The position numbers were made by a program, and so were the translations under genes. Positions 1-64,000 of a stretch of 64,000 bases of DNA are shown here, one piece after another. The stretch is from Pseudomonadota bacterium (GTDB taxonomy: Bacteria > Pseudomonadota > Gammaproteobacteria > Xanthomonadales > Rhodanobacteraceae). The notes beneath the pieces were generated by a model, which was given only the letters and a program-made list of their open reading frames with translations, did not search any database and was not told the DNA's origin. Where the stretch lies: NCBI GenBank assembly GCA_021792975.1, contig JAJYTR010000001.1:1-64000 (forward strand). The letters are read 5' to 3'. Numbering within the stretch: the first letter of the stretch is position 1; each line of letters opens with the position of its first letter.

Positions 1-1
1 C

Positions 2-838
2 CGCGGCAGCGGCTGGGCCGCGGTTGCCGGGCAGCCCGCGGTGCGCCTGGCCGAGGGCGACGCGGTGGTGCTGCCGCACGGCGACCGCCATGTCATGTCC
101 AGCCGGCCGGGCCTGCGCCCGCAGCCTTTCGACGTCGCCTGGGCCTACGCGCATCGCCACGATCCGCGTCCGGTTCCGTTCGACGCGCGGATCGACGGCG
201 TGCTGGCCGGCGACGCCGCCGGCGAGGATGCCCCGGCGCGGCTGGTGTGCGGTTTCGTGTGCTGTGACCTGCATCCGTTCAATCCGCTGGTCGCGCAGTT
301 GCCGCCTCTGCTGCACCTGCCGGCCGCTGCCGGCAGCACCTGGATCCTCGCCATTCTGCGGCAGGCGCTGCAGACCGGCGCTGCGCGAGAGCCGGGCCAC
401 GAGGCCATGCTCGAGTGCATCAGCGAACTGCTGTTCGTGCATGCCGTCCGCCACTACCTCGGTCGTCTGGATGCGGGTGCCGGCGGCTGGCTGGCCGCGC
501 TGCGCGACCGCCGCGTCGGCCACGCCCTGGCGCTGCTGCATGCACGGCCGGCGCACGCATGGACGCTGGACGAACTGGGCCGGCGGGTAGGCCTGTCGCG
601 TTCGGCGCTGCATGCACATTTCGTGCGTTGCGTCGGCCGGCCGCCCATGCAGTACCTGACCCTGTGGCGCATGCAGCTGGCCGCCAGCCTGCTGCGCGGC
701 AGCAACGCGTCCATCGCCGCGATCGCGCTGGAAGCAGGCTACGACGCCGAGGCCGCCTTCACCCGCGCATTCAAACGCTGCACGGGCCTGCCGCCGGCGG
801 CGTGGCGACGCCGGGCCACGGCGACGTTGCCGCCGTGA
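2..838 (+). CDS. AraC family transcriptional regulator (5' end outside window)
   Basis: Frame is open from base 2; C-terminal double HTH 'LDELGRRVGLSRSALHAHFVRCVGRPPMQYLTLWRMQLAASLL...AAFTRAFKRCTGLPPAAWR' is typical of AraC/XylS. Confidence 0.9.
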   Translation, partial: RGSGWAAVAGQPAVRLAEGDAVVLPHGDRHVMSSRPGLRPQPFDVAWAYAHRHDPRPVPFDARIDGVLAGDAAGEDAPARLVCGFVCCDLHPFNPLVAQLPPLLHLPAAAGSTWILAILRQALQTGAAREPGHEAMLECISELLFVHAVRHYLGRLDAGAGGWLAALRDRRVGHALALLHARPAHAWTLDELGRRVGLSRSALHAHFVRCVGRPPMQYLTLWRMQLAASLLRGSNASIAAIALEAGYDAEAAFTRAFKRCTGLPPAAWRRRATATLPP

Positions 839-965
839 CGGGATCGCGACGCCGGGCAGCCGCGACGGAGAGGCATGTGAGCGGGGAGGTCCGGAACGGA
901 GGCCGCAGCGCGGTGGCCGTCGTCATTGCCGTCGCCGCGGCAGGCAGGCCGACCCGATGCGGGTC

Positions 966-1691
966 TCAGCGCGTCGTCAGCGCACACGCGGCACGCAACG
1001 GCAGCGCGGCGTCCCAGTCCTCCGGCGCGGACTGCGCACGCAGTCGCTGCAATTGCTCGAGATATTCGGTGCGCGGCATTTCGAAGGCGCCCAGCGCCAG
1101 CGTGTGCGCGTTGGCCACCTGCGCATCCAGCAGCGGCATGCCCCAGGCGGCCAGCGCGCGGCATGCCGCGTACAGCGCCGCCTTGGAGCCGCCGCTTTCC
1201 GCGCTGAACATCGACTCGCCCGAAAACATCCGGCCCGCGGCGACACCGTAGAGCCCGCCGACCAGGCGCGTGCCGTCCCACACCTCGAACGAGTGCGCAT
1301 GTCCGAGCCGGTGCAGGGCGGTGTACGCCTCGCGCATCGCCGGCGTGATCCAGCTGCCGTCGCGGCCGTCACGCGGCGCGGCGCAGGCGGCGATCACCTG
1401 CGCGAAGGCGCGGTCGGCACTGAGCGTCCAATGCGAATCGCGCAACGCGCGTGCGAAGCGCCGGTGCGGCCGTGTGCGGGCCGTGTCGAACACGCAGCGC
1501 GGGTCGGGCGACCACCACAGCAGCGGCTCGCCCTGCGAATACCAGGGGAAAACGCCGTCTGCGTACGCCGCCAGCAGGCGTGCCGTCGAAAGATCGCCGC
1601 CCACCGCCAGCAGACCCGAGGGCAGCGCCTGCGCCGCCGGCGGGAAGCGCAGGTCGTCACGATGCAGGCGGGCGAGTGGCCGATGCACCAT
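966..1691 (-). CDS. aat: Leucyl/phenylalanyl-tRNA--protein transferase
   Basis: 'FPPAAQALPSGLLAVGGDLSTARLLAAYADGVFPWYSQGEPLLWWSPDPRCVF' signature. Confidence 0.95.
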   Translation of the reverse strand: MVHRPLARLHRDDLRFPPAAQALPSGLLAVGGDLSTARLLAAYADGVFPWYSQGEPLLWWSPDPRCVFDTARTRPHRRFARALRDSHWTLSADRAFAQVIAACAAPRDGRDGSWITPAMREAYTALHRLGHAHSFEVWDGTRLVGGLYGVAAGRMFSGESMFSAESGGSKAALYAACRALAAWGMPLLDAQVANAHTLALGAFEMPRTEYLEQLQRLRAQSAPEDWDAALPLRAACALTTR

Positions 1692-2866
1692 CAGCGGGAG
1701 CCATCGCCGGGGTCCGGCGATCCGTCTTGAGCATAGGCCGAGTGCCGCAGGAGTTCATCGCGCCAGGCGGCCACCTGTTCGCGTTCCGTCTGCAGGTGCC
1801 GCGCCACCGCACGGCGCAGCCCGGGATGGGCGATGGCGTGGCGTGAATGCGTGAATACCGGCAGAAAACCACGTGCCAGCTTGTGTTCGCCCTGCGCGCC
1901 CGGTTCGAAGCGCCGCAGTCGTGCGCGCAGGCAGTATTCGATGCCCTGGTAATAGCAGAGCTCGAAATGCAGCCCCGGCACCTGCGCGCGGCTGCCCCAA
2001 TAGCGGCCGTACAGCACCTCGGCGGACTGCAGGAACAGCGCCATGGCCGCGATGCCTGTCCGCTCCCGGGCCAGCGCCAGCCACACCTGGCCGGGCAATG
2101 CCGTGCCCAGGTGCCGGAAGAATGCCGGCGTCAGCGCGGCGTCGTTGCCGTGTGCGTCGAAGGTGCCGAGATACAGCGCATGTACCGCATCCCACTCGCG
2201 TGCATCGAGACTGCTGCCCGCGCGCCATTCGACCTGCAGGCCCGAGTCCTGCACCCGCATGCGTTCGGCGCGGATGTTCTTGCGCTTCTTGTGTCGCAGC
2301 GCGGCGAGGAAGGCATCGAAATCCGGCCAGCCGCGATTGCTCCAGTGAAACTGGATGTCCCGGCGTGCCAGCCAGCCGCCGTCGTTGCCGTCGCAGGCGG
2401 CGCGATCGGCGTGCTCGAGAAACAGGAGATGCGAGCTGCTGCAGCGCTGTGCGTCGCAGGCGCGGGCCAGCGCCTCCAGCAGCGCCTGGCGCATGGTGTC
2501 GGCATCCGCGCCGCACCCCACCAGCAGGCGCGGACCGACCACCGGCGAGTAGGGCACGGCGCCCAGCAGCTTGGGGTAGTACTGCAGGCCGGCGCGCCGC
2601 ATGGCGTCGGCCCAGGCGTGGTCGAACACGAACTCGCCGTGCGAATTGGACTTGAGATAGCAGGGCAGGGCCGCGCGCAGCCGCCCGTCTTGCCAAAGGG
2701 TCAGATGCCGCGCCTGCCAGCCCCAGTCCGCGCGCAGGCAGTGCTGCTGCTCCAGTCCCGCCAGAAAGGCATGGCTGAGAAACGGGTTGTCGTCCGGTCG
2801 CAGCGCATCCCAGTCGGCGGCATGGATCCCGTCCAGCCGCTCGAGGATGCGCAGCGTCAGCGTCAT
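1691..2866 (-). CDS. GNAT-fold / peptidogalycan biosynthesis-like protein (DUF482 type)
   Basis: Starts MTLTLRILERLDGIHAADWDAL; 'NPFLSHAFLAGLEQ...CYLKSNSHGEFVFDHAWADAM...YYPKLLGAVPYSPVVGPRLL' pattern; ATGA-type overlap with aat. Confidence 0.85.
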   Translation of the reverse strand: MTLTLRILERLDGIHAADWDALRPDDNPFLSHAFLAGLEQQHCLRADWGWQARHLTLWQDGRLRAALPCYLKSNSHGEFVFDHAWADAMRRAGLQYYPKLLGAVPYSPVVGPRLLVGCGADADTMRQALLEALARACDAQRCSSSHLLFLEHADRAACDGNDGGWLARRDIQFHWSNRGWPDFDAFLAALRHKKRKNIRAERMRVQDSGLQVEWRAGSSLDAREWDAVHALYLGTFDAHGNDAALTPAFFRHLGTALPGQVWLALARERTGIAAMALFLQSAEVLYGRYWGSRAQVPGLHFELCYYQGIEYCLRARLRRFEPGAQGEHKLARGFLPVFTHSRHAIAHPGLRRAVARHLQTEREQVAAWRDELLRHSAYAQDGSPDPGDGSR

Positions 2867-2876
2867 GGCCGGGGCA

Positions 2877-3968
<1,092 letters not shown>

Positions 3969-3985
3969 TCAGCGAGGTTCACCCC

Positions 3986-5044
3986 ATGCGTATCGGCATT
4001 CCCAGTGAAACCAAGACGCTCGAAGGTCGCGTGGCCCTGGTGCCGGCGGCCTGCGCAGACCTGGTGCGTCACGGCCACGAGGTGTACGTGCAGGCCGGCG
4101 CCGGCCTCAAGAGCGGCTTCGGCGACGAGGCCTATGCCCGGGTCGGTGTGCGCATCGTGCCCGATGCCGCCGCACTGTACGAGAAGGGCGAGTTGATCGT
4201 GAAAGTCAAGGAGCCCATCGCCGGCGATCTAGCGCATCTCCAATCGCACCATCTGCTGTTCTGCTATCTGCACCTGGCAGCGGAGCCCGAATTGACGCGC
4301 GGCCTGCAGGCGATCGGCCTGACCGCGGTGGCCTTCGAGTCGGTGGAAGAGCAGGGCGGCCTGCCGCTGCTGCACCCGATGTCGGTGATCGCCGGACGCA
4401 TCGCCACGCAGATGGGCACCACGCTGCTGCACCAGCCGCAGGGCGGCAAGGGCAAGCTGCTGGGCGGCATGGCCTCGACGCCGCGCGGCAAGGTGGTGGT
4501 GCTGGGTGCCGGCGCCGCCGGCGGCAACGCCGCGGCGCTGGCGGCAGCGGCCGGGGCCAACGTGGTGGTGTTCGACAAGCGCCCGGACCGCATGGCCGAG
4601 ATGATGGCGCTGGGTCCCAACGTCACCGCGCTGTACGCCTACGAGTCACTGGTGGCCGAGGAAGTCGCCGGCGCCGACATCGTCGTGGGCGCCGTGCTGA
4701 TCCCCAGTGCCAAGGCACCGCGCGTGGTCACCGAAGCCATGGTGAAGTCCATGGAAAAGGGCAGCGTGCTGGTGGACATCTCCATCGACCAGGGCGGCTG
4801 CTTCGAGACCTCGCGTCCCACCACCTGGAAGGAGCCCACCTACAGCGTGCACGGCGTGACCCACTTCGCGGTGACCAACATGCCGGGCGCGGTGCCGCAG
4901 ACCTCCTCGCATGCCATCTGCGCGGCGATCCTGCCCTATGTGCAGCGCCTGGCCGGCGGCGGCTGGCGCCAGTTCGAGCCGCTGCGCAAGGGGATCAACG
5001 TCGAGGCCGGCAAGGTGGTGCATCCGGCGTTGCAGCCGGCCTGA
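3986..5044 (+). CDS. ald: Alanine dehydrogenase
   Basis: MRIGIPSETKTLEGRVALVPAACADLVRHGHEV; GAGAAGGNAA dinucleotide-binding motif. Confidence 0.95.
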   Translation: MRIGIPSETKTLEGRVALVPAACADLVRHGHEVYVQAGAGLKSGFGDEAYARVGVRIVPDAAALYEKGELIVKVKEPIAGDLAHLQSHHLLFCYLHLAAEPELTRGLQAIGLTAVAFESVEEQGGLPLLHPMSVIAGRIATQMGTTLLHQPQGGKGKLLGGMASTPRGKVVVLGAGAAGGNAAALAAAAGANVVVFDKRPDRMAEMMALGPNVTALYAYESLVAEEVAGADIVVGAVLIPSAKAPRVVTEAMVKSMEKGSVLVDISIDQGGCFETSRPTTWKEPTYSVHGVTHFAVTNMPGAVPQTSSHAICAAILPYVQRLAGGGWRQFEPLRKGINVEAGKVVHPALQPA

Positions 5045-5157
5045 TGCAGCCCTTCGCGGCGGGTGGCGCGCCCGCACCGTGGGCCGCCCGCGCTTGCGGT
5101 TCCGCATCGTTCAGCGACTGCGGCCCGCGCGCGTTGCTGGTGTAATCTGCCGCAGGC

Positions 5158-7509
5158 TTGCAACCGGGCAGGACGGCCGTGGCATCCAGCGGCAGAAACA
5201 GCGATATCCGCACGCGCGTCGCGTTGAGCGACGGCGCGCGGCGCCTTTTGCGCGAGGCCGGAGCGCTGATCCTGTTTCCGGTGGCGCTGTACGTTCTGGT
5301 GTGCCTGCTGAGCCACAATCGCGAGGATCCCTCGTGGTCGCATTCCGGACCCGACCTGGGTGTGCACAACTGGGGCGGGGTGATCGGAGCGTATCTGTCC
5401 GACGCGCTGCTGTGGTTCTTCGGACTGATGGCCTATGCGTTCCCGATCCTGCTGGCGGCGCTGGCCTTCAATGTGCTGCGCGAGCAGGCACGTGGCGCGC
5501 GCTCGCCGCTGGAGCCCACGCTGCGGCTGATCGGCTTCGTGGTGTTCATCGTGTCCGGCGCCGCGCTGGCGGCATTGCGGCTGGGCCCGGCGCAGGATCT
5601 GGCGGCGGGCTACGGCGGCATCCTGGGCCGGCTGGTCGGTACGCCGCTGCAGCACGGTTTCGGTGTGCCGGGCGCCACGCTGCTGACGTTCGCGGCTTTT
5701 CTGGTGGGGGTGACGCTGGCGACCGGGCTGTCGTGGTTCGCGGTGATGGACCGCACCGGGCGCCTGGCGCTGGCCGTGGGCGACTGGCTGCGCGAACGGC
5801 TGAAACGCACGCCCGAGGTACTGGCCGCGCGCAGCCAGCGCATCGAGCGCGAGGAGGCACGCCGCATCGAATCCAGGCGCAAGGCCGAACGCGAGCCGGT
5901 GCGCATCGAGCCGCCGTCGGTGCCGGTGGTGCAGAAGAGCGACCGCGCCGCGCGCGAGAACCAGATCCCGCTGTTCGTGGTCCCGGCGCTGCCCGGCCAG
6001 CTGCCGCCGCTTTCGCTGCTGGACGATCCCAAGCCCAGCGCCGGCAAGGGCTGGTCGCAGGAGATGCTCAAGGTTCTCTCCGAGCAGCTCACCGCCAAGC
6101 TGCGCGATTTCCGCATCGAGGCCAACGTGGTCAGCGTGTTTCCCGGCCCGGTGATCACCCGCTTCGAGATGGAGCCTGCCGCCGGCGTGCGCGGCAGCCA
6201 GATCAGCAGCCTGGACAAGGACATCGCGCGCGGCCTGTCGGTGCAGAGCGTGCGCGTGGTCGACGTGATCCCGGGCAAGAGCGTGATCGGCATCGAGATC
6301 CCCAACGCGCATCGCGAGGTGGTGTATCTGTCCGAGATCCTGCGCTCCAAGGAATACGACGCGCAGAAATCACCCCTGGCGCTGGCGCTGGGCAAGGACA
6401 TCGGCGGCCGCCCAACGGTGGTGGATCTGGCCAAGATGCCGCACCTGCTGGTGGCCGGCACCACCGGTTCGGGCAAGTCGGTGGCGCTCAATGCCATGGT
6501 GCTGAGCCTGCTGTACAAGGCGCCGCCCGGCGACGTGCGCATGATCATGATCGACCCCAAGATGCTGGAGCTCTCGGTCTACCAGGGCATCCCGCATCTG
6601 CTGACGCCGGTGGTCACCGACATGAAGGAGGCCGCCAACGCGCTGCGCTGGTGCGTGGGCGAGATGGAGCGGCGCTACCGGCTGATGTCGGCGCTGGGCG
6701 TGCGCAATCTGGCCGGTTTCAACAAGAAGGTGCGCGAGGAGCAGTCCAGGGGCAAGCCGCTGCTGGATCCGCTGTTCCGGCCCGATGCCGGCGATGCCGG
6801 CGCCAAGGTGCCGGAGCTGGCGCCGCTGTACTCGATCGTGGTCATCATCGACGAGTTCGCCGACATGATGATGATCGTCGGCAAGAAGGTCGAGGAGCTC
6901 ATCGCGCGCCTGGCGCAGAAGGCGCGCGCCGCCGGCGTGCACCTGGTGCTGGCCACGCAGCGGCCCTCGGTGGACGTGATCACCGGCCTGATCAAGGCCA
7001 ACATCCCCACGCGCATCGCCTTCCAGGTGTCCAGCAAGATCGACTCGCGCACCATCCTCGACCAGTCCGGCGCCGAAACCCTGCTGGGCCACGGCGACAT
7101 GCTGTACCTGCCGCCCGGCACCGCCACCCCCGAGCGCGTACACGGCGCCTTCGTCGACGACCACGAGGTGCACAAGGTGGTCGAATGGCTGCGCGCGCAG
7201 GGCCGGCCCGCCTACGTCGAAGGCGTGCTGGAGGAGGTGCAGATGCTGGGTGACGGCAAGGTCGTCGGCGAATCGGGCCTGCCCGAGGACGCCGAGGATG
7301 GGGACGACAGCGACAACGCGCTGTTCGACCGGGCCGTGGATATCGTGGTGCGCAGCCGGCGCGCCTCGATCTCGGGCGTGCAGCGCCACCTGCGCATCGG
7401 CTACAACCGTGCCGCGCGGCTGATCGAGATGATGGAGCAGCAGGGCATCGTCAGCCCGCCCGAGCACAACGGCAACCGCACCGTGCTGGCCCCGGCACCG
7501 CGCGAGTAG
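5158..7509 (+). CDS. ftsK: DNA translocase FtsK (start approximate; TTG at 5158 or GTG at 5179)
   Basis: N-terminal TM segments, Walker [14 protein letters not shown]-terminal gamma winged-helix '[35 protein letters not shown]'. Confidence 0.96.
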
Positions 7510-7596
7510 GCACGGCGTTCCGCCGCGGTGCAGCCGCCCTGCACGATGCTGCACCGCCGACGCTCCCCGACGAATCCACCGACACCATACCCGCCC

Positions 7597-8289
7597 ATGT
7601 TCCGTTTCATGCTCACCGCAAGACACCGCGCCGCCGCCATCGTCGCGGCGGCCCTGGTGCTGGCGCTGCTGCCGTCGCCGGCAACGGCGCAAGCCGGGCC
7701 CTCGGCGCGCGCGCAGCTGGATGCCTTCGCCGCCGGACTGAAGTCGGTCAGCGCGGACTTCAGCCAGCGCACCGTCAACGCCAGCGGCGATCGCGGCCGC
7801 AGCGCGTCGGGCACCCTGGCGCTGGCGGCGCCGCGGCTGTTCCGCTGGCAGGTCGAGAAGCCCTATCACCAGCAGATCGTGGCCGATGGTTCGCGCGTGT
7901 GGGTGTACGACCCCGAGCTGCAGCAGGTGACCGTGCGCAGGCAGTCCAGCGCCGAAGCGCACAGCCCGCTCAGCGTGCTGACCGACCTCGGGCTGCTGGA
8001 CACCGAGTTCACCGTCCGCGACGCCGGCGACCACGACGGCGAAGCCTGGCTGCGGCTCGCGCCGCGCGCGGACAGCGCCGGGTTCAAGTACGCCCTGCTG
8101 GGCTTCGCGCACGATGAGCTGCAGGCGATGGTGTTCGAGGACCAGCTCGGCGACCGCACCACCATCCGCTTCAGCCACTGGCGCCGCAACGTGGTGCTGC
8201 CGCCCTCGACGTTCCGCTTCACGCCGCCGCCGGGCGCCGACGTGATCGGCGACGTGCCCGCCGCCGAAGCCTATCCGCTCAGGAACTGA
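7597..8289 (+). CDS. lolA: Outer-membrane lipoprotein carrier protein LolA
   Basis: Signal peptide followed by 'ADFSQRTVNASGDRGRSASGTLALAAPRLFRWQVEKPYHQQIVADGSRVWVYDPELQQVTVR'. Confidence 0.93.
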   Translation: MFRFMLTARHRAAAIVAAALVLALLPSPATAQAGPSARAQLDAFAAGLKSVSADFSQRTVNASGDRGRSASGTLALAAPRLFRWQVEKPYHQQIVADGSRVWVYDPELQQVTVRRQSSAEAHSPLSVLTDLGLLDTEFTVRDAGDHDGEAWLRLAPRADSAGFKYALLGFAHDELQAMVFEDQLGDRTTIRFSHWRRNVVLPPSTFRFTPPPGADVIGDVPAAEAYPLRN

Positions 8290-8313
8290 GACGGCGCGGC
8301 GTATCATCGCCCC

Positions 8314-9669
8314 ATGCCGCGCAAGGCCTCCGCCGCTCTGTCCGCACCGCCGCTGCTGCCGCAATCCACCGCGCTGCAGCCGCTGGCGGAGCGCATGCGC
8401 CCGCAGCGCCTGGAACAGATGGTCGGCCAGCGTCGCCTGCTGGCGCCGGAGGCGCCGTTGCGCCAGGCGCTGGAGGCCGGTCGCGTGCATTCGATGGTGC
8501 TGTGGGGGCCGCCCGGCTGCGGCAAGACCACGCTGGCGCGGCTGGTGGCGCGTTACGCGGACGCCGAGTTCATCGCGCTGTCGGCGGTGCTGTCCGGCGT
8601 GGCCGAGGTGCGGGCCGCGCTGGCGCAGGCGCAGGCACGCTACGAACAGGGACTGCGCACGGTGCTGTTCGTGGACGAGGTGCACCGTTTCAACAAGGCG
8701 CAGCAGGACGCGTTCCTGCCCGCCATTGAGCGCGGCGTGATCGTGTTCATCGGCGCCACCACCGAGAACCCCTCGTTCGAGCTGAATTCGGCGCTGCTCT
8801 CGCGCTGCCGCGTGCACGTGCTGGAAACGTTGTCTGAGGAGGACATCGTGCAGGCGCTGCACGAGGCGCTGGCCGACCGCGAGCGTGGGCTGGGGACGCT
8901 GGCGTTGCGCGTGGACGACCGTGCGCTGGAGCTGATCGCCCACGCCGCCGACGGCGACGTGCGCCGTGCGCTGACGCTGCTGGAAATCGCCGGCGAGCTG
9001 GCGCACGACGGCGTCATCGCCGAGGACACGTTGACCCGCGTGCTGGCCGACCGCACACGCCGTTTCGACAAGGGCGGCGAGCAGTTCTACGACCAGATCT
9101 CGGCGCTGCACAAATCGGTGCGCAGCTCCGACCCCGATGCCGCGCTGTACTGGCTGACGCGCATGCTCGACGGCGGTTGCGATCCGCTGTATCTGGCGCG
9201 GCGCATGGTGCGCATGGCGGTGGAAGACGTCGGTCTGGCCGATCCGCGCGCCTGGTGCATGGCGCTGGACGCCTGGGACACCTACGAGCGCCTGGGCAGC
9301 CCCGAAGGCGAACTGGGCCTGGCCGAACTGGTCGTGTACCTCGCCGTGGCACCCAAGAGCAACGCGGTGTACCGCGCCTTCGGCAACGCGCGTGCCACGG
9401 TGCAGGAGACCGGCACGCTGGAAGTGCCCATGCATCTGCGCAATGCGCCGACCCGTCTGATGAAGGAGCTGGGCTACGGCAGGGACTACCAGTACGACCA
9501 TGACGTGCAGGGCGGGGTGGCGCTGGACCAGCAGTGCCTGCCGGACGCGCTGTCCGATCTGCGGCTGTACGCGCCCACCGGACGCGGACTGGAGGAACGC
9601 ATCAAGGACAAGCTGGATGCGCTGCGCGCCGCGCGCAAGGCCGCGCGCGACAAAGGCGGCGGCGCATGA
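8314..9669 (+). CDS. rarA: Replication-associated recombination protein A (AAA+ ATPase)
   Basis: 'LAERMRPQRLEQMVGQ...WGPPGCGKTTLARL...FVDEVHRFNKAQQDAFLPAIERGVIVFIGATTENPSFELN'. Confidence 0.95.
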   Translation: MPRKASAALSAPPLLPQSTALQPLAERMRPQRLEQMVGQRRLLAPEAPLRQALEAGRVHSMVLWGPPGCGKTTLARLVARYADAEFIALSAVLSGVAEVRAALAQAQARYEQGLRTVLFVDEVHRFNKAQQDAFLPAIERGVIVFIGATTENPSFELNSALLSRCRVHVLETLSEEDIVQALHEALADRERGLGTLALRVDDRALELIAHAADGDVRRALTLLEIAGELAHDGVIAEDTLTRVLADRTRRFDKGGEQFYDQISALHKSVRSSDPDAALYWLTRMLDGGCDPLYLARRMVRMAVEDVGLADPRAWCMALDAWDTYERLGSPEGELGLAELVVYLAVAPKSNAVYRAFGNARATVQETGTLEVPMHLRNAPTRLMKELGYGRDYQYDHDVQGGVALDQQCLPDALSDLRLYAPTGRGLEERIKDKLDALRAARKAARDKGGGA

Positions 9670-10847
9670 GGAACCTGCTGCGTGCGCTGCCGCGCACGGT
9701 GCTGCTGCTGGGATTGATCAGCCTGTTCAACGATGCCGCCGGCGAACTGGTGTACCCGCTGGTGCCGCTGTACCTGGCCACCGTGCTGATGGCCGGACCG
9801 CGCGCGCTGGGGTTGATCGAGGGCGTGGCCGAAGCGGTCAGCAGCCTGGTCAAGCTGGGTGCCGGCGTGCTCGCCGACCGCATGCGCCGCATGCGCCTGT
9901 GGGTGATCGGCGGGTACAGCGTGGCCGGCCTGGCGAGGCCGCTGCTGGCTCTGACCACGGCCTGGCCGGGCGTGCTGCTGCTGCGCTTCGCCGACCGTCT
10001 CGGCAAGGGCTTGCGCAGCGCGCCGCGCGATGCGCTCATCAATCTCGCGGTGCCGGCGGAGCGGCGTGGCCTGGCCTTCGGCTTCCACCGCGCAATGGAC
10101 AACCTGGGGGCCGTGGTCGGGCCGCTGGCGGCCGCGGGCCTGCTGGCACTGGGTCTGCCGATCCGGCACATCTTCGCGCTGGCCCTGATTCCCGCCGTGG
10201 TGGTGGTGGCGCTCGCGCTGTCCGTGCCCGAACCGGTGCAGGCAGCGGCGCCGCGACAGACCCGCTTCGACTGGCGCCTGCGCGACCAGCACCCGGCGCT
10301 GCGCCGCTATCTGGTCGTGCTGGGCCTGTTCACGCTGGGCAACTCGTCCAACATGTTCCTGCTGCTGCGCGCGCACCAGCTGGGGCTGCCGGATGTGCAG
10401 ATTCCGCTGCTGTGGGCGCTGATGTCGGGTGTGGCGGCGCTGTTTTCGACGCATCTCTCGGGTCTGTCCGACCACTTGGGGCGCACACGCGTGATCGCGG
10501 CGGGATGGATCGTCTACGCCGCGTTCTACCTGCTGTTCGGCCTGCTGCCGGCGCATGCCTTGCTGTTGTGGCCGATGTTTGCGCTGTACGGCCTGTTTCT
10601 GGCCGCCACCGAGGGCGCCGAGAAAGCGCTGGTGGGCGATCTGGCGCAGACGGGGCAGGGCGGCACCGCCTTCGGCTGGTACAACCTGGTGGTGGGCCTG
10701 GCGCTGCTGCCGGCGTCGCTGCTGTTCGGCGCACTGTGGCAGGGCATCGCGCCGCTGGCGGCATTCGGCTTCAGCGCTTGCTGCGCGCTGGGGGCGACGC
10801 TGCTGCTGCAGTTCTGGGTGCGGCCTGCGCAAGGCGCACCGGGCTAA
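9666..10847 (+). CDS. MFS transporter
   Basis: Multi-TM protein; 'GLISLFNDAAGELVYPLVPLYLATVL...FADRLGKGLRSAPRDALI'; ATGA overlap with rarA. Confidence 0.88.
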   Translation: MRNLLRALPRTVLLLGLISLFNDAAGELVYPLVPLYLATVLMAGPRALGLIEGVAEAVSSLVKLGAGVLADRMRRMRLWVIGGYSVAGLARPLLALTTAWPGVLLLRFADRLGKGLRSAPRDALINLAVPAERRGLAFGFHRAMDNLGAVVGPLAAAGLLALGLPIRHIFALALIPAVVVVALALSVPEPVQAAAPRQTRFDWRLRDQHPALRRYLVVLGLFTLGNSSNMFLLLRAHQLGLPDVQIPLLWALMSGVAALFSTHLSGLSDHLGRTRVIAAGWIVYAAFYLLFGLLPAHALLLWPMFALYGLFLAATEGAEKALVGDLAQTGQGGTAFGWYNLVVGLALLPASLLFGALWQGIAPLAAFGFSACCALGATLLLQFWVRPAQGAPG

Positions 10848-10879
10848 GGTTTGCGCCAGACGCGGCGCACTCGCGATAA

Positions 10880-12603
<1,724 letters not shown>

Positions 12604-12671
12604 ATGCGACCGCGTGCCGCCGCCGCGGCTACAATTCCCCCGCTTGACAGGCGGCAGCGAACCATCCCTGC

Positions 12672-12759
12672 GGAAGCGTGGCCGAGCGGTTGAAGGCACC
12701 GGTCTTGAAAACCGGCAAGGGGCGACCCTTCGTGAGTTCGAATCTCACCGCTTCCGCCA
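12672..12759 (+). tRNA. tRNA-Ser(TGA), CCA encoded
   Basis: GGAAGCG...CGCTTCC acceptor, anticodon loop CTTGAAA, long variable arm, GTTCGAATC T-loop, GCCA 3' end. Confidence 0.97.
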
Positions 12760-13005
12760 GCCCCGCGCGATCGCCGGGCCGGCCGCGGCGACATGGCGCT
12801 TGCGCGCGGGCGAATCGGACCGGCCATGAGGTCGCCATGGCCTCGCGGCGCGGGCGGCGCGGGCTCTATGCCGCAGTCTGACTTGCGCATGAACCGCGCT
12901 CGTGCGAAAACTCCGGGCCGTGCGGGGGTGCCGTGGGGGGCAATTGCGCCCGATGGGTCACGACGCGGGTTCGCACACCGGTCCATTTTCGAGGGGTTGA
13001 AGTCG

Positions 13006-13215
13006 ATGAGCTTCGGTAAGGTCAAGTGGTTCAACGATGCCAAAGGTTTCGGGTTCATATCGCCCGAGGACGGCAGTGAGGATGTGTTCGTGCATTTCTC
13101 GGCGATCACCGCCAAGGGTTTCCGTTCGCTGCAGGAAGGCCAGCGCGTCAGTTACGAGACGGTCAAGGGACCCAAGGGCATGCAGGCGGCCAACGTCACC
13201 GTCGTCAACGGCTGA
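13006..13215 (+). CDS. Cold shock protein (CspA family)
   Basis: [37 protein letters not shown]1/RNP2 motifs. Confidence 0.97.
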
Positions 13216-13245
13216 TCGACCGCATTCCCCGCAGTTGCACCACCG

Positions 13246-13268
13246 GAACCCCGCCTGGCGCGGGGTTC
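13246..13268 (+). terminator. Terminator-like hairpin downstream of the cold shock gene
   Basis: GAACCCCGC-CTGGC-GCGGGGTTC perfect 9-bp stem followed by TGCTTGT. Confidence 0.6.
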
Positions 13269-13335
13269 TGCTTGTGATCGGCCGGCATGGGCTGGTGGTG
13301 CGGCACAAGCGCGTGCACGCATTCGGCAACGCGAA

Positions 13336-13359
13336 CGCCCGGCCGCTCGCGGCCGGGCG
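13336..13359 (-). terminator. Hairpin 3' of tRNA-Ala (possible transcript end; no clear U-tract)
   Basis: CGCCCGGCCGC-TC-GCGGCCGGGCG perfect 11-bp inverted repeat just beyond the tRNA 3' end. Confidence 0.4.
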
Positions 13360-13367
13360 TCGGATCG

Positions 13368-13443
<76 letters not shown>

Positions 13444-13540
13444 ACGCAGGGCGCGCAGTGTACGCAGCGGTTCCGGCAGGGTCAACGTGCGGATGCGGAC
13501 CGGATTCGCCGGAAAGACGGCCGCGGCCGCCGCGCGCCGG

Positions 13541-14653
13541 TCATGGCAGCAGCGAGGCGAGCGGACCCGCCAGCAGCGCCTGCCGCCAGCCGCCGGGCTC
13601 GTCCGGCCAGCGGCCGGTCGTGGCGAGCGCCTCCAACGTGCGCCGCGGACACAGCAGTCCCGCCGGCAGATCCAGGCGCCGGGCTTCGGCATCGACGTGG
13701 GCACGCAGGGCGGCGAGCATGCGCTTGTGCGCGCCATCCGGCGCCGCGTCGGGGCGTTGCGTGGCCGCCACGAACCCGGCTTCCGGGGGCCTGTGCAATT
13801 GCCCCAGCAGATCGGCGCGCTGCCGGGCTCGCAATGCGCGCTGGCCACGCGTCCGCACCGCCAGCGCCTCCGCGTCGTCAGGCGGCGAGAAGGCCAGGTC
13901 CAGGCAGTGCTCGTCGTGCAGCAGCCAGCCACGTGGCACATCGAGCAGTCGTGCATTGTGCTCGCGCCAGAGCAGCAGGCTACGCAGCCGGGCCAGCGCC
14001 TCGATGGGCCAGCCCGCGGCGGCGCGCAGACCGCGCTGCGGCTGTTCGTCGATGCGATCGTGCGCGCGTTGCCGCAGCCGGGCGCAGTCCTCCTCGAACC
14101 AGGCGGTGTAGCCGCGCCGCTGCAGCAGTGCATCGAGCGATGCGCGCAGTGCGCCCAGATGGGCCACGTCCTGTTCGGCGTAGGCGAGCTGGGTCGGACT
14201 CAGCGGACGGCGCAGCCAGTCCGAGCGCGTGGCGTCCTTGGGCAGGTCCAGCTTCCGCAGCGAGGCAACCAGCGCCTGATAACCGATTCCGGCACCGAGG
14301 CCGGCGAACGCGGCCGCGAGCTGGGTGTCGTACAGGCGCGGCGGACCGTCGGGCAGTACGCCGCGCAATGCTTCGATGTCTTCGCCCGCGCTGTGCAGGA
14401 TGCAGCGGGCCGTGCCCGAGTCCAGCCACCCCCGCAGCGGCGCGATGGAGCAGGTCAGCGGATCGACCAGGACGATGTCCGCGTCGATGGCCAGCTGGAT
14501 CAGCGCCAGCCGCGGATAGAACGTCGTTTCACGTACGAACTCGGTGTCGATGCCGATGGCGTCCGCAGCGCCCGCGTGTGCGTGCAGCCAGGCCGCCAGC
14601 GTGTCTTCGCGGTCGATCCATCGCGCTGTGCTCACGGGACTCTGCCGGTTCAT
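13541..14653 (-). CDS. rnd: Ribonuclease D
   Basis: DEDD exonuclease 'IGIDTEFVRETTFYPRLALIQLA', 'YDTQLAAAFAG', HRDC-like C-terminus. Confidence 0.94.
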   Translation of the reverse strand: MNRQSPVSTARWIDREDTLAAWLHAHAGAADAIGIDTEFVRETTFYPRLALIQLAIDADIVLVDPLTCSIAPLRGWLDSGTARCILHSAGEDIEALRGVLPDGPPRLYDTQLAAAFAGLGAGIGYQALVASLRKLDLPKDATRSDWLRRPLSPTQLAYAEQDVAHLGALRASLDALLQRRGYTAWFEEDCARLRQRAHDRIDEQPQRGLRAAAGWPIEALARLRSLLLWREHNARLLDVPRGWLLHDEHCLDLAFSPPDDAEALAVRTRGQRALRARQRADLLGQLHRPPEAGFVAATQRPDAAPDGAHKRMLAALRAHVDAEARRLDLPAGLLCPRRTLEALATTGRWPDEPGGWRQALLAGPLASLLP

Positions 14654-14729
14654 GCACGGCCATTGCGGGGCGTGGCCGCTTTGCCTAAGGTGGCGCGCAC
14701 CCTATCAGTGTCCGGTGTCCATTGCAGCC

Positions 14730-16655
14730 ATGCCCGCAGAATTCACGCCCACCTGGCAACGCAAGGCCGCCGTGGCGACTGCCGTCGGCGTGCTGCTGCT
14801 GGCGCTGATCTACCGTTTCCTTCCCGGCTGGCTGCTGCTGTCGCCGGCCGATCTGCCGCAGGCAGCGGGTGGCCGCTCCGGTGGCCCCGGGCCGAGTGGA
14901 CTGATGGTGTCCTCCGCGACGCCCGCCAATGCGGGCACCTCGATCTATTCCGAGGGGCCGCCGCTGTCGTTGGCGCCGTTCGCACGGCACCGCGTCGCGC
15001 CCCCTGCGCCTGGCGGCCCACCGCAGGTACAGCAGCTGCTGCGCCGGGCCTGGGCCGCCGAAGCCGAAGACCGCTGGGCCGGCAGTCCCGACAGCGCGGC
15101 GGCGCTGTACCAGCGCGCGCTTGCGCTGGATCCCGGCAACGCGGATGCGCGCCGCGGTCTCGCTTCGCTGGACCACCGGCTGGCTGCCAGCGCGTCCGCT
15201 GCGATCGAGTCCGGTGACAGCCATATGGCGCAGGTGCTGATCAATCTGCTGCGCACGCAGCCCGGCGGGCTCGAGACCAGTGCGCCGCTGCAGGCGCGTC
15301 TGTTTGTGCTGCGGCATGTGCAGCCGCTGCTCACCGCAGCGGCGGAGTCCGGGCGGGAGGGGCACGGCCTCGGCCCCGGTGGCGCCAGTGCGTTGGAGCT
15401 GTATCGCAAGGCGCTGGCGATCGACCCGGGAAACGCGGTCGCCACGCGCGGAATCCAGCGTCTGCAGCGGGCTGTGCTGAGACAGATGGACGCGGCACTC
15501 GCCGCCGACGACTTCGCCCGTGCCGCACGACTGCTGGCGCAGGCGGCATCGGTGGATCCCGCCGGCGGCGCACTGGTCGCGGCGCGCGTGCGCCTCGAGC
15601 AGGCGCGGACTCGGCGCGCGGCCAATTTGGCGCGGCGTGCCACCGCGGCGCTGGTGGCCGGCGCCGCACCGCTGGCGCAGCAATTGGCCGCGCAGGCCCG
15701 GCGCCTGGACGCCTCGGTTCCGCAACTGGCGCGCTACGAGACGCAGCTGCGCGACCGCAGGCTGTACGCCGGCTACCGGCCGGGGCAGCTGTTCGCCGAC
15801 CATTTTCTCGATCGTCCGGGCAGCGCGCCAACCATGACCGTGATTCCGGCCGGCAGCTTCATCATGGGTGCGCGGCCGGGCCAGGGCGGTTACCGCAGCG
15901 ACCAGGCGCCGGCGCACCGCGTGGTGTTCGCCCGCGGTTTCGCGCTTTCACGCAGTGAAATCACCGTGGCGCAGTTCCGCGCGTTCGTGCGTGCCACCGG
16001 TTACGTCACCACCGCCGAACAGCACGGTGGAGCGATGGTCTATGACGACCTCACCGGGCGCCTGCGCGCCGACCCGCGCGCCGACTGGCGCGATGGCTAC
16101 AACGGCCAGCCCGCGGCCGGCGACATGCCGGTGATCAACGTCAGCTGGGCCGATGCCGAGGCCTATTGCGACTGGCTCAGCCGCATGACCGGCAAGGACT
16201 ACACCTTGCCCAGCGAGGCCGAATACGAATACGCCGAACGCGGCGGCACCAGCGGGCCGTACTGGTGGGGGCGCGGCAGCCCGCAGCAGCACGTCGAGAA
16301 TCTGGCCGGTGCGCTCGACCGCGGTCCCAACGGACGCCACTGGGACAACGCCTTCGCCGGCTACGGCGACGGTTACTGGGGGCCGGCGCCGGTGATGAGC
16401 TTCCTGCCCAATCCCTACGGCCTGTTCGACATCGACGGCAACGTGTCGGAATGGACGGCGGACTGCTGGCACGACAACTACATCCGCGCGCCGGCCGACG
16501 GCGCGGCCTGGATCAATCCGGGCTGTCGCAGTCGCGTGGTGCGCGGCGCCTCCTGGGCCAGCACGCCGCAGCAGGCGCTGAGCGCCTGGCGCATGGACAC
16601 GCCAGCGGATCTGGCCGGCGCGCGCATCGGATTCCGCGTCGCGCGCAACCTGTGA
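14730..16655 (+). CDS. Membrane-anchored TPR-like protein with C-terminal SUMF1/formylglycine-generating-enzyme-type domain
   Basis: N-terminal TM, helical repeats, then 'FIMGARPGQGGYRSDQAPAHRVVFARGFALSRSEITVAQFRAFV...LPSEAEYEYAERGG...NVSEWTADCW...RVVRGASW...GARIGFRVAR'. Confidence 0.85.
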   Translation: MPAEFTPTWQRKAAVATAVGVLLLALIYRFLPGWLLLSPADLPQAAGGRSGGPGPSGLMVSSATPANAGTSIYSEGPPLSLAPFARHRVAPPAPGGPPQVQQLLRRAWAAEAEDRWAGSPDSAAALYQRALALDPGNADARRGLASLDHRLAASASAAIESGDSHMAQVLINLLRTQPGGLETSAPLQARLFVLRHVQPLLTAAAESGREGHGLGPGGASALELYRKALAIDPGNAVATRGIQRLQRAVLRQMDAALAADDFARAARLLAQAASVDPAGGALVAARVRLEQARTRRAANLARRATAALVAGAAPLAQQLAAQARRLDASVPQLARYETQLRDRRLYAGYRPGQLFADHFLDRPGSAPTMTVIPAGSFIMGARPGQGGYRSDQAPAHRVVFARGFALSRSEITVAQFRAFVRATGYVTTAEQHGGAMVYDDLTGRLRADPRADWRDGYNGQPAAGDMPVINVSWADAEAYCDWLSRMTGKDYTLPSEAEYEYAERGGTSGPYWWGRGSPQQHVENLAGALDRGPNGRHWDNAFAGYGDGYWGPAPVMSFLPNPYGLFDIDGNVSEWTADCWHDNYIRAPADGAAWINPGCRSRVVRGASWASTPQQALSAWRMDTPADLAGARIGFRVARNL

Positions 16656-16703
16656 CCGCGGCGCGGTCTGTTATCCTGCTGCGCTTTGCATCGTGTCGCG
16701 TCC

Positions 16704-17835
16704 ATGATCGAAACCAACCCCATCCAGAACCGGATCGACGACCTGCGCCAGCGCACCACCGCGCTGAGGGGGTTTCTTTGACTACGCAGGCAAGCGCGAG
16801 CGCCTCGAGGAAGTGAGCCGCGAGCTGGAGTTGCCCACGGTATGGGACGATCCGGCACGTGCGCAGGAGCTGGGCCGCGAGCGCGCGCGGCTGGTGCAGA
16901 TCGTCGTGGGCCTGGATGCGATCGGCGGCGGTCTGAACGACGCCGCCGAACTGCTCGATCTGGCGATCGCCGACGGCGACGAGGCCTCGGTGCAGGCGGT
17001 GGCCGCCGATGTCGATGTCCTGGCCGCACGCGTGGCCGCGCTGGAGTTCCGGCGCATGTTCGCAGGCCAGATGGACAGCGCCAACGCCTTCGTCGACATC
17101 CAGGCCGGCGCCGGCGGCACCGAGGCGCAGGACTGGGCCGAGATGCTGCTGCGCATGTACCTGCGCTGGGCCGAGTCGCGCGGCTGGAAGACCGAGCTGC
17201 TGGAGGTCAGCGCCGGTGAGGTGGCGGGCATCAAGTCGGCCACCTTCCGCGTCGAGGGCGACTACGCCTACGGCTGGCTGAAGACCGAGACCGGCGTGCA
17301 CCGCCTGGTGCGCAAGTCGCCCTTCGACTCCGACAATCGCCGCCACACCAGCTTCGGCTCGGTGTTCGTCAGCCCCGAGGTGGACGACGACATCGACATC
17401 GAGATCAACCCGGCCGATCTGAAAACCGACGTGTACCGCTCTTCCGGCGCCGGCGGCCAGCACGTCAACAAGACCGAATCGGCGGTGCGCATCACCCACG
17501 TGCCCAGCGGCATCGTGGTGGCTTGCCAGACCGAGCGCAGCCAGCACGCCAACCGCGACCGCGCGATGAAAATGCTGAAGGCGAAGCTGTACGAGATGGA
17601 GCTGCACAAGCGCAACGCCGAGAAAGCGGCGCTGGAAGCCAGCAAGTCCGATATCGGCTGGGGCAGCCAGATCCGCAACTACGTGCTCGACCAGTCGCGC
17701 ATCAAGGATCTGCGCACCGGCATCGAGCGTTCGGACACGCAGAAGGTGCTGGACGGCGATCTGGATGGTTTCGTCGAGGCCAGCCTCAAGGCCGGCCTGG
17801 ACGCCGGCGCCCGCCGCGCCGGTGCGCAAGGGTGA
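16704..17835 (+). CDS. prfB: Peptide chain release factor 2 (programmed +1 frameshift at codon 26)
   Basis: ORF 16704-16781 ends in-frame at TGA after AGGGGG TTT CTT TGA C; +1 frame continues [17 protein letters not shown]... to 17835; GGQ motif [20 protein letters not shown]. Confidence 0.97.
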
Positions 17836-17864
17836 GCCTGGCCTCGGTTTCCAGCTTCCGGTGA

Positions 17865-19394
17865 ATGCCCATGAACGATGCGATCGAGCCACCCCCCTCC
17901 GGCCCGCAGGATGAAAACAAGCTGATCGCCGAGCGCCGCGAGAAGCTCAAGGTCCTGCGCGCACAGGGCCCGGCCTTTCCCAACGACTTCCGGCCGGACA
18001 CCTTCGCCGGCGACCTCGTCGCCGCGTACGCCGATGTCGAGCGCTGGAGTGCAGAGGCGCTGGCTGCGGAATCGCGCAGCGTGCGCGTCGCCGGCCGCCT
18101 GCTGGCCAAGCGGGTGATGGGCAAGGCCAGCTTCGCGCGGCTGCAGGACGGCAGCGGCGCCATCCAGCTGTACCTGCGCGCCGACCTGGGCGAAACCTAC
18201 GAGGCCTTCAAGGGCTGGGATGTCGGCGACATCGTCGGAGTCGAGGGCACGCTGACGCGCACCAGGACCGGCGAACTGTCGATCGCGGTCGCGGCGATCC
18301 GGCTGCTGGTGAAATCGCTGCGCCCGCTGCCGGACAAATGGCATGGCCTCGCCGATATCGAGCAGCGCTACCGCCAGCGTTACGTGGATCTGATCGTCAC
18401 CCCCGAGGCGCGCCGCGTGTTCGCGCTGCGCTCGCGCGCCATCGGCTTCATCCGCCAGTGGCTGGAAGCCGAACCGCGACGCTTCATGGAAGTGGAGACG
18501 CCGATGATGCACGCCATTCCCGGCGGTGCCGTCGCGAGGCCCTTCGTCACCCACCACAACGTGCTGGACATTGATCTCTACCTGCGTGTGGCGCCCGAGC
18601 TGTACCTCAAGCGCCTGGTGGTAGGCGGCTTCGAGCGCGTGTACGAGATCAACCGCAACTTCCGCAATGAGGGCGTGTCCACCCGGCACAATCCCGAGTT
18701 CACCATGCTCGAGCTGTACCAGGCCTACGCCACCTACCTCGAGGTGATGGACCTCACCGAGGCCATGATCCGCGAGACCGCGCAGGCGGTGCTGGGCCGT
18801 ACCTCCCTGACATGGGAAGGCCGCGGCGTCGACCTCGGCCCGCCGTTCCGGCGCTGGGCGTTGGCCGAAGCGGTGCACCACCACAACCCCGAGATCGCCC
18901 GGACCGAACTGCGCGACGTGGCCGCGCTGCGCCGCCATTGCGGGCGCCTGGGCGTCGCGTTCAAGGAAGACTACGGCTGGGGCAAACTGCTGCTGGAGAT
19001 TTTCGAGAAGACCGTCGAGGCCACGCTGGTGCAACCGACCTTCATCACCCGATATCCGACCGAAGTGTCGCCGCTGGCGCGCGCCAGCGACGCCGACCCC
19101 GAGGTCACCGACCGCTTCGAGCTCTTCATCGGCGGCAAGGAGATCGCCAACGGCTTCTCCGAGCTCAACGACCCCGAGGACCAGGAAGCGCGCTTCCGCG
19201 CCCAGGTCGCGGCCAAGGATGCCGGCGACGACGAGGCCATGTACTTCGATGCCGATTACATCCGCGCACTGGAAGTGGGCCTGCCGCCCGCCGGCGGCCT
19301 GGGCGTCGGCATCGACCGCCTGGTGATGCTGCTGGCCGATGCGCCCTCCATCCGCGACGTGCTGCTGTTTCCTTATATGCGGCCGGAGGGGTGA
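17865..19394 (+). CDS. lysS: Lysyl-tRNA synthetase (class II)
   Basis: '[19 protein letters not shown]', '[57 protein letters not shown]'. Confidence 0.97.
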
Positions 19395-19459
19395 GGTGAA
19401 CCTCGCCTGGACCATCCCTGGTGGGTGGCGCCGGTCCGGACCTCCCTGTCCGGCCGTTC

Positions 19460-19505
19460 GGCGCTGTGCGCGATGCGCTTCAACGCATCGCGCCGGCACA
19501 GCGCC
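19460..19505 (+). repeat. Hairpin (REP-like) element, copy A
   Basis: GGCGCTGTGC + GCGATGCG-CTTCAA-CGCATCGC + GCACAGCGCC; core 19468-19493 is a perfect 10-bp stem with 6-nt loop; a near-identical core is on the minus strand at 30051-30076. Confidence 0.7.
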
Positions 19506-19570
19506 TCACCCCTGCATGCGGCCGGAGGGGTGGGCTCCAGAGCCCGCTCCCTGATCGCTGGAGTTTGCCC

Positions 19571-19870
19571 GTGTGGTACGCGATCCTCGGTACCGACAAC
19601 CCCGGCTCGCTGCAGGCGCGACGCGATGCGCGGCCGGCACATCTGGCGCGTCTCGATGCGCTGCGGGAGGCGGGCAGGCTGCTGCTGGCCGGCCCGTTCC
19701 CGGCGATCGACGCCGAGGATCCCGGCCCGGCTGGCTACAGCGGCAGCCTGATTGTGGCCGAGTTCGCGGACCTGGCCGCAGCCCAGGCCTGGGCCGAGGC
19801 CGATCCGTACCGGATGGCGGGGGTCTACCGCGAGGTGCGCGTGCTGCCCTTCCGCAAGACACTGCCATGA
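19571..19870 (+). CDS. YciI family protein
   Basis: GTG start; VWYAILGTDNPGSLQARRDARPAHLARLDALREAGRLLLAGPFPA...; conserved H and D positions. Confidence 0.9.
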   Translation: MWYAILGTDNPGSLQARRDARPAHLARLDALREAGRLLLAGPFPAIDAEDPGPAGYSGSLIVAEFADLAAAQAWAEADPYRMAGVYREVRVLPFRKTLP

Positions 19871-19883
19871 ACGGGAAACGGTG

Positions 19884-20156
19884 ATGAGCGTGCCACGTGT
19901 CGAGGCGATCCGTCTGCGGCTGGTCGAGGCGTTCGCGCCGGTCGAACTGGAGGTGATCGACGACAGCCATCGCCACGCCGGCCATGCCGGCGCGCGCGAC
20001 GGTCGCGGGCATTTCCGCGTACGCATCGTCAGCGCGGCCTTCGCCGGCATGGCGCCGCTGGCGCGCCATCGCGCGGTGTATGCCGCCCTGGGCGAGATGA
20101 TGCGCAACGAGATCCACGCCCTGCAGATCGAGGCGTATCCGCCCGGAGCCGCATGA
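19884..20156 (+). CDS. BolA family protein
   Basis: 'IRLRLVEAFAPVELEVIDDSHRHAGHAGARDGRGHFRVRIVSAAFAGMAPLARHRAVYAALGEMMRNEIHALQIEA'. Confidence 0.95.
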   Translation: MSVPRVEAIRLRLVEAFAPVELEVIDDSHRHAGHAGARDGRGHFRVRIVSAAFAGMAPLARHRAVYAALGEMMRNEIHALQIEAYPPGAA

Positions 20157-20178
20157 ATCGCTTTTATCCTCAAAATAA

Positions 20179-20208
20179 TTGATTGAAATCAATAAGTTTT
20201 AATATTAT
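20179..20208 (+). promoter_or_regulatory. Putative promoter (TTGATT-N18-TATTAT) overlapped by a perfect FNR/ANR-type box (20179-20192)
   Basis: TTGAT-TGAA-ATCAA matches FNR consensus TTGAT-N4-ATCAA; lies in an AT-rich patch upstream of smc. Confidence 0.5.
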
Positions 20209-20315
20209 CTTCAAGTGTTTCGGAGATTATTCGCGTTGCGCCGCGCCCCCGCCATTGGCTACAGTCGCACGCTTGGCCGCAGGGGAGCGCGGCGCCTCCG
20301 CAGCCCACTGTCCGC

Positions 20316-23300
20316 ATGCGCCTGACCTCGATCAAGCTGGCCGGCTTCAAGTCCTTCGTGGATCCGACCACGCTGCCGCTGCCCACCAACATCACCTGCG
20401 TGGTAGGACCCAACGGCAGCGGCAAGTCCAACATCATCGATGCGGTGCGCTGGGTGCTGGGCGAGAGCGCCGCAAGCCGCCTGCGCAGCGAGAACATCGC
20501 CGACGTGATCTTCGCCGGCTCCAGCGAGCGCAAACCGGCGGGGCAGGCCAGCGTCGAACTGGTATTCGACAACGGCGAAGGCAAGCTGGGCGGCGAGTGG
20601 GCCAATTTCGCCGAGATCTCGGTACGCCGCCTGGTCGGCCGCGATGGCCAGTCCAGCTACTTCATCAACGGTACGCGGTGCCGCCGCCGCGACATCACCG
20701 ACCTGTTCCTGGGCACCGGACTGGGCGCGCGCAGCTACGCCATCATCGAGCAGGGCGTGATCTCCGACCTCGTGGAATCGCAGCCCGAGCACCTGCGCGT
20801 GCACCTCGAGGAGGCTGCCGGGATCTCCCGATACAAGGAACGGCGCAAGGAAACCGAGAGCCGCATCAAGGCCACACGCGAGAACCTCGACCGCGTGCGC
20901 GACGTGCGCGAGGAGGTCGGCAAGCAGCTCGAACACCTCCATCGCCAGGCACGCGCGGCCGAGCGCTGGCAGACACTGAAAAACGAGCACACCCGCCGCG
21001 AAGCGGAACTGCACGCGCTGGAGTACCGGGCGCTGGCCGCCGAGCTGACGCGCCAGCGGCAGGCGCTGGGCGAGAGCCTGCTGGCAATCGAGCGCGGACG
21101 GGCCGCGCTCGCCGCCATCGACAACGGCCTGGAACAGGCCCGCCAGGCGCACACGGACGCGGGTGCGGACTTCAATGCCGCCCAGGCCGAGACTTACCGG
21201 ATCGGCAGCGAGATCGCGCGGGTCGAGCAGCAGCTTCGCCACAGCCGCGAGATGGGCGAACGCCTGCTGCGCGAGCAGGCCGAGATCGGACACCAATTGC
21301 ACGCATCCGGCCAGCAGCTGCGCGAAGACCGGCAACGCCTGGAGGAACTGCAGCGCGCCGAAACGGAAGCTGCACCGCGTGACGTCGCGCTGCGCGCCGA
21401 GGCGCGCGCGCACGAGGCCGCCCTGCAGCAGGCCGAAACCCGGCTGGGCGAGTGGCAACAGAACTGGGACGCCCATGTCCGCGAGGCGGCCGCGATCGCG
21501 CGTACGGCGGATGTCGAGCGCACCAGCCTGGGCCATCTCGAGCGCGAAGGCGTCGAGCTGGCGCGGCGCCGCGAGGCACTGCAGCAGGAACGCGGGACGC
21601 TCGATCTGGCCGTGCTGCAGGCGGCGCTGCAGGCCATCGAGGCCGGCCATGCCGAACAGCAGCGGCAGGTCGAGCATCTCGACCGGCGCCTCGAGCAGAT
21701 CAAGGCCGAACTGGCACAGGCGCAGCAGCACGAACGCGAGCAACTGGACCGGCAGGACAGGGCGCGCCGGCAGCTGCAGAGCCTGCATGGGCGTCTGGCT
21801 TCGCTGGAAGCCCTGCAGCACGCGGCGCTGGGCGAAGACGACGGCCAACGCAACGAACACCTGCGCCGGCTGGGGCTGGGCGATGCGCTACGGCTGGGTG
21901 CCGCGCTGCAGGTGACCCCGGGTTGGGAACATGCCGTGGAAACCGTGCTCAGCGGCTGGCTGGACGCCGTGGTCGGCAGCGATATCCATGCGCTCGACGA
22001 GGCGGTCGAGGCGCTGTCCGCCGCCGATCTCACGCTGGTCGAGGCCGCCCGCGGCGCGGGCCCCGTCGGCACGCTCGCCGAACATGTCCGCGGACCTGCC
22101 GCCGTGCAGTCGATGCTCGCGCAGGTGCGCACGGCGGCCGATGCCGCGGCAGCGCGCGCGGCGGCGGCCTCGCTGGCCGATGGCCGGAGCGTGATCTGCC
22201 CGCAGGGACTGTGGCTGGGGCCAGGCTTCGTCCGTGTACTGCGCGGCAACGACCGGCAGGCCGGTGTGCTGGCGCGCGCGCGGGAAATCGACTCGGTCCG
22301 CCAGGCCATGCAGGCCGACGAGGCGGAAGCGGAAGCCGCAGTCGCCGCAGTGCAGGCGGCCACCGGCGTGCGCCAGGAACTGGAACGGGTGCGCGAGGAA
22401 GCCCAGCGCGATCTGTACCACGCGCACCGGCGCCTGTCCGAACTGGCCGGACAGCGCCAGGGGCAGGCCGGGCGCATCGAGCTGGCGCGCGGCAGGCTGG
22501 TACGCATCGACGAAGAACTCGCCGGCGTGGCACAGCGCCTGCGGACGCTCGAGGACGAGGTGCGCTCCGCGCGCGGCCGCCTGCAGGGCGCGCTCGACCG
22601 GATGGAGGTCGGCGAGCAGAAGCGCCGTGAACTCGAATCGGTCCGGCGTGCGCTGCTGGAATCGCGTGAGGAAGCCGGCCTGAATCTGCGCGAATGCAGC
22701 GAGCAGTTGCGCCGGCTGGCGCTGGAGCAGGAGTCGCGGCGCGGCACGCGCAGCGGGATCGAGCAGGCGGTCGCCCGCCTGGCGGCGCAGATCACCCAGC
22801 TCGAGGCCCGGCACGCGGATCTGCAGCAGCAGGTGGACACCGGCGCCGGCCCGATCGAACAGCTCGAGCGTGAGCGCGGTGTCTATCTCGAGCAGCGTCT
22901 GCTGGCCGACCAGCAACTGGTGTTCGCGCGTGCGGCGCTGGAGAACGCCGAAGCCCGTCTGCGCGCACTGGAGGGCGAACGGCTGGAGGCGGAACGGCGT
23001 CTGGCGCAACAGCGCGAGGACGGCACGCGCCTGCAGCTGGAAGAGCAGGCGCTGCGCCTGCGCGCCGAGCAGATCGCGGCGGCGGTGCGGGACAGTGGGC
23101 TGGCCATCGACGAGCTGCTCTCGGGATTAGGCGAGGATCTGGACGTCGAGTCCTGCCGCAGCGGGCTGGCCGATCTCGAGCAGAAGATCCGCCGTCTCGA
23201 GCCGGTCAACCTCGCGGCCATCCAGGAGCATGCCGAACTGGCACAGCGCAAGACGTATCTGGATGCGCAACTGGCCGACCTGACCGAAGCGCTGGAAACG

Positions 23301-23813
23301 CTCGAGAGCGCCATTCGCAAGATCGACCGCGAGACGCGCCAGCTGTTTCGCGACACCTTCGATCGTGTCAATGCCGGTTTGCAGGAGCTGTTTCCGCGCC
23401 TGTTCGGCGGCGGCACCGCCTATCTGGAACTGACCGGCGAGGATCTGCTCGACGCCGGCGTCGCGGTCATGGCGCGGCCGCCGGGCAAGCGCATCAGCAA
23501 CATCTCGCAGCTCTCGGGCGGCGAGAAAGCGCTGATCGCAGTGGCGCTGGTGTTCGCCATCTTCCGGCTCAACCCGGCGCCGTTCTGCATCCTCGACGAG
23601 GTGGACGCGCCGCTGGACGAGGCCAATGTCGGCCGCTTCACCGAGCTGGTGCGCGAAATGAGCGCGCAGATCCAGTTCCTCTACGTCACCCACAACAAGA
23701 CCAGCATGGAGTCGGCCCAGCAGCTCTGCGGCGTCGCCATGCGCGAACCCGGTGTGTCACGACTGGTGCAGGTGGATCTGGAAGAAGCCGCTAAACTCGC
23801 CGGCGTGGCCTGA
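20316..23813 (+). CDS. smc: Chromosome segregation protein SMC
   Basis: N-terminal '[44 protein letters not shown]', long coiled coil, C-terminal '[40 protein letters not shown]'. Confidence 0.97.
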   Translation: [1165 protein letters not shown]

Positions 23814-23848
23814 ACCCTACGCGCGCCGCGCACGCGCCGGAGTCGACG

Positions 23849-24601
23849 ATGCACTGGGATCCCGCGATCGGACTACCGCTGCTGCTGCTGAGCCTGGTGG
23901 TTCTGGCGGCGGTTTATCTTCTCGGCCGTACGCGCGGCCCGTCCGTCGCGCGTTCCGACGGCGGACGCGGCGAGAGCCAGCGGATCGAGCCCAGCCTCGG
24001 GGCGGCAGCGGAACCGGCGGCAGGTACTGCGGACGGTCCGCCCACGGTACGTCGCGACGCCGCTGCGGATCCCCTGCCGGCGCCCGGGCACGATGTACGC
24101 ACTGCAGGAGCGGCCTCACGGCAGGATCCGCCGGGGCGGCGCCAGGAGGTGAACATCGAGCGCATCGTGACCCTGTTCGTGGCCGCCCGCGACGGGCAGA
24201 TGTTCCGTGGTGCGGATCTGGTGGTGGCCGCGGAGAAGGTGGGCCTGGAGTTCGGCGACATGGGCATCTTCCACCGCCTCGACGAGCGCAGTGCCAGCCG
24301 CGGCCCCGTGTTCAGCGTGGCCAATATGGTCAAGCCCGGCAGCTTCGATCTGGCGCGCATCGATGCGCTGAATACTCCGGGGCTCGGATTTTTCATGACC
24401 TTGCCGGGGCCGCTGCCGGCGCTGGACGCCTGGGACACCATGCTGCCCGCGGCGCAACGCATGGCCGAACTGCTCAACGGCGTGGTGCTCGATGCCGAGC
24501 GCAACCCGCTCAGCCGCCAGGGCAGCCAGCTGGTCCGCGACGACCTGCGTGGATGGGACCGCCGTCATGAGGGCGAACCGGTAACGCTGCGCGGCCGCTG
24601 A
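23849..24601 (+). CDS. zipA: Cell division protein ZipA
   Basis: N-terminal TM anchor, variable linker, C-terminal FtsZ-binding domain 'MGIFHRLDERSASRGPVFSVANMVKPGSFDL...PGLGFFMTLPGPLPALDAWDTMLPAAQRMAELLNGVVLDAERNPLS'. Confidence 0.92.
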   Translation: MHWDPAIGLPLLLLSLVVLAAVYLLGRTRGPSVARSDGGRGESQRIEPSLGAAAEPAAGTADGPPTVRRDAAADPLPAPGHDVRTAGAASRQDPPGRRQEVNIERIVTLFVAARDGQMFRGADLVVAAEKVGLEFGDMGIFHRLDERSASRGPVFSVANMVKPGSFDLARIDALNTPGLGFFMTLPGPLPALDAWDTMLPAAQRMAELLNGVVLDAERNPLSRQGSQLVRDDLRGWDRRHEGEPVTLRGR

Positions 24602-24622
24602 ACCCGGCGGGGCGGGACTCTC

Positions 24623-24880
24623 TCAGGCGCCCAGGCTGCGTACCAGTTCGATGTAGCGGCGCTGCGCCGTTTCGCGCGTGGTGCCTTTCAGTTTGGCCCA
24701 GGCTTCGTATTTGGCCGTGCCGACGAAATCGAAGAAACCCGGCTTGGGGCCGGCGACATCGCCTTCCGAACCCTGCTTGTACAGCGCATACAGTTTAAGC
24801 AGGGTGTCGTTGTCCGGGCGCACGGCCAGCTTTTTCACCGCCTCGGCGGCAGCGAGAAACGCCTGCTGGTGGTCGGACAT
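24623..24880 (-). CDS. Acyl-CoA-binding protein
   Basis: 'FLAAAEAVKKLAVRPDNDTLLKLYALYKQGSEGDVAGPKPGFFDFVGTAKYEAWAKLKGTTRETAQRRYIELV'. Confidence 0.95.
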   Translation of the reverse strand: MSDHQQAFLAAAEAVKKLAVRPDNDTLLKLYALYKQGSEGDVAGPKPGFFDFVGTAKYEAWAKLKGTTRETAQRRYIELVRSLGA

Positions 24881-25107
24881 GGGGTGTCCCCCACTCGTGG
24901 ACGCCGGCATTAAACACGTCGCACCGGAAGGGGTCAACGCCCGGCCCGGGCGGCCGGGCGCGGCGGCCGACGCTGCCGGTCACCCAGGGTGACCCATAGC
25001 GTCCACTGCGGCTTCGCGGCGTTGTGGCGGCGCGCCGCCGCGGCTGGCCCGAATCCTGCTTGGAGACCGGACGGAAGCCGGCGTGGGGCCGGCGTGAATC
25101 CGCAGCC

Positions 25108-25446
25108 ATGAGCGTACAAGCCTTCTACCGGCACGCCCGCCTGCATGTGGTCAGTGCGGTGCTGCTCAGCCGTGGCGCGGTCAGCGCCCAGAGCGAGATG
25201 GTGGACATCTCGGCCACCGGGTTGTGCGTACACAAGCCGGAAACCTGGCAGGGCCAGCCGGGCCAGTTGTGGGCGCTGGATCTGCTGCTGGAGGGCGACG
25301 CCCACGTCCATCTCGAGGCCACCTGCGTGCGCGAGACCGAACACAAGGTGTGCTTCGAGTTCACGCGCATTCCCGAAGACCGGCAGATCCCGCTGTGGAA
25401 CCTGCTGGGCGGCTATGCCGACCGTCTGGAGGCCTTCAACGCCTGA
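25108..25446 (+). CDS. PilZ-like domain protein
   Basis: 'MVDISATGLCVHKPETW...' PilZ-like beta-barrel pattern, short protein. Confidence 0.65.
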   Translation: MSVQAFYRHARLHVVSAVLLSRGAVSAQSEMVDISATGLCVHKPETWQGQPGQLWALDLLLEGDAHVHLEATCVRETEHKVCFEFTRIPEDRQIPLWNLLGGYADRLEAFNA

Positions 25447-27132
25447 TCAGGCCTTGCCGGCGATGCCGGTGCCGCGCAACTCGCGGCGCAGGATCTTGCC
25501 GACGTTGGTCTTGGGCAGGCTGTCGCGGAACTCGATCTGGTGCGGGCGCTTGTAGCCGGTGAGGTTTTCGCGTGCGTAGTCCATCACCTGCTCGACGGTC
25601 AGCGCGGGGTCCTTGCGCACCACGAACAGTTTCACGGCTTCGCCGGACTTCTCGTCGGGAATGCCGATGGCGGCCACCTCCAGCACGCCCGGACAGGCGG
25701 CCATCACATCCTCGACTTCGTTGGGATACACGTTGAAGCCCGACACCAGGATCATGTCCTTCTTGCGGTCGACGATATAGAAATATCCGCCGGCATCCAT
25801 GCGCGCGATATCGCCGGTGTGCAGCCATCCGGCGGCATCGATGACCTTGGCGGTCTCGTCCGGCCGGTTCCAGTATCCCTGCATCACCTGCGGGCCCTTG
25901 ACGCACAGCTCGCCCACCTCGCCCGGCGGCAGTAACCGGCCGGCATCATCCTGGATGCAGACGTCGGTGGAGGGGACCGGCAGCCCGATCGAACCGTTGT
26001 AGGCGGGCAGGTCCAGCGGATTGATGCACACCGCCGGGCTGGTTTCGGTCAGGCCGTAGGCCTCCACCAGCGTGCAGCCGGTGGTGCGTTTCCAGCGCTC
26101 GGCCACCGTTCGCTGCACCGCCATTCCGCCGCCGAGAGTCATGCGCAGCCGCGAGAAGTCCAGTTCGCTGAAGCCGGGTGTGTTGAGCAGCCCGTTGAAC
26201 AGGGTATTGACGCCGGTGATGGCGCTGAAACGCAGCCCGCGCAATTCCTTGACGAAGCCCGGCATGTCGCGCGGATTGGTGATCAGGTGGTTGTAGCCGC
26301 CGGTCTTGAAAAAGGTGAAGCAGTTGGCTGTCAGCGAGAAGATGTGATACAGCGGCAGGGCGGTGACGATCACCTCCTCGCCCTCGTGCAGCAGCGACTG
26401 GATCCAGGTGGAGGCCTGCAGCATGTTGGCCACCATGTTGCCGTGGCTGAGCATGGCGCCCTTGGCCACCCCGGTGGTGCCGCCGGTGTACTGCAGGAAG
26501 GCCAGATCATCGTGCCCCAGCGCCACCTGCGGACGCGGCTGGCCGGCCCCGCGCTGCAGCGCCTCGCGGAATCCGATGGCGCCGTTGATGCGCCAGGGCG
26601 GCACCATCCTGCGTACGCGCCGCACGACCAGATCGACGATCGCACCCTTCAGCGCGCCGAGCATCTCGCCCAGACTGGTTACCACCACGTGGCGCACACC
26701 AGTGCGGCCGATCACCTGCTGCAGCACGCCGGCGAAGTTCTCCAGCACCACGATGACCTGCGCGCCGGAGTCGTTGAGCTGGTGTTCCAGCTCGCGCGCG
26801 GTGTACAGCGGATTGGTGTTGACGACCACCAGCCCCGCGCGCAGCGCGCCGAACAGCGCGACCGGATACTGCAGCACGTTGGGCATCATCAGCGCGATGC
26901 GGTCGCCCTTGCGCAGACCCAGCGTGCCGGCGAGGTAGCCGGCGAAGCGGGCGCTCATGCGGTCGATCTCCGCGTAGCTCAGCTGCCGGCCGAAGTTGCC
27001 GAAGGCGGGATGGTCCGCGAAACGGGCGCAGGACTCGTCGATCACCGCCACGATCGAACCGTAGCGCGAGAGGTCGACTTCGGCGGCGACGCCGCGCGGA
27101 TAGTGGGCCAGCCACGGGCGGTCGACGGACAT
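25447..27132 (-). CDS. fadD: Long-chain-fatty-acid--CoA ligase
   Basis: AMP-binding motif 'YTGGTTGVAKGAMLSHGNM', 'LVEAYGLTETSPAVCINP', 'GWLHTGDIARMDAGGYFYIVDRKKDMIL'. Confidence 0.94.
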   Translation of the reverse strand: MSVDRPWLAHYPRGVAAEVDLSRYGSIVAVIDESCARFADHPAFGNFGRQLSYAEIDRMSARFAGYLAGTLGLRKGDRIALMMPNVLQYPVALFGALRAGLVVVNTNPLYTARELEHQLNDSGAQVIVVLENFAGVLQQVIGRTGVRHVVVTSLGEMLGALKGAIVDLVVRRVRRMVPPWRINGAIGFREALQRGAGQPRPQVALGHDDLAFLQYTGGTTGVAKGAMLSHGNMVANMLQASTWIQSLLHEGEEVIVTALPLYHIFSLTANCFTFFKTGGYNHLITNPRDMPGFVKELRGLRFSAITGVNTLFNGLLNTPGFSELDFSRLRMTLGGGMAVQRTVAERWKRTTGCTLVEAYGLTETSPAVCINPLDLPAYNGSIGLPVPSTDVCIQDDAGRLLPPGEVGELCVKGPQVMQGYWNRPDETAKVIDAAGWLHTGDIARMDAGGYFYIVDRKKDMILVSGFNVYPNEVEDVMAACPGVLEVAAIGIPDEKSGEAVKLFVVRKDPALTVEQVMDYARENLTGYKRPHQIEFRDSLPKTNVGKILRRELRGTGIAGKA

Positions 27133-27345
27133 GCGGCTCCTTCTCGGCACTCGGCGCGCGCCATCCGCACGCGAACGGTCGGGATTGCAGCACGCCGGCG
27201 AAGCGCTCGGCAAGGCGCATCGCGCCATGCGATTTCCTTACGACGGCGCATGACCAACGGCAGGGGCGTGGAACCCCGGGGTCCCGGGCCTCTCTAACCG
27301 GCTCGATGCCCGCACCGGGCACGCCGATCAACCGAGGAGACGCCC

Positions 27346-28905
27346 TTGAATCCGACGCGCAAGTTTCTGCCTGTGCTGCTGGCCGCCTGCCTGCTGCCCG
27401 CCGCCTGGACGGCCGATGCCGCGACGGCAGCGCCGGCCAAGGCCGCAGCCGTCGCCGCGCCCGTGCCGCAGCAGCGCGAGGTGGTCACCCGCGGCAGCGT
27501 GCGGATCGGCAACCAGGACATCCGCTACACCGCCACCGCCGGCACCATCCTGCTGCGCAACGACAAGAACGAACCCGTGGCCAGCATGTTCTACGTGGCC
27601 TACACCAAGGACGGCGGGGATCCGGCGCAGCGGCCGATCACCTTCCTCTACAACGGCGGGCCGGGATCGTCGTCGATCTGGCTGCATCTGGGCGGCCTCG
27701 GTCCGATGAAGGTGGCGCTCAACAACGCCGGCGCCACGCCACCCGCACCCTATGCCATCGTGCCCAACCACGACAGCCTGCTGGATGCCAGCGACCTGGT
27801 GTTCATCGACGCCGTGGGCACCGGCTACAGCCACGTGGTGGGCAAGGGCACCGACAAGATGTTCTGGGGCGTGGATCAGGACGTGAAATCCTTCGGCCAG
27901 TTCATCCAGCGCTACCTGACGCAGTTCAACCGCTGGAACTCGCCCAAGTTCCTGCTGGGCGAGAGCTACGGCACCACGCGCTCCGCGGCGCTGTCGGAAT
28001 ACCTGCAGGACCAGGGCATCAGCGTCAACGGCGTGATCCTGCAGTCCTCCATCCTCAATTACGGCCTGCTGATGCCGGGTTCGGACGCCAAATACGAGCT
28101 GTACCTGCCCACCTACACCGCGCTGGCCTGGTACCACCACAAGCTGCCGGGCAACCCCGGCAACGATCTGCCGGCGCTGCTGGCCAAGGCACAGGCCTTT
28201 GCGCTCGGCCCCTACGCACAGGCACTGGCGCAGGGCGACAACCTGCCGGCGGCGCAACGCGACGCCATCGCCGAGCAGTTGCACCAGTACACCGGGCTAC
28301 CGGTCGCGTACATCAAGCGTGCCAACCTGCGCGTCGAGGCCAGCAACTTCCGCAAGGAGCTGATGCTGCCCGAGCGCGAAAGCATCGGCCGCTACGACGG
28401 CCGCTACGCGGGGCTCGACATCAACGCCATCGGCTCCACGCCCGACTTCGATCCCTCCGACCAGTTCGTCTCGCCGGGCTTCACCACCGCCTTCAACTGG
28501 TACATCACCAACGTGCTGAAGTACCACTCGCAGCGCCCGTACCGGGTGATGAACGACAAGACCATCGGCGCCTGGGACTGGCACCACGCCGTGCCCGGCA
28601 TGGGCTGGAAGCTGCCGCTGCCCTACGTGGCCGGCGATCTCGGCGCCGCGCTGCGCAAAAACCCGTACCTGCGCGTGCTCTCGGCCAACGGCTATTTCGA
28701 TCTGGCCACGCCGTACTTCGCCACCGAGTACGACCTCGACCACATGATGCTGGAGCCGAAGCTGCGCAGCCACGTCGAGTTCGCCTTCTACGACTCGGGG
28801 CACATGATCTACCTCAACCCGAAAGCGCTCAATGCGTACCACGCCGATCTCGACCGTTTCTACCGCAGCACGCTGGCGGTCGACGCGGCCGGGGAGAAAC
28901 CGTAG
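27346..28905 (+). CDS. Serine carboxypeptidase (peptidase S10 family), exported
   Basis: TTG start with GAGGAG upstream; signal peptide; 'FLYNGGPGSSSIWLHLGGLGP', 'LLGESYGTTR', 'DSGHMIYLN'. Confidence 0.92.
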   Translation: MNPTRKFLPVLLAACLLPAAWTADAATAAPAKAAAVAAPVPQQREVVTRGSVRIGNQDIRYTATAGTILLRNDKNEPVASMFYVAYTKDGGDPAQRPITFLYNGGPGSSSIWLHLGGLGPMKVALNNAGATPPAPYAIVPNHDSLLDASDLVFIDAVGTGYSHVVGKGTDKMFWGVDQDVKSFGQFIQRYLTQFNRWNSPKFLLGESYGTTRSAALSEYLQDQGISVNGVILQSSILNYGLLMPGSDAKYELYLPTYTALAWYHHKLPGNPGNDLPALLAKAQAFALGPYAQALAQGDNLPAAQRDAIAEQLHQYTGLPVAYIKRANLRVEASNFRKELMLPERESIGRYDGRYAGLDINAIGSTPDFDPSDQFVSPGFTTAFNWYITNVLKYHSQRPYRVMNDKTIGAWDWHHAVPGMGWKLPLPYVAGDLGAALRKNPYLRVLSANGYFDLATPYFATEYDLDHMMLEPKLRSHVEFAFYDSGHMIYLNPKALNAYHADLDRFYRSTLAVDAAGEKP

Positions 28906-28917
28906 TCCGGTCGTTGG

Positions 28918-28940
28918 CCGCGCGGGCGGTACCCGCGCGG
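28918..28940 (+). terminator. Strong hairpin downstream of the S10 peptidase gene
   Basis: CCGCGCGGG-CGGTA-CCCGCGCGG perfect 9-bp inverted repeat; no U-tract. Confidence 0.35.
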
Positions 28941-28998
28941 TCAACCCGGAGGTCATGGAAGCGTTGCTCCGGGAGGGGGTCGACCTGGAGGGCAGTGC

Positions 28999-29880
28999 GT
29001 GAAGCGGATTTTTGTCGTCGGATGCCCGCGTTCGGGCACCACCGTGGTGCAGGCGCTCATCGCCCGCCACCCGGATGTCTACACTCTGCCGGAAACCGAT
29101 TTCTTCGAAGCGCTGCATGGCGGCACCCAGGCACGCTGGGACGATCCCTACGCGGGCCGCGGGCAGCGCTGGTACCACCGGCGCCTGGGCCTGGCGCAGT
29201 CGCGCGGCCGCCGCCGCCTGCGGGGACTGGAGACGCAATTGCACGTGCGCCGCCGGACGCCGGTTCCCTGGCGCACGGCCGGCTGCACGCGGCGCTTCAT
29301 CGGCACGCTCGATCACGTCGCCGGACGCGCGGGATTCCGTGCCTGGGTCGAAAAAACCCCGCAGCACCTGCTGTACCTGGACGAGATCGCCGCGGCGGTG
29401 CCCGATGCGCTGTTCGTGCACGTCATCCGTCATGGCCGCGACGTACTGGCCTCGATCATCGATGCGGACCTGCACCAGCCGGGCGCGGACTTCGCCGGCG
29501 GCGTGGTCACCTGGACGCGGCGCTGGAACCGGGCGCTAGCCATCTCGCTGTCGTTCCGCGACCATCCCCGGCATTTCCTGCTCTGTCTGGAGGATCTGAC
29601 GCGGGATTTCGAGAACACCTGGAACGCCCTGCGCGACTTTTTGGGGTTGGAGCCGTCGCAGCCGCTGCTGGTGCGACCGGGCAGCCGGGTCAGCAGCGTC
29701 GATCACGAGCCCTGGCGGCGCCGCGAAGCGACCGGCGTGATCGGTCGTCCCGAGCACAAGTTCGAGCGTCTGTTCGGAGCCGAGGTGCGCGCTTGGATCG
29801 AAGCGCATCTGACCGATTACGCGCAGGCGCAGCGCGCGATCGGCACGCCGTCACGACAGCTCGCGCTGTCGCGACGGTGA
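28999..29880 (+). CDS. Sulfotransferase family protein
   Basis: GTG start; PAPS 5'-phosphosulfate-binding-like 'VVGCPRSGTTVVQALIARHPDV'; 'VEKTPQHLLYLDEIAAAVPDALFVHVIRHGRDVLAS'. Confidence 0.9.
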   Translation: MKRIFVVGCPRSGTTVVQALIARHPDVYTLPETDFFEALHGGTQARWDDPYAGRGQRWYHRRLGLAQSRGRRRLRGLETQLHVRRRTPVPWRTAGCTRRFIGTLDHVAGRAGFRAWVEKTPQHLLYLDEIAAAVPDALFVHVIRHGRDVLASIIDADLHQPGADFAGGVVTWTRRWNRALAISLSFRDHPRHFLLCLEDLTRDFENTWNALRDFLGLEPSQPLLVRPGSRVSSVDHEPWRRREATGVIGRPEHKFERLFGAEVRAWIEAHLTDYAQAQRAIGTPSRQLALSRR

Positions 29881-29913
29881 CTGGACGCGCGCCGCGGGGC
29901 AGGGCACTCCCCG

Positions 29914-30031
29914 GCGCGCAGCGGCGAGGGCCGGCGGCTCAGCCGCCGGCGGGACTTCCGCCCCTTGGAGTGCTTAGGCGGCTTTCTTGGCGGCGAGCTG
30001 GCGCAGTACGTAGGGCAGGATGCCGCCGTGG
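29914..30031 (-). repeat. 118-bp direct repeat, copy 1 (extra copy of acnA 3' end plus downstream hairpin)
   Basis: Identical to 30073-30190 except T30007 vs C30166; offset 159 bp. Confidence 0.95.
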
Positions 30032-30050
30032 TGGCCGAGACGGTGCGTTT

Positions 30051-30076
30051 GCGCGATGCCTTGAAGGGCATCGCGC
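30051..30076 (-). repeat. Hairpin (REP-like) element, copy B
   Basis: Plus strand GCGCGATGCC-TTGAAG-GGCATCGCGC; minus strand reads GCGCGATGCC-CTTCAA-GGCATCGCGC, differing from copy A only at the loop-closing base pair. Confidence 0.7.
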
Positions 30077-30132
30077 GCAGCGGCGAGGGCCGGCGGCTCA
30101 GCCGCCGGCGGGACTTCCGCCCCTTGGAGTGC

Positions 30133-32814
<2,682 letters not shown>

Positions 32815-32945
32815 GTCGGGCTCCTTGCAGGCGGTAGGAATCGGTCGGGCGCGCCACGCACGACACGCGGCCGGAGCGCAGCGGCATCCCTGCAGACGCG
32901 ATAGCATGGCCGCTTCCCGTGTGGCGCACAATCACAAGCGATCAC

Positions 32946-33878
32946 ATGCAGCGTTCGATGATTTCGGCGGCGCTGGCTGCGGTTTCCCTGCGCGATCTGG
33001 CACTGGTGCAGGCGGTGGCCCGTGCCGGCAGCTTCAACAGCGCGGCGCGCGCCATGCACATCAGTCCCTCGGGCCTCTCGCACCAGGTGCACAAGGTCGA
33101 GCAGGCGCTGGGGGTGCCGCTGTTCGAGCGCGGCGCGCGGCGCGTGCTGCCCAGCAGCGCCGGACGCGACCTGCTGGCTCAGGTCGACGCGGTGCTGGCT
33201 GCGGCCGAGCATCTGCAGACACGGGCGCGCGCCGGCGCCGTCGCCTTCGGCGGCGAGCTGCGCCTGGGCGTGCCCGCCTCGCTGGGGCCCTATCTGCTGC
33301 CGCATCTGATCGTGCCCTTTCCGCGCGCCTTCCCGGGCGCGCATCTGGATCTGTCGGAAGGCAAACCGCGCGGCCTGCTGCGGCGTCTGCATGAAGCGGA
33401 ACTGGATGCGGTGCTGGCGCCGGTGACGGCCGCGCCGGCCGGGCTGACGCAGCAGCCGCTGTTTTTCGAACCATGGGACGCGATGATGCGCGCCGATCAC
33501 CCGCTGGCCGGCCGGCGTAGCATGACCGTGCGGCAACTGGATGCCGCGGGCGCCACCCTGATGGCCGAAGGCCCGGCCGCGGCGGCAGCGGGGGACGTGC
33601 AGGATCTCAGTCTGGAGAGCCTGGCCGCGCTGCTGCGCCTGCGCGGCGGGTGTGCGCTGGTGCCGGCGCTGGCACACGTGCGGCTCGCCTCGATGCCGGA
33701 CATCGTTCTGGCGCGCATCCGCGGCAACGGACCGGGGCGGGAGATCGCGCTGTACTGGCGCGAAGCGGCGCCCTGGCGCGACGATCTCGTGCGTTTCGCG
33801 ATGCTGCTGCGCGAAGTGGCGCGGCGCCTGCCGCGCCTGCGCCCGCGCGGCGGCGGGACGGCAGCCGCTCAGCCCTGA
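32946..33878 (+). CDS. LysR family transcriptional regulator (OxyR-like), divergent from acnA
   Basis: 'SLRDLALVQAVARAGSFNSAARAMHISPSGLSHQVHKVEQALGVPLFERGARRVLPSSAG' HTH. Confidence 0.92.
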   Translation: MQRSMISAALAAVSLRDLALVQAVARAGSFNSAARAMHISPSGLSHQVHKVEQALGVPLFERGARRVLPSSAGRDLLAQVDAVLAAAEHLQTRARAGAVAFGGELRLGVPASLGPYLLPHLIVPFPRAFPGAHLDLSEGKPRGLLRRLHEAELDAVLAPVTAAPAGLTQQPLFFEPWDAMMRADHPLAGRRSMTVRQLDAAGATLMAEGPAAAAAGDVQDLSLESLAALLRLRGGCALVPALAHVRLASMPDIVLARIRGNGPGREIALYWREAAPWRDDLVRFAMLLREVARRLPRLRPRGGGTAAAQP

Positions 33879-34507
33879 TCGAGCCGGTTGCGCGTCAGCA
33901 GGCCGCGCGCCAGCATCAGCGTCTGCCGGCGTTGCAGCAGCAGCCGCCATTGCGAACCGCCCAATTGCCGCCACAGCACGGCGGCGCGCACGGCGGCCAG
34001 CAGCGCGGCGCGGATGCGTTCGACGATGGCGGGCTGGTTGAGCATCTGCGGATTGCCGGTGACCAGCACCCGCGGGCGCAGACTGCTGAGCGTCTCGGCG
34101 TACAGAGCGGCCATTCTGGCCACCACGGTCGGGTGATCGGCGCTGCCGAAGTGTTCGGCCTGGCGCTGGGCATCGCGCAGTCCCTGCTGCAGGTGTTCCA
34201 CCCGCGGCGGGTCGCCCATCAGCCGGCGCTCCAGGCGCAGCACGGTCAGGGCCATGCGGTTGATCATGGCATCGGCCTGCCTGCCGCCCAGTTGCTGCAG
34301 CAGCGTCTGCATGCCCAGCCGCAGGCCGCCGCCGCCCTCGAACACGGACGCGGTGCTGGGCGCATCGATGCGCAGCACGCTGGCCAGGCTGGTGCTGAAT
34401 GCAGGGCCGTCGGCATTGCCTTGCGTGGCCAGCGTGCGCACTAGCGCCAGCGCCTGAAACAGCGCGGCCAGGGCCAGGGTACGTTCTTCGGAGCGGTCTG
34501 CGGTCAT
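33869..34507 (-). CDS. hflD: High-frequency lysogenization protein HflD homolog
   Basis: Start MTADRSEERTLALAALFQALALVRTLA; upstream of mnmA as in E. coli synteny hflD-mnmA-nudJ. Confidence 0.9.
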   Translation of the reverse strand: MTADRSEERTLALAALFQALALVRTLATQGNADGPAFSTSLASVLRIDAPSTASVFEGGGGLRLGMQTLLQQLGGRQADAMINRMALTVLRLERRLMGDPPRVEHLQQGLRDAQRQAEHFGSADHPTVVARMAALYAETLSSLRPRVLVTGNPQMLNQPAIVERIRAALLAAVRAAVLWRQLGGSQWRLLLQRRQTLMLARGLLTRNRLDQG

Positions 34508-34547
34508 CGTCGGAGAGGGATGGAAGAAGACGGCTGCGGATCCAGTC

Positions 34548-35645
34548 TCACGCCGCGAGGCCGCCGTACGCCGCGTCGCTGGCCTCGATGGTAGCGCCAC
34601 CGAGGCAGATCTCGCCGCGGTAGAACACCAGCGCCTGGCCCGGGGCCGGGGCACGCTGCGGCCGTTCGAAGCGCACGCTGCAGCCCGCTGCGTCCAGGGT
34701 CACCTCGCAGTCCTGCGCGGGCTGCCGGTAACGCACCTGGGCCTGGGCCCGGAAACGCTGCGCCGGCGCGCGGCCGGCAACCCAGCTGGCCGTACCGGTG
34801 CGTACATGACGCGCGTCCAGCCAGTGTGCCGCGTCGCCCTGCGCCACGATCAGGGTATTGCTCCGCACGTCCTTGCCGACGACGTACCAGGCGCCGCCTG
34901 CCGCGCCGCGCACGCCGCCCAGTTGCAGCCCCTCCCGCTGGCCGAGCGTGAAGTACAGCGCGCCGGGATGCTCACCCAGGCGCCGTCCGCGCGTGTCCAC
35001 GATGGGACCGGGCTGCGCCGGCAGATACTGCGAGAGAAAACCGCGGAAATCGCGTTCCCCGATGAAGCAGATGCCGGTGGAATCCTTCTTGGCCTGGGTG
35101 GCCAGACCCCGCCGCCTCGCCAGCGCGCGCACTTCGCTCTTGCGCATTCCACCCAGCGGGAAGCTCGTGCGTGCCAGTTCGCGCTGACCCAGCAGGTGCA
35201 GAAAATAGCTCTGGTCCTTGCCGGGATCCACGCCGCGCAGCAGCCGGAATCCGTCATCGCCTTCCTGCACGCGTGCGTAGTGCCCGGTGGCGATACCTTC
35301 GGCCCCCAGCGCCAGCGCCGCATCGAGGAAGGCCTTGAACTTGATTTCGCGGTTGCACAGCACGTCGGGATTGGGGGTGCGTCCGCGCGCGTATTCGTCG
35401 AGGAAATGCCGGAACACCGTGCGCAGGTAGTCGTCGGCGAAGTCGCGTACATGGAAGCGCAGACCCAGCTGGCCGGCGACCGCCACCGCGTCGCGCCGGT
35501 CGGCCTCGGCGCGGCAGTGCGGGTCGTCGTCGTCACCGCGCCAGTTGCGCATGTGGATGGCCTCCACCGCGTGGCCGGCCTGCTGCAGCAGCAGCGCCGC
35601 CACCGAGGAGTCCACCCCGCCGGAAAGGCCGATCGCGATGCGCAT
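34548..35645 (-). CDS. mnmA: tRNA-specific 2-thiouridylase MnmA
   Basis: '[35 protein letters not shown]', '[20 protein letters not shown]', 'ATGHYAR'. Confidence 0.97.
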
Positions 35646-35646
35646 C

Positions 35647-36129
35647 TCAGCTGCCGCGGCCGCGTGCCAGCGGCGCGATGCTCCGCAGCGGCAGGCGCTG
35701 TCCGCCCAGCCAGGCATCGATGCTGGCCAGCACCAGCGGCGTGCGCAGCCGCGGCGCCTGGGCGGCGATTTCGCCGCGGCTCAGCCACAGCGCGCGCACG
35801 ATGCCCGCATCCAGCGGACGACGCGGGTCATGCCGCAGTGCCTCGGCCGAAAAGGCGAAGCGCAGCGTGGTGTCTCCATGCCGCGGGTTGATCCAGGGCA
35901 TGACGCCGATGAAATGCAGCGGCCGCACGTGCCAGCCGGTTTCCTCCAGCGTTTCGCGGACCATGGCGGCGGCCAGATCCTCGCCGGATTCCAGGTGGCC
36001 TGCGGGCTGGTTCAGACACAACTGCTGCTGCACATTTTCTTCCACCATCAGAAACCGGTCCCGGCACGCCACCACGGCGGCGACGGTGACCCGCGGGCGC
36101 CAGACCTGGGTGGTTTCCTCGTGCGGCAT
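35647..36129 (-). CDS. nudJ: NUDIX hydrolase (NudJ-like)
   Basis: Nudix box '[23 protein letters not shown]'; immediately upstream of mnmA. Confidence 0.9.
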
Positions 36130-36279
36130 TGCAATCCTCCGGAGCGGCCGCATTCTGCCATCGTTGCCCGGCGCCTCCATGGGTGACCCCGCCCGCCGCG
36201 GGCGATTCCGCCGGCCCGTGCCGGTGGCAGACTAGACCCGGGCCGCGCCTGCCGATCCGGCTTGCCAGGATCTCCGACC

Positions 36280-36615
36280 ATGTCCGCCGAACTGCCACGT
36301 CCTGAATCCGAGCCCGAACACGAGCACGGACTGGCGCTGGAAACCGCCAAGCCCGAGCTGCAGCGGCCCTCCATGTTCCAGGTGGTGCTGCTGAACGACG
36401 ATTACACGCCGATGGAGTTCGTGGTCGAGGTGCTGCGGGTGTTCTTCGGCATGCACCAGGAACGCGCGGTGCAGGTGATGCTGCACGTGCACCACCGCGG
36501 CAAGGGGGTGTGCGGCGTGTTCACGCGCGAGGTGGCCGAGACCAAGGTCAACCAGGTGAACGAGTACGCGCGCACACACCAGCACCCGTTACTGTGCGAT
36601 ATGGAAAAGCTCTAA
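36280..36615 (+). CDS. clpS: ATP-dependent Clp protease adaptor ClpS
   Basis: '[58 protein letters not shown]'. Confidence 0.97.
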
Positions 36616-36655
36616 GCTGCCCCCAGATCGCCGGCAACTCCACGAGGTCACTCCC

Positions 36656-38926
36656 ATGTTCAGCAAGGATCTCGAACTCACCATCGGCCAATGCTACAAG
36701 GACGCCCGCGAGCACCGTCATGAATTCATGACGGTCGAGCATCTGCTCCTGGCCCTGCTGGGCAATGCGGCGGCCACCGCAGCCCTGCGCGCCTGCGGCG
36801 CCGAGCTGGGCAAGCTCGAACACGAGCTGCGCGAGGTCATCGCGCAGACCGTGCCGGTACTGCCGCCCGACGACGAACGCGACACCCAGCCCACGCTGGG
36901 CTTCCAGCGCGTGCTGCAGCGCGCGGTCTATCACGTGCAGTCGTCGGGCCGCAAAGAGGTGACCGGCGCCAACGTCCTGGTGGCCATTTTCGGCGAGAAG
37001 GATTCGCACGCGGTGTATTTCCTCAATCAGCAGGAAGTCACCCGGCTGGACGTGGTCAACTACATCTCGCACGGCATCGCCAAGCTGGAGTCGGAGGGTG
37101 CTGCCGGCGCGCAGCAGAGCGAGCGCGAGCAAGATGAGAGCGGGGAGGGCAAGTCCAACCCGCTGCACGAGTTCGCGCTCAACCTCAACGAGCAGGCGCG
37201 GCAGGGCAAGATCGATCCGCTGATCGGCCGCGGCGTGGAGATCGAGCGCACCATCCACGTGCTGTGCCGCCGGCGCAAGAACAATCCGCTGTACGTGGGC
37301 GAAGCCGGCGTCGGCAAGACCGCGCTGGCCGAGGGCCTGGCACGGCGCATCGTCGAGGGCGAGGTGCCGGAAATCCTCAAGGACACCACGGTCTGGGCGC
37401 TCGATCTCGGCGCGCTGGTGGCCGGCACCAAGTATCGCGGCGACTTCGAGAAACGCCTGAAGGGCGTGATCGCGCAGTTGCGCAAGGATCCCAAGGCGAT
37501 CCTGTTCATCGACGAGATCCACACCATCATCGGCGCCGGTTCGGCTTCGGGAGGCACCATGGATGCCTCGAACCTGATCAAGCCGGTGCTGGCCTCGGGC
37601 GAACTCCGGTGCATCGGTTCGACCACGTTCCAGGAATACCGCGGTGTGTTCGAGAAGGACCGCGCGCTGGCGCGGCGTTTCCAGAAGATCGACGTGCCGG
37701 AGCCCTCGCTCGCCGAGAGCGTGGAGATCCTGCAGGGCCTCAAGAGCCGCTTCGAGGCGCACCACAGCGTCGAGTACACCACCGAGGCCCTGAAAGCGGC
37801 CGTCGACCTTTCGGTGCGGCATCTGCCCGACCGCCTGTTGCCGGACAAGGCCATCGACGTCATCGACGAGGCCGGTGCACGCCAGCGTCTGCTGCCGCCG
37901 GAATCGCGCAGTGCGCGTGTGGACGTGTCCGACATCGAGTACATCATCGCGCGCATGGCGCGCATTCCGCAGAAACAGGTTTCCGCATCCGACCGCGACG
38001 TTCTGCGCAACCTGGACCGCAATCTCAAGATGGTGGTGTTCGGCCAGGACGAGGCCATCGACACCCTCACCGCGGCCATCAAGATGGCGCGCTCCGGCCT
38101 GGGCAATCCGCAGAAGCCGATCGGGTGCTTTCTGCTGGCCGGTCCCACCGGCGTCGGCAAGACCGAGGTGACCCGCCAGCTGGCCATGCAGCTCGGCATC
38201 GAGCTGATCCGTTTCGACATGTCCGAATACATGGAGGGGCATTCGGTCAGCCGCCTGATCGGGGCACCGCCCGGCTATGTGGGTTTCGACCAGGGCGGCC
38301 TGCTCACCGAGGCGGTGGTCAAGCATCCGCACTGCGTGGTGCTGCTGGACGAGATCGAAAAGGCCCACCCCGACGTGTTCAACATCCTGCTGCAGGTAAT
38401 GGATCGCGGTGCGCTCACCGACACCAACGGGCGCGAGGCGAATTTCAAGAATGTGATCCTGGTGATGACCACCAACGCCGGCGCCACGCTGGCGGCGAGG
38501 CGCAGCATCGGTTTCATCGAACAGAACCATGCCGGCGACGCGATGGAGGTGATCCGCCGTACCTTCAGCCCGGAATTCCGCAACCGGCTCGACGCGACCG
38601 TGCAGTTCGGCGCACTGGGCATCGACCACATCCTGCGCGTGGTGGACAAGTTCCTGATCGAGCTGGAGGCGCAGCTCAACGAGAAGCAGGTCAGCCTCAA
38701 CGTCGACGCCGATGCACGGCGCTGGCTGGCCGAACACGGATTCGACCCGCAGATGGGTGCGCGGCCGATGGCGCGCGTGATTCAGGAGCAGGTCAAGCGG
38801 CCTCTGGCCGACGAACTGCTGTTCGGCAAGCTGGCCAACGGTGGCCGTGTCACCTTGCGGGTGCTGGGCGGCAAGCTGGTCACCGAGGTCGAATCCAGCG
38901 CGCCGGTGGCGGAAACCGTGGGCTGA
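36656..38926 (+). CDS. clpA: ATP-dependent Clp protease ATP-binding subunit ClpA
   Basis: Two AAA+ modules: GEAGVGKTALAEGLA and GPTGVGKTEVTRQLA; adjacent to clpS. Confidence 0.98.
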   Translation: MFSKDLELTIGQCYKDAREHRHEFMTVEHLLLALLGNAAATAALRACGAELGKLEHELREVIAQTVPVLPPDDERDTQPTLGFQRVLQRAVYHVQSSGRKEVTGANVLVAIFGEKDSHAVYFLNQQEVTRLDVVNYISHGIAKLESEGAAGAQQSEREQDESGEGKSNPLHEFALNLNEQARQGKIDPLIGRGVEIERTIHVLCRRRKNNPLYVGEAGVGKTALAEGLARRIVEGEVPEILKDTTVWALDLGALVAGTKYRGDFEKRLKGVIAQLRKDPKAILFIDEIHTIIGAGSASGGTMDASNLIKPVLASGELRCIGSTTFQEYRGVFEKDRALARRFQKIDVPEPSLAESVEILQGLKSRFEAHHSVEYTTEALKAAVDLSVRHLPDRLLPDKAIDVIDEAGARQRLLPPESRSARVDVSDIEYIIARMARIPQKQVSASDRDVLRNLDRNLKMVVFGQDEAIDTLTAAIKMARSGLGNPQKPIGCFLLAGPTGVGKTEVTRQLAMQLGIELIRFDMSEYMEGHSVSRLIGAPPGYVGFDQGGLLTEAVVKHPHCVVLLDEIEKAHPDVFNILLQVMDRGALTDTNGREANFKNVILVMTTNAGATLAARRSIGFIEQNHAGDAMEVIRRTFSPEFRNRLDATVQFGALGIDHILRVVDKFLIELEAQLNEKQVSLNVDADARRWLAEHGFDPQMGARPMARVIQEQVKRPLADELLFGKLANGGRVTLRVLGGKLVTEVESSAPVAETVG

Positions 38927-39120
38927 GCGGCGGCCCCGGGGCCGGTGCGGCGGAGTGGGCGGCAGGGGGGATCGCCATCCTGCTGGCGCGCGGCGCCGAA
39001 TCGGGGCGGGCTGCGATCGCGTTGCGCGGAATTGCATCGGCAGGACGCCGCCGGGTCCCGCGCCGTATCCCGCACCGGCGGGCGCATCCGCTGCCTGCGC
39101 GGGACGATGCCTTCCCGGCG

Positions 39121-39339
39121 TCACTTCATGCGGTAGGTGATGCGTGCCTTGGTGAGATCGTAGGGCGTCATTTCCACCTTGACCTTGTCGCCGGTGAGAA
39201 TGCGGATGTAGTTCTTGCGCATGCGCCCGGAAATGTGTGCGGTCACGATGTGACCGTTTTCCAGTTGCACGCGGAACATGGTGTTGGGCAGGGTTTCGGC
39301 GACCGTGCCTTCCATTTCGATGACGTCGTCTTTGGCCAT
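39121..39339 (-). CDS. infA: Translation initiation factor IF-1
   Basis: [72 protein letters not shown]. Confidence 0.97.
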
Positions 39340-39464
39340 GTACGGGGCGCTTGCGCGGCGCGTGGCCGCTCGGATTCGCCATTGTGCCATGCGGCGCGCG
39401 ACGGCGATACCGCCGGGCCGCCCGTTTGCGCCGCCGCGCGGAGGGGCAGTCCCCGGCGAAACAT

Positions 39465-39726
39465 TTATTGGATGCGCGCATGCATTTTTGCCTCGATGCG
39501 CGCGCATCGGCGCGGGCGGAAAGCCCGGCCCGGCCTGCAGGTACACCTCGTCCACGCCCAGCTCGACCCGTCCTGCGATGCCGGGACGCTGGAAATGCAA
39601 CCGCATCCCTTCCCGGCGCGTGGCCACGCCGCAGCCTGCATGCAGTTCGCCGGAAATCCGCTCCAGCACGGCGCGTGGCTGCGCGGCCTGGAGCATGCGA
39701 TGCCGGCGGATGGTGATGCGCGGCAT
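39465..39726 (-). pseudogene. Frameshifted PHA granule-type small protein gene (polyhydroxyalkanoic acid system family)
   Basis: [74 protein letters not shown] in one frame, then [11 protein letters not shown] in another; shift at GATGCGCGCGCATCG. Confidence 0.65.
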
Positions 39727-39781
39727 GCGCACAGCAGGGCGGGCGGCACCTGCTGCTAGAGTCGCCCGCAGGAGTGAAACG

Positions 39782-40555
39782 ATGCGCATCGCCGTCCTGT
39801 TTCCGGAACCATCCGAATTCAGCCGCAGTACCGCCGAGGTGAGCCTGGGCAGCGGCGAAAGCGACGACCTGAAACTGCAGGCGGCGGGCGTGCTTGCCGG
39901 GCACGCGCGCATCCGCCACGACGCCCGCGGCTATGTGCTCGAAGTCGGCACCGGCGGCGGCGTCACCCACGTCAATGCGCGTCCGGTACGCCAGCGGGCG
40001 CTCCTGCACCCCGGCGACCACGTGAGCCTCGGGACAGCGCAGATCCTGCTGCTGGGCGAGCATGTGCGCGAGGCGTGCACACCTGAAACACGCCCCGATG
40101 CCGTCCTGCAGCCCGGTGCGCTGGCGCTGCGTGGGGTATCCGGCGCGCGCAGCGGGGCCGTGCTGGTGGTCGCGCCGACGCTCGAACTGGGCCCCGACGG
40201 GCTGCCCTGCGCGGCCTGCGAAGGCGCGCCGCATGTCGTCCTCATGAGCGTTGCGGGACGTCCCGCGCTGAGAACCGTGGGCCTGTCGCCGGAGGACTGG
40301 CCGCGCATCAACGGACATCCGGTGGCGAGCGTCTGGCTGCAGGACGGCGACCAGATCGCCATCGGCGGGCAGCGTTACCTGCTCGACGCACCGGCGGATG
40401 CGGCGCGCGGCGATTCCGCGCGCCTCTCCATGGTCCCTCCGGAGGCCGCCCAGCCCGAGGACACCGCCGGCTCGCGCCGCGAAGTGCGGTGGCTGCTGCT
40501 GACCGCCGCGGCCATCGCGCTGATCATGGTCATGCTGCTGGCCCTGCGCCACTGA
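39782..40555 (+). CDS. FHA-like domain protein with C-terminal transmembrane helix
   Basis: '[55 protein letters not shown]'; C-terminal hydrophobic '[21 protein letters not shown]'. Confidence 0.75.
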
Positions 40556-40573
40556 CTGACCGGAGATGACCCC

Positions 40574-41662
40574 ATGAGCCGCACCTGGAATTTCGCCGCC
40601 GGCCCCGCCGCGATACCCGAGCCGGTTCTGCGTCAGGCGCAGGCCGAACTGCTGGAATGGCGCGATGCGCGCGCCTCGGTCATGGAGATTTCCCATCGTG
40701 GCCGCGCCTTCACCGCGCTGGCCGCGGAGATCGAAGCCGACCTGCGTGCGCTGGCCGGCATCCCGGCGCATTACCGCATCCTGTTCCTGCAGGGCGGAGC
40801 CACACTGCAGTTCGCCCTGCTGGCGATGAATCTCGCACGGCCGGACCAGCACGCGGACTATGTGCTGACCGGCCACTGGAGCGAGAAGGCCGCGCGCGAG
40901 GCGCGCCCCTACGTCGATGTGCGCATCGCCGCCGACGCGCGTGAATCCGGGTACACCGCGCTGCCGTCGCGGGCGGACTGGCGGCTGCATTCCGATGCTG
41001 CCTATGTGCACTACACGCCGAACGAGACCATCCACGGGATCGAGTTCCACGACGTGCCCGAAGTGGATGCCGTGCCGCTGGTGGCCGACTTCTCCTCGAG
41101 CATCCTCTCCGAACCACTGCCGGTACCGCGCTTCGGCATGATCTACGCCGGCGCGCAGAAGAACATCGGACCCGCCGGCCTGACCCTGGTGATCGTGCGC
41201 GAGGATCTGCTGCAGCGCGCCGAGAAGCGGCCGATGGCAGGCATCCTGCGCTACGCCGAGCACGCGGCCCACGAGTCCATGCTCAACACACCCAATACCT
41301 TCGGCTGGTACCTGGCCGGACTGACGTTCAAGTGGATCGCGCTGCAGGGCGGGCTGGCGGCGATAGGCGAGCGCAATGCACGCAAGGCGGACAGCCTCTA
41401 CGACGCCATCGACGGTTCGGGCGGCTTCTACACCAATCCGGTGCAGGCGGCCGCGCGTTCGCGCATGAACGTGCCCTTCTTCCTGCACGACCCGGCGCTG
41501 GAACCCGCTTTCCTGCGCGAATCCGAGCAGGCGGGCCTGCTCGCGCTGAAGGGGCACCGCGCCCTGGGCGGCCTGCGCGCCTCGCTCTACAACGCCATGC
41601 CCCAGGAGGGCGTGGACGCGCTGGTGGCCTTCATGCGCGATTTCCAGCAGCGCCACGGTTGA
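40574..41662 (+). CDS. serC: Phosphoserine aminotransferase
   Basis: [46 protein letters not shown]-lysine region '[22 protein letters not shown]'. Confidence 0.97.
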
Positions 41663-41713
41663 ATCGGCGCCGCGCTTCGCGCAGGATGCGGGTTCTTGCC
41701 GCGATGCACCATC

Positions 41714-42835
41714 ATGGCCTCCGATCCCGATCCCGAATCCGCTCCCGCCACGCCGCCGAACGCCAGCCTCGCGCAGGCGCGCGAGCGCATCGATGCCATC
41801 GACCGCGAACTGCAGGCGCTGATCGCCGAGCGCGCGCGCTGGGCGCAGCAGGTGGGCCGCGCCAAGGGGCCGCTGCAGGCGGCCGTGGACTACTACCGCC
41901 CCGAGCGCGAGGCGCAGGTGCTGCGCATGGTGGTCGATCGCAACGGCGGCCCCCTGTCCGATGCCGAACTGGTGCGGCTGTTCCGCGAGATCATGTCGGC
42001 CTGCCTGGCGCAGCAGCAACCCCTGCGCATCGGTTATCTGGGGCCGGAGGGAACCTTCAGCCAGCAGGCCGCGCAGAAGCACTTCGGCCACAGTGCGCAT
42101 CTGCTGCCGCTGGCCAGCGTCGACGAGGTGTTCCAGGAGGTCGAGACCGGCCGTGCCGACTTCGGCATCGTCCCGGTGGAGAATTCCGGCGAGGGCACGC
42201 TGCAGTCGACGCTGGACATGTTCCTCACCTCGCCGCTGAAGATCTGCGGCGAGGTCGAGCTGCGCGTGCGCCAGTACCTGCTGTCGCGCGGCGGCCGGCT
42301 GGAGGACATCGAGCGCGTGTACGGCCATCCGCAGTCGCTGGCGCAGTGCAAGGTGTGGCTGCGCCAGCATCTGCCGACCAGCGCGCGCGTGCCGGTATCC
42401 AGCAATGCCGAGGGCGCCCGCCGTGCCCGCCTGGCCGACGATGCCGCGGCCATCGCCAGCGAGACCGCCGCGCACTTCTACGGTCTGCGCGTGGTGGCCG
42501 GTCCGATCGAGGACCGCGCCGACAACACGACGCGCTTCCTGGTGCTGGGACGGGAGCTGTTCCCCGCCACCGGTCACGACCGCACCTCGCTGCTGGTGTC
42601 GGTGAAGGACCAGCCCGGCGCACTGTTCAACGCCCTGCGTCCCTTCGCCGACCACGGCGTCAGCATGAATCGCATCGAGTCGCGTCCGGCGCACACCGGC
42701 CTCTGGCAGTATGCGTTCTTCATCGACTTGCTGGGCCACGTGGACGATCCGCCCATGCGCGCCGCACTGGACGGGCTGGCGCCGCATGCGGCCGAAATCA
42801 GGGTGCTGGGGTCCTACCCGGTGGCGATTCCGTGA
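41714..42835 (+). CDS. pheA: Bifunctional chorismate mutase/prephenate dehydratase
   Basis: Chorismate mutase N-terminus; 'YLGPEGTFSQQAA', 'GIVPVENSGEGTLQSTLDMF', ACT domain 'FADHGVSMNRIESRPA'. Confidence 0.96.
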   Translation: MASDPDPESAPATPPNASLAQARERIDAIDRELQALIAERARWAQQVGRAKGPLQAAVDYYRPEREAQVLRMVVDRNGGPLSDAELVRLFREIMSACLAQQQPLRIGYLGPEGTFSQQAAQKHFGHSAHLLPLASVDEVFQEVETGRADFGIVPVENSGEGTLQSTLDMFLTSPLKICGEVELRVRQYLLSRGGRLEDIERVYGHPQSLAQCKVWLRQHLPTSARVPVSSNAEGARRARLADDAAAIASETAAHFYGLRVVAGPIEDRADNTTRFLVLGRELFPATGHDRTSLLVSVKDQPGALFNALRPFADHGVSMNRIESRPAHTGLWQYAFFIDLLGHVDDPPMRAALDGLAPHAAEIRVLGSYPVAIP

Positions 42836-44181
42836 GTGCCGCCGCAACCGGTCGGGACGGCGCAGCGGCAACCCGCCGCGACTGGGTCGTGCACCCGGCC
42901 CGTGCGCCGCTGGCGGGCACGCTGGCGGTTCCGGGCGACAAGTCGGTTTCGCATCGCGCGCTGATGCTGGCCGCGCTGGCGGAGGGAACCAGCACCCTGG
43001 AGGGTTTTCTGGAAGGCGAGGATACCTGCGCCACCGCACGTATCCTGCAGCAGTTGGGCGTGCGCGTGGAAACGCCGGAACCGGGCATGCGTGTGGTGTA
43101 CGGCGCCGGGCTGCACGGGCTGCGTGCCAGCGCCGCGCCGCTGGACTGCGGCAACGCCGGTACCGGCATGCGCCTGCTGGCCGGCCTGCTGTCGGGGCAG
43201 CGTTTCGACAGTGTGCTGACCGGCGATGACTCGCTGTCCCGGCGCCCGATGGGCCGTGTCATCGAGCCGCTGGCGGCGATGGGGGCGCGGATCGACAGCC
43301 GTCAGGGCCTGCCGCCGCTGTTCATCCACGGCGATCAGTCCCTGCGCGGTACGCGCCTGCGGACGGCGGTGGCCAGCGCGCAGGTGAAGTCGGCCATCCT
43401 GCTGGCCGGGCTGTACGCCGAGGGCGAAACCGAGGTGACCGAGCCGCAGCCCACGCGCGATTACACCGAACGCATGCTGGAGGCCTTCGGCTGGCCGGTG
43501 CGGTACGGCCCGGGCTGGGCGAAGCTGGACGGCGGCCATGCACTGCGGGCACGGACGGTGCGGGTGCCCGCCGACTTCTCTTCGGCGGCGTTTTTCATCG
43601 TGGCGGCCAGCCTGGTGCCGGGCAGCGAACTGCGGCTACGGGGCGTCGGCCTGAATCCACGACGTACCGGACTGCTCGAGGTGCTGCGCGCGATGGGTGC
43701 CGACATCAGGCTGCACTCGCGCCGGGAGGAGGGGGGCGAGCCGGTCGCCGACCTCCGCGTGCGGCATGCGCCGCTGCATGGGATCGAAGTGCCGTTGCGG
43801 CACGTGCCGGACATGATCGACGAGTTTCCCGTCCTGTTCGTCGCGGCGGCGCTGGCGACGGGCCGCACCGTGGTGCGTGGTGCGGCGGAACTGCGCGTCA
43901 AGGAATCGGACCGCATCGCCGTGATGGCGCGCGCGCTGGCGGAGCTGGGCGTGCCGATCGAGGAGACCGCCGAAGGCGCCGTCATCGAAGGCGGCGGAGA
44001 ACTGCGCGGCGGCTGCGTGGACAGCCGCGGCGATCACCGCTGCGCGATGAGCCTGGCGGTTGCGGCGCTGCGCGCTGCGCAGCCGGTGCGCGTGAGCGAC
44101 TGCGCCAACGTGGCCACCTCGTTCCCGGGTTTCGAAACGCAGGCGCGTGCGGCAGGCATGGTAGTGGAGACTGCCGCGTGA
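42832..44181 (+). CDS. aroA: 3-phosphoshikimate 1-carboxyvinyltransferase (EPSP synthase)
   Basis: GTG start overlapping pheA stop; 'VPGDKSVSHRALMLAALAEG', 'GNAGTGMRLLAGLL'. Confidence 0.96.
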   Translation: MSAAATGRDGAAATRRDWVVHPARAPLAGTLAVPGDKSVSHRALMLAALAEGTSTLEGFLEGEDTCATARILQQLGVRVETPEPGMRVVYGAGLHGLRASAAPLDCGNAGTGMRLLAGLLSGQRFDSVLTGDDSLSRRPMGRVIEPLAAMGARIDSRQGLPPLFIHGDQSLRGTRLRTAVASAQVKSAILLAGLYAEGETEVTEPQPTRDYTERMLEAFGWPVRYGPGWAKLDGGHALRARTVRVPADFSSAAFFIVAASLVPGSELRLRGVGLNPRRTGLLEVLRAMGADIRLHSRREEGGEPVADLRVRHAPLHGIEVPLRHVPDMIDEFPVLFVAAALATGRTVVRGAAELRVKESDRIAVMARALAELGVPIEETAEGAVIEGGGELRGGCVDSRGDHRCAMSLAVAALRAAQPVRVSDCANVATSFPGFETQARAAGMVVETAA

Positions 44182-44951
44182 GCCGCACCGCACCGTTCAT
44201 CGTGGTCATCCCGGCGCGCTACGGCTCGACGCGACTGCCCGGCAAGCCATTGCGGCTGCTGGGCGGCCAGCCGCTGATCCGTCGGGTGGCGATGCGGGCG
44301 CTGGAGCTGGGTGCCGCGGAGGTCGTGCTGGCCACCGACGACGCGCGTATCGCCGCCGCGGTCGAAGGCCTGGACCTGCGCGTGGTGATGACCAGGCGCG
44401 ATCATGCCTCCGGCAGCGACCGCCTGGCCGAATGCGCGCAACGCTGCGCGTGGGAGGACCAGCGCATCGTGGTCAACCTGCAGGGCGACGAACCGTTCGT
44501 GCCGGCCGGCGCCGTGCACGACGTGGTGGCGGCCCTGGCCGCGGACACGGCGCCCATGGCCACGCTGGCCGCGCCGCTGGTCTCGGCCACGGAATGGTTC
44601 GATCCCGGCGTGGTGAAGGTGGTGTGCGACACGCAGGGACGGGCGCTGTATTTCAGCCGCGCGCCGCTGCCGTGGGCACGCGACGCCCTGGCGCAGGGTC
44701 GCGGAACGCTGCCTGCCGGTGTGCCGTTGCTGCGGCACATCGGTCTGTACGCCTACCGCGCGGGCTTTCTGCGCCGGTTCGCCGGCCTGCCGTCCACGCC
44801 GCTCGAGCGCGCCGAGGCGCTCGAGCAGCTGCGCGCGCTCGAGCATGGCCATGCCATCCGGGTGGCGATCGCCACCTCGGCATTCCCGCCGGGCATCGAT
44901 ACGCCCGAGGATCTGACGCGTGCCGAGGCCTTTCTGGCCGCCGCCGGTTGA
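44178..44951 (+). CDS. kdsB: 3-deoxy-manno-octulosonate cytidylyltransferase
   Basis: GTG start overlapping aroA stop; 'FIVVIPARYGSTRLPGKPLRLLGGQPLI', 'VNLQGDEPFV'. Confidence 0.96.
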   Translation: MSRTAPFIVVIPARYGSTRLPGKPLRLLGGQPLIRRVAMRALELGAAEVVLATDDARIAAAVEGLDLRVVMTRRDHASGSDRLAECAQRCAWEDQRIVVNLQGDEPFVPAGAVHDVVAALAADTAPMATLAAPLVSATEWFDPGVVKVVCDTQGRALYFSRAPLPWARDALAQGRGTLPAGVPLLRHIGLYAYRAGFLRRFAGLPSTPLERAEALEQLRALEHGHAIRVAIATSAFPPGIDTPEDLTRAEAFLAAAG

Positions 44952-44984
44952 GCTCTGCTGCGGCGGTCCCGACAGCGCATTACC

Positions 44985-46454
44985 ATGCCTGCAGCACCGC
45001 ACGCGCCGAGGGGGAATGTCGTGTCCGCCGCCATCGCCGCCCGCAGTTCCCGCGCTCCGGTACCCGATTGGGTCAACACGCACGTGCACCACCGCTTCGA
45101 GGATTTCCTCGGCCGGGTGGTGATCCTGCTGTTCTGGAACAGCGAGGATATCCACAGTATCAACCTGCTGCCGCAACTGACGCGCCTGGCCGGACGCTTC
45201 CACGACGGCGTGGTGCTGCTGGCCATCCATACGCCGCGTTACGCCGCGCAGCGGCAAAGCGCCACCCTGGCGCAGGCGGCGCGGCGCCTGCATCTGCGCG
45301 TGCCGGTGGCCAACGATGCCGACTGGGCACAATGGCGTGCCTGGGGCATCGAGGCCTGGCCCAGTGCCGTGATCCTGGACTGCAGCGGGCAGGTGGCGCG
45401 GGTTCTGCAGGGCGAGAGCCTGGCCGATGACCTCGATGTCCTGGTGACCCGCCTGCTGGACGACGCCGCGGCGCGCGACCTCCGGCGCTTCGATGCCGCG
45501 CCCGCGGTCGAACGTAGCGGTGCGCAGACGGCACTGCGCGCGCCTGGCGGCATCGCGTTCGGCGAGCAGCGTCTGTTCGTCAGTGACAGCGGGCATAACC
45601 GCATCCTCGAGTGCACGCCGGACGGGCGCGTGCTGAGGCAGTTCGGCTCGGGTACCCCGGGTTACTGGGACGGCAGTCAGCACGACGCCGGCTTCAACGA
45701 TCCGCAGGGCCTGGCGCTGGTCGGAGAGGCACTGTACGTCGCCGATCGCGGCAATCATGCGGTACGGCGCATCCGCCTGGCGTCGGGCCAGGTCGAAACC
45801 GTGCTCGGTCGCGGCCGCCTGGGCTACGACACGCCGCAATCCGATCCGTCGCCGACGCAGCTGGCGGTCAGCGCGCCGCAGGCGGTGCTGGTGCGTGACA
45901 ATCTGCTGTACACCGCGCTGGCGGGTCAGCACCAGGTCTGGCGCACCGACCTGGGCAATCGCGAGAGCACCTGCGTGGCTGGATCAGGGCAGGCGGCATG
46001 TACCGACGGCCCCGCGCTGGAAGCCGGCCTGGTGCAGCCCTCGGCGCTGGCGCTGTACGCGGGCCTGCTGCTGATCGCGGATGCCGGCGGCAACGCCTTG
46101 CGCGGTCTGCGCCTGGCGGATGGCCAGTTGCTTACGCTGGCGGGCACGGGCCCATGGCCCGGTCCGGCGGCCGCGGCGGCGGATGCCGCCACCGTGCTGC
46201 AGTCTCCCGCAGGGGTCGCGGTGGACACCGGCGGCAACGTCTATGTGGCCGATACGCTGGGCGGCCGCATCGTGCGCCTCGCCGCAGGCAATCGCGGTGC
46301 CTGGAAAGCCGAGACGCTGGCCGATGCGCTGCAGGAGCCGGGAGCAATCACCGCGCAGGGGCGCGTGCTTTGGGCAGCCGAACGGTACGCGCACGCCGTG
46401 CTGCGCATCGATCTGGACAGCGGTGCCGTGCACCGGATCGCCATCGGCACCTGA
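44985..46454 (+). CDS. Thioredoxin-like domain plus NHL-repeat protein (NHLRC2-like); start uncertain
   Basis: N-terminal 'FLGRVVILLFWNSEDIHSINLLPQLTRLAGRF' followed by repeated 'GIAFGEQRLFVSDSGHNRI', 'GLALVGEALYVADRGNHAVRRI', 'GVAVDTGGNVYVADTLGGRI'. Confidence 0.85.
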   Translation: MPAAPHAPRGNVVSAAIAARSSRAPVPDWVNTHVHHRFEDFLGRVVILLFWNSEDIHSINLLPQLTRLAGRFHDGVVLLAIHTPRYAAQRQSATLAQAARRLHLRVPVANDADWAQWRAWGIEAWPSAVILDCSGQVARVLQGESLADDLDVLVTRLLDDAAARDLRRFDAAPAVERSGAQTALRAPGGIAFGEQRLFVSDSGHNRILECTPDGRVLRQFGSGTPGYWDGSQHDAGFNDPQGLALVGEALYVADRGNHAVRRIRLASGQVETVLGRGRLGYDTPQSDPSPTQLAVSAPQAVLVRDNLLYTALAGQHQVWRTDLGNRESTCVAGSGQAACTDGPALEAGLVQPSALALYAGLLLIADAGGNALRGLRLADGQLLTLAGTGPWPGPAAAAADAATVLQSPAGVAVDTGGNVYVADTLGGRIVRLAAGNRGAWKAETLADALQEPGAITAQGRVLWAAERYAHAVLRIDLDSGAVHRIAIGT

Positions 46455-46500
46455 CCGCACGGCATGCGGTCCGTGCAGGGCACGGTCTTAGAATCGCAAC

Positions 46501-48327
46501 ATGCAGTCGCAGCCATCCGCTTTCGACGGCCGTGCGTTCGTCGCCACGCTGACACGTGCGCCGGGCGTCTACCGCATGTACGACGGGCACGATGGCTTGC
46601 TGTACGTGGGCAAGGCGGGAAATCTGCGCAGGCGCGTCAACAGCTATTTCATGCGCCCGCCGATGGAGCCGCGGATCGCCGCGATGGTGGCGCAGGTGGC
46701 GCGCATGGAAACCACCGTCACCCGCACCGAGAGCGAGGCACTGATGCTGGAGGCGCAGCTGATCAAACAGCTGCGGCCCCGCTACAACATCCTGCTGCGT
46801 GATGGCAAAAGCTACCCCTGGGTGCTGCTGACCGCGCAGCACGAGTACCCGCGCATGGCCTACCATCGCGGTGCGCGAGATCCCGCGGGCGAGTACTTCG
46901 GTCCCTTTCCCAGCAGTGGTGCGGTGCGCGAGAGCCTCAACCTGCTGCACAAGCTGTTTCACCTGCGCGGCTGCGAGGACAGTTTTTTCCGCAGCCGCAC
47001 GCGGCCCTGCCTGCAGCATCAGATCGGCCGCTGCAGCGCACCCTGCGTCGGCCTGATCAGCCCGCAGGAGTACGCGCAGGATGTGCGCCATGTGCGCATG
47101 TTCCTGCAGGGCCGCAGCAGCGCGATCATCGACGAACTCTCCGCGACCATGCGTGCGGCCAGTGCCGCGCAGCGTTTCGAGCAGGCCGCGCATCTGCGCG
47201 ACCAGGTCCAGGCTCTGCGCAGCCTGCAGAGCGCGCATTACGTCAATGGCGCCAGCGCCGACATGGACGTCCTTGCCTGCGCCATCCGCGGCGAAAGCGC
47301 CTGCGTCAGCGTGCTGTTTTTCCGCAATGGCATGGCGCTGGGTTCACGCGATTTCTTTCCACGGCTGGGGGTGGAGACGCCCACGCCCGGCGCCCTGCTG
47401 GCGCAATTCATCGCCCAGTACTACGGCGAGCATCTGCCGCCCGCCGAGCTGGTGCTGGCGCATGCGCCCGAGCAGGCCGGACTGCTGGCCGAAGCGCTGT
47501 CGACCCGGCGCGGGCATGCCGTGCAGATCAAGAGCCAGGTGCGCGGCGACCGCGCGCGCTTCATCGAACTGGCCATCCGCAATGCCGAAGCCGGACTGGC
47601 AGCGCGCCTGGCCAGCCGGCAGACACTGGATGCGCGCTTCGCCGATCTCACCCGTCTGCTGGGCCTGGAACAGCCGCCCGCACGCATCGAATGCTTCGAC
47701 ATCAGCCATACCCGCGGCGAAGCCACGGTGGCGTCCTGCGTAGTCTTCGGCCGCGAGGGCCCAATGAAGGGGCACTACCGCAGGTTCAATATCGTCGGCA
47801 CTGCCGGCGACGACTACGCCGCCATGGAACAGGCGTTGACACGCCGTTTCCGCCGTGCCGCACAAGGTGGCGAATGGTCCGGTCCCGACCTGCTGCTGAT
47901 CGACGGCGGCGCCGGGCAGGTGGCGCGCGCGCAGCAAGTACTGGCTGCACTGGACGTCCGCGGCCTGCCGATCGTCGGCGTAGCCAAGGGGCCGGCGCGC
48001 CGCAGCGGCGAGGAAACCCTGGTGCTGGCGCACGGCCGCGGCGAATTGCATCCGGGCAGCACCTCGCCGGCGCTGCAGCTGATCGATGCCGTGCGTGACG
48101 AGGCCCACCGGTTCGCCATCGGCGCGCACCGCCGCCGGCGCGAAGCCGCACGCGAACGCAGCGTGCTGCAGGAGATTCCAGGCATCGGACCGCGACGCCG
48201 GCGGGCTCTGCTGGACGCCTTCGGCGGGCTGGCCGGACTGCAGGCCGCGGGGGTCGAGGAGATCGCCCGCGTCAACGGCATCGACCGCGCGCTGGCCGGG
48301 CGCATCTACGCGGCGCTGCACGACTGA
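46501..48327 (+). CDS. uvrC: Excinuclease ABC subunit C
   Basis: GIY-YIG 'PGVYRMYDGHDGLLYVGKAGNLRRRVNSYF'; 'IECFDISHTRGEATVASCVVF'; C-terminal HhH. Confidence 0.97.
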   Translation: MQSQPSAFDGRAFVATLTRAPGVYRMYDGHDGLLYVGKAGNLRRRVNSYFMRPPMEPRIAAMVAQVARMETTVTRTESEALMLEAQLIKQLRPRYNILLRDGKSYPWVLLTAQHEYPRMAYHRGARDPAGEYFGPFPSSGAVRESLNLLHKLFHLRGCEDSFFRSRTRPCLQHQIGRCSAPCVGLISPQEYAQDVRHVRMFLQGRSSAIIDELSATMRAASAAQRFEQAAHLRDQVQALRSLQSAHYVNGASADMDVLACAIRGESACVSVLFFRNGMALGSRDFFPRLGVETPTPGALLAQFIAQYYGEHLPPAELVLAHAPEQAGLLAEALSTRRGHAVQIKSQVRGDRARFIELAIRNAEAGLAARLASRQTLDARFADLTRLLGLEQPPARIECFDISHTRGEATVASCVVFGREGPMKGHYRRFNIVGTAGDDYAAMEQALTRRFRRAAQGGEWSGPDLLLIDGGAGQVARAQQVLAALDVRGLPIVGVAKGPARRSGEETLVLAHGRGELHPGSTSPALQLIDAVRDEAHRFAIGAHRRRREAARERSVLQEIPGIGPRRRRALLDAFGGLAGLQAAGVEEIARVNGIDRALAGRIYAALHD

Positions 48328-48376
48328 CGGAACGCGGCGGCGCGTGCCACACTCGCCCATCGCCGAAGCCGACCCC

Positions 48377-48952
48377 ATGCGCATCAACCTCCCGACCTGG
48401 CTCACCCTGTTCCGCATCCTGCTGTTGCCGGTGATCGTGCTGGCCTTCTACATGCCATGGCGCTGGTCCAGCGTGGCCGCGGCCGCGGTCTTCGTGGCCG
48501 CTGCGCTGACCGACTGGCTGGACGGATGGCTGGCACGCCGGCTGGACCAGATCTCGCCCTTCGGCACCTTTCTCGATCCGGTTGCCGACAAGCTGATGGT
48601 GACAGTGACCTTGTTTCTACTCGTGGCCGATCATCCCAGCGCGTTGCTGGCTCTGACCGCCGCGGTCATCGTCGGCCGGGAGATCGGGGTGTCGGCGCTG
48701 CGCGAGTGGATGGCCGAACTCGGCGAGGGCGGCCGTGTGCGCGTGCGCCTGATGGGCAAGCTGAAAACCGTGGTGCAGTTCGTCGCCATCGTCGTCCTGC
48801 TGATCGAGCATGATGACGGCACCCTGCGCCTGTACAGGGTCGGAGAGAGCCTGCTTCTGCTTGCGGCGGCACTGACGCTGTTGTCGGGAGCCGCCTATCT
48901 GCGCGCCGCGTGGCCGTCCCTGCTGGGCGGGCGCCCCGGCGGCGGGGGTTGA
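48377..48952 (+). CDS. pgsA: CDP-diacylglycerol--glycerol-3-phosphate 3-phosphatidyltransferase
   Basis: CDP-alcohol phosphotransferase motif 'TDWLDGWLARRLDQISPFGTFLDPVADKL'. Confidence 0.96.
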   Translation: MRINLPTWLTLFRILLLPVIVLAFYMPWRWSSVAAAAVFVAAALTDWLDGWLARRLDQISPFGTFLDPVADKLMVTVTLFLLVADHPSALLALTAAVIVGREIGVSALREWMAELGEGGRVRVRLMGKLKTVVQFVAIVVLLIEHDDGTLRLYRVGESLLLLAAALTLLSGAAYLRAAWPSLLGGRPGGGG

Positions 48953-48988
48953 CAGTCCCCGGCCCGGATTTACAATCCCGCTTCTCGC

Positions 48989-49064
<76 letters not shown>

Positions 49065-49148
49065 GTTCCTGCAAAACCTCGGCAGTCCGAGGTTTTGTTT
49101 TATCCGGATCCGCCGCACAATGCCGCTGCCGCGGGGCGGGTGAACCGA

Positions 49149-49222
49149 GGCCAGGTGGCAGAGTGGTTATGCAGCGGCCTGCAAAGCCGTGTACGCCGGT
49201 TCAATTCCGACCCTGGCCTCCA
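49149..49222 (+). tRNA. tRNA-Cys(GCA), CCA encoded
   Basis: GGCCAGG...CTGCAAA...GTTCAATTC...CCTGGCCTCCA. Confidence 0.96.
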
Positions 49223-49256
49223 TCTTCCGCGATCCACACGCCGCAGCTCCGGCCAT

Positions 49257-49340
49257 GCCCGGGTGGCGAAATCGGTAGACGCAGCGGACTTAAAATCCGC
49301 AGGCCGCAAGGCCGTGCCGGTTCGAGTCCGGCTCCGGGCA
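49257..49340 (+). tRNA. tRNA-Leu(TAA), 3' CCA not encoded
   Basis: GCCCGGGTGGCGAAATCGGTAGACGCAGCGGACTTAAAATCCGC...GGTTCGAGTCCGGCTCCGGGCA, followed by TACCCC. Confidence 0.95.
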
Positions 49341-49452
49341 TACCCCCTGCGGCCATGCGGCTGCGGGATCGCGCGGGTGTGACCATCCGCAGGCTTGACC
49401 GCAGCGGCGACGCCTGCCTATGGTGCCGGCGGGGGCCTGCGGGGATGCGGCG

Positions 49453-50121
49453 ATGATTCGGCTGGTGCTGGTGGATGACCACGAGCTGGTGCGCACCGGG
49501 TTCAAGCTGATCCTGGGTCAGCACAGCGACATCCAGATCATCGGCGAGGCGGCCAGTGCGGAGGAGGGGCTACGTCTGATCCGCACGCAGAATCCGGACG
49601 TCGCGCTGGTGGATGTGCACATGCCCGGCATGAGCGGCATCGAGCTCACCGAACGCGCGCTGCGCTCGCAGTTGCCGACGCGCATCATCATCTTGACGGT
49701 AGTCAGCGACGCGCGCTTCCCGCGCCGCCTGCTCGAGGCCGGCGCGATGGGCTATCTGACCAAAGGCTGTGCCACCGAAGAGCTGCTCGCCGCGATCCGC
49801 CAGGTGGCCGCCGGACGGCGCTATCTCGCCCCCGACGTGGCTCAGCAGCTGGCGCTGGCCACGCTGGACGGTGGCGGATCGCCCTTCGAACAGCTCTCCG
49901 CGAGGGAGCTGGAGGTGGCGATGATGCTGGTGCGCGGCAAGCCGGTCTTCCGCATCGCCGAGCAGCTGCATCTGAGCCCCAAGACCGTTTCCACCTACAA
50001 GCAGCGTCTGATGACCAAGCTCGAAGTGGAGAACCTCATCGCGCTGGCGCACCTCATGGAGGCGTACAGTCTGATCGAACCGCGCGGTGGATTGCAGGCC
50101 GCCGCAACGGCGAGCGCCTGA
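49453..50121 (+). CDS. LuxR-family response regulator (GacA/UvrY-like)
   Basis: Receiver '[21 protein letters not shown]...[17 protein letters not shown]' and LuxR HTH '[43 protein letters not shown]'. Confidence 0.93.
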
Positions 50122-50201
50122 ACCGCGAGCCCGCCTCGGAGCGCCGTGCGTTTGTCAGTCCGTGCACGGGCTGGGATAATCACGTTTTGGGCGGGTCGTT
50201 C

Positions 50202-52533
<2,332 letters not shown>

Positions 52534-52626
52534 TCCCGCTCCGCTGCCGCATCCAGAAGCGCCTCGATTCCACCGTCCGCAGCAGGGCAGGGATCCAGAA
52601 TCCCGAACCCGAAGTTCCGAGTCCCG

Positions 52627-54207
52627 ATGTCCGACAGCATCCACGCCGACAAGATCCTCATCCTCGACTTCGGCTCGCAGTACACGCAGCTGATCGCGCG
52701 CCGCATCCGCGAGATCGGCGTGTACTGCGAGATTTGGGCATGGGATCACGATCCCGCCGAAATCGCCGCCTTCGCGCCGCGCGGCGTGATCCTCTCCGGT
52801 GGTCCGGAGTCGGTGACCGCCGTGGATTCTCCGCGTGCACCGCAGCAGGCGTTCGCGCTGGGCGTGCCGGTGCTGGGCATCTGCTACGGCATGCAGGCCA
52901 TGGCCGTACAGTTGGGCGGGCGTGTCGAAAGCGGCCACGCGCGCGAATTCGGCTATGCCGCCGTCGATCTGCCCGGCGCCTGTGCACTGTTCGACGGTCT
53001 GGACGACCACGCTGGGGAAGGTGCGCCATGCCCACGCCTGGACGCATGGATGTCGCATGGCGATCGCGTCACCGCATTGCCCGAGGGCTTCATCACCGTG
53101 GCCAGCACGCAGAGCATTCCGATCGCCGCCATGTCGGACCCGCGGCGTCGCCTGTTCGGCGTGCAGTTCCATCCCGAAGTGACCCATACCCGCCGCGGCA
53201 GCGAGATCCTGCGCCGCTTTGTCGTCGAGGTTTGCGGCTGCGCCACGCTCTGGACTGCACGCGGCATCATCGACGATGCCGTGCAGTCGGTGCGCACCCG
53301 CGTCGGCGGCGGGCACGTGCTGCTGGGACTCTCCGGGGGCGTCGACTCGTCGGTGGTCGCGGCGCTGCTGGAACGCGCCGTGGGCAGCCAGTTGACCTGC
53401 GTGTTCGTGGACACCGGCCTGCTGCGCTTCGACGAGGCGGATCAGGTGATGGCCACCATGGCCGGGAATCTGGGGGTGCGCGTCCTCCGTGTCGATGCCG
53501 CCGCGCGTTTTTTCGCGGCACTGGCGGGAATCCACGATCCCGAAACCAAGCGCAAGACCATCGGCCGGCTTTTCGTCGACGTGTTCGAGGAGGAAGCCGC
53601 GAAACTCAGTGATGTGCGCTGGCTGGCGCAGGGCACCATCTATCCCGATGTGATCGAATCGGCCGGCGCGCGCACCGGCAAGGCGCACGTCATTAAGAGC
53701 CATCACAACGTCGGCGGCCTGCCGGAACGCATGCAGCTGAAGTTGCTGGAGCCGCTGCGCGAACTGTTCAAGGACGAGGTGCGGCGCATCGGCGTCGAAC
53801 TGGGCCTGCCGCGCGAGATGGTGTACCGGCATCCGTTCCCGGGCCCGGGGCTGGGCGTGCGCATCCTCGGCGAGGTGCGTCCCGAACACGCCGCGTTGCT
53901 GCAGCGGGCCGATCACGTCTTCATCGAGGAACTGCGGCGGGAGGGCCTGTACGACACCGTGAGCCAGGCGTTCGCGGTGTTTTTGCCGGTGAAATCCGTC
54001 GGCGTGGTGGGCGACGGGCGCGCCTACGAGTGGGTCATCGCCTTGCGCGCCGTCGAGACCGTCGACTTCATGACGGCCCGCTGGGCGCCGTTGCCCTATG
54101 CCTTTCTCGATCGGGTATCTCTGCGTATTATCAATGAGATAAAAGGCATTTCTCGTGTCGTTTACGACATCTCCGGCAAGCCGCCGGCCACGATCGAATG
54201 GGAATGA
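52627..54207 (+). CDS. guaA: GMP synthase (glutamine-hydrolysing)
   Basis: Class I GATase '[18 protein letters not shown]', '[10 protein letters not shown]', PP-loop '[17 protein letters not shown]'. Confidence 0.98.
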
Positions 54208-54680
54208 CTGCCCCGTTGCGACCGGCCACGGCCGGCGACGTCCGCTGGATGCGCGAAGCCCTGGCGCTGGCGCTGCAGGCCGACCAGGCGCACGGCGAAG
54301 TTCCGGTGGGTGCCGTACTGGTGCAGAGCGGCGCCTGCGTCGGCGCCGGCTGCAACCGCAGCATCAGCCGTCACGACCCCAGCGCGCACGCCGAAATCGA
54401 AGCCCTGCGTGACGCCGGGGCCAGGCTGCGCAATTACCGGTTTCCCGGCAGCACGCTCTACGTCACGCTGGAGCCGTGTGCCATGTGCGCGATGGCGCTC
54501 GTCCACGCGCGGGTCGCCCGGGTGGTCTACGCCACCCGCGATCCCAGGACCGGAGCCGCCGGCAGCGTGTTCCAGATCCTTGCATCCGACCGCCACAACC
54601 ACCGCATCGTCGTCGACAGCGGGGTGCTCGCGGAGGAATCTTCCGCGTTGCTGAAAGCCTTCTTCAGAAGCCGCCGGTGA
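54198..54680 (+). CDS. tadA: tRNA-specific adenosine deaminase TadA
   Basis: '[15 protein letters not shown]...[36 protein letters not shown]'. Confidence 0.95.
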
Positions 54681-54817
54681 GTTCGCGACGGTAGGGCGCG
54701 TTGCCGGGCGATGCGGTTATTTTACATAATATGTATATGCGAAAGTTAAAGCAACTGCAACGAAGTTTCTTCATTGGCTTCAATACCAACCAGTCGATCG
54801 CGGCGGACGCCACGGTT

Positions 54818-54837
54818 CCGCCGGCACAAGCCGGCGG
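54818..54837 (+). promoter_or_regulatory. GC hairpin in the leader of the cis-prenyltransferase gene
   Basis: CCGCCGGC-ACAA-GCCGGCGG perfect 8-bp stem, 4-nt loop, 26 nt upstream of the start codon. Confidence 0.4.
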
Positions 54838-54863
54838 CAGGCATCCGGAGGAATAATGCCGGG

Positions 54864-55679
54864 ATGGCTACACACGTGCGACTCGCGGATCGCCTGCACA
54901 CCTGGGCCTGGTGGCCGATCTACCGGATTTACGAGCGCCGCCTGGCCCGACAGGTCGCCACCGGGCCGATGCCCCAGCATGTCGGCATCATCCTCGACGG
55001 CAATCGCCGGCATGGGCGTGCCGCGGGATTGCAGGAACCCGAGGCGATCTACCGGCTCGGCGCAGCGAAGCTCGATGACATCCTGACCTGGAGTGCCGAT
55101 CTGGGCATTCCGATGGTGACGCTGTGGGTGTTCTCGCCGGACAACCTGGGCCGCCCAGAAGCCGAGATCGACGGCATTCTCGGTGCGGTCGAGGCGAAAA
55201 TCCGCGCCTTGGTCGCCGATCCGCATATCCGGCACCGTGGGGTACGGGTAGCGGCGATCGGCCGGCGTGAGATCCTGCCTCCCGCCCTGCTCGAAGCGAT
55301 CGACGCGGCGCAGGCGGCGACCAGCGGCAATGACCGCATGACCGTGATTCTGGCAGTCGGCTATGGCGGCCGCGAGGAAATCACCGACGCGGTACGCGCC
55401 CTGCTCGCCGACCGTGCCGCGCGCGGCGACTCGATCGCCGAGATCCTCCCGGAAATCAGTCCCGCGGCGATCCGCCGGCATCTCTATCTTCCCGAACTGC
55501 CCGATCCCGATCTGATCATCCGCACCAGCGGCGAGGTCCGGCTGTCCGGATTCCTGCTCTGGCAGAGCGCGCACAGCGAGCTGCATTTCTGCGACGCGAA
55601 CTGGCCGGCATTCCGGCGGATCGACTATCTGCGGGCGATCCGTTCGTTCCAGCGTCGCGACCGCCGCTACGGCCGGTGA
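54864..55679 (+). CDS. cis-prenyltransferase / isoprenyl transferase, divergent actinobacterial-like type
   Basis: 'PQHVGIILDGNRRHGRAAGLQEPEAIYRLGAAKLDDILTWSADLGIPMVTLWVFSPDNL...AVGYGGREEITDAVRALL...PDPDLIIRTSGEVRLSGFLLWQSAHSELHFCDANWPAFR'. Confidence 0.92.
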   Translation: MATHVRLADRLHTWAWWPIYRIYERRLARQVATGPMPQHVGIILDGNRRHGRAAGLQEPEAIYRLGAAKLDDILTWSADLGIPMVTLWVFSPDNLGRPEAEIDGILGAVEAKIRALVADPHIRHRGVRVAAIGRREILPPALLEAIDAAQAATSGNDRMTVILAVGYGGREEITDAVRALLADRAARGDSIAEILPEISPAAIRRHLYLPELPDPDLIIRTSGEVRLSGFLLWQSAHSELHFCDANWPAFRRIDYLRAIRSFQRRDRRYGR

Positions 55680-55882
55680 CCCGCGTGTCGGTGTGACGCA
55701 CGTGGTCGCAAATGGATCGCTCCACCATTGCGGGGGCAGCGCCTGGCCCCTTGCCTGCATCGGACCGCAGCCCAGGCCGGGTGCATCCAGGAACCTGCGG
55801 CCCTGCCGGCCCCATCGGGCTTGTCCTGCCGGCGCAGTGCCCGTAAAATCACGCGGATGCATGTCTGCGCCGGAGTCCGCCC

Positions 55883-56008
55883 GTGAAGGTTCTTTCCTCT
55901 CTCAAGTCCGCCAAATCACGCCACCGTGATTGCAAGATCGTGCGCCGGCGCGGCAAGGTGTTCGTGATCTGCAAGAGCAATCCGCGTTTCAAGGCGCGCC
56001 AGCGCTGA
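55883..56008 (+). CDS. rpmJ: 50S ribosomal protein L36 (type B/ykgO-like)
   Basis: GTG start; [41 protein letters not shown] (41 aa, absent from ORF track). Confidence 0.96.
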
Positions 56009-56036
56009 ACACGGCGGATTCGTGCCGATCTCCGAG

Positions 56037-56062
56037 GGCCGCCCCTGCAGGCGGCCTTTTTC
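56037..56062 (+). terminator. Rho-independent terminator of rpmJ
   Basis: GGCCGCC-CCTGCA-GGCGGCC followed by TTTTTC. Confidence 0.85.
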
Positions 56063-56175
56063 GTTGGAATGGACCCCGCGACGCCGGACACGATTCCGCT
56101 GCGCGGCGCTGCAATCCGGCGGGTGATCTGCTACAAGCGGATCGTCAGATTCCGTGGGGACATGGGAGGCGGACC

Positions 56176-56493
56176 ATGAGGCGTTCGACGTTCGTTCTTG
56201 GAGTTCTGGGTGTGCTCGCATTCGCCGGCGCCGCGGCACACGCCGATACACTGCAGCGGCAGGTCCGGCGCGAGGCGCGCATGCACGTGCCGCAGCGGGG
56301 CCTGACCATGGCGCAGGTGGAGAAGCGCTTCGGCGCGCCGGTGCGCCGGCTGCCGGTGCGCGGCGGCGGCAGCCGCTGGCAACCGCCGATCCACCGCTGG
56401 GTGTATCCGGGTTACGTGGTCTATTTCGAGCGCGATATCGTGATCCACAGCGTGGTCGATGCACCCGCAGGCGAGCACCCGGCACACGGATGA
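56176..56493 (+). CDS. Small exported protein of unknown function
   Basis: Signal peptide MRRSTFVLGVLGVLAFAGAAAHA; 'RGLTMAQVEKRFGAPVRRLPVRGGGSRWQPPIHRWVYPGYVVYFERDIVIHSVV'. Confidence 0.75.
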   Translation: MRRSTFVLGVLGVLAFAGAAAHADTLQRQVRREARMHVPQRGLTMAQVEKRFGAPVRRLPVRGGGSRWQPPIHRWVYPGYVVYFERDIVIHSVVDAPAGEHPAHG

Positions 56494-57533
56494 CCCGGGC
56501 GGGACACTGGCGCTGGCCCGCCGAATGGGAACCGCAGGCTGCAGTGCTGATCGCCTGGCCGCACCGCGGCACCGACTGGGCCGCGCGGCTGGACGAGGTG
56601 GAGGAGACCTATGTCGCGCTGGCGGCGGCGGTGGCCCGTCATCAGCGTTGCCTGATCTGCGTCCGCGACGCCGCGCTCGAGCGGCATGTCCGTGCCCGGC
56701 TGGAGCGGGTGGGCGTGAATTCCGGGCGGATCACCTGTCTGCACGTGCCCTACCACGACACTTGGCTGCGTGACTCCGGGCCGATCGTCCTGGAAGGCGC
56801 ACCGGGTTTCGCCTACGCCGATTTCCGTTTCACCGGATGGGGCGGCAAGTTCGCGGCGGAGCAGGACGACGCGCTGGCGGGCCGACTCATCGCGATGGGC
56901 GTGTTTGCGCCCGGAGTCCATCAACGTCACGACTTCGCGCTCGAGGGCGGCGCCGTCGAAAGCGACGGCCGCGGCACGCTGCTGACGACCTGGCGCTGCC
57001 TGCACCAGAGGCATCCGCAGGCCAGCCGCGATGCGCTCGATGCCTGTCTGCGCCGGATGCTGGGCGCCGAGCGCGTGCTGTGGCTCGAGTACGGCTGCCT
57101 GCAGGGCGACGACACCGACGCGCACATCGATACGCTGGCCCGCTTCAGCCCCGATGGCGGCATCGTGTTCCAGCACTGCGGCGACCCGGCGGACCCGCAC
57201 CACGGGGAACTGGAGGCGATGCGCGGCCAGTTGGCGGGCCTGCGGGATCGCGCCGGCCGGCCCTACCCGCTGCACCCCCTGCCCTGGGCCCGGCCGATCC
57301 TGGACGAAGGCCGCCGGCTGGCCGCCTCCTACGCCAACTACCTCGTGATTAACGGGGCGGTGCTGGTGCCGGCCTACGGCGACGACGCCGATGCCGAAGC
57401 CGCGCGCACGATCGCCCGCGCCCACCCCGGGCGCGAGATGGTGCCGGTGCCCTGCCGCCCGCTGATCTGGCAGAACGGCAGCCTGCACTGCGTGACGATG
57501 CAGATTCCCGCCGGCGCGCTGGCAGGCGGTTAG
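56490..57533 (+). CDS. aguA: Agmatine deiminase
   Basis: 'PAEWEPQAAVLIAWPHRGTDW', 'YHDTWLRDSGPIVL', 'LEGGAVESDGRGTLLTT', C-terminal 'GSLHCVTMQIP'. Confidence 0.95.
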   Translation: MTRAGHWRWPAEWEPQAAVLIAWPHRGTDWAARLDEVEETYVALAAAVARHQRCLICVRDAALERHVRARLERVGVNSGRITCLHVPYHDTWLRDSGPIVLEGAPGFAYADFRFTGWGGKFAAEQDDALAGRLIAMGVFAPGVHQRHDFALEGGAVESDGRGTLLTTWRCLHQRHPQASRDALDACLRRMLGAERVLWLEYGCLQGDDTDAHIDTLARFSPDGGIVFQHCGDPADPHHGELEAMRGQLAGLRDRAGRPYPLHPLPWARPILDEGRRLAASYANYLVINGAVLVPAYGDDADAEAARTIARAHPGREMVPVPCRPLIWQNGSLHCVTMQIPAGALAGG

Positions 57534-57560
57534 AATCGGCCCTTTTCCGGGCCCCCGCCG

Positions 57561-58448
57561 ATGGCACGCGACACTCTTGCCCTGGCACTGCTGCAGCAGC
57601 GCGATCACGGTTCGCCCGCCGACAACCTCGCCGTCATCGAGTCGGAATTGCGCGCCGCCGCCGCCGATGGCGCCCGCCTGGTGCTGCTGCAGGAATTGCA
57701 TAACGGGCCCTATTTCTGCCAGCACGAGGCGGTGGCCGAGTTCGACCGCGCCGAGCCCATCCCTGGCCCCAGCACGCAGAAGCTGGCCGCGCTGGCCGCG
57801 GAACTCGGGCTGGTCATCGTGGCGTCGCTGTTCGAGCGGCGGGCATCCGGGCTCTACCACAACACCGCGGTGATTCTCGACAACACTGCAGGAATCGTCG
57901 GTAAGTATCAGAAAATGCACATACCGGACGATCCCGGGTTTTACGAGAAGTTCTATTTCACGCCGGGGGATACGGGATTCGAGCCGATCGACACTTCGGT
58001 GGGCAGGCTGGGCGTGCTGGTGTGCTGGGACCAGTGGTATCCCGAAGCAGCGCGGTTGATGGCCATGCGCGGCGCCGAGATCCTGCTCTACCCCACCGCC
58101 ATCGGCTGGGATCCTACCGACAGCGAGGCCGAGCAGCGGCGTCAGCGGGAAGCCTGGCTCACCGTGCAGCGCGGCCACGCGGTGGCCAACGGTCTGCCGC
58201 TGGCCGCCTGCAATCGTACCGGCCGCGAGCCGCATCCGGCGGGCGGTGCCGGCATCGAATTCTGGGGCAGCAGCTTCGTGTGCGGTCCGCAGGGTGAACT
58301 GCTGGCGCAGGCCGGTGTCAGTGGTCCCGCGCGCGTGCACGCGGAAATCGATCTGCGGCGCAGCGAACACGTGCGGCGCATCTGGCCCTTCCTGCGCGAC
58401 CGCCGCATCGACGCCTACGGTGATCTTCTGCGCCGGTATCGCGACTGA
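57561..58448 (+). CDS. aguB: N-carbamoylputrescine amidase
   Basis: Nitrilase family 'LLQELHNGPYFCQHE', 'YQKMHIPDDPGFYEKFYFTPGDTGF', 'LVCWDQWYPEAARL'. Confidence 0.96.
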   Translation: MARDTLALALLQQRDHGSPADNLAVIESELRAAAADGARLVLLQELHNGPYFCQHEAVAEFDRAEPIPGPSTQKLAALAAELGLVIVASLFERRASGLYHNTAVILDNTAGIVGKYQKMHIPDDPGFYEKFYFTPGDTGFEPIDTSVGRLGVLVCWDQWYPEAARLMAMRGAEILLYPTAIGWDPTDSEAEQRRQREAWLTVQRGHAVANGLPLAACNRTGREPHPAGGAGIEFWGSSFVCGPQGELLAQAGVSGPARVHAEIDLRRSEHVRRIWPFLRDRRIDAYGDLLRRYRD

Positions 58449-59668
58449 TGGACAGCAGCACGGCGGCGCCGCATCAGGAGGTCCTTCCCGTCCAGCCGAT
58501 GCTGCACCTCGAACGCGGAGGTGTCCGTTTCGTCCTGCTGGGTACCGCGCATGTGTCCAGGCAGAGCGCCGAAGCCGTACGGGCGCTGCTGGCCGAAGAA
58601 AGTTTCGATGCGGTCGCGATCGAATTGTGCGCCAGCCGCGCCGAAGCGCTGCGCGACCCCGACGCCATGCGCCAGATGGACCTGTTCCGTGTGGTGCGCG
58701 AAGGCAAGGTCGGAATGGTCGCCGCCAGTCTGGCACTGGGTGCATTCCAGCGCCGCATCGCCGAGCGCTTCGGCATCGAACCGGGCGCGGAAATGAAGGC
58801 CGCCATGGACGGCGCGCAGCAGCGCGCCCTGCCCTGTTGGCTGATCGACCGTGAAGTCGGCGTCACGCTCAGGCGGGCATGGCGCGGCGTGGGCCTGCGC
58901 GAGCGCATGCGCATACTCGGCGGTCTCGCCGCGGGCGTGCTCGGCGGCGAAGACACCAGCGAGCATGAAATCGAGGCCCTGAAGCAGGGCGACCTGCTCG
59001 AGGATGCCTTCGGCGAGTTCGCCCGCGATTCGGCCGTGCTTTATCGCAGCCTGATCGAGGAACGCGACGCCTACATGGCCCTGCGCCTGCAGCGGTGCGT
59101 ACAGGAGTCGGCCCAGGTGCGCCGCGTACTCGTGGTGGTCGGGGCGGGCCACCTCGCGGGGCTGGGGCGCCAGCTCGAACAGGCCCGCATCGAGCCCGAG
59201 CGGGAACTGCAGGAACTGGAGCGCATTCCGCCTGCAGCGCGCTGGCCGCGGGCGCTGGCCGTGGGGCTGGTTCTGGCGCTGTTCGCCGTGATCGTCTTCG
59301 CGTTCCTGCGCAGTCCGGCACTGGGCCGCGCGGCCGTCCTGGACTGGATCGTCTACACCGCCGGCTTGGCCGCACTGGGGGGAATCCTGGCCGGAGGTCA
59401 TCCGCTGAGCATCCTCGCCGGCGCGGTGGTGGCGCCGTTCAAGCCCATCCGCATCCTGCCGCCCGGAGCGTTCGCCGCCTTGTCCGAACTGATGCTGCGC
59501 CGTCCGCGCGTGGCCGACTTCGAGTCGCTCAAGCGCGAACTTGCACACTGGCGCGGCTGGTGGCGCAACCGCGTGGCGCGGACATTACTGTTGTTCATGC
59601 TGGTGAATCTGGGTGCGCTGGCGGGCGAATACATCGCCGGCATCCGCATCCTGCGCAGCGTGTTCTAG
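58448..59668 (+). CDS. TraB/GumN-type (pheromone shutdown-like) membrane protein
   Basis: 'RFVLLGTAHVSRQSAEAVRALLAEESFDAVAIELCASRAEAL', 'VVGAGHLAGL', C-terminal TM segments; overlaps aguB stop. Confidence 0.9.
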   Translation: MDSSTAAPHQEVLPVQPMLHLERGGVRFVLLGTAHVSRQSAEAVRALLAEESFDAVAIELCASRAEALRDPDAMRQMDLFRVVREGKVGMVAASLALGAFQRRIAERFGIEPGAEMKAAMDGAQQRALPCWLIDREVGVTLRRAWRGVGLRERMRILGGLAAGVLGGEDTSEHEIEALKQGDLLEDAFGEFARDSAVLYRSLIEERDAYMALRLQRCVQESAQVRRVLVVVGAGHLAGLGRQLEQARIEPERELQELERIPPAARWPRALAVGLVLALFAVIVFAFLRSPALGRAAVLDWIVYTAGLAALGGILAGGHPLSILAGAVVAPFKPIRILPPGAFAALSELMLRRPRVADFESLKRELAHWRGWWRNRVARTLLLFMLVNLGALAGEYIAGIRILRSVF

Positions 59669-60088
59669 CCTGAGCCTGCGCGGCATCCGCGTACGCACGC
59701 CGAACTGGGCCGGCTGTCGCGAACCGGCCAGTACCGGCAGCGAGACGCTCCGGCACCCCACCCGCGCCGGAGTGCACGCGATCAGGCTTGAACGCACGCT
59801 CCGCCCCACCCGGGCGGCAAAGCGGTACCCCTTGCGGCGAGAGGCGCGGACGGCCCGACGCCCGATCCGCAACCGGGGCGCGAAGGCAGGCAGTGCGTAC
59901 AGTCCAGCCCCAGTCGCCCCGCGTCCATCGCTCGCGCAGCACGCTCCCCGCCCCAGCGCATGCCGCCGGAAAGCCGTGATCGGCGCCGCGTACGGCTCGA
60001 AGGCGATGCAGCCCATCCCAGGGCCGACCGAGCGGTCGTGTGTCGGGCGTGTAAGCTGAATGAATACTGAATCATCGGCACGAAGGGC

Positions 60089-60129
60089 TTGCAACGCACA
60101 GAGTTAGTGTTATAGTCATATACAACACC
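60089..60129 (+). promoter_or_regulatory. Putative promoter TTGCAA-N16-TATAGT with dyad operator AGTGTT-N12-AACACC across the -10
   Basis: -35 60089-60094, -10 60111-60116; GTGTT(60107-60111)...AACAC(60124-60128); equivalently AGTG-N16-CACC at 60106-60129. Confidence 0.55.
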
Positions 60130-60159
60130 ACATTAGCAACGCGCCAAAACGGAGCCACC

Positions 60160-60288
60160 ATGTACAGCCGACACCCCCGCACACTGAGCGTCCTGGCCGC
60201 GACGCTGATGACCCTGGCCATGCTGGCCGGAATCCGCGCCGGCTTCGAAGTTCCCCAGGGACGCACCCCCATCCCGCTGGTCCATTGA
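60160..60288 (+). CDS. 42-aa secreted-peptide-like ORF (peptide 1)
   Basis: GGAG RBS at 60151; MYSRHPRTLSVLAATLMTLAMLAGIRAGFEVPQGRTPIPLVH*; signal-peptide-like N-terminus. Confidence 0.65.
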   Translation: MYSRHPRTLSVLAATLMTLAMLAGIRAGFEVPQGRTPIPLVH

Positions 60289-60301
60289 TCCGGAGTCCAC
60301 C

Positions 60302-60433
60302 ATGAACATCGCCCGATTGGCAGTCCTGCTTGCCGCCGCGCTGATGACCGTGCTGATGGTTGCCAGCGTTCGCGCCGGATTCAGCGGCAGCCCGCAGGGC
60401 CCGACGGTGGCTGCACAGACGCGACCGGCCTGA
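60302..60433 (+). CDS. 43-aa secreted-peptide-like ORF (peptide 2, paralogue of peptide 1)
   Basis: MNIARLAVLLAAALMTVLMVASVRAGFSGSPQGPTVAAQTRPA*; shares RAGF and PQGxT with peptide 1. Confidence 0.65.
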   Translation: MNIARLAVLLAAALMTVLMVASVRAGFSGSPQGPTVAAQTRPA

Positions 60434-60445
60434 GGTCCTGCCGCC

Positions 60446-60694
60446 ATGTGCGCCAGAACCGAACTGCTGGCCGCGTTCGCGGCGGTGCTGCTCGCCAGCC
60501 TTTCGCTGGGGGTGGTGCGGGCCGGTTGCGAGGCGGGCGTACTGCAGGACCGGGTTCATGCGGGCACGACGCACCCGGTGCGCACCGGGTGGGCGATGCC
60601 GCATGCCGCCGCGGAAACCAACGATCGCGCCGGCGCCGGCCTGGAAACCGGCATGCCCTACTATTCCTTCGCCGCGCGCAGTCTGCATTTCTGA
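60446..60694 (+). CDS. 82-aa exported protein (peptide 3) with the same N-terminal pattern
   Basis: MCARTELLAAFAAVLLASLSLGVVRAGCEAGVLQDRVHAG... Confidence 0.6.
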   Translation: MCARTELLAAFAAVLLASLSLGVVRAGCEAGVLQDRVHAGTTHPVRTGWAMPHAAAETNDRAGAGLETGMPYYSFAARSLHF

Positions 60695-60706
60695 CGGATC
60701 CCGACC

Positions 60707-61078
60707 ATGAGCGTCACCTGGAACGACAGCGTCCCCATCTACCGTCAGCTGCGCGACCGCGTGGTGGCGATGATCCTCGATGGCGTGCTGAAGGAAGGTG
60801 ATGCGCTGCCCTCGGTGCGCCAGGTGGCAGCCGATTTCCAGATCAATCCGTTGACCGTATCCAAGGCCTACCAGGAGCTGGTGGACGAGACGCTGGTGGA
60901 AAAGCGCCGCGGGCTCGGCATGTACGTCACCGAGGGCGCACGCAGCAAGCTGCTGGGCAGCGAGCGCGAGCGCTTCCTGCGTGACGAGTGGCCCGCCCTG
61001 CTGGAGCGCATCCGGCGCATGGGCCTGGACCCCGCAACCCTGCTCGAGGCCGACGGCCACAAGGAGAACGAGGCATGA
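60707..61078 (+). CDS. GntR family transcriptional regulator, YtrA subfamily
   Basis: 'PIYRQLRDRVVAMILDGVLKEGDALPSVRQVAADFQINPLTVSKAYQELVDETLVEKRRGLGMYV'; short C-terminal domain. Confidence 0.94.
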   Translation: MSVTWNDSVPIYRQLRDRVVAMILDGVLKEGDALPSVRQVAADFQINPLTVSKAYQELVDETLVEKRRGLGMYVTEGARSKLLGSERERFLRDEWPALLERIRRMGLDPATLLEADGHKENEA

Positions 61079-61932
61079 GTGCAGTCATCCAGGCACACGG
61101 CCTGCGCAAGCGGTACCGCAACACCGAGGCCTTGCGCGGTGTCGATTTCACAATCGAGTCCGGACGCATCGTGGGCCTGATCGGCCCCAACGGGGCGGGC
61201 AAGACCACCGCGCTGAAAGCCATCCTCGGCCTCACCGAGTTCGAAGGCCGGCTCGATGTACTGGGGCACGATCCGCGCGTCGGGCGCGAGCGGATGATGC
61301 GCGATGTGAGCTTCATCGCCGACGTGGCCGTGCTGCCGCGCTGGATCCGCGTGCGGCAGGTCGTCGATTTCGTCGCCGGCGTGCATCCACGTTTCGATCG
61401 CGCGCGCTGCGAGGCTTTCCTGGCGCGCACCAAGCTGCTGCAGAACGCGCGCGTACGCGAACTTTCCAAAGGCATGATCGTGCAGCTGCATCTGGCGCTG
61501 GTGATGGCGATCGACGCCCGCCTGCTGGTGCTGGACGAGCCCACGCTGGGGCTGGACCTGCTGTATCGCAAGCAGTTCTACCAGAGCCTGCTCGAGGATT
61601 ACTTCGACGAGCAGCGCACCATCCTGATCACCACCCACCAGGTCGAAGAAATCGAGCATATCCTCAGCGACGTGATGTTCATCCGCGAAGGCAGCATCAC
61701 GCTGCAAAGCGACATGGACAGCTTGGGCGAGCGCTATGCCGAGGTCATGGTCAACCCCGAACAGGGCGACGCCGCGCGCGCATTGAAACCACTGAGCGAG
61801 CGCAGCGTGTTTGGCCGGAGCGTGTTCTTGTTCGATGGCGTCGCGCGCGCGCAGTTGCAGACACTGGGTGAAGTGCGCCGGCCTTCGCTGGCCGACATTT
61901 TCGTGGCCTCCATGCAAGGATCCTACGCATGA
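61075..61932 (+). CDS. ABC transporter ATP-binding protein
   Basis: Walker A GPNGAGKTT, signature LSKGM, Walker B LLVLDEPTLGLD; ATGA overlap with GntR gene. Confidence 0.95.
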   Translation: MSAVIQAHGLRKRYRNTEALRGVDFTIESGRIVGLIGPNGAGKTTALKAILGLTEFEGRLDVLGHDPRVGRERMMRDVSFIADVAVLPRWIRVRQVVDFVAGVHPRFDRARCEAFLARTKLLQNARVRELSKGMIVQLHLALVMAIDARLLVLDEPTLGLDLLYRKQFYQSLLEDYFDEQRTILITTHQVEEIEHILSDVMFIREGSITLQSDMDSLGERYAEVMVNPEQGDAARALKPLSERSVFGRSVFLFDGVARAQLQTLGEVRRPSLADIFVASMQGSYA

Positions 61933-62900
61933 ACACCATGCATTGGCTGCTGAAACGCGAATTCTGGGAACACCGTGGCGGCTTCTTCTGGGCGCCACTG
62001 TGGACGGGCGCGGCGGTGTTGGCGCTCACCCTGCTCGGCCTGTTCGCCGGCGAGGTGCGCATGCTGCAGGCCGGCGACGGCGCATCGAACTCGGCCCTCT
62101 CCATGCTGTTTTTTTCCGAGCAGACGCCCGGGCAGATCGAACACGCTGCCAAACTGCTCAATGGCTCGCTGCTCGGTGTGAACGCGCTGTTCGGCCTGGT
62201 CATGGGCGTCGTGCTGTTTTTCTATCTGCTGGGCGCGCTGTACGACGACCGCAGGGATCGCAGTGTGCTGTTCTGGAAATCGCTGCCCGTATCCGATGCC
62301 GGCACGGTGATCAGCAAGGCGCTGATGGCGACGGTGCTGATCCCGTTCCTGGTGTTCGGCCTGATGCTGGTTACCTGGCTGCTGCTGCAGATCCTGTTCA
62401 GCGTATTCGTACTGATCCATGGCGGCAGCCCGTGGACGCTGATCTGGGGGCAGCACAGCTTGCTGCCGATGCTCGCCGTGATGCTCGCAGACCTGCCCGC
62501 GCACATGCTGTGGAGCCTGCTGGCGGTCGGCTGGTTGCTGTTGTGCTCGGCGGCGGTGCGCAGCAAACCCTTTCTGTGGGCGGTGCTGATCCCCGTACTG
62601 GCTGGTATCGCCAATGGCTGGATCGGCCTGATGGGCGTGCCCAATCTGCCCGCATGGTTCGTGTGGCGCGAAGGCATTGCGCGGATGCTGTTGGGCATGC
62701 TGGGTCTTTACGGCACCTGGGGGCAGACCCGCTCCGTCGGCGACGGGGCATTGCGCAGCGGCAGCATTTTCGGCTGGGAGGCGGCCGGGCGCGGGCTCGG
62801 CGCACTCTATGCGTCGCCGGAGCTGTGGATCGGCGCCCTGGTGGGTATCGCGATGATTGCTGGCGCAGTGTGGTTCCGGCGCCGCAGCAGCGAAGCGTGA
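61929..62900 (+). CDS. ABC-2 type transporter permease
   Basis: MNTMHWLLKREFWEHRGGFFWAPLWTGAAVLALTLLGLF; about six TM segments; ATGA overlap with ATPase gene. Confidence 0.9.
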   Translation: MNTMHWLLKREFWEHRGGFFWAPLWTGAAVLALTLLGLFAGEVRMLQAGDGASNSALSMLFFSEQTPGQIEHAAKLLNGSLLGVNALFGLVMGVVLFFYLLGALYDDRRDRSVLFWKSLPVSDAGTVISKALMATVLIPFLVFGLMLVTWLLLQILFSVFVLIHGGSPWTLIWGQHSLLPMLAVMLADLPAHMLWSLLAVGWLLLCSAAVRSKPFLWAVLIPVLAGIANGWIGLMGVPNLPAWFVWREGIARMLLGMLGLYGTWGQTRSVGDGALRSGSIFGWEAAGRGLGALYASPELWIGALVGIAMIAGAVWFRRRSSEA

Positions 62901-62969
62901 CCGCCCGAACGACTGGTGCTGCTCCATGCAGCGCCAGTCCGACAAAGCCTCAGCAGGTGCCCCGCAAGA

Positions 62970-63377
62970 TCATTTCTTGGTATTCGGTTGCGCCTGCGCG
63001 TTGACCACGGTCAATTTGCCATCGAGCTCGGCATAGCCCTTGAAGCCGAAGGTTACCTGCAGGCCGGCGAACCAGCGCAACTGGGTGTCCTTGACCCCCG
63101 ATTCTCGGCTCGGCTTGAGCAGGACCGTCTTCGGCAGTTTCTTCTGTTCGTCCAGGTAGCGGAAATGGCTGGCCAGGTCTTCGGGCGACAGCAGTGCGCC
63201 ATCCAGCAGGAACTGGCCGTTTTTGTAGGTCTCGAGCGTCATGTCGAAGTGCTGCGGCACGTTGGCCGTGACCGGGGCGCCGCTGCGCACGTTACCGTTG
63301 CAGCCGGCCAGCAGCAGCGCCGCCGCCAGGGTGCCGGCCGCCAGCGTCGCGCGCGGGAAAAGCTTGCGGGATGACAT
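62970..63377 (-). CDS. Putative lipoprotein of unknown function
   Basis: Lipobox in MSSRKLFPRATLAAGTLAAALLLAGCNG. Confidence 0.8.
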   Translation of the reverse strand: MSSRKLFPRATLAAGTLAAALLLAGCNGNVRSGAPVTANVPQHFDMTLETYKNGQFLLDGALLSPEDLASHFRYLDEQKKLPKTVLLKPSRESGVKDTQLRWFAGLQVTFGFKGYAELDGKLTVVNAQAQPNTKK

Positions 63378-63405
63378 CGTGGAAGTACTCCGGAGGATGG
63401 GCATT

Positions 63406-63969
63406 TCAGGCGCGCGGCAGTGTAACGCCACGCTGCCCCTGGTACTTGCCGCCACGGTCACGGTAGCTGATGGCACAGACTTCGTCGGACTCCAGGAACA
63501 GCATCTGCGCCACGCCCTCGTTGGCGTAGATGCGGGCCGGCAGCGGCGTGGTGTTGGAGAACTCCAGCGTCACGTGCCCCTCCCATTCCGGCTCCAGCGG
63601 CGTGACGTTGACGATGATGCCGCAGCGCGCATACGTGCTTTTGCCCAGGCAGATGGTGAGTACGTTGCGCGGGATGCGGAAGTACTCGACCGTGCGTGCG
63701 AGCGCGAACGAATTGGGCGGGATGATGCACTCGCCGGCGCACACGTCGACGAAGCTGCGCGCATCGAAGTGCTTGGGATCGACGATGGTGGTGTTGATAT
63801 TGGTGAATACCTTGAATTCGTCGGCACAGCGCACGTCGTAACCGTAGCTGGAGGTGCCGTAGGACACGATGCGATGTCCGCCGGCTTCGCGCACCTGTCC
63901 GGGCTCGAAAGGCTCGATCATGCCTTGTGCGGCCATGCGGCGGATCCAGTGGTCGGATTTGATGGACAT
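63406..63969 (-). CDS. dcd: dCTP deaminase
   Basis: '[27 protein letters not shown]', '[22 protein letters not shown]', '[55 protein letters not shown]'. Confidence 0.97.
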
Positions 63970-64000
63970 GCGAGCTCCGGCGCCGGCGCGCCTATTCGAT

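What the first reader, a model, noticed from the sequence alone, without database searches (positions are those of the whole stretch)
60160..62900. Cassette of three short secreted-peptide-like ORFs fused to a YtrA-GntR regulator and an ABC transporter
Seen directly: three consecutive small ORFs precede gntR(ytrA)-ABC ATPase-ABC permease; the last three genes overlap at ATGA junctions. Peptide 1 (42 aa) and peptide 2 (43 aa) both read [short polar/basic N-term]-[hydrophobic]-RA|GF...PQGxT..., and peptide 3 (82 aa) has the same head ending VVRA|GC. Each satisfies a (-3,-1) signal peptidase I pattern (IRA, VRA, VRA), predicting mature peptides GFEVPQGRTPIPLVH, GFSGSPQGPTVAAQTRPA and a 56-residue GCEAGV... 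product. Two of the three fall below the 60-aa ORF cutoff and would be missed by routine annotation. Established: YtrA-type GntR regulators usually autoregulate an ABC transporter operon and often respond to envelope stress or antibiotics. Inference: the peptides are exported signals, toxins/bacteriocin-like products or envelope effectors handled by this transporter, or regulatory leader peptides. I do not recognise a named family for them.
Basis: partly seen in the sequence, partly recalled or inferred. Interest (0 to 1): 0.75.

Follow-up and report, generated by a model that had tools for sequence, protein, structure and literature searches.

The report
Small membrane proteins before a YtrA-ABC operon
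Three tiny genes in front of a YtrA-type repressor and an ABC exporter are real; the third is the local copy of an unnamed small membrane or exported protein that sits at this spot in every sampled relative across a bacterial order, while the first two are extra copies limited to this genus.

Summary
In detail: three small ORFs (p1 42 aa, p2 43 aa, p3 82 aa), then GntR/YtrA, ABC ATPase and ABC-2 permease on one strand, with ATGA overlaps at the last two junctions. One sigma-70-like promoter overlapped by a near-palindrome (60107-60128) precedes them all. p1 and p2 are conserved as coding sequence in the genus, so they are not chance ORFs. p3 proves to be the important one. In 167 of 167 genomes examined from 10 families of the order, a small ORF with an N-terminal hydrophobic helix lies between this operator and the GntR gene. 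In the window's family its tail is MPYYSFG (107 of 107 counting close variants). The same operator-GntR-ABC unit in Oxalobacteraceae has no such ORF (0 of 18). p1 and p2 are tail-less duplicates limited to this genus. No Pfam or NCBIfam family covers the proteins; the nearest precedent is B. subtilis YtrG, a small membrane protein of unknown role at the same operon position. The 'secreted signal/toxin/bacteriocin' reading is not supported. The most likely role is a membrane or periplasmic partner of the exporter (about 0.5). Unexplained: the MPYYSF codons show synonymous-site constraint, which suggests a second, nucleotide-level function.

The parts
60089..60116 (+). sigma-70-like promoter TTGCAA-16-TATAGT, the only one found in 59600-63100
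   Evidence: 1 found against 0.3 expected. TTG at -35 spacing in 145 of 166 relatives.
60107..60128 (.). operator-like near-palindrome GTGTTATAGTCATATACAACAC overlapping the -10 box
   Evidence: Conserved (16-22 of 22 positions) in 167 of 167 order genomes. One copy in the genome at up to 3 mismatches.
60160..60288 (+). p1, 42-aa ORF: hydrophobic head, IRAGF, tail-less duplicate
   Evidence: conserved in genus, pN/pS about 0.63, gaps multiples of 3; SD-like GGAG.
60302..60433 (+). p2, 43-aa ORF: hydrophobic head, VRAGF, tail-less duplicate
   Evidence: conserved in genus, pN/pS about 0.56; SD-like GGAG.
60446..60694 (+). p3, 82-aa ORF: hydrophobic head, VRAGC, variable linker, MPYYSF tail; order-wide small protein
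   Evidence: same position in 167 of 167 order genomes. No Pfam or NCBIfam family.
60653..60673 (+). ATGCCCTACTATTCCTTCGCC, DNA encoding the MPYYSFA tail; string with synonymous-site constraint
   Evidence: Codon choice outlying against 236 control columns. The 14-mer ATGCCCTACTATTC occurs at most once per genome in 37 genomes, each time at this locus.
60707..61078 (+). GntR-family regulator, YtrA type, 123 aa
   Evidence: PF00392 E 1.2e-14. In 117 of 118 family and 144 of 151 order genomes.
61075..61932 (+). ABC transporter ATPase, 285 aa
   Evidence: PF00005 E 4.6e-21. Nearest NCBIfam models PmtA and DrrA, both below cut-off.
61929..62900 (+). ABC-2-type permease, 323 aa
   Evidence: PF13346 weak. 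AlphaFold pLDDT 86. Weak fold matches to ABCG25, NosY, PmtD.

Best explanation
This is one autorepressed transcription unit. A YtrA-type GntR dimer binds the near-palindrome over the -10 box and shuts off p1-p2-p3-gntR-ABC ATPase-permease; when it lets go, the small protein is made first, then the regulator and exporter by coupled translation. p3 is the local member of an order-wide small single-helix protein. Its head holds it in the inner membrane or sends it out, and its conserved tail (MPYYSF in this family) lies in the periplasm. I think it most likely acts as a partner of the ABC-2 exporter, stabilising it or helping it meet its substrate, in the place where B. subtilis has YtrG. p1 and p2 are duplicates of the head that lost the tail, in this genus only. 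Shown: gene order, operator, conservation, coding nature, duplication. Inferred: GntR binding at the operator, topology, and the partner role.
For: ORF present between operator and GntR in 167 of 167 order genomes from 10 families. Hydrophobic head in the ORF frame in 163 of 167, against 2 and 1 in the other two frames. Tail MPYYSF in 107 of 107 family genomes counting close variants, and MPYFSF-like in the second family; f1-f2 profile match E 2e-10, 97% probability, over the tail. One promoter overlapped by the operator, one operator per genome. p1 and p2 share p3's head; sister species carry a long ORF with the p1/p2-type head plus the MPYYSY tail; short head-only copies also occur in genera g11 and g12. 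[quoted passage not shown]
Against: No direct evidence of interaction with the exporter. The same GntR-ABC operon exists without any such ORF in Oxalobacteraceae and some other lineages, so the partner is not generally required. The tail differs between families and most family-to-family profile comparisons show no homology. Synonymous constraint in the tail codons is not explained by a protein role.
Confidence: 0.5

Rival explanations
1. The small ORF is mainly regulatory: an exported nascent chain (or its mRNA) is sensed during translation, and ribosome behaviour near the tail codons sets translation of the adjacent gntR, as in SecM-like leader ORFs.
For: Export head, variable linker, conserved tail within about 20 codons of the stop, stop mostly 1-6 nt before the gntR ATG, and the gntR SD inside the ORF end in 108 of 117 genomes with a recognisable SD. 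Synonymous constraint in the tail codons.
Against: Known cases regulate Sec or YidC components, not a repressor-exporter pair. Duplicates p1 and p2 lack the tail. The tail motif differs between families. In g25 and some others the stop is 50-67 nt from gntR. No consistent mRNA structure hides the gntR SD.
Confidence: 0.17
2. The small proteins are the exporter's substrates or the repressor's effectors: membrane-active peptides that release the GntR protein and are pumped out, as phenol-soluble modulins do with PmtR and Pmt in Staphylococcus.
For: PmtR is a YtrA-type regulator released by the peptides that Pmt exports (PMC5080381). PmtR and PmtA are the second-best and best NCBIfam models here. 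Fast evolution and duplication of the small ORFs.
Against: Scores are far below the PmtR and PmtA cut-offs (52 of 200; 128 of 350). PSMs lack export heads, whereas these ORFs carry them. Effector genes inside the repressed operon would not start induction on their own.
Confidence: 0.13
3. The small ORFs encode secreted signals, toxins or bacteriocins.
For: Short ORFs with hydrophobic heads next to an ABC transporter.
Against: No C39 peptidase on the transporter, no double-glycine leader, no immunity gene recognised, tails of p1 and p2 not conserved, and a gene fixed across a whole order is unlike bacteriocin cassettes.
Confidence: 0.05

Closest known systems
Bacillus subtilis YtrG in ytrGABCDEF
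   [quoted passage not shown]).
   Different: Different phylum and a larger transporter set (YtrBCDEF). Sequence relation not tested. Here most members are 65-165 aa and have a conserved C-terminal tail.
YtrA-subfamily GntR regulators (YtrA, HpaR1, PmtR)
   Same: About 120-aa GntR protein beside an ABC exporter, with a conserved operator over its own promoter.
   Different: HpaR1 of Xanthomonas is described as a global and autorepressing regulator (PMC4730234); orthology was not tested. In this genome only one copy of this operator was found at up to 3 mismatches.
S. aureus PmtR-PmtABCD
   Same: YtrA-type repressor plus ABC exporter with small peptides involved.
   Different: PSMs have no signal sequence (general knowledge) and lie outside the operon. 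Family cut-offs not reached here.
SecM-like exported leader ORFs
   Same: Export head, variable linker, conserved C-terminal motif just before the next gene (resemblance from general knowledge).
   Different: The downstream gene is not a secretion component. No arrest shown. Tail-less duplicates exist.

Membership tests
YtrA-subfamily GntR regulator | GntR winged helix with a very short C-terminal domain, total about 120-130 aa | tested here: met
   PF00392 at residues 12-74 of a 123-aa protein. Best solved relative is a 113-residue GntR chain, 3tqn.
YtrA-subfamily GntR regulator | Long palindromic operator with distant half-sites over its own promoter | tested here: met
   22-bp GTGTTATAG/..TACAACAC over the -10 box in 167 of 167 genomes. 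Binding itself not testable here.
YtrA-subfamily GntR regulator | Linked ABC transporter under the same promoter | tested here: met
   ATPase and permease follow on the same strand in the order loci checked and in the window.
YtrG (B. subtilis) | Small transmembrane protein placed before ytrA in the operon | tested here: met
   Position and hydrophobic head in 163 of 167. AlphaFold helix at residues 4-24 of a homolog.
YtrG (B. subtilis) | Sequence homology to YtrG | not tested
   YtrG sequence not at hand; no Pfam or NCBIfam model matched.
Pmt PSM exporter | NCBIfam PmtR and PmtA equivalog cut-offs | tested here: not met
   52 bits against 200 and 128 bits against 350.
SecM-like arrest leader | Export head and conserved C-terminal motif directly upstream of the regulated gene | tested here: met
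SecM-like arrest leader | mRNA structure that hides the SD of the next gene | tested here: inconclusive
   Predicted folds vary and SD pairing is not consistent.
SecM-like arrest leader | Ribosome stalling at the motif | not testable with these tools
   Needs toeprinting or ribosome profiling.
Bacteriocin cassette with dedicated ABC exporter | C39 peptidase domain or double-glycine leader | tested here: not met
   The ATPase shows ABC_tran and general P-loop ATPase models but no peptidase-C39 model. No double-glycine leader in p1-p3.

The most novel reading that the evidence does not exclude
The order-wide small ORF is a translation-time sensor: the exported chain and the specific tail codons together control translation of the neighbouring repressor, so that membrane or export stress is read out by the ribosome and switches an ABC exporter. 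This would explain both the conserved tail peptide and the unusual synonymous constraint in its codons.
Probability: 0.15. Interest if true: 0.8.

Novelty: new variant of a known kind. Interest (0 to 1): 0.5.

Why it matters
YtrA-type ABC operons are widespread markers of envelope stress, and the role of the small membrane protein in the best-studied one (YtrG) is still open. Here is a second, independent case in a whole order of Gram-negative bacteria. It comes with a conserved tail to mutate and a natural control group (Oxalobacteraceae) that has the same repressor, operator and transporter but lacks the small gene. That makes the role of such proteins directly testable.

Tried and rejected
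RNA element: no Rfam match, and a UGCC...GGCA hairpin at the tail codons is absent in several genera, including the window's, that keep the codons. Multi-copy DNA site: the 14-mer occurs at most once per genome, at this locus. Programmed +1 frameshift at CCC-U: the phase to gntR varies (stops at -3, -4, -5), so no fixed product. TonB-box-like reading of the LPxVxVRP motif: recalled resemblance only, not pursued. HpaR1 operator match: the GTGT(N15-20)ACAC motif in PMC6430473 is described there as the Clp site, so it is not used as support. Sequence-based PDB search with the permease profile gave nothing. Structure of the p3-type protein: low confidence outside the head and one strand-helix motif. 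Key primary papers on X. citri YtrA and B. subtilis YtrA were not held. A profile of the family protein finds strong matches only at this locus in family genomes.

Full report
WHAT IS THERE. The window carries p1 (60160-60288), p2 (60302-60433), p3 (60446-60694), a 123-aa GntR regulator (60707-61078), an ABC ATPase (61075-61932) and a permease (61929-62900), all on the plus strand, with ATGA overlaps at the last two junctions. The GntR protein matches PF00392 and the ATPase PF00005; the permease matches an ABC-2 family weakly; p1-p3 match nothing significant in Pfam or NCBIfam. A single sigma-70-like promoter, TTGCAA-16-TATAGT, is found in the region (1 against 0.3 expected), and its -10 box lies inside the near-palindrome GTGTTATAGTCATATACAACAC at 60107-60128. 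That site occurs once in the genome at up to three mismatches. No Rfam family matches. The simplest reading is one transcription unit under one operator.

ARE THE SMALL ORFS GENES. p2 finds p1 in its own genome with E 0.001 (57% identity). Seven genomes of the genus keep the three-ORF layout. pN is below pS in 21/21, 20/21 and 20/21 pairs for p1, p2 and p3, with median ratios 0.63, 0.56 and 0.70; the GntR gene gives 0.17. Divergence is highest at third codon positions, and gaps in unguided DNA alignments of p1 and p2 are all multiples of three. These ratios are modest because synonymous sites are near saturation, so this is evidence for coding with weak constraint, not strong purifying selection. 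The PQGxT string shared by p1 and p2 is not kept in relatives, and residue -1 of the proposed cleavage site varies in p2 and p3-type ORFs (A, G, S, T, V, M) while the next Gly is always there. Cleavage is therefore unproven; a membrane anchor is equally possible.

THE WIDER PATTERN. The GntR gene is found in 117 of 118 family genomes and 144 of 151 order genomes. I fetched the locus from 167 genomes of 10 families and looked between the operator and the GntR start. Every one has the operator (16-22 of 22 consensus positions) and a small ORF; the one apparent exception, G165, has it in another frame, ending in MPYYSFGNRTGGVEP. The hydrophobic head is present in the ORF frame in 163 of 167 and almost never in the other frames. 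In the window's family, whose named relatives include Dyella, Rhodanobacter, Luteibacter, Dokdonella and Tahibacter, the tail is MPYYSF in 107 of 107 counting close variants. A second family has MPYFSFA, two others MPFFSFG and WPFFSFG, and further families have unrelated hydrophobic or basic tails. Profile comparison supports homology between the first two families (E 2e-10, over the tail) and between families f8 and f10 (E 3e-9), more weakly between f1 and f8 (81% probability, over the head); the rest cannot be joined by sequence. In 18 of 18 Oxalobacteraceae loci with the same operator, GntR and ABC genes, the operator sits 44-103 nt before GntR and no small ORF fits. Some other lineages also lack it. 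So the core unit is operator-GntR-ABC, and the small gene is a constant extra in this order.

p1 AND p2. Sister species of the genus have a two-ORF version in which the long ORF has a p1/p2-type head (VRSGF, VRMGF) and the MPYYSY tail. Genera g11 and g12 carry a short head-only copy. The cassette in the window is therefore a local expansion by duplication and tail loss.

AN UNEXPLAINED CONSTRAINT. In the window's family the tail codons are unusually fixed: CCC 93% (background 23%), the second Tyr TAT 90% (25%) although the first is TAC 99%, Ser TCG 78% (23%), Phe TTT 53% (12%) (genus-weighted). Against 236 conserved-residue codon columns in GntR and ATPase, only 2, 5, 8 and 10 columns are as extreme. 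The 14-mer ATGCCCTACTATTC occurs at most once per genome, at this locus. In the second family the codons are freer. A hairpin, a repeated binding site and a programmed frameshift were each considered and do not account for it.

MECHANISM. Autorepression through the operator follows from position and from YtrA-family knowledge (PMC12772383, PMC8060467, PMC4730234); binding was not tested. The order-wide presence, the head and the fixed tail fit a membrane or periplasmic partner of the exporter, in the position of YtrG, whose function is also unknown. The PmtR-PSM system shows that peptides can be effectors of a YtrA-type repressor (PMC5080381), but family cut-offs are not reached and those peptides lack export heads. 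A translation-time sensor is kept as the most novel open reading because of the anatomy and the synonymous constraint. Structure prediction gave a helical head and a strand-helix motif at moderate confidence, with a disordered tail; the permease model is confident and resembles ABC-2 exporters only weakly.

LIMITS. The window's genome is a 76%-complete assembly in 101 contigs. GTDB family and genus labels come without names for most genomes. HpaR1 orthology was not tested. Nucleotide tests treat related genomes as partly independent; genus weighting reduces this but does not remove it.

Noticed in passing
window 60653-60673 and homologs in the family: Codons of the MPYYSF tail are nearly fixed at synonymous sites, with disfavoured codons preferred; this points to a nucleotide-level function that was not identified.
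   Followed up: partly
L322:1859-2347 (minus strand): A separate exported-looking protein in a related family carries three repeats of the LxxVxVRPxxxxL motif that occurs once or more in the order's small proteins; the G123 locus (L323) gave a similar profile hit.
   Followed up: partly
L239, L240, L259, L276, L277, L279, L292, L297, L299, L304, L306, L308-L312, L314, L315: Massilia, Duganella, Janthinobacterium and related genera have the same operator, GntR (about 72-80% identical) and ABC genes but no small ORF: a natural control group.
   Followed up: yes
L016:1005-1481, L231: Some homologs have two or three copies of the LPxVxV(R/T)P motif in the linker; L231, outside the order, has the motif without the MPYYSF tail.
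   Followed up: no
window 62970-63386 (minus strand): Lipoprotein-like ORF (LLLAGC) downstream, with no family match above cut-off.
   Followed up: no
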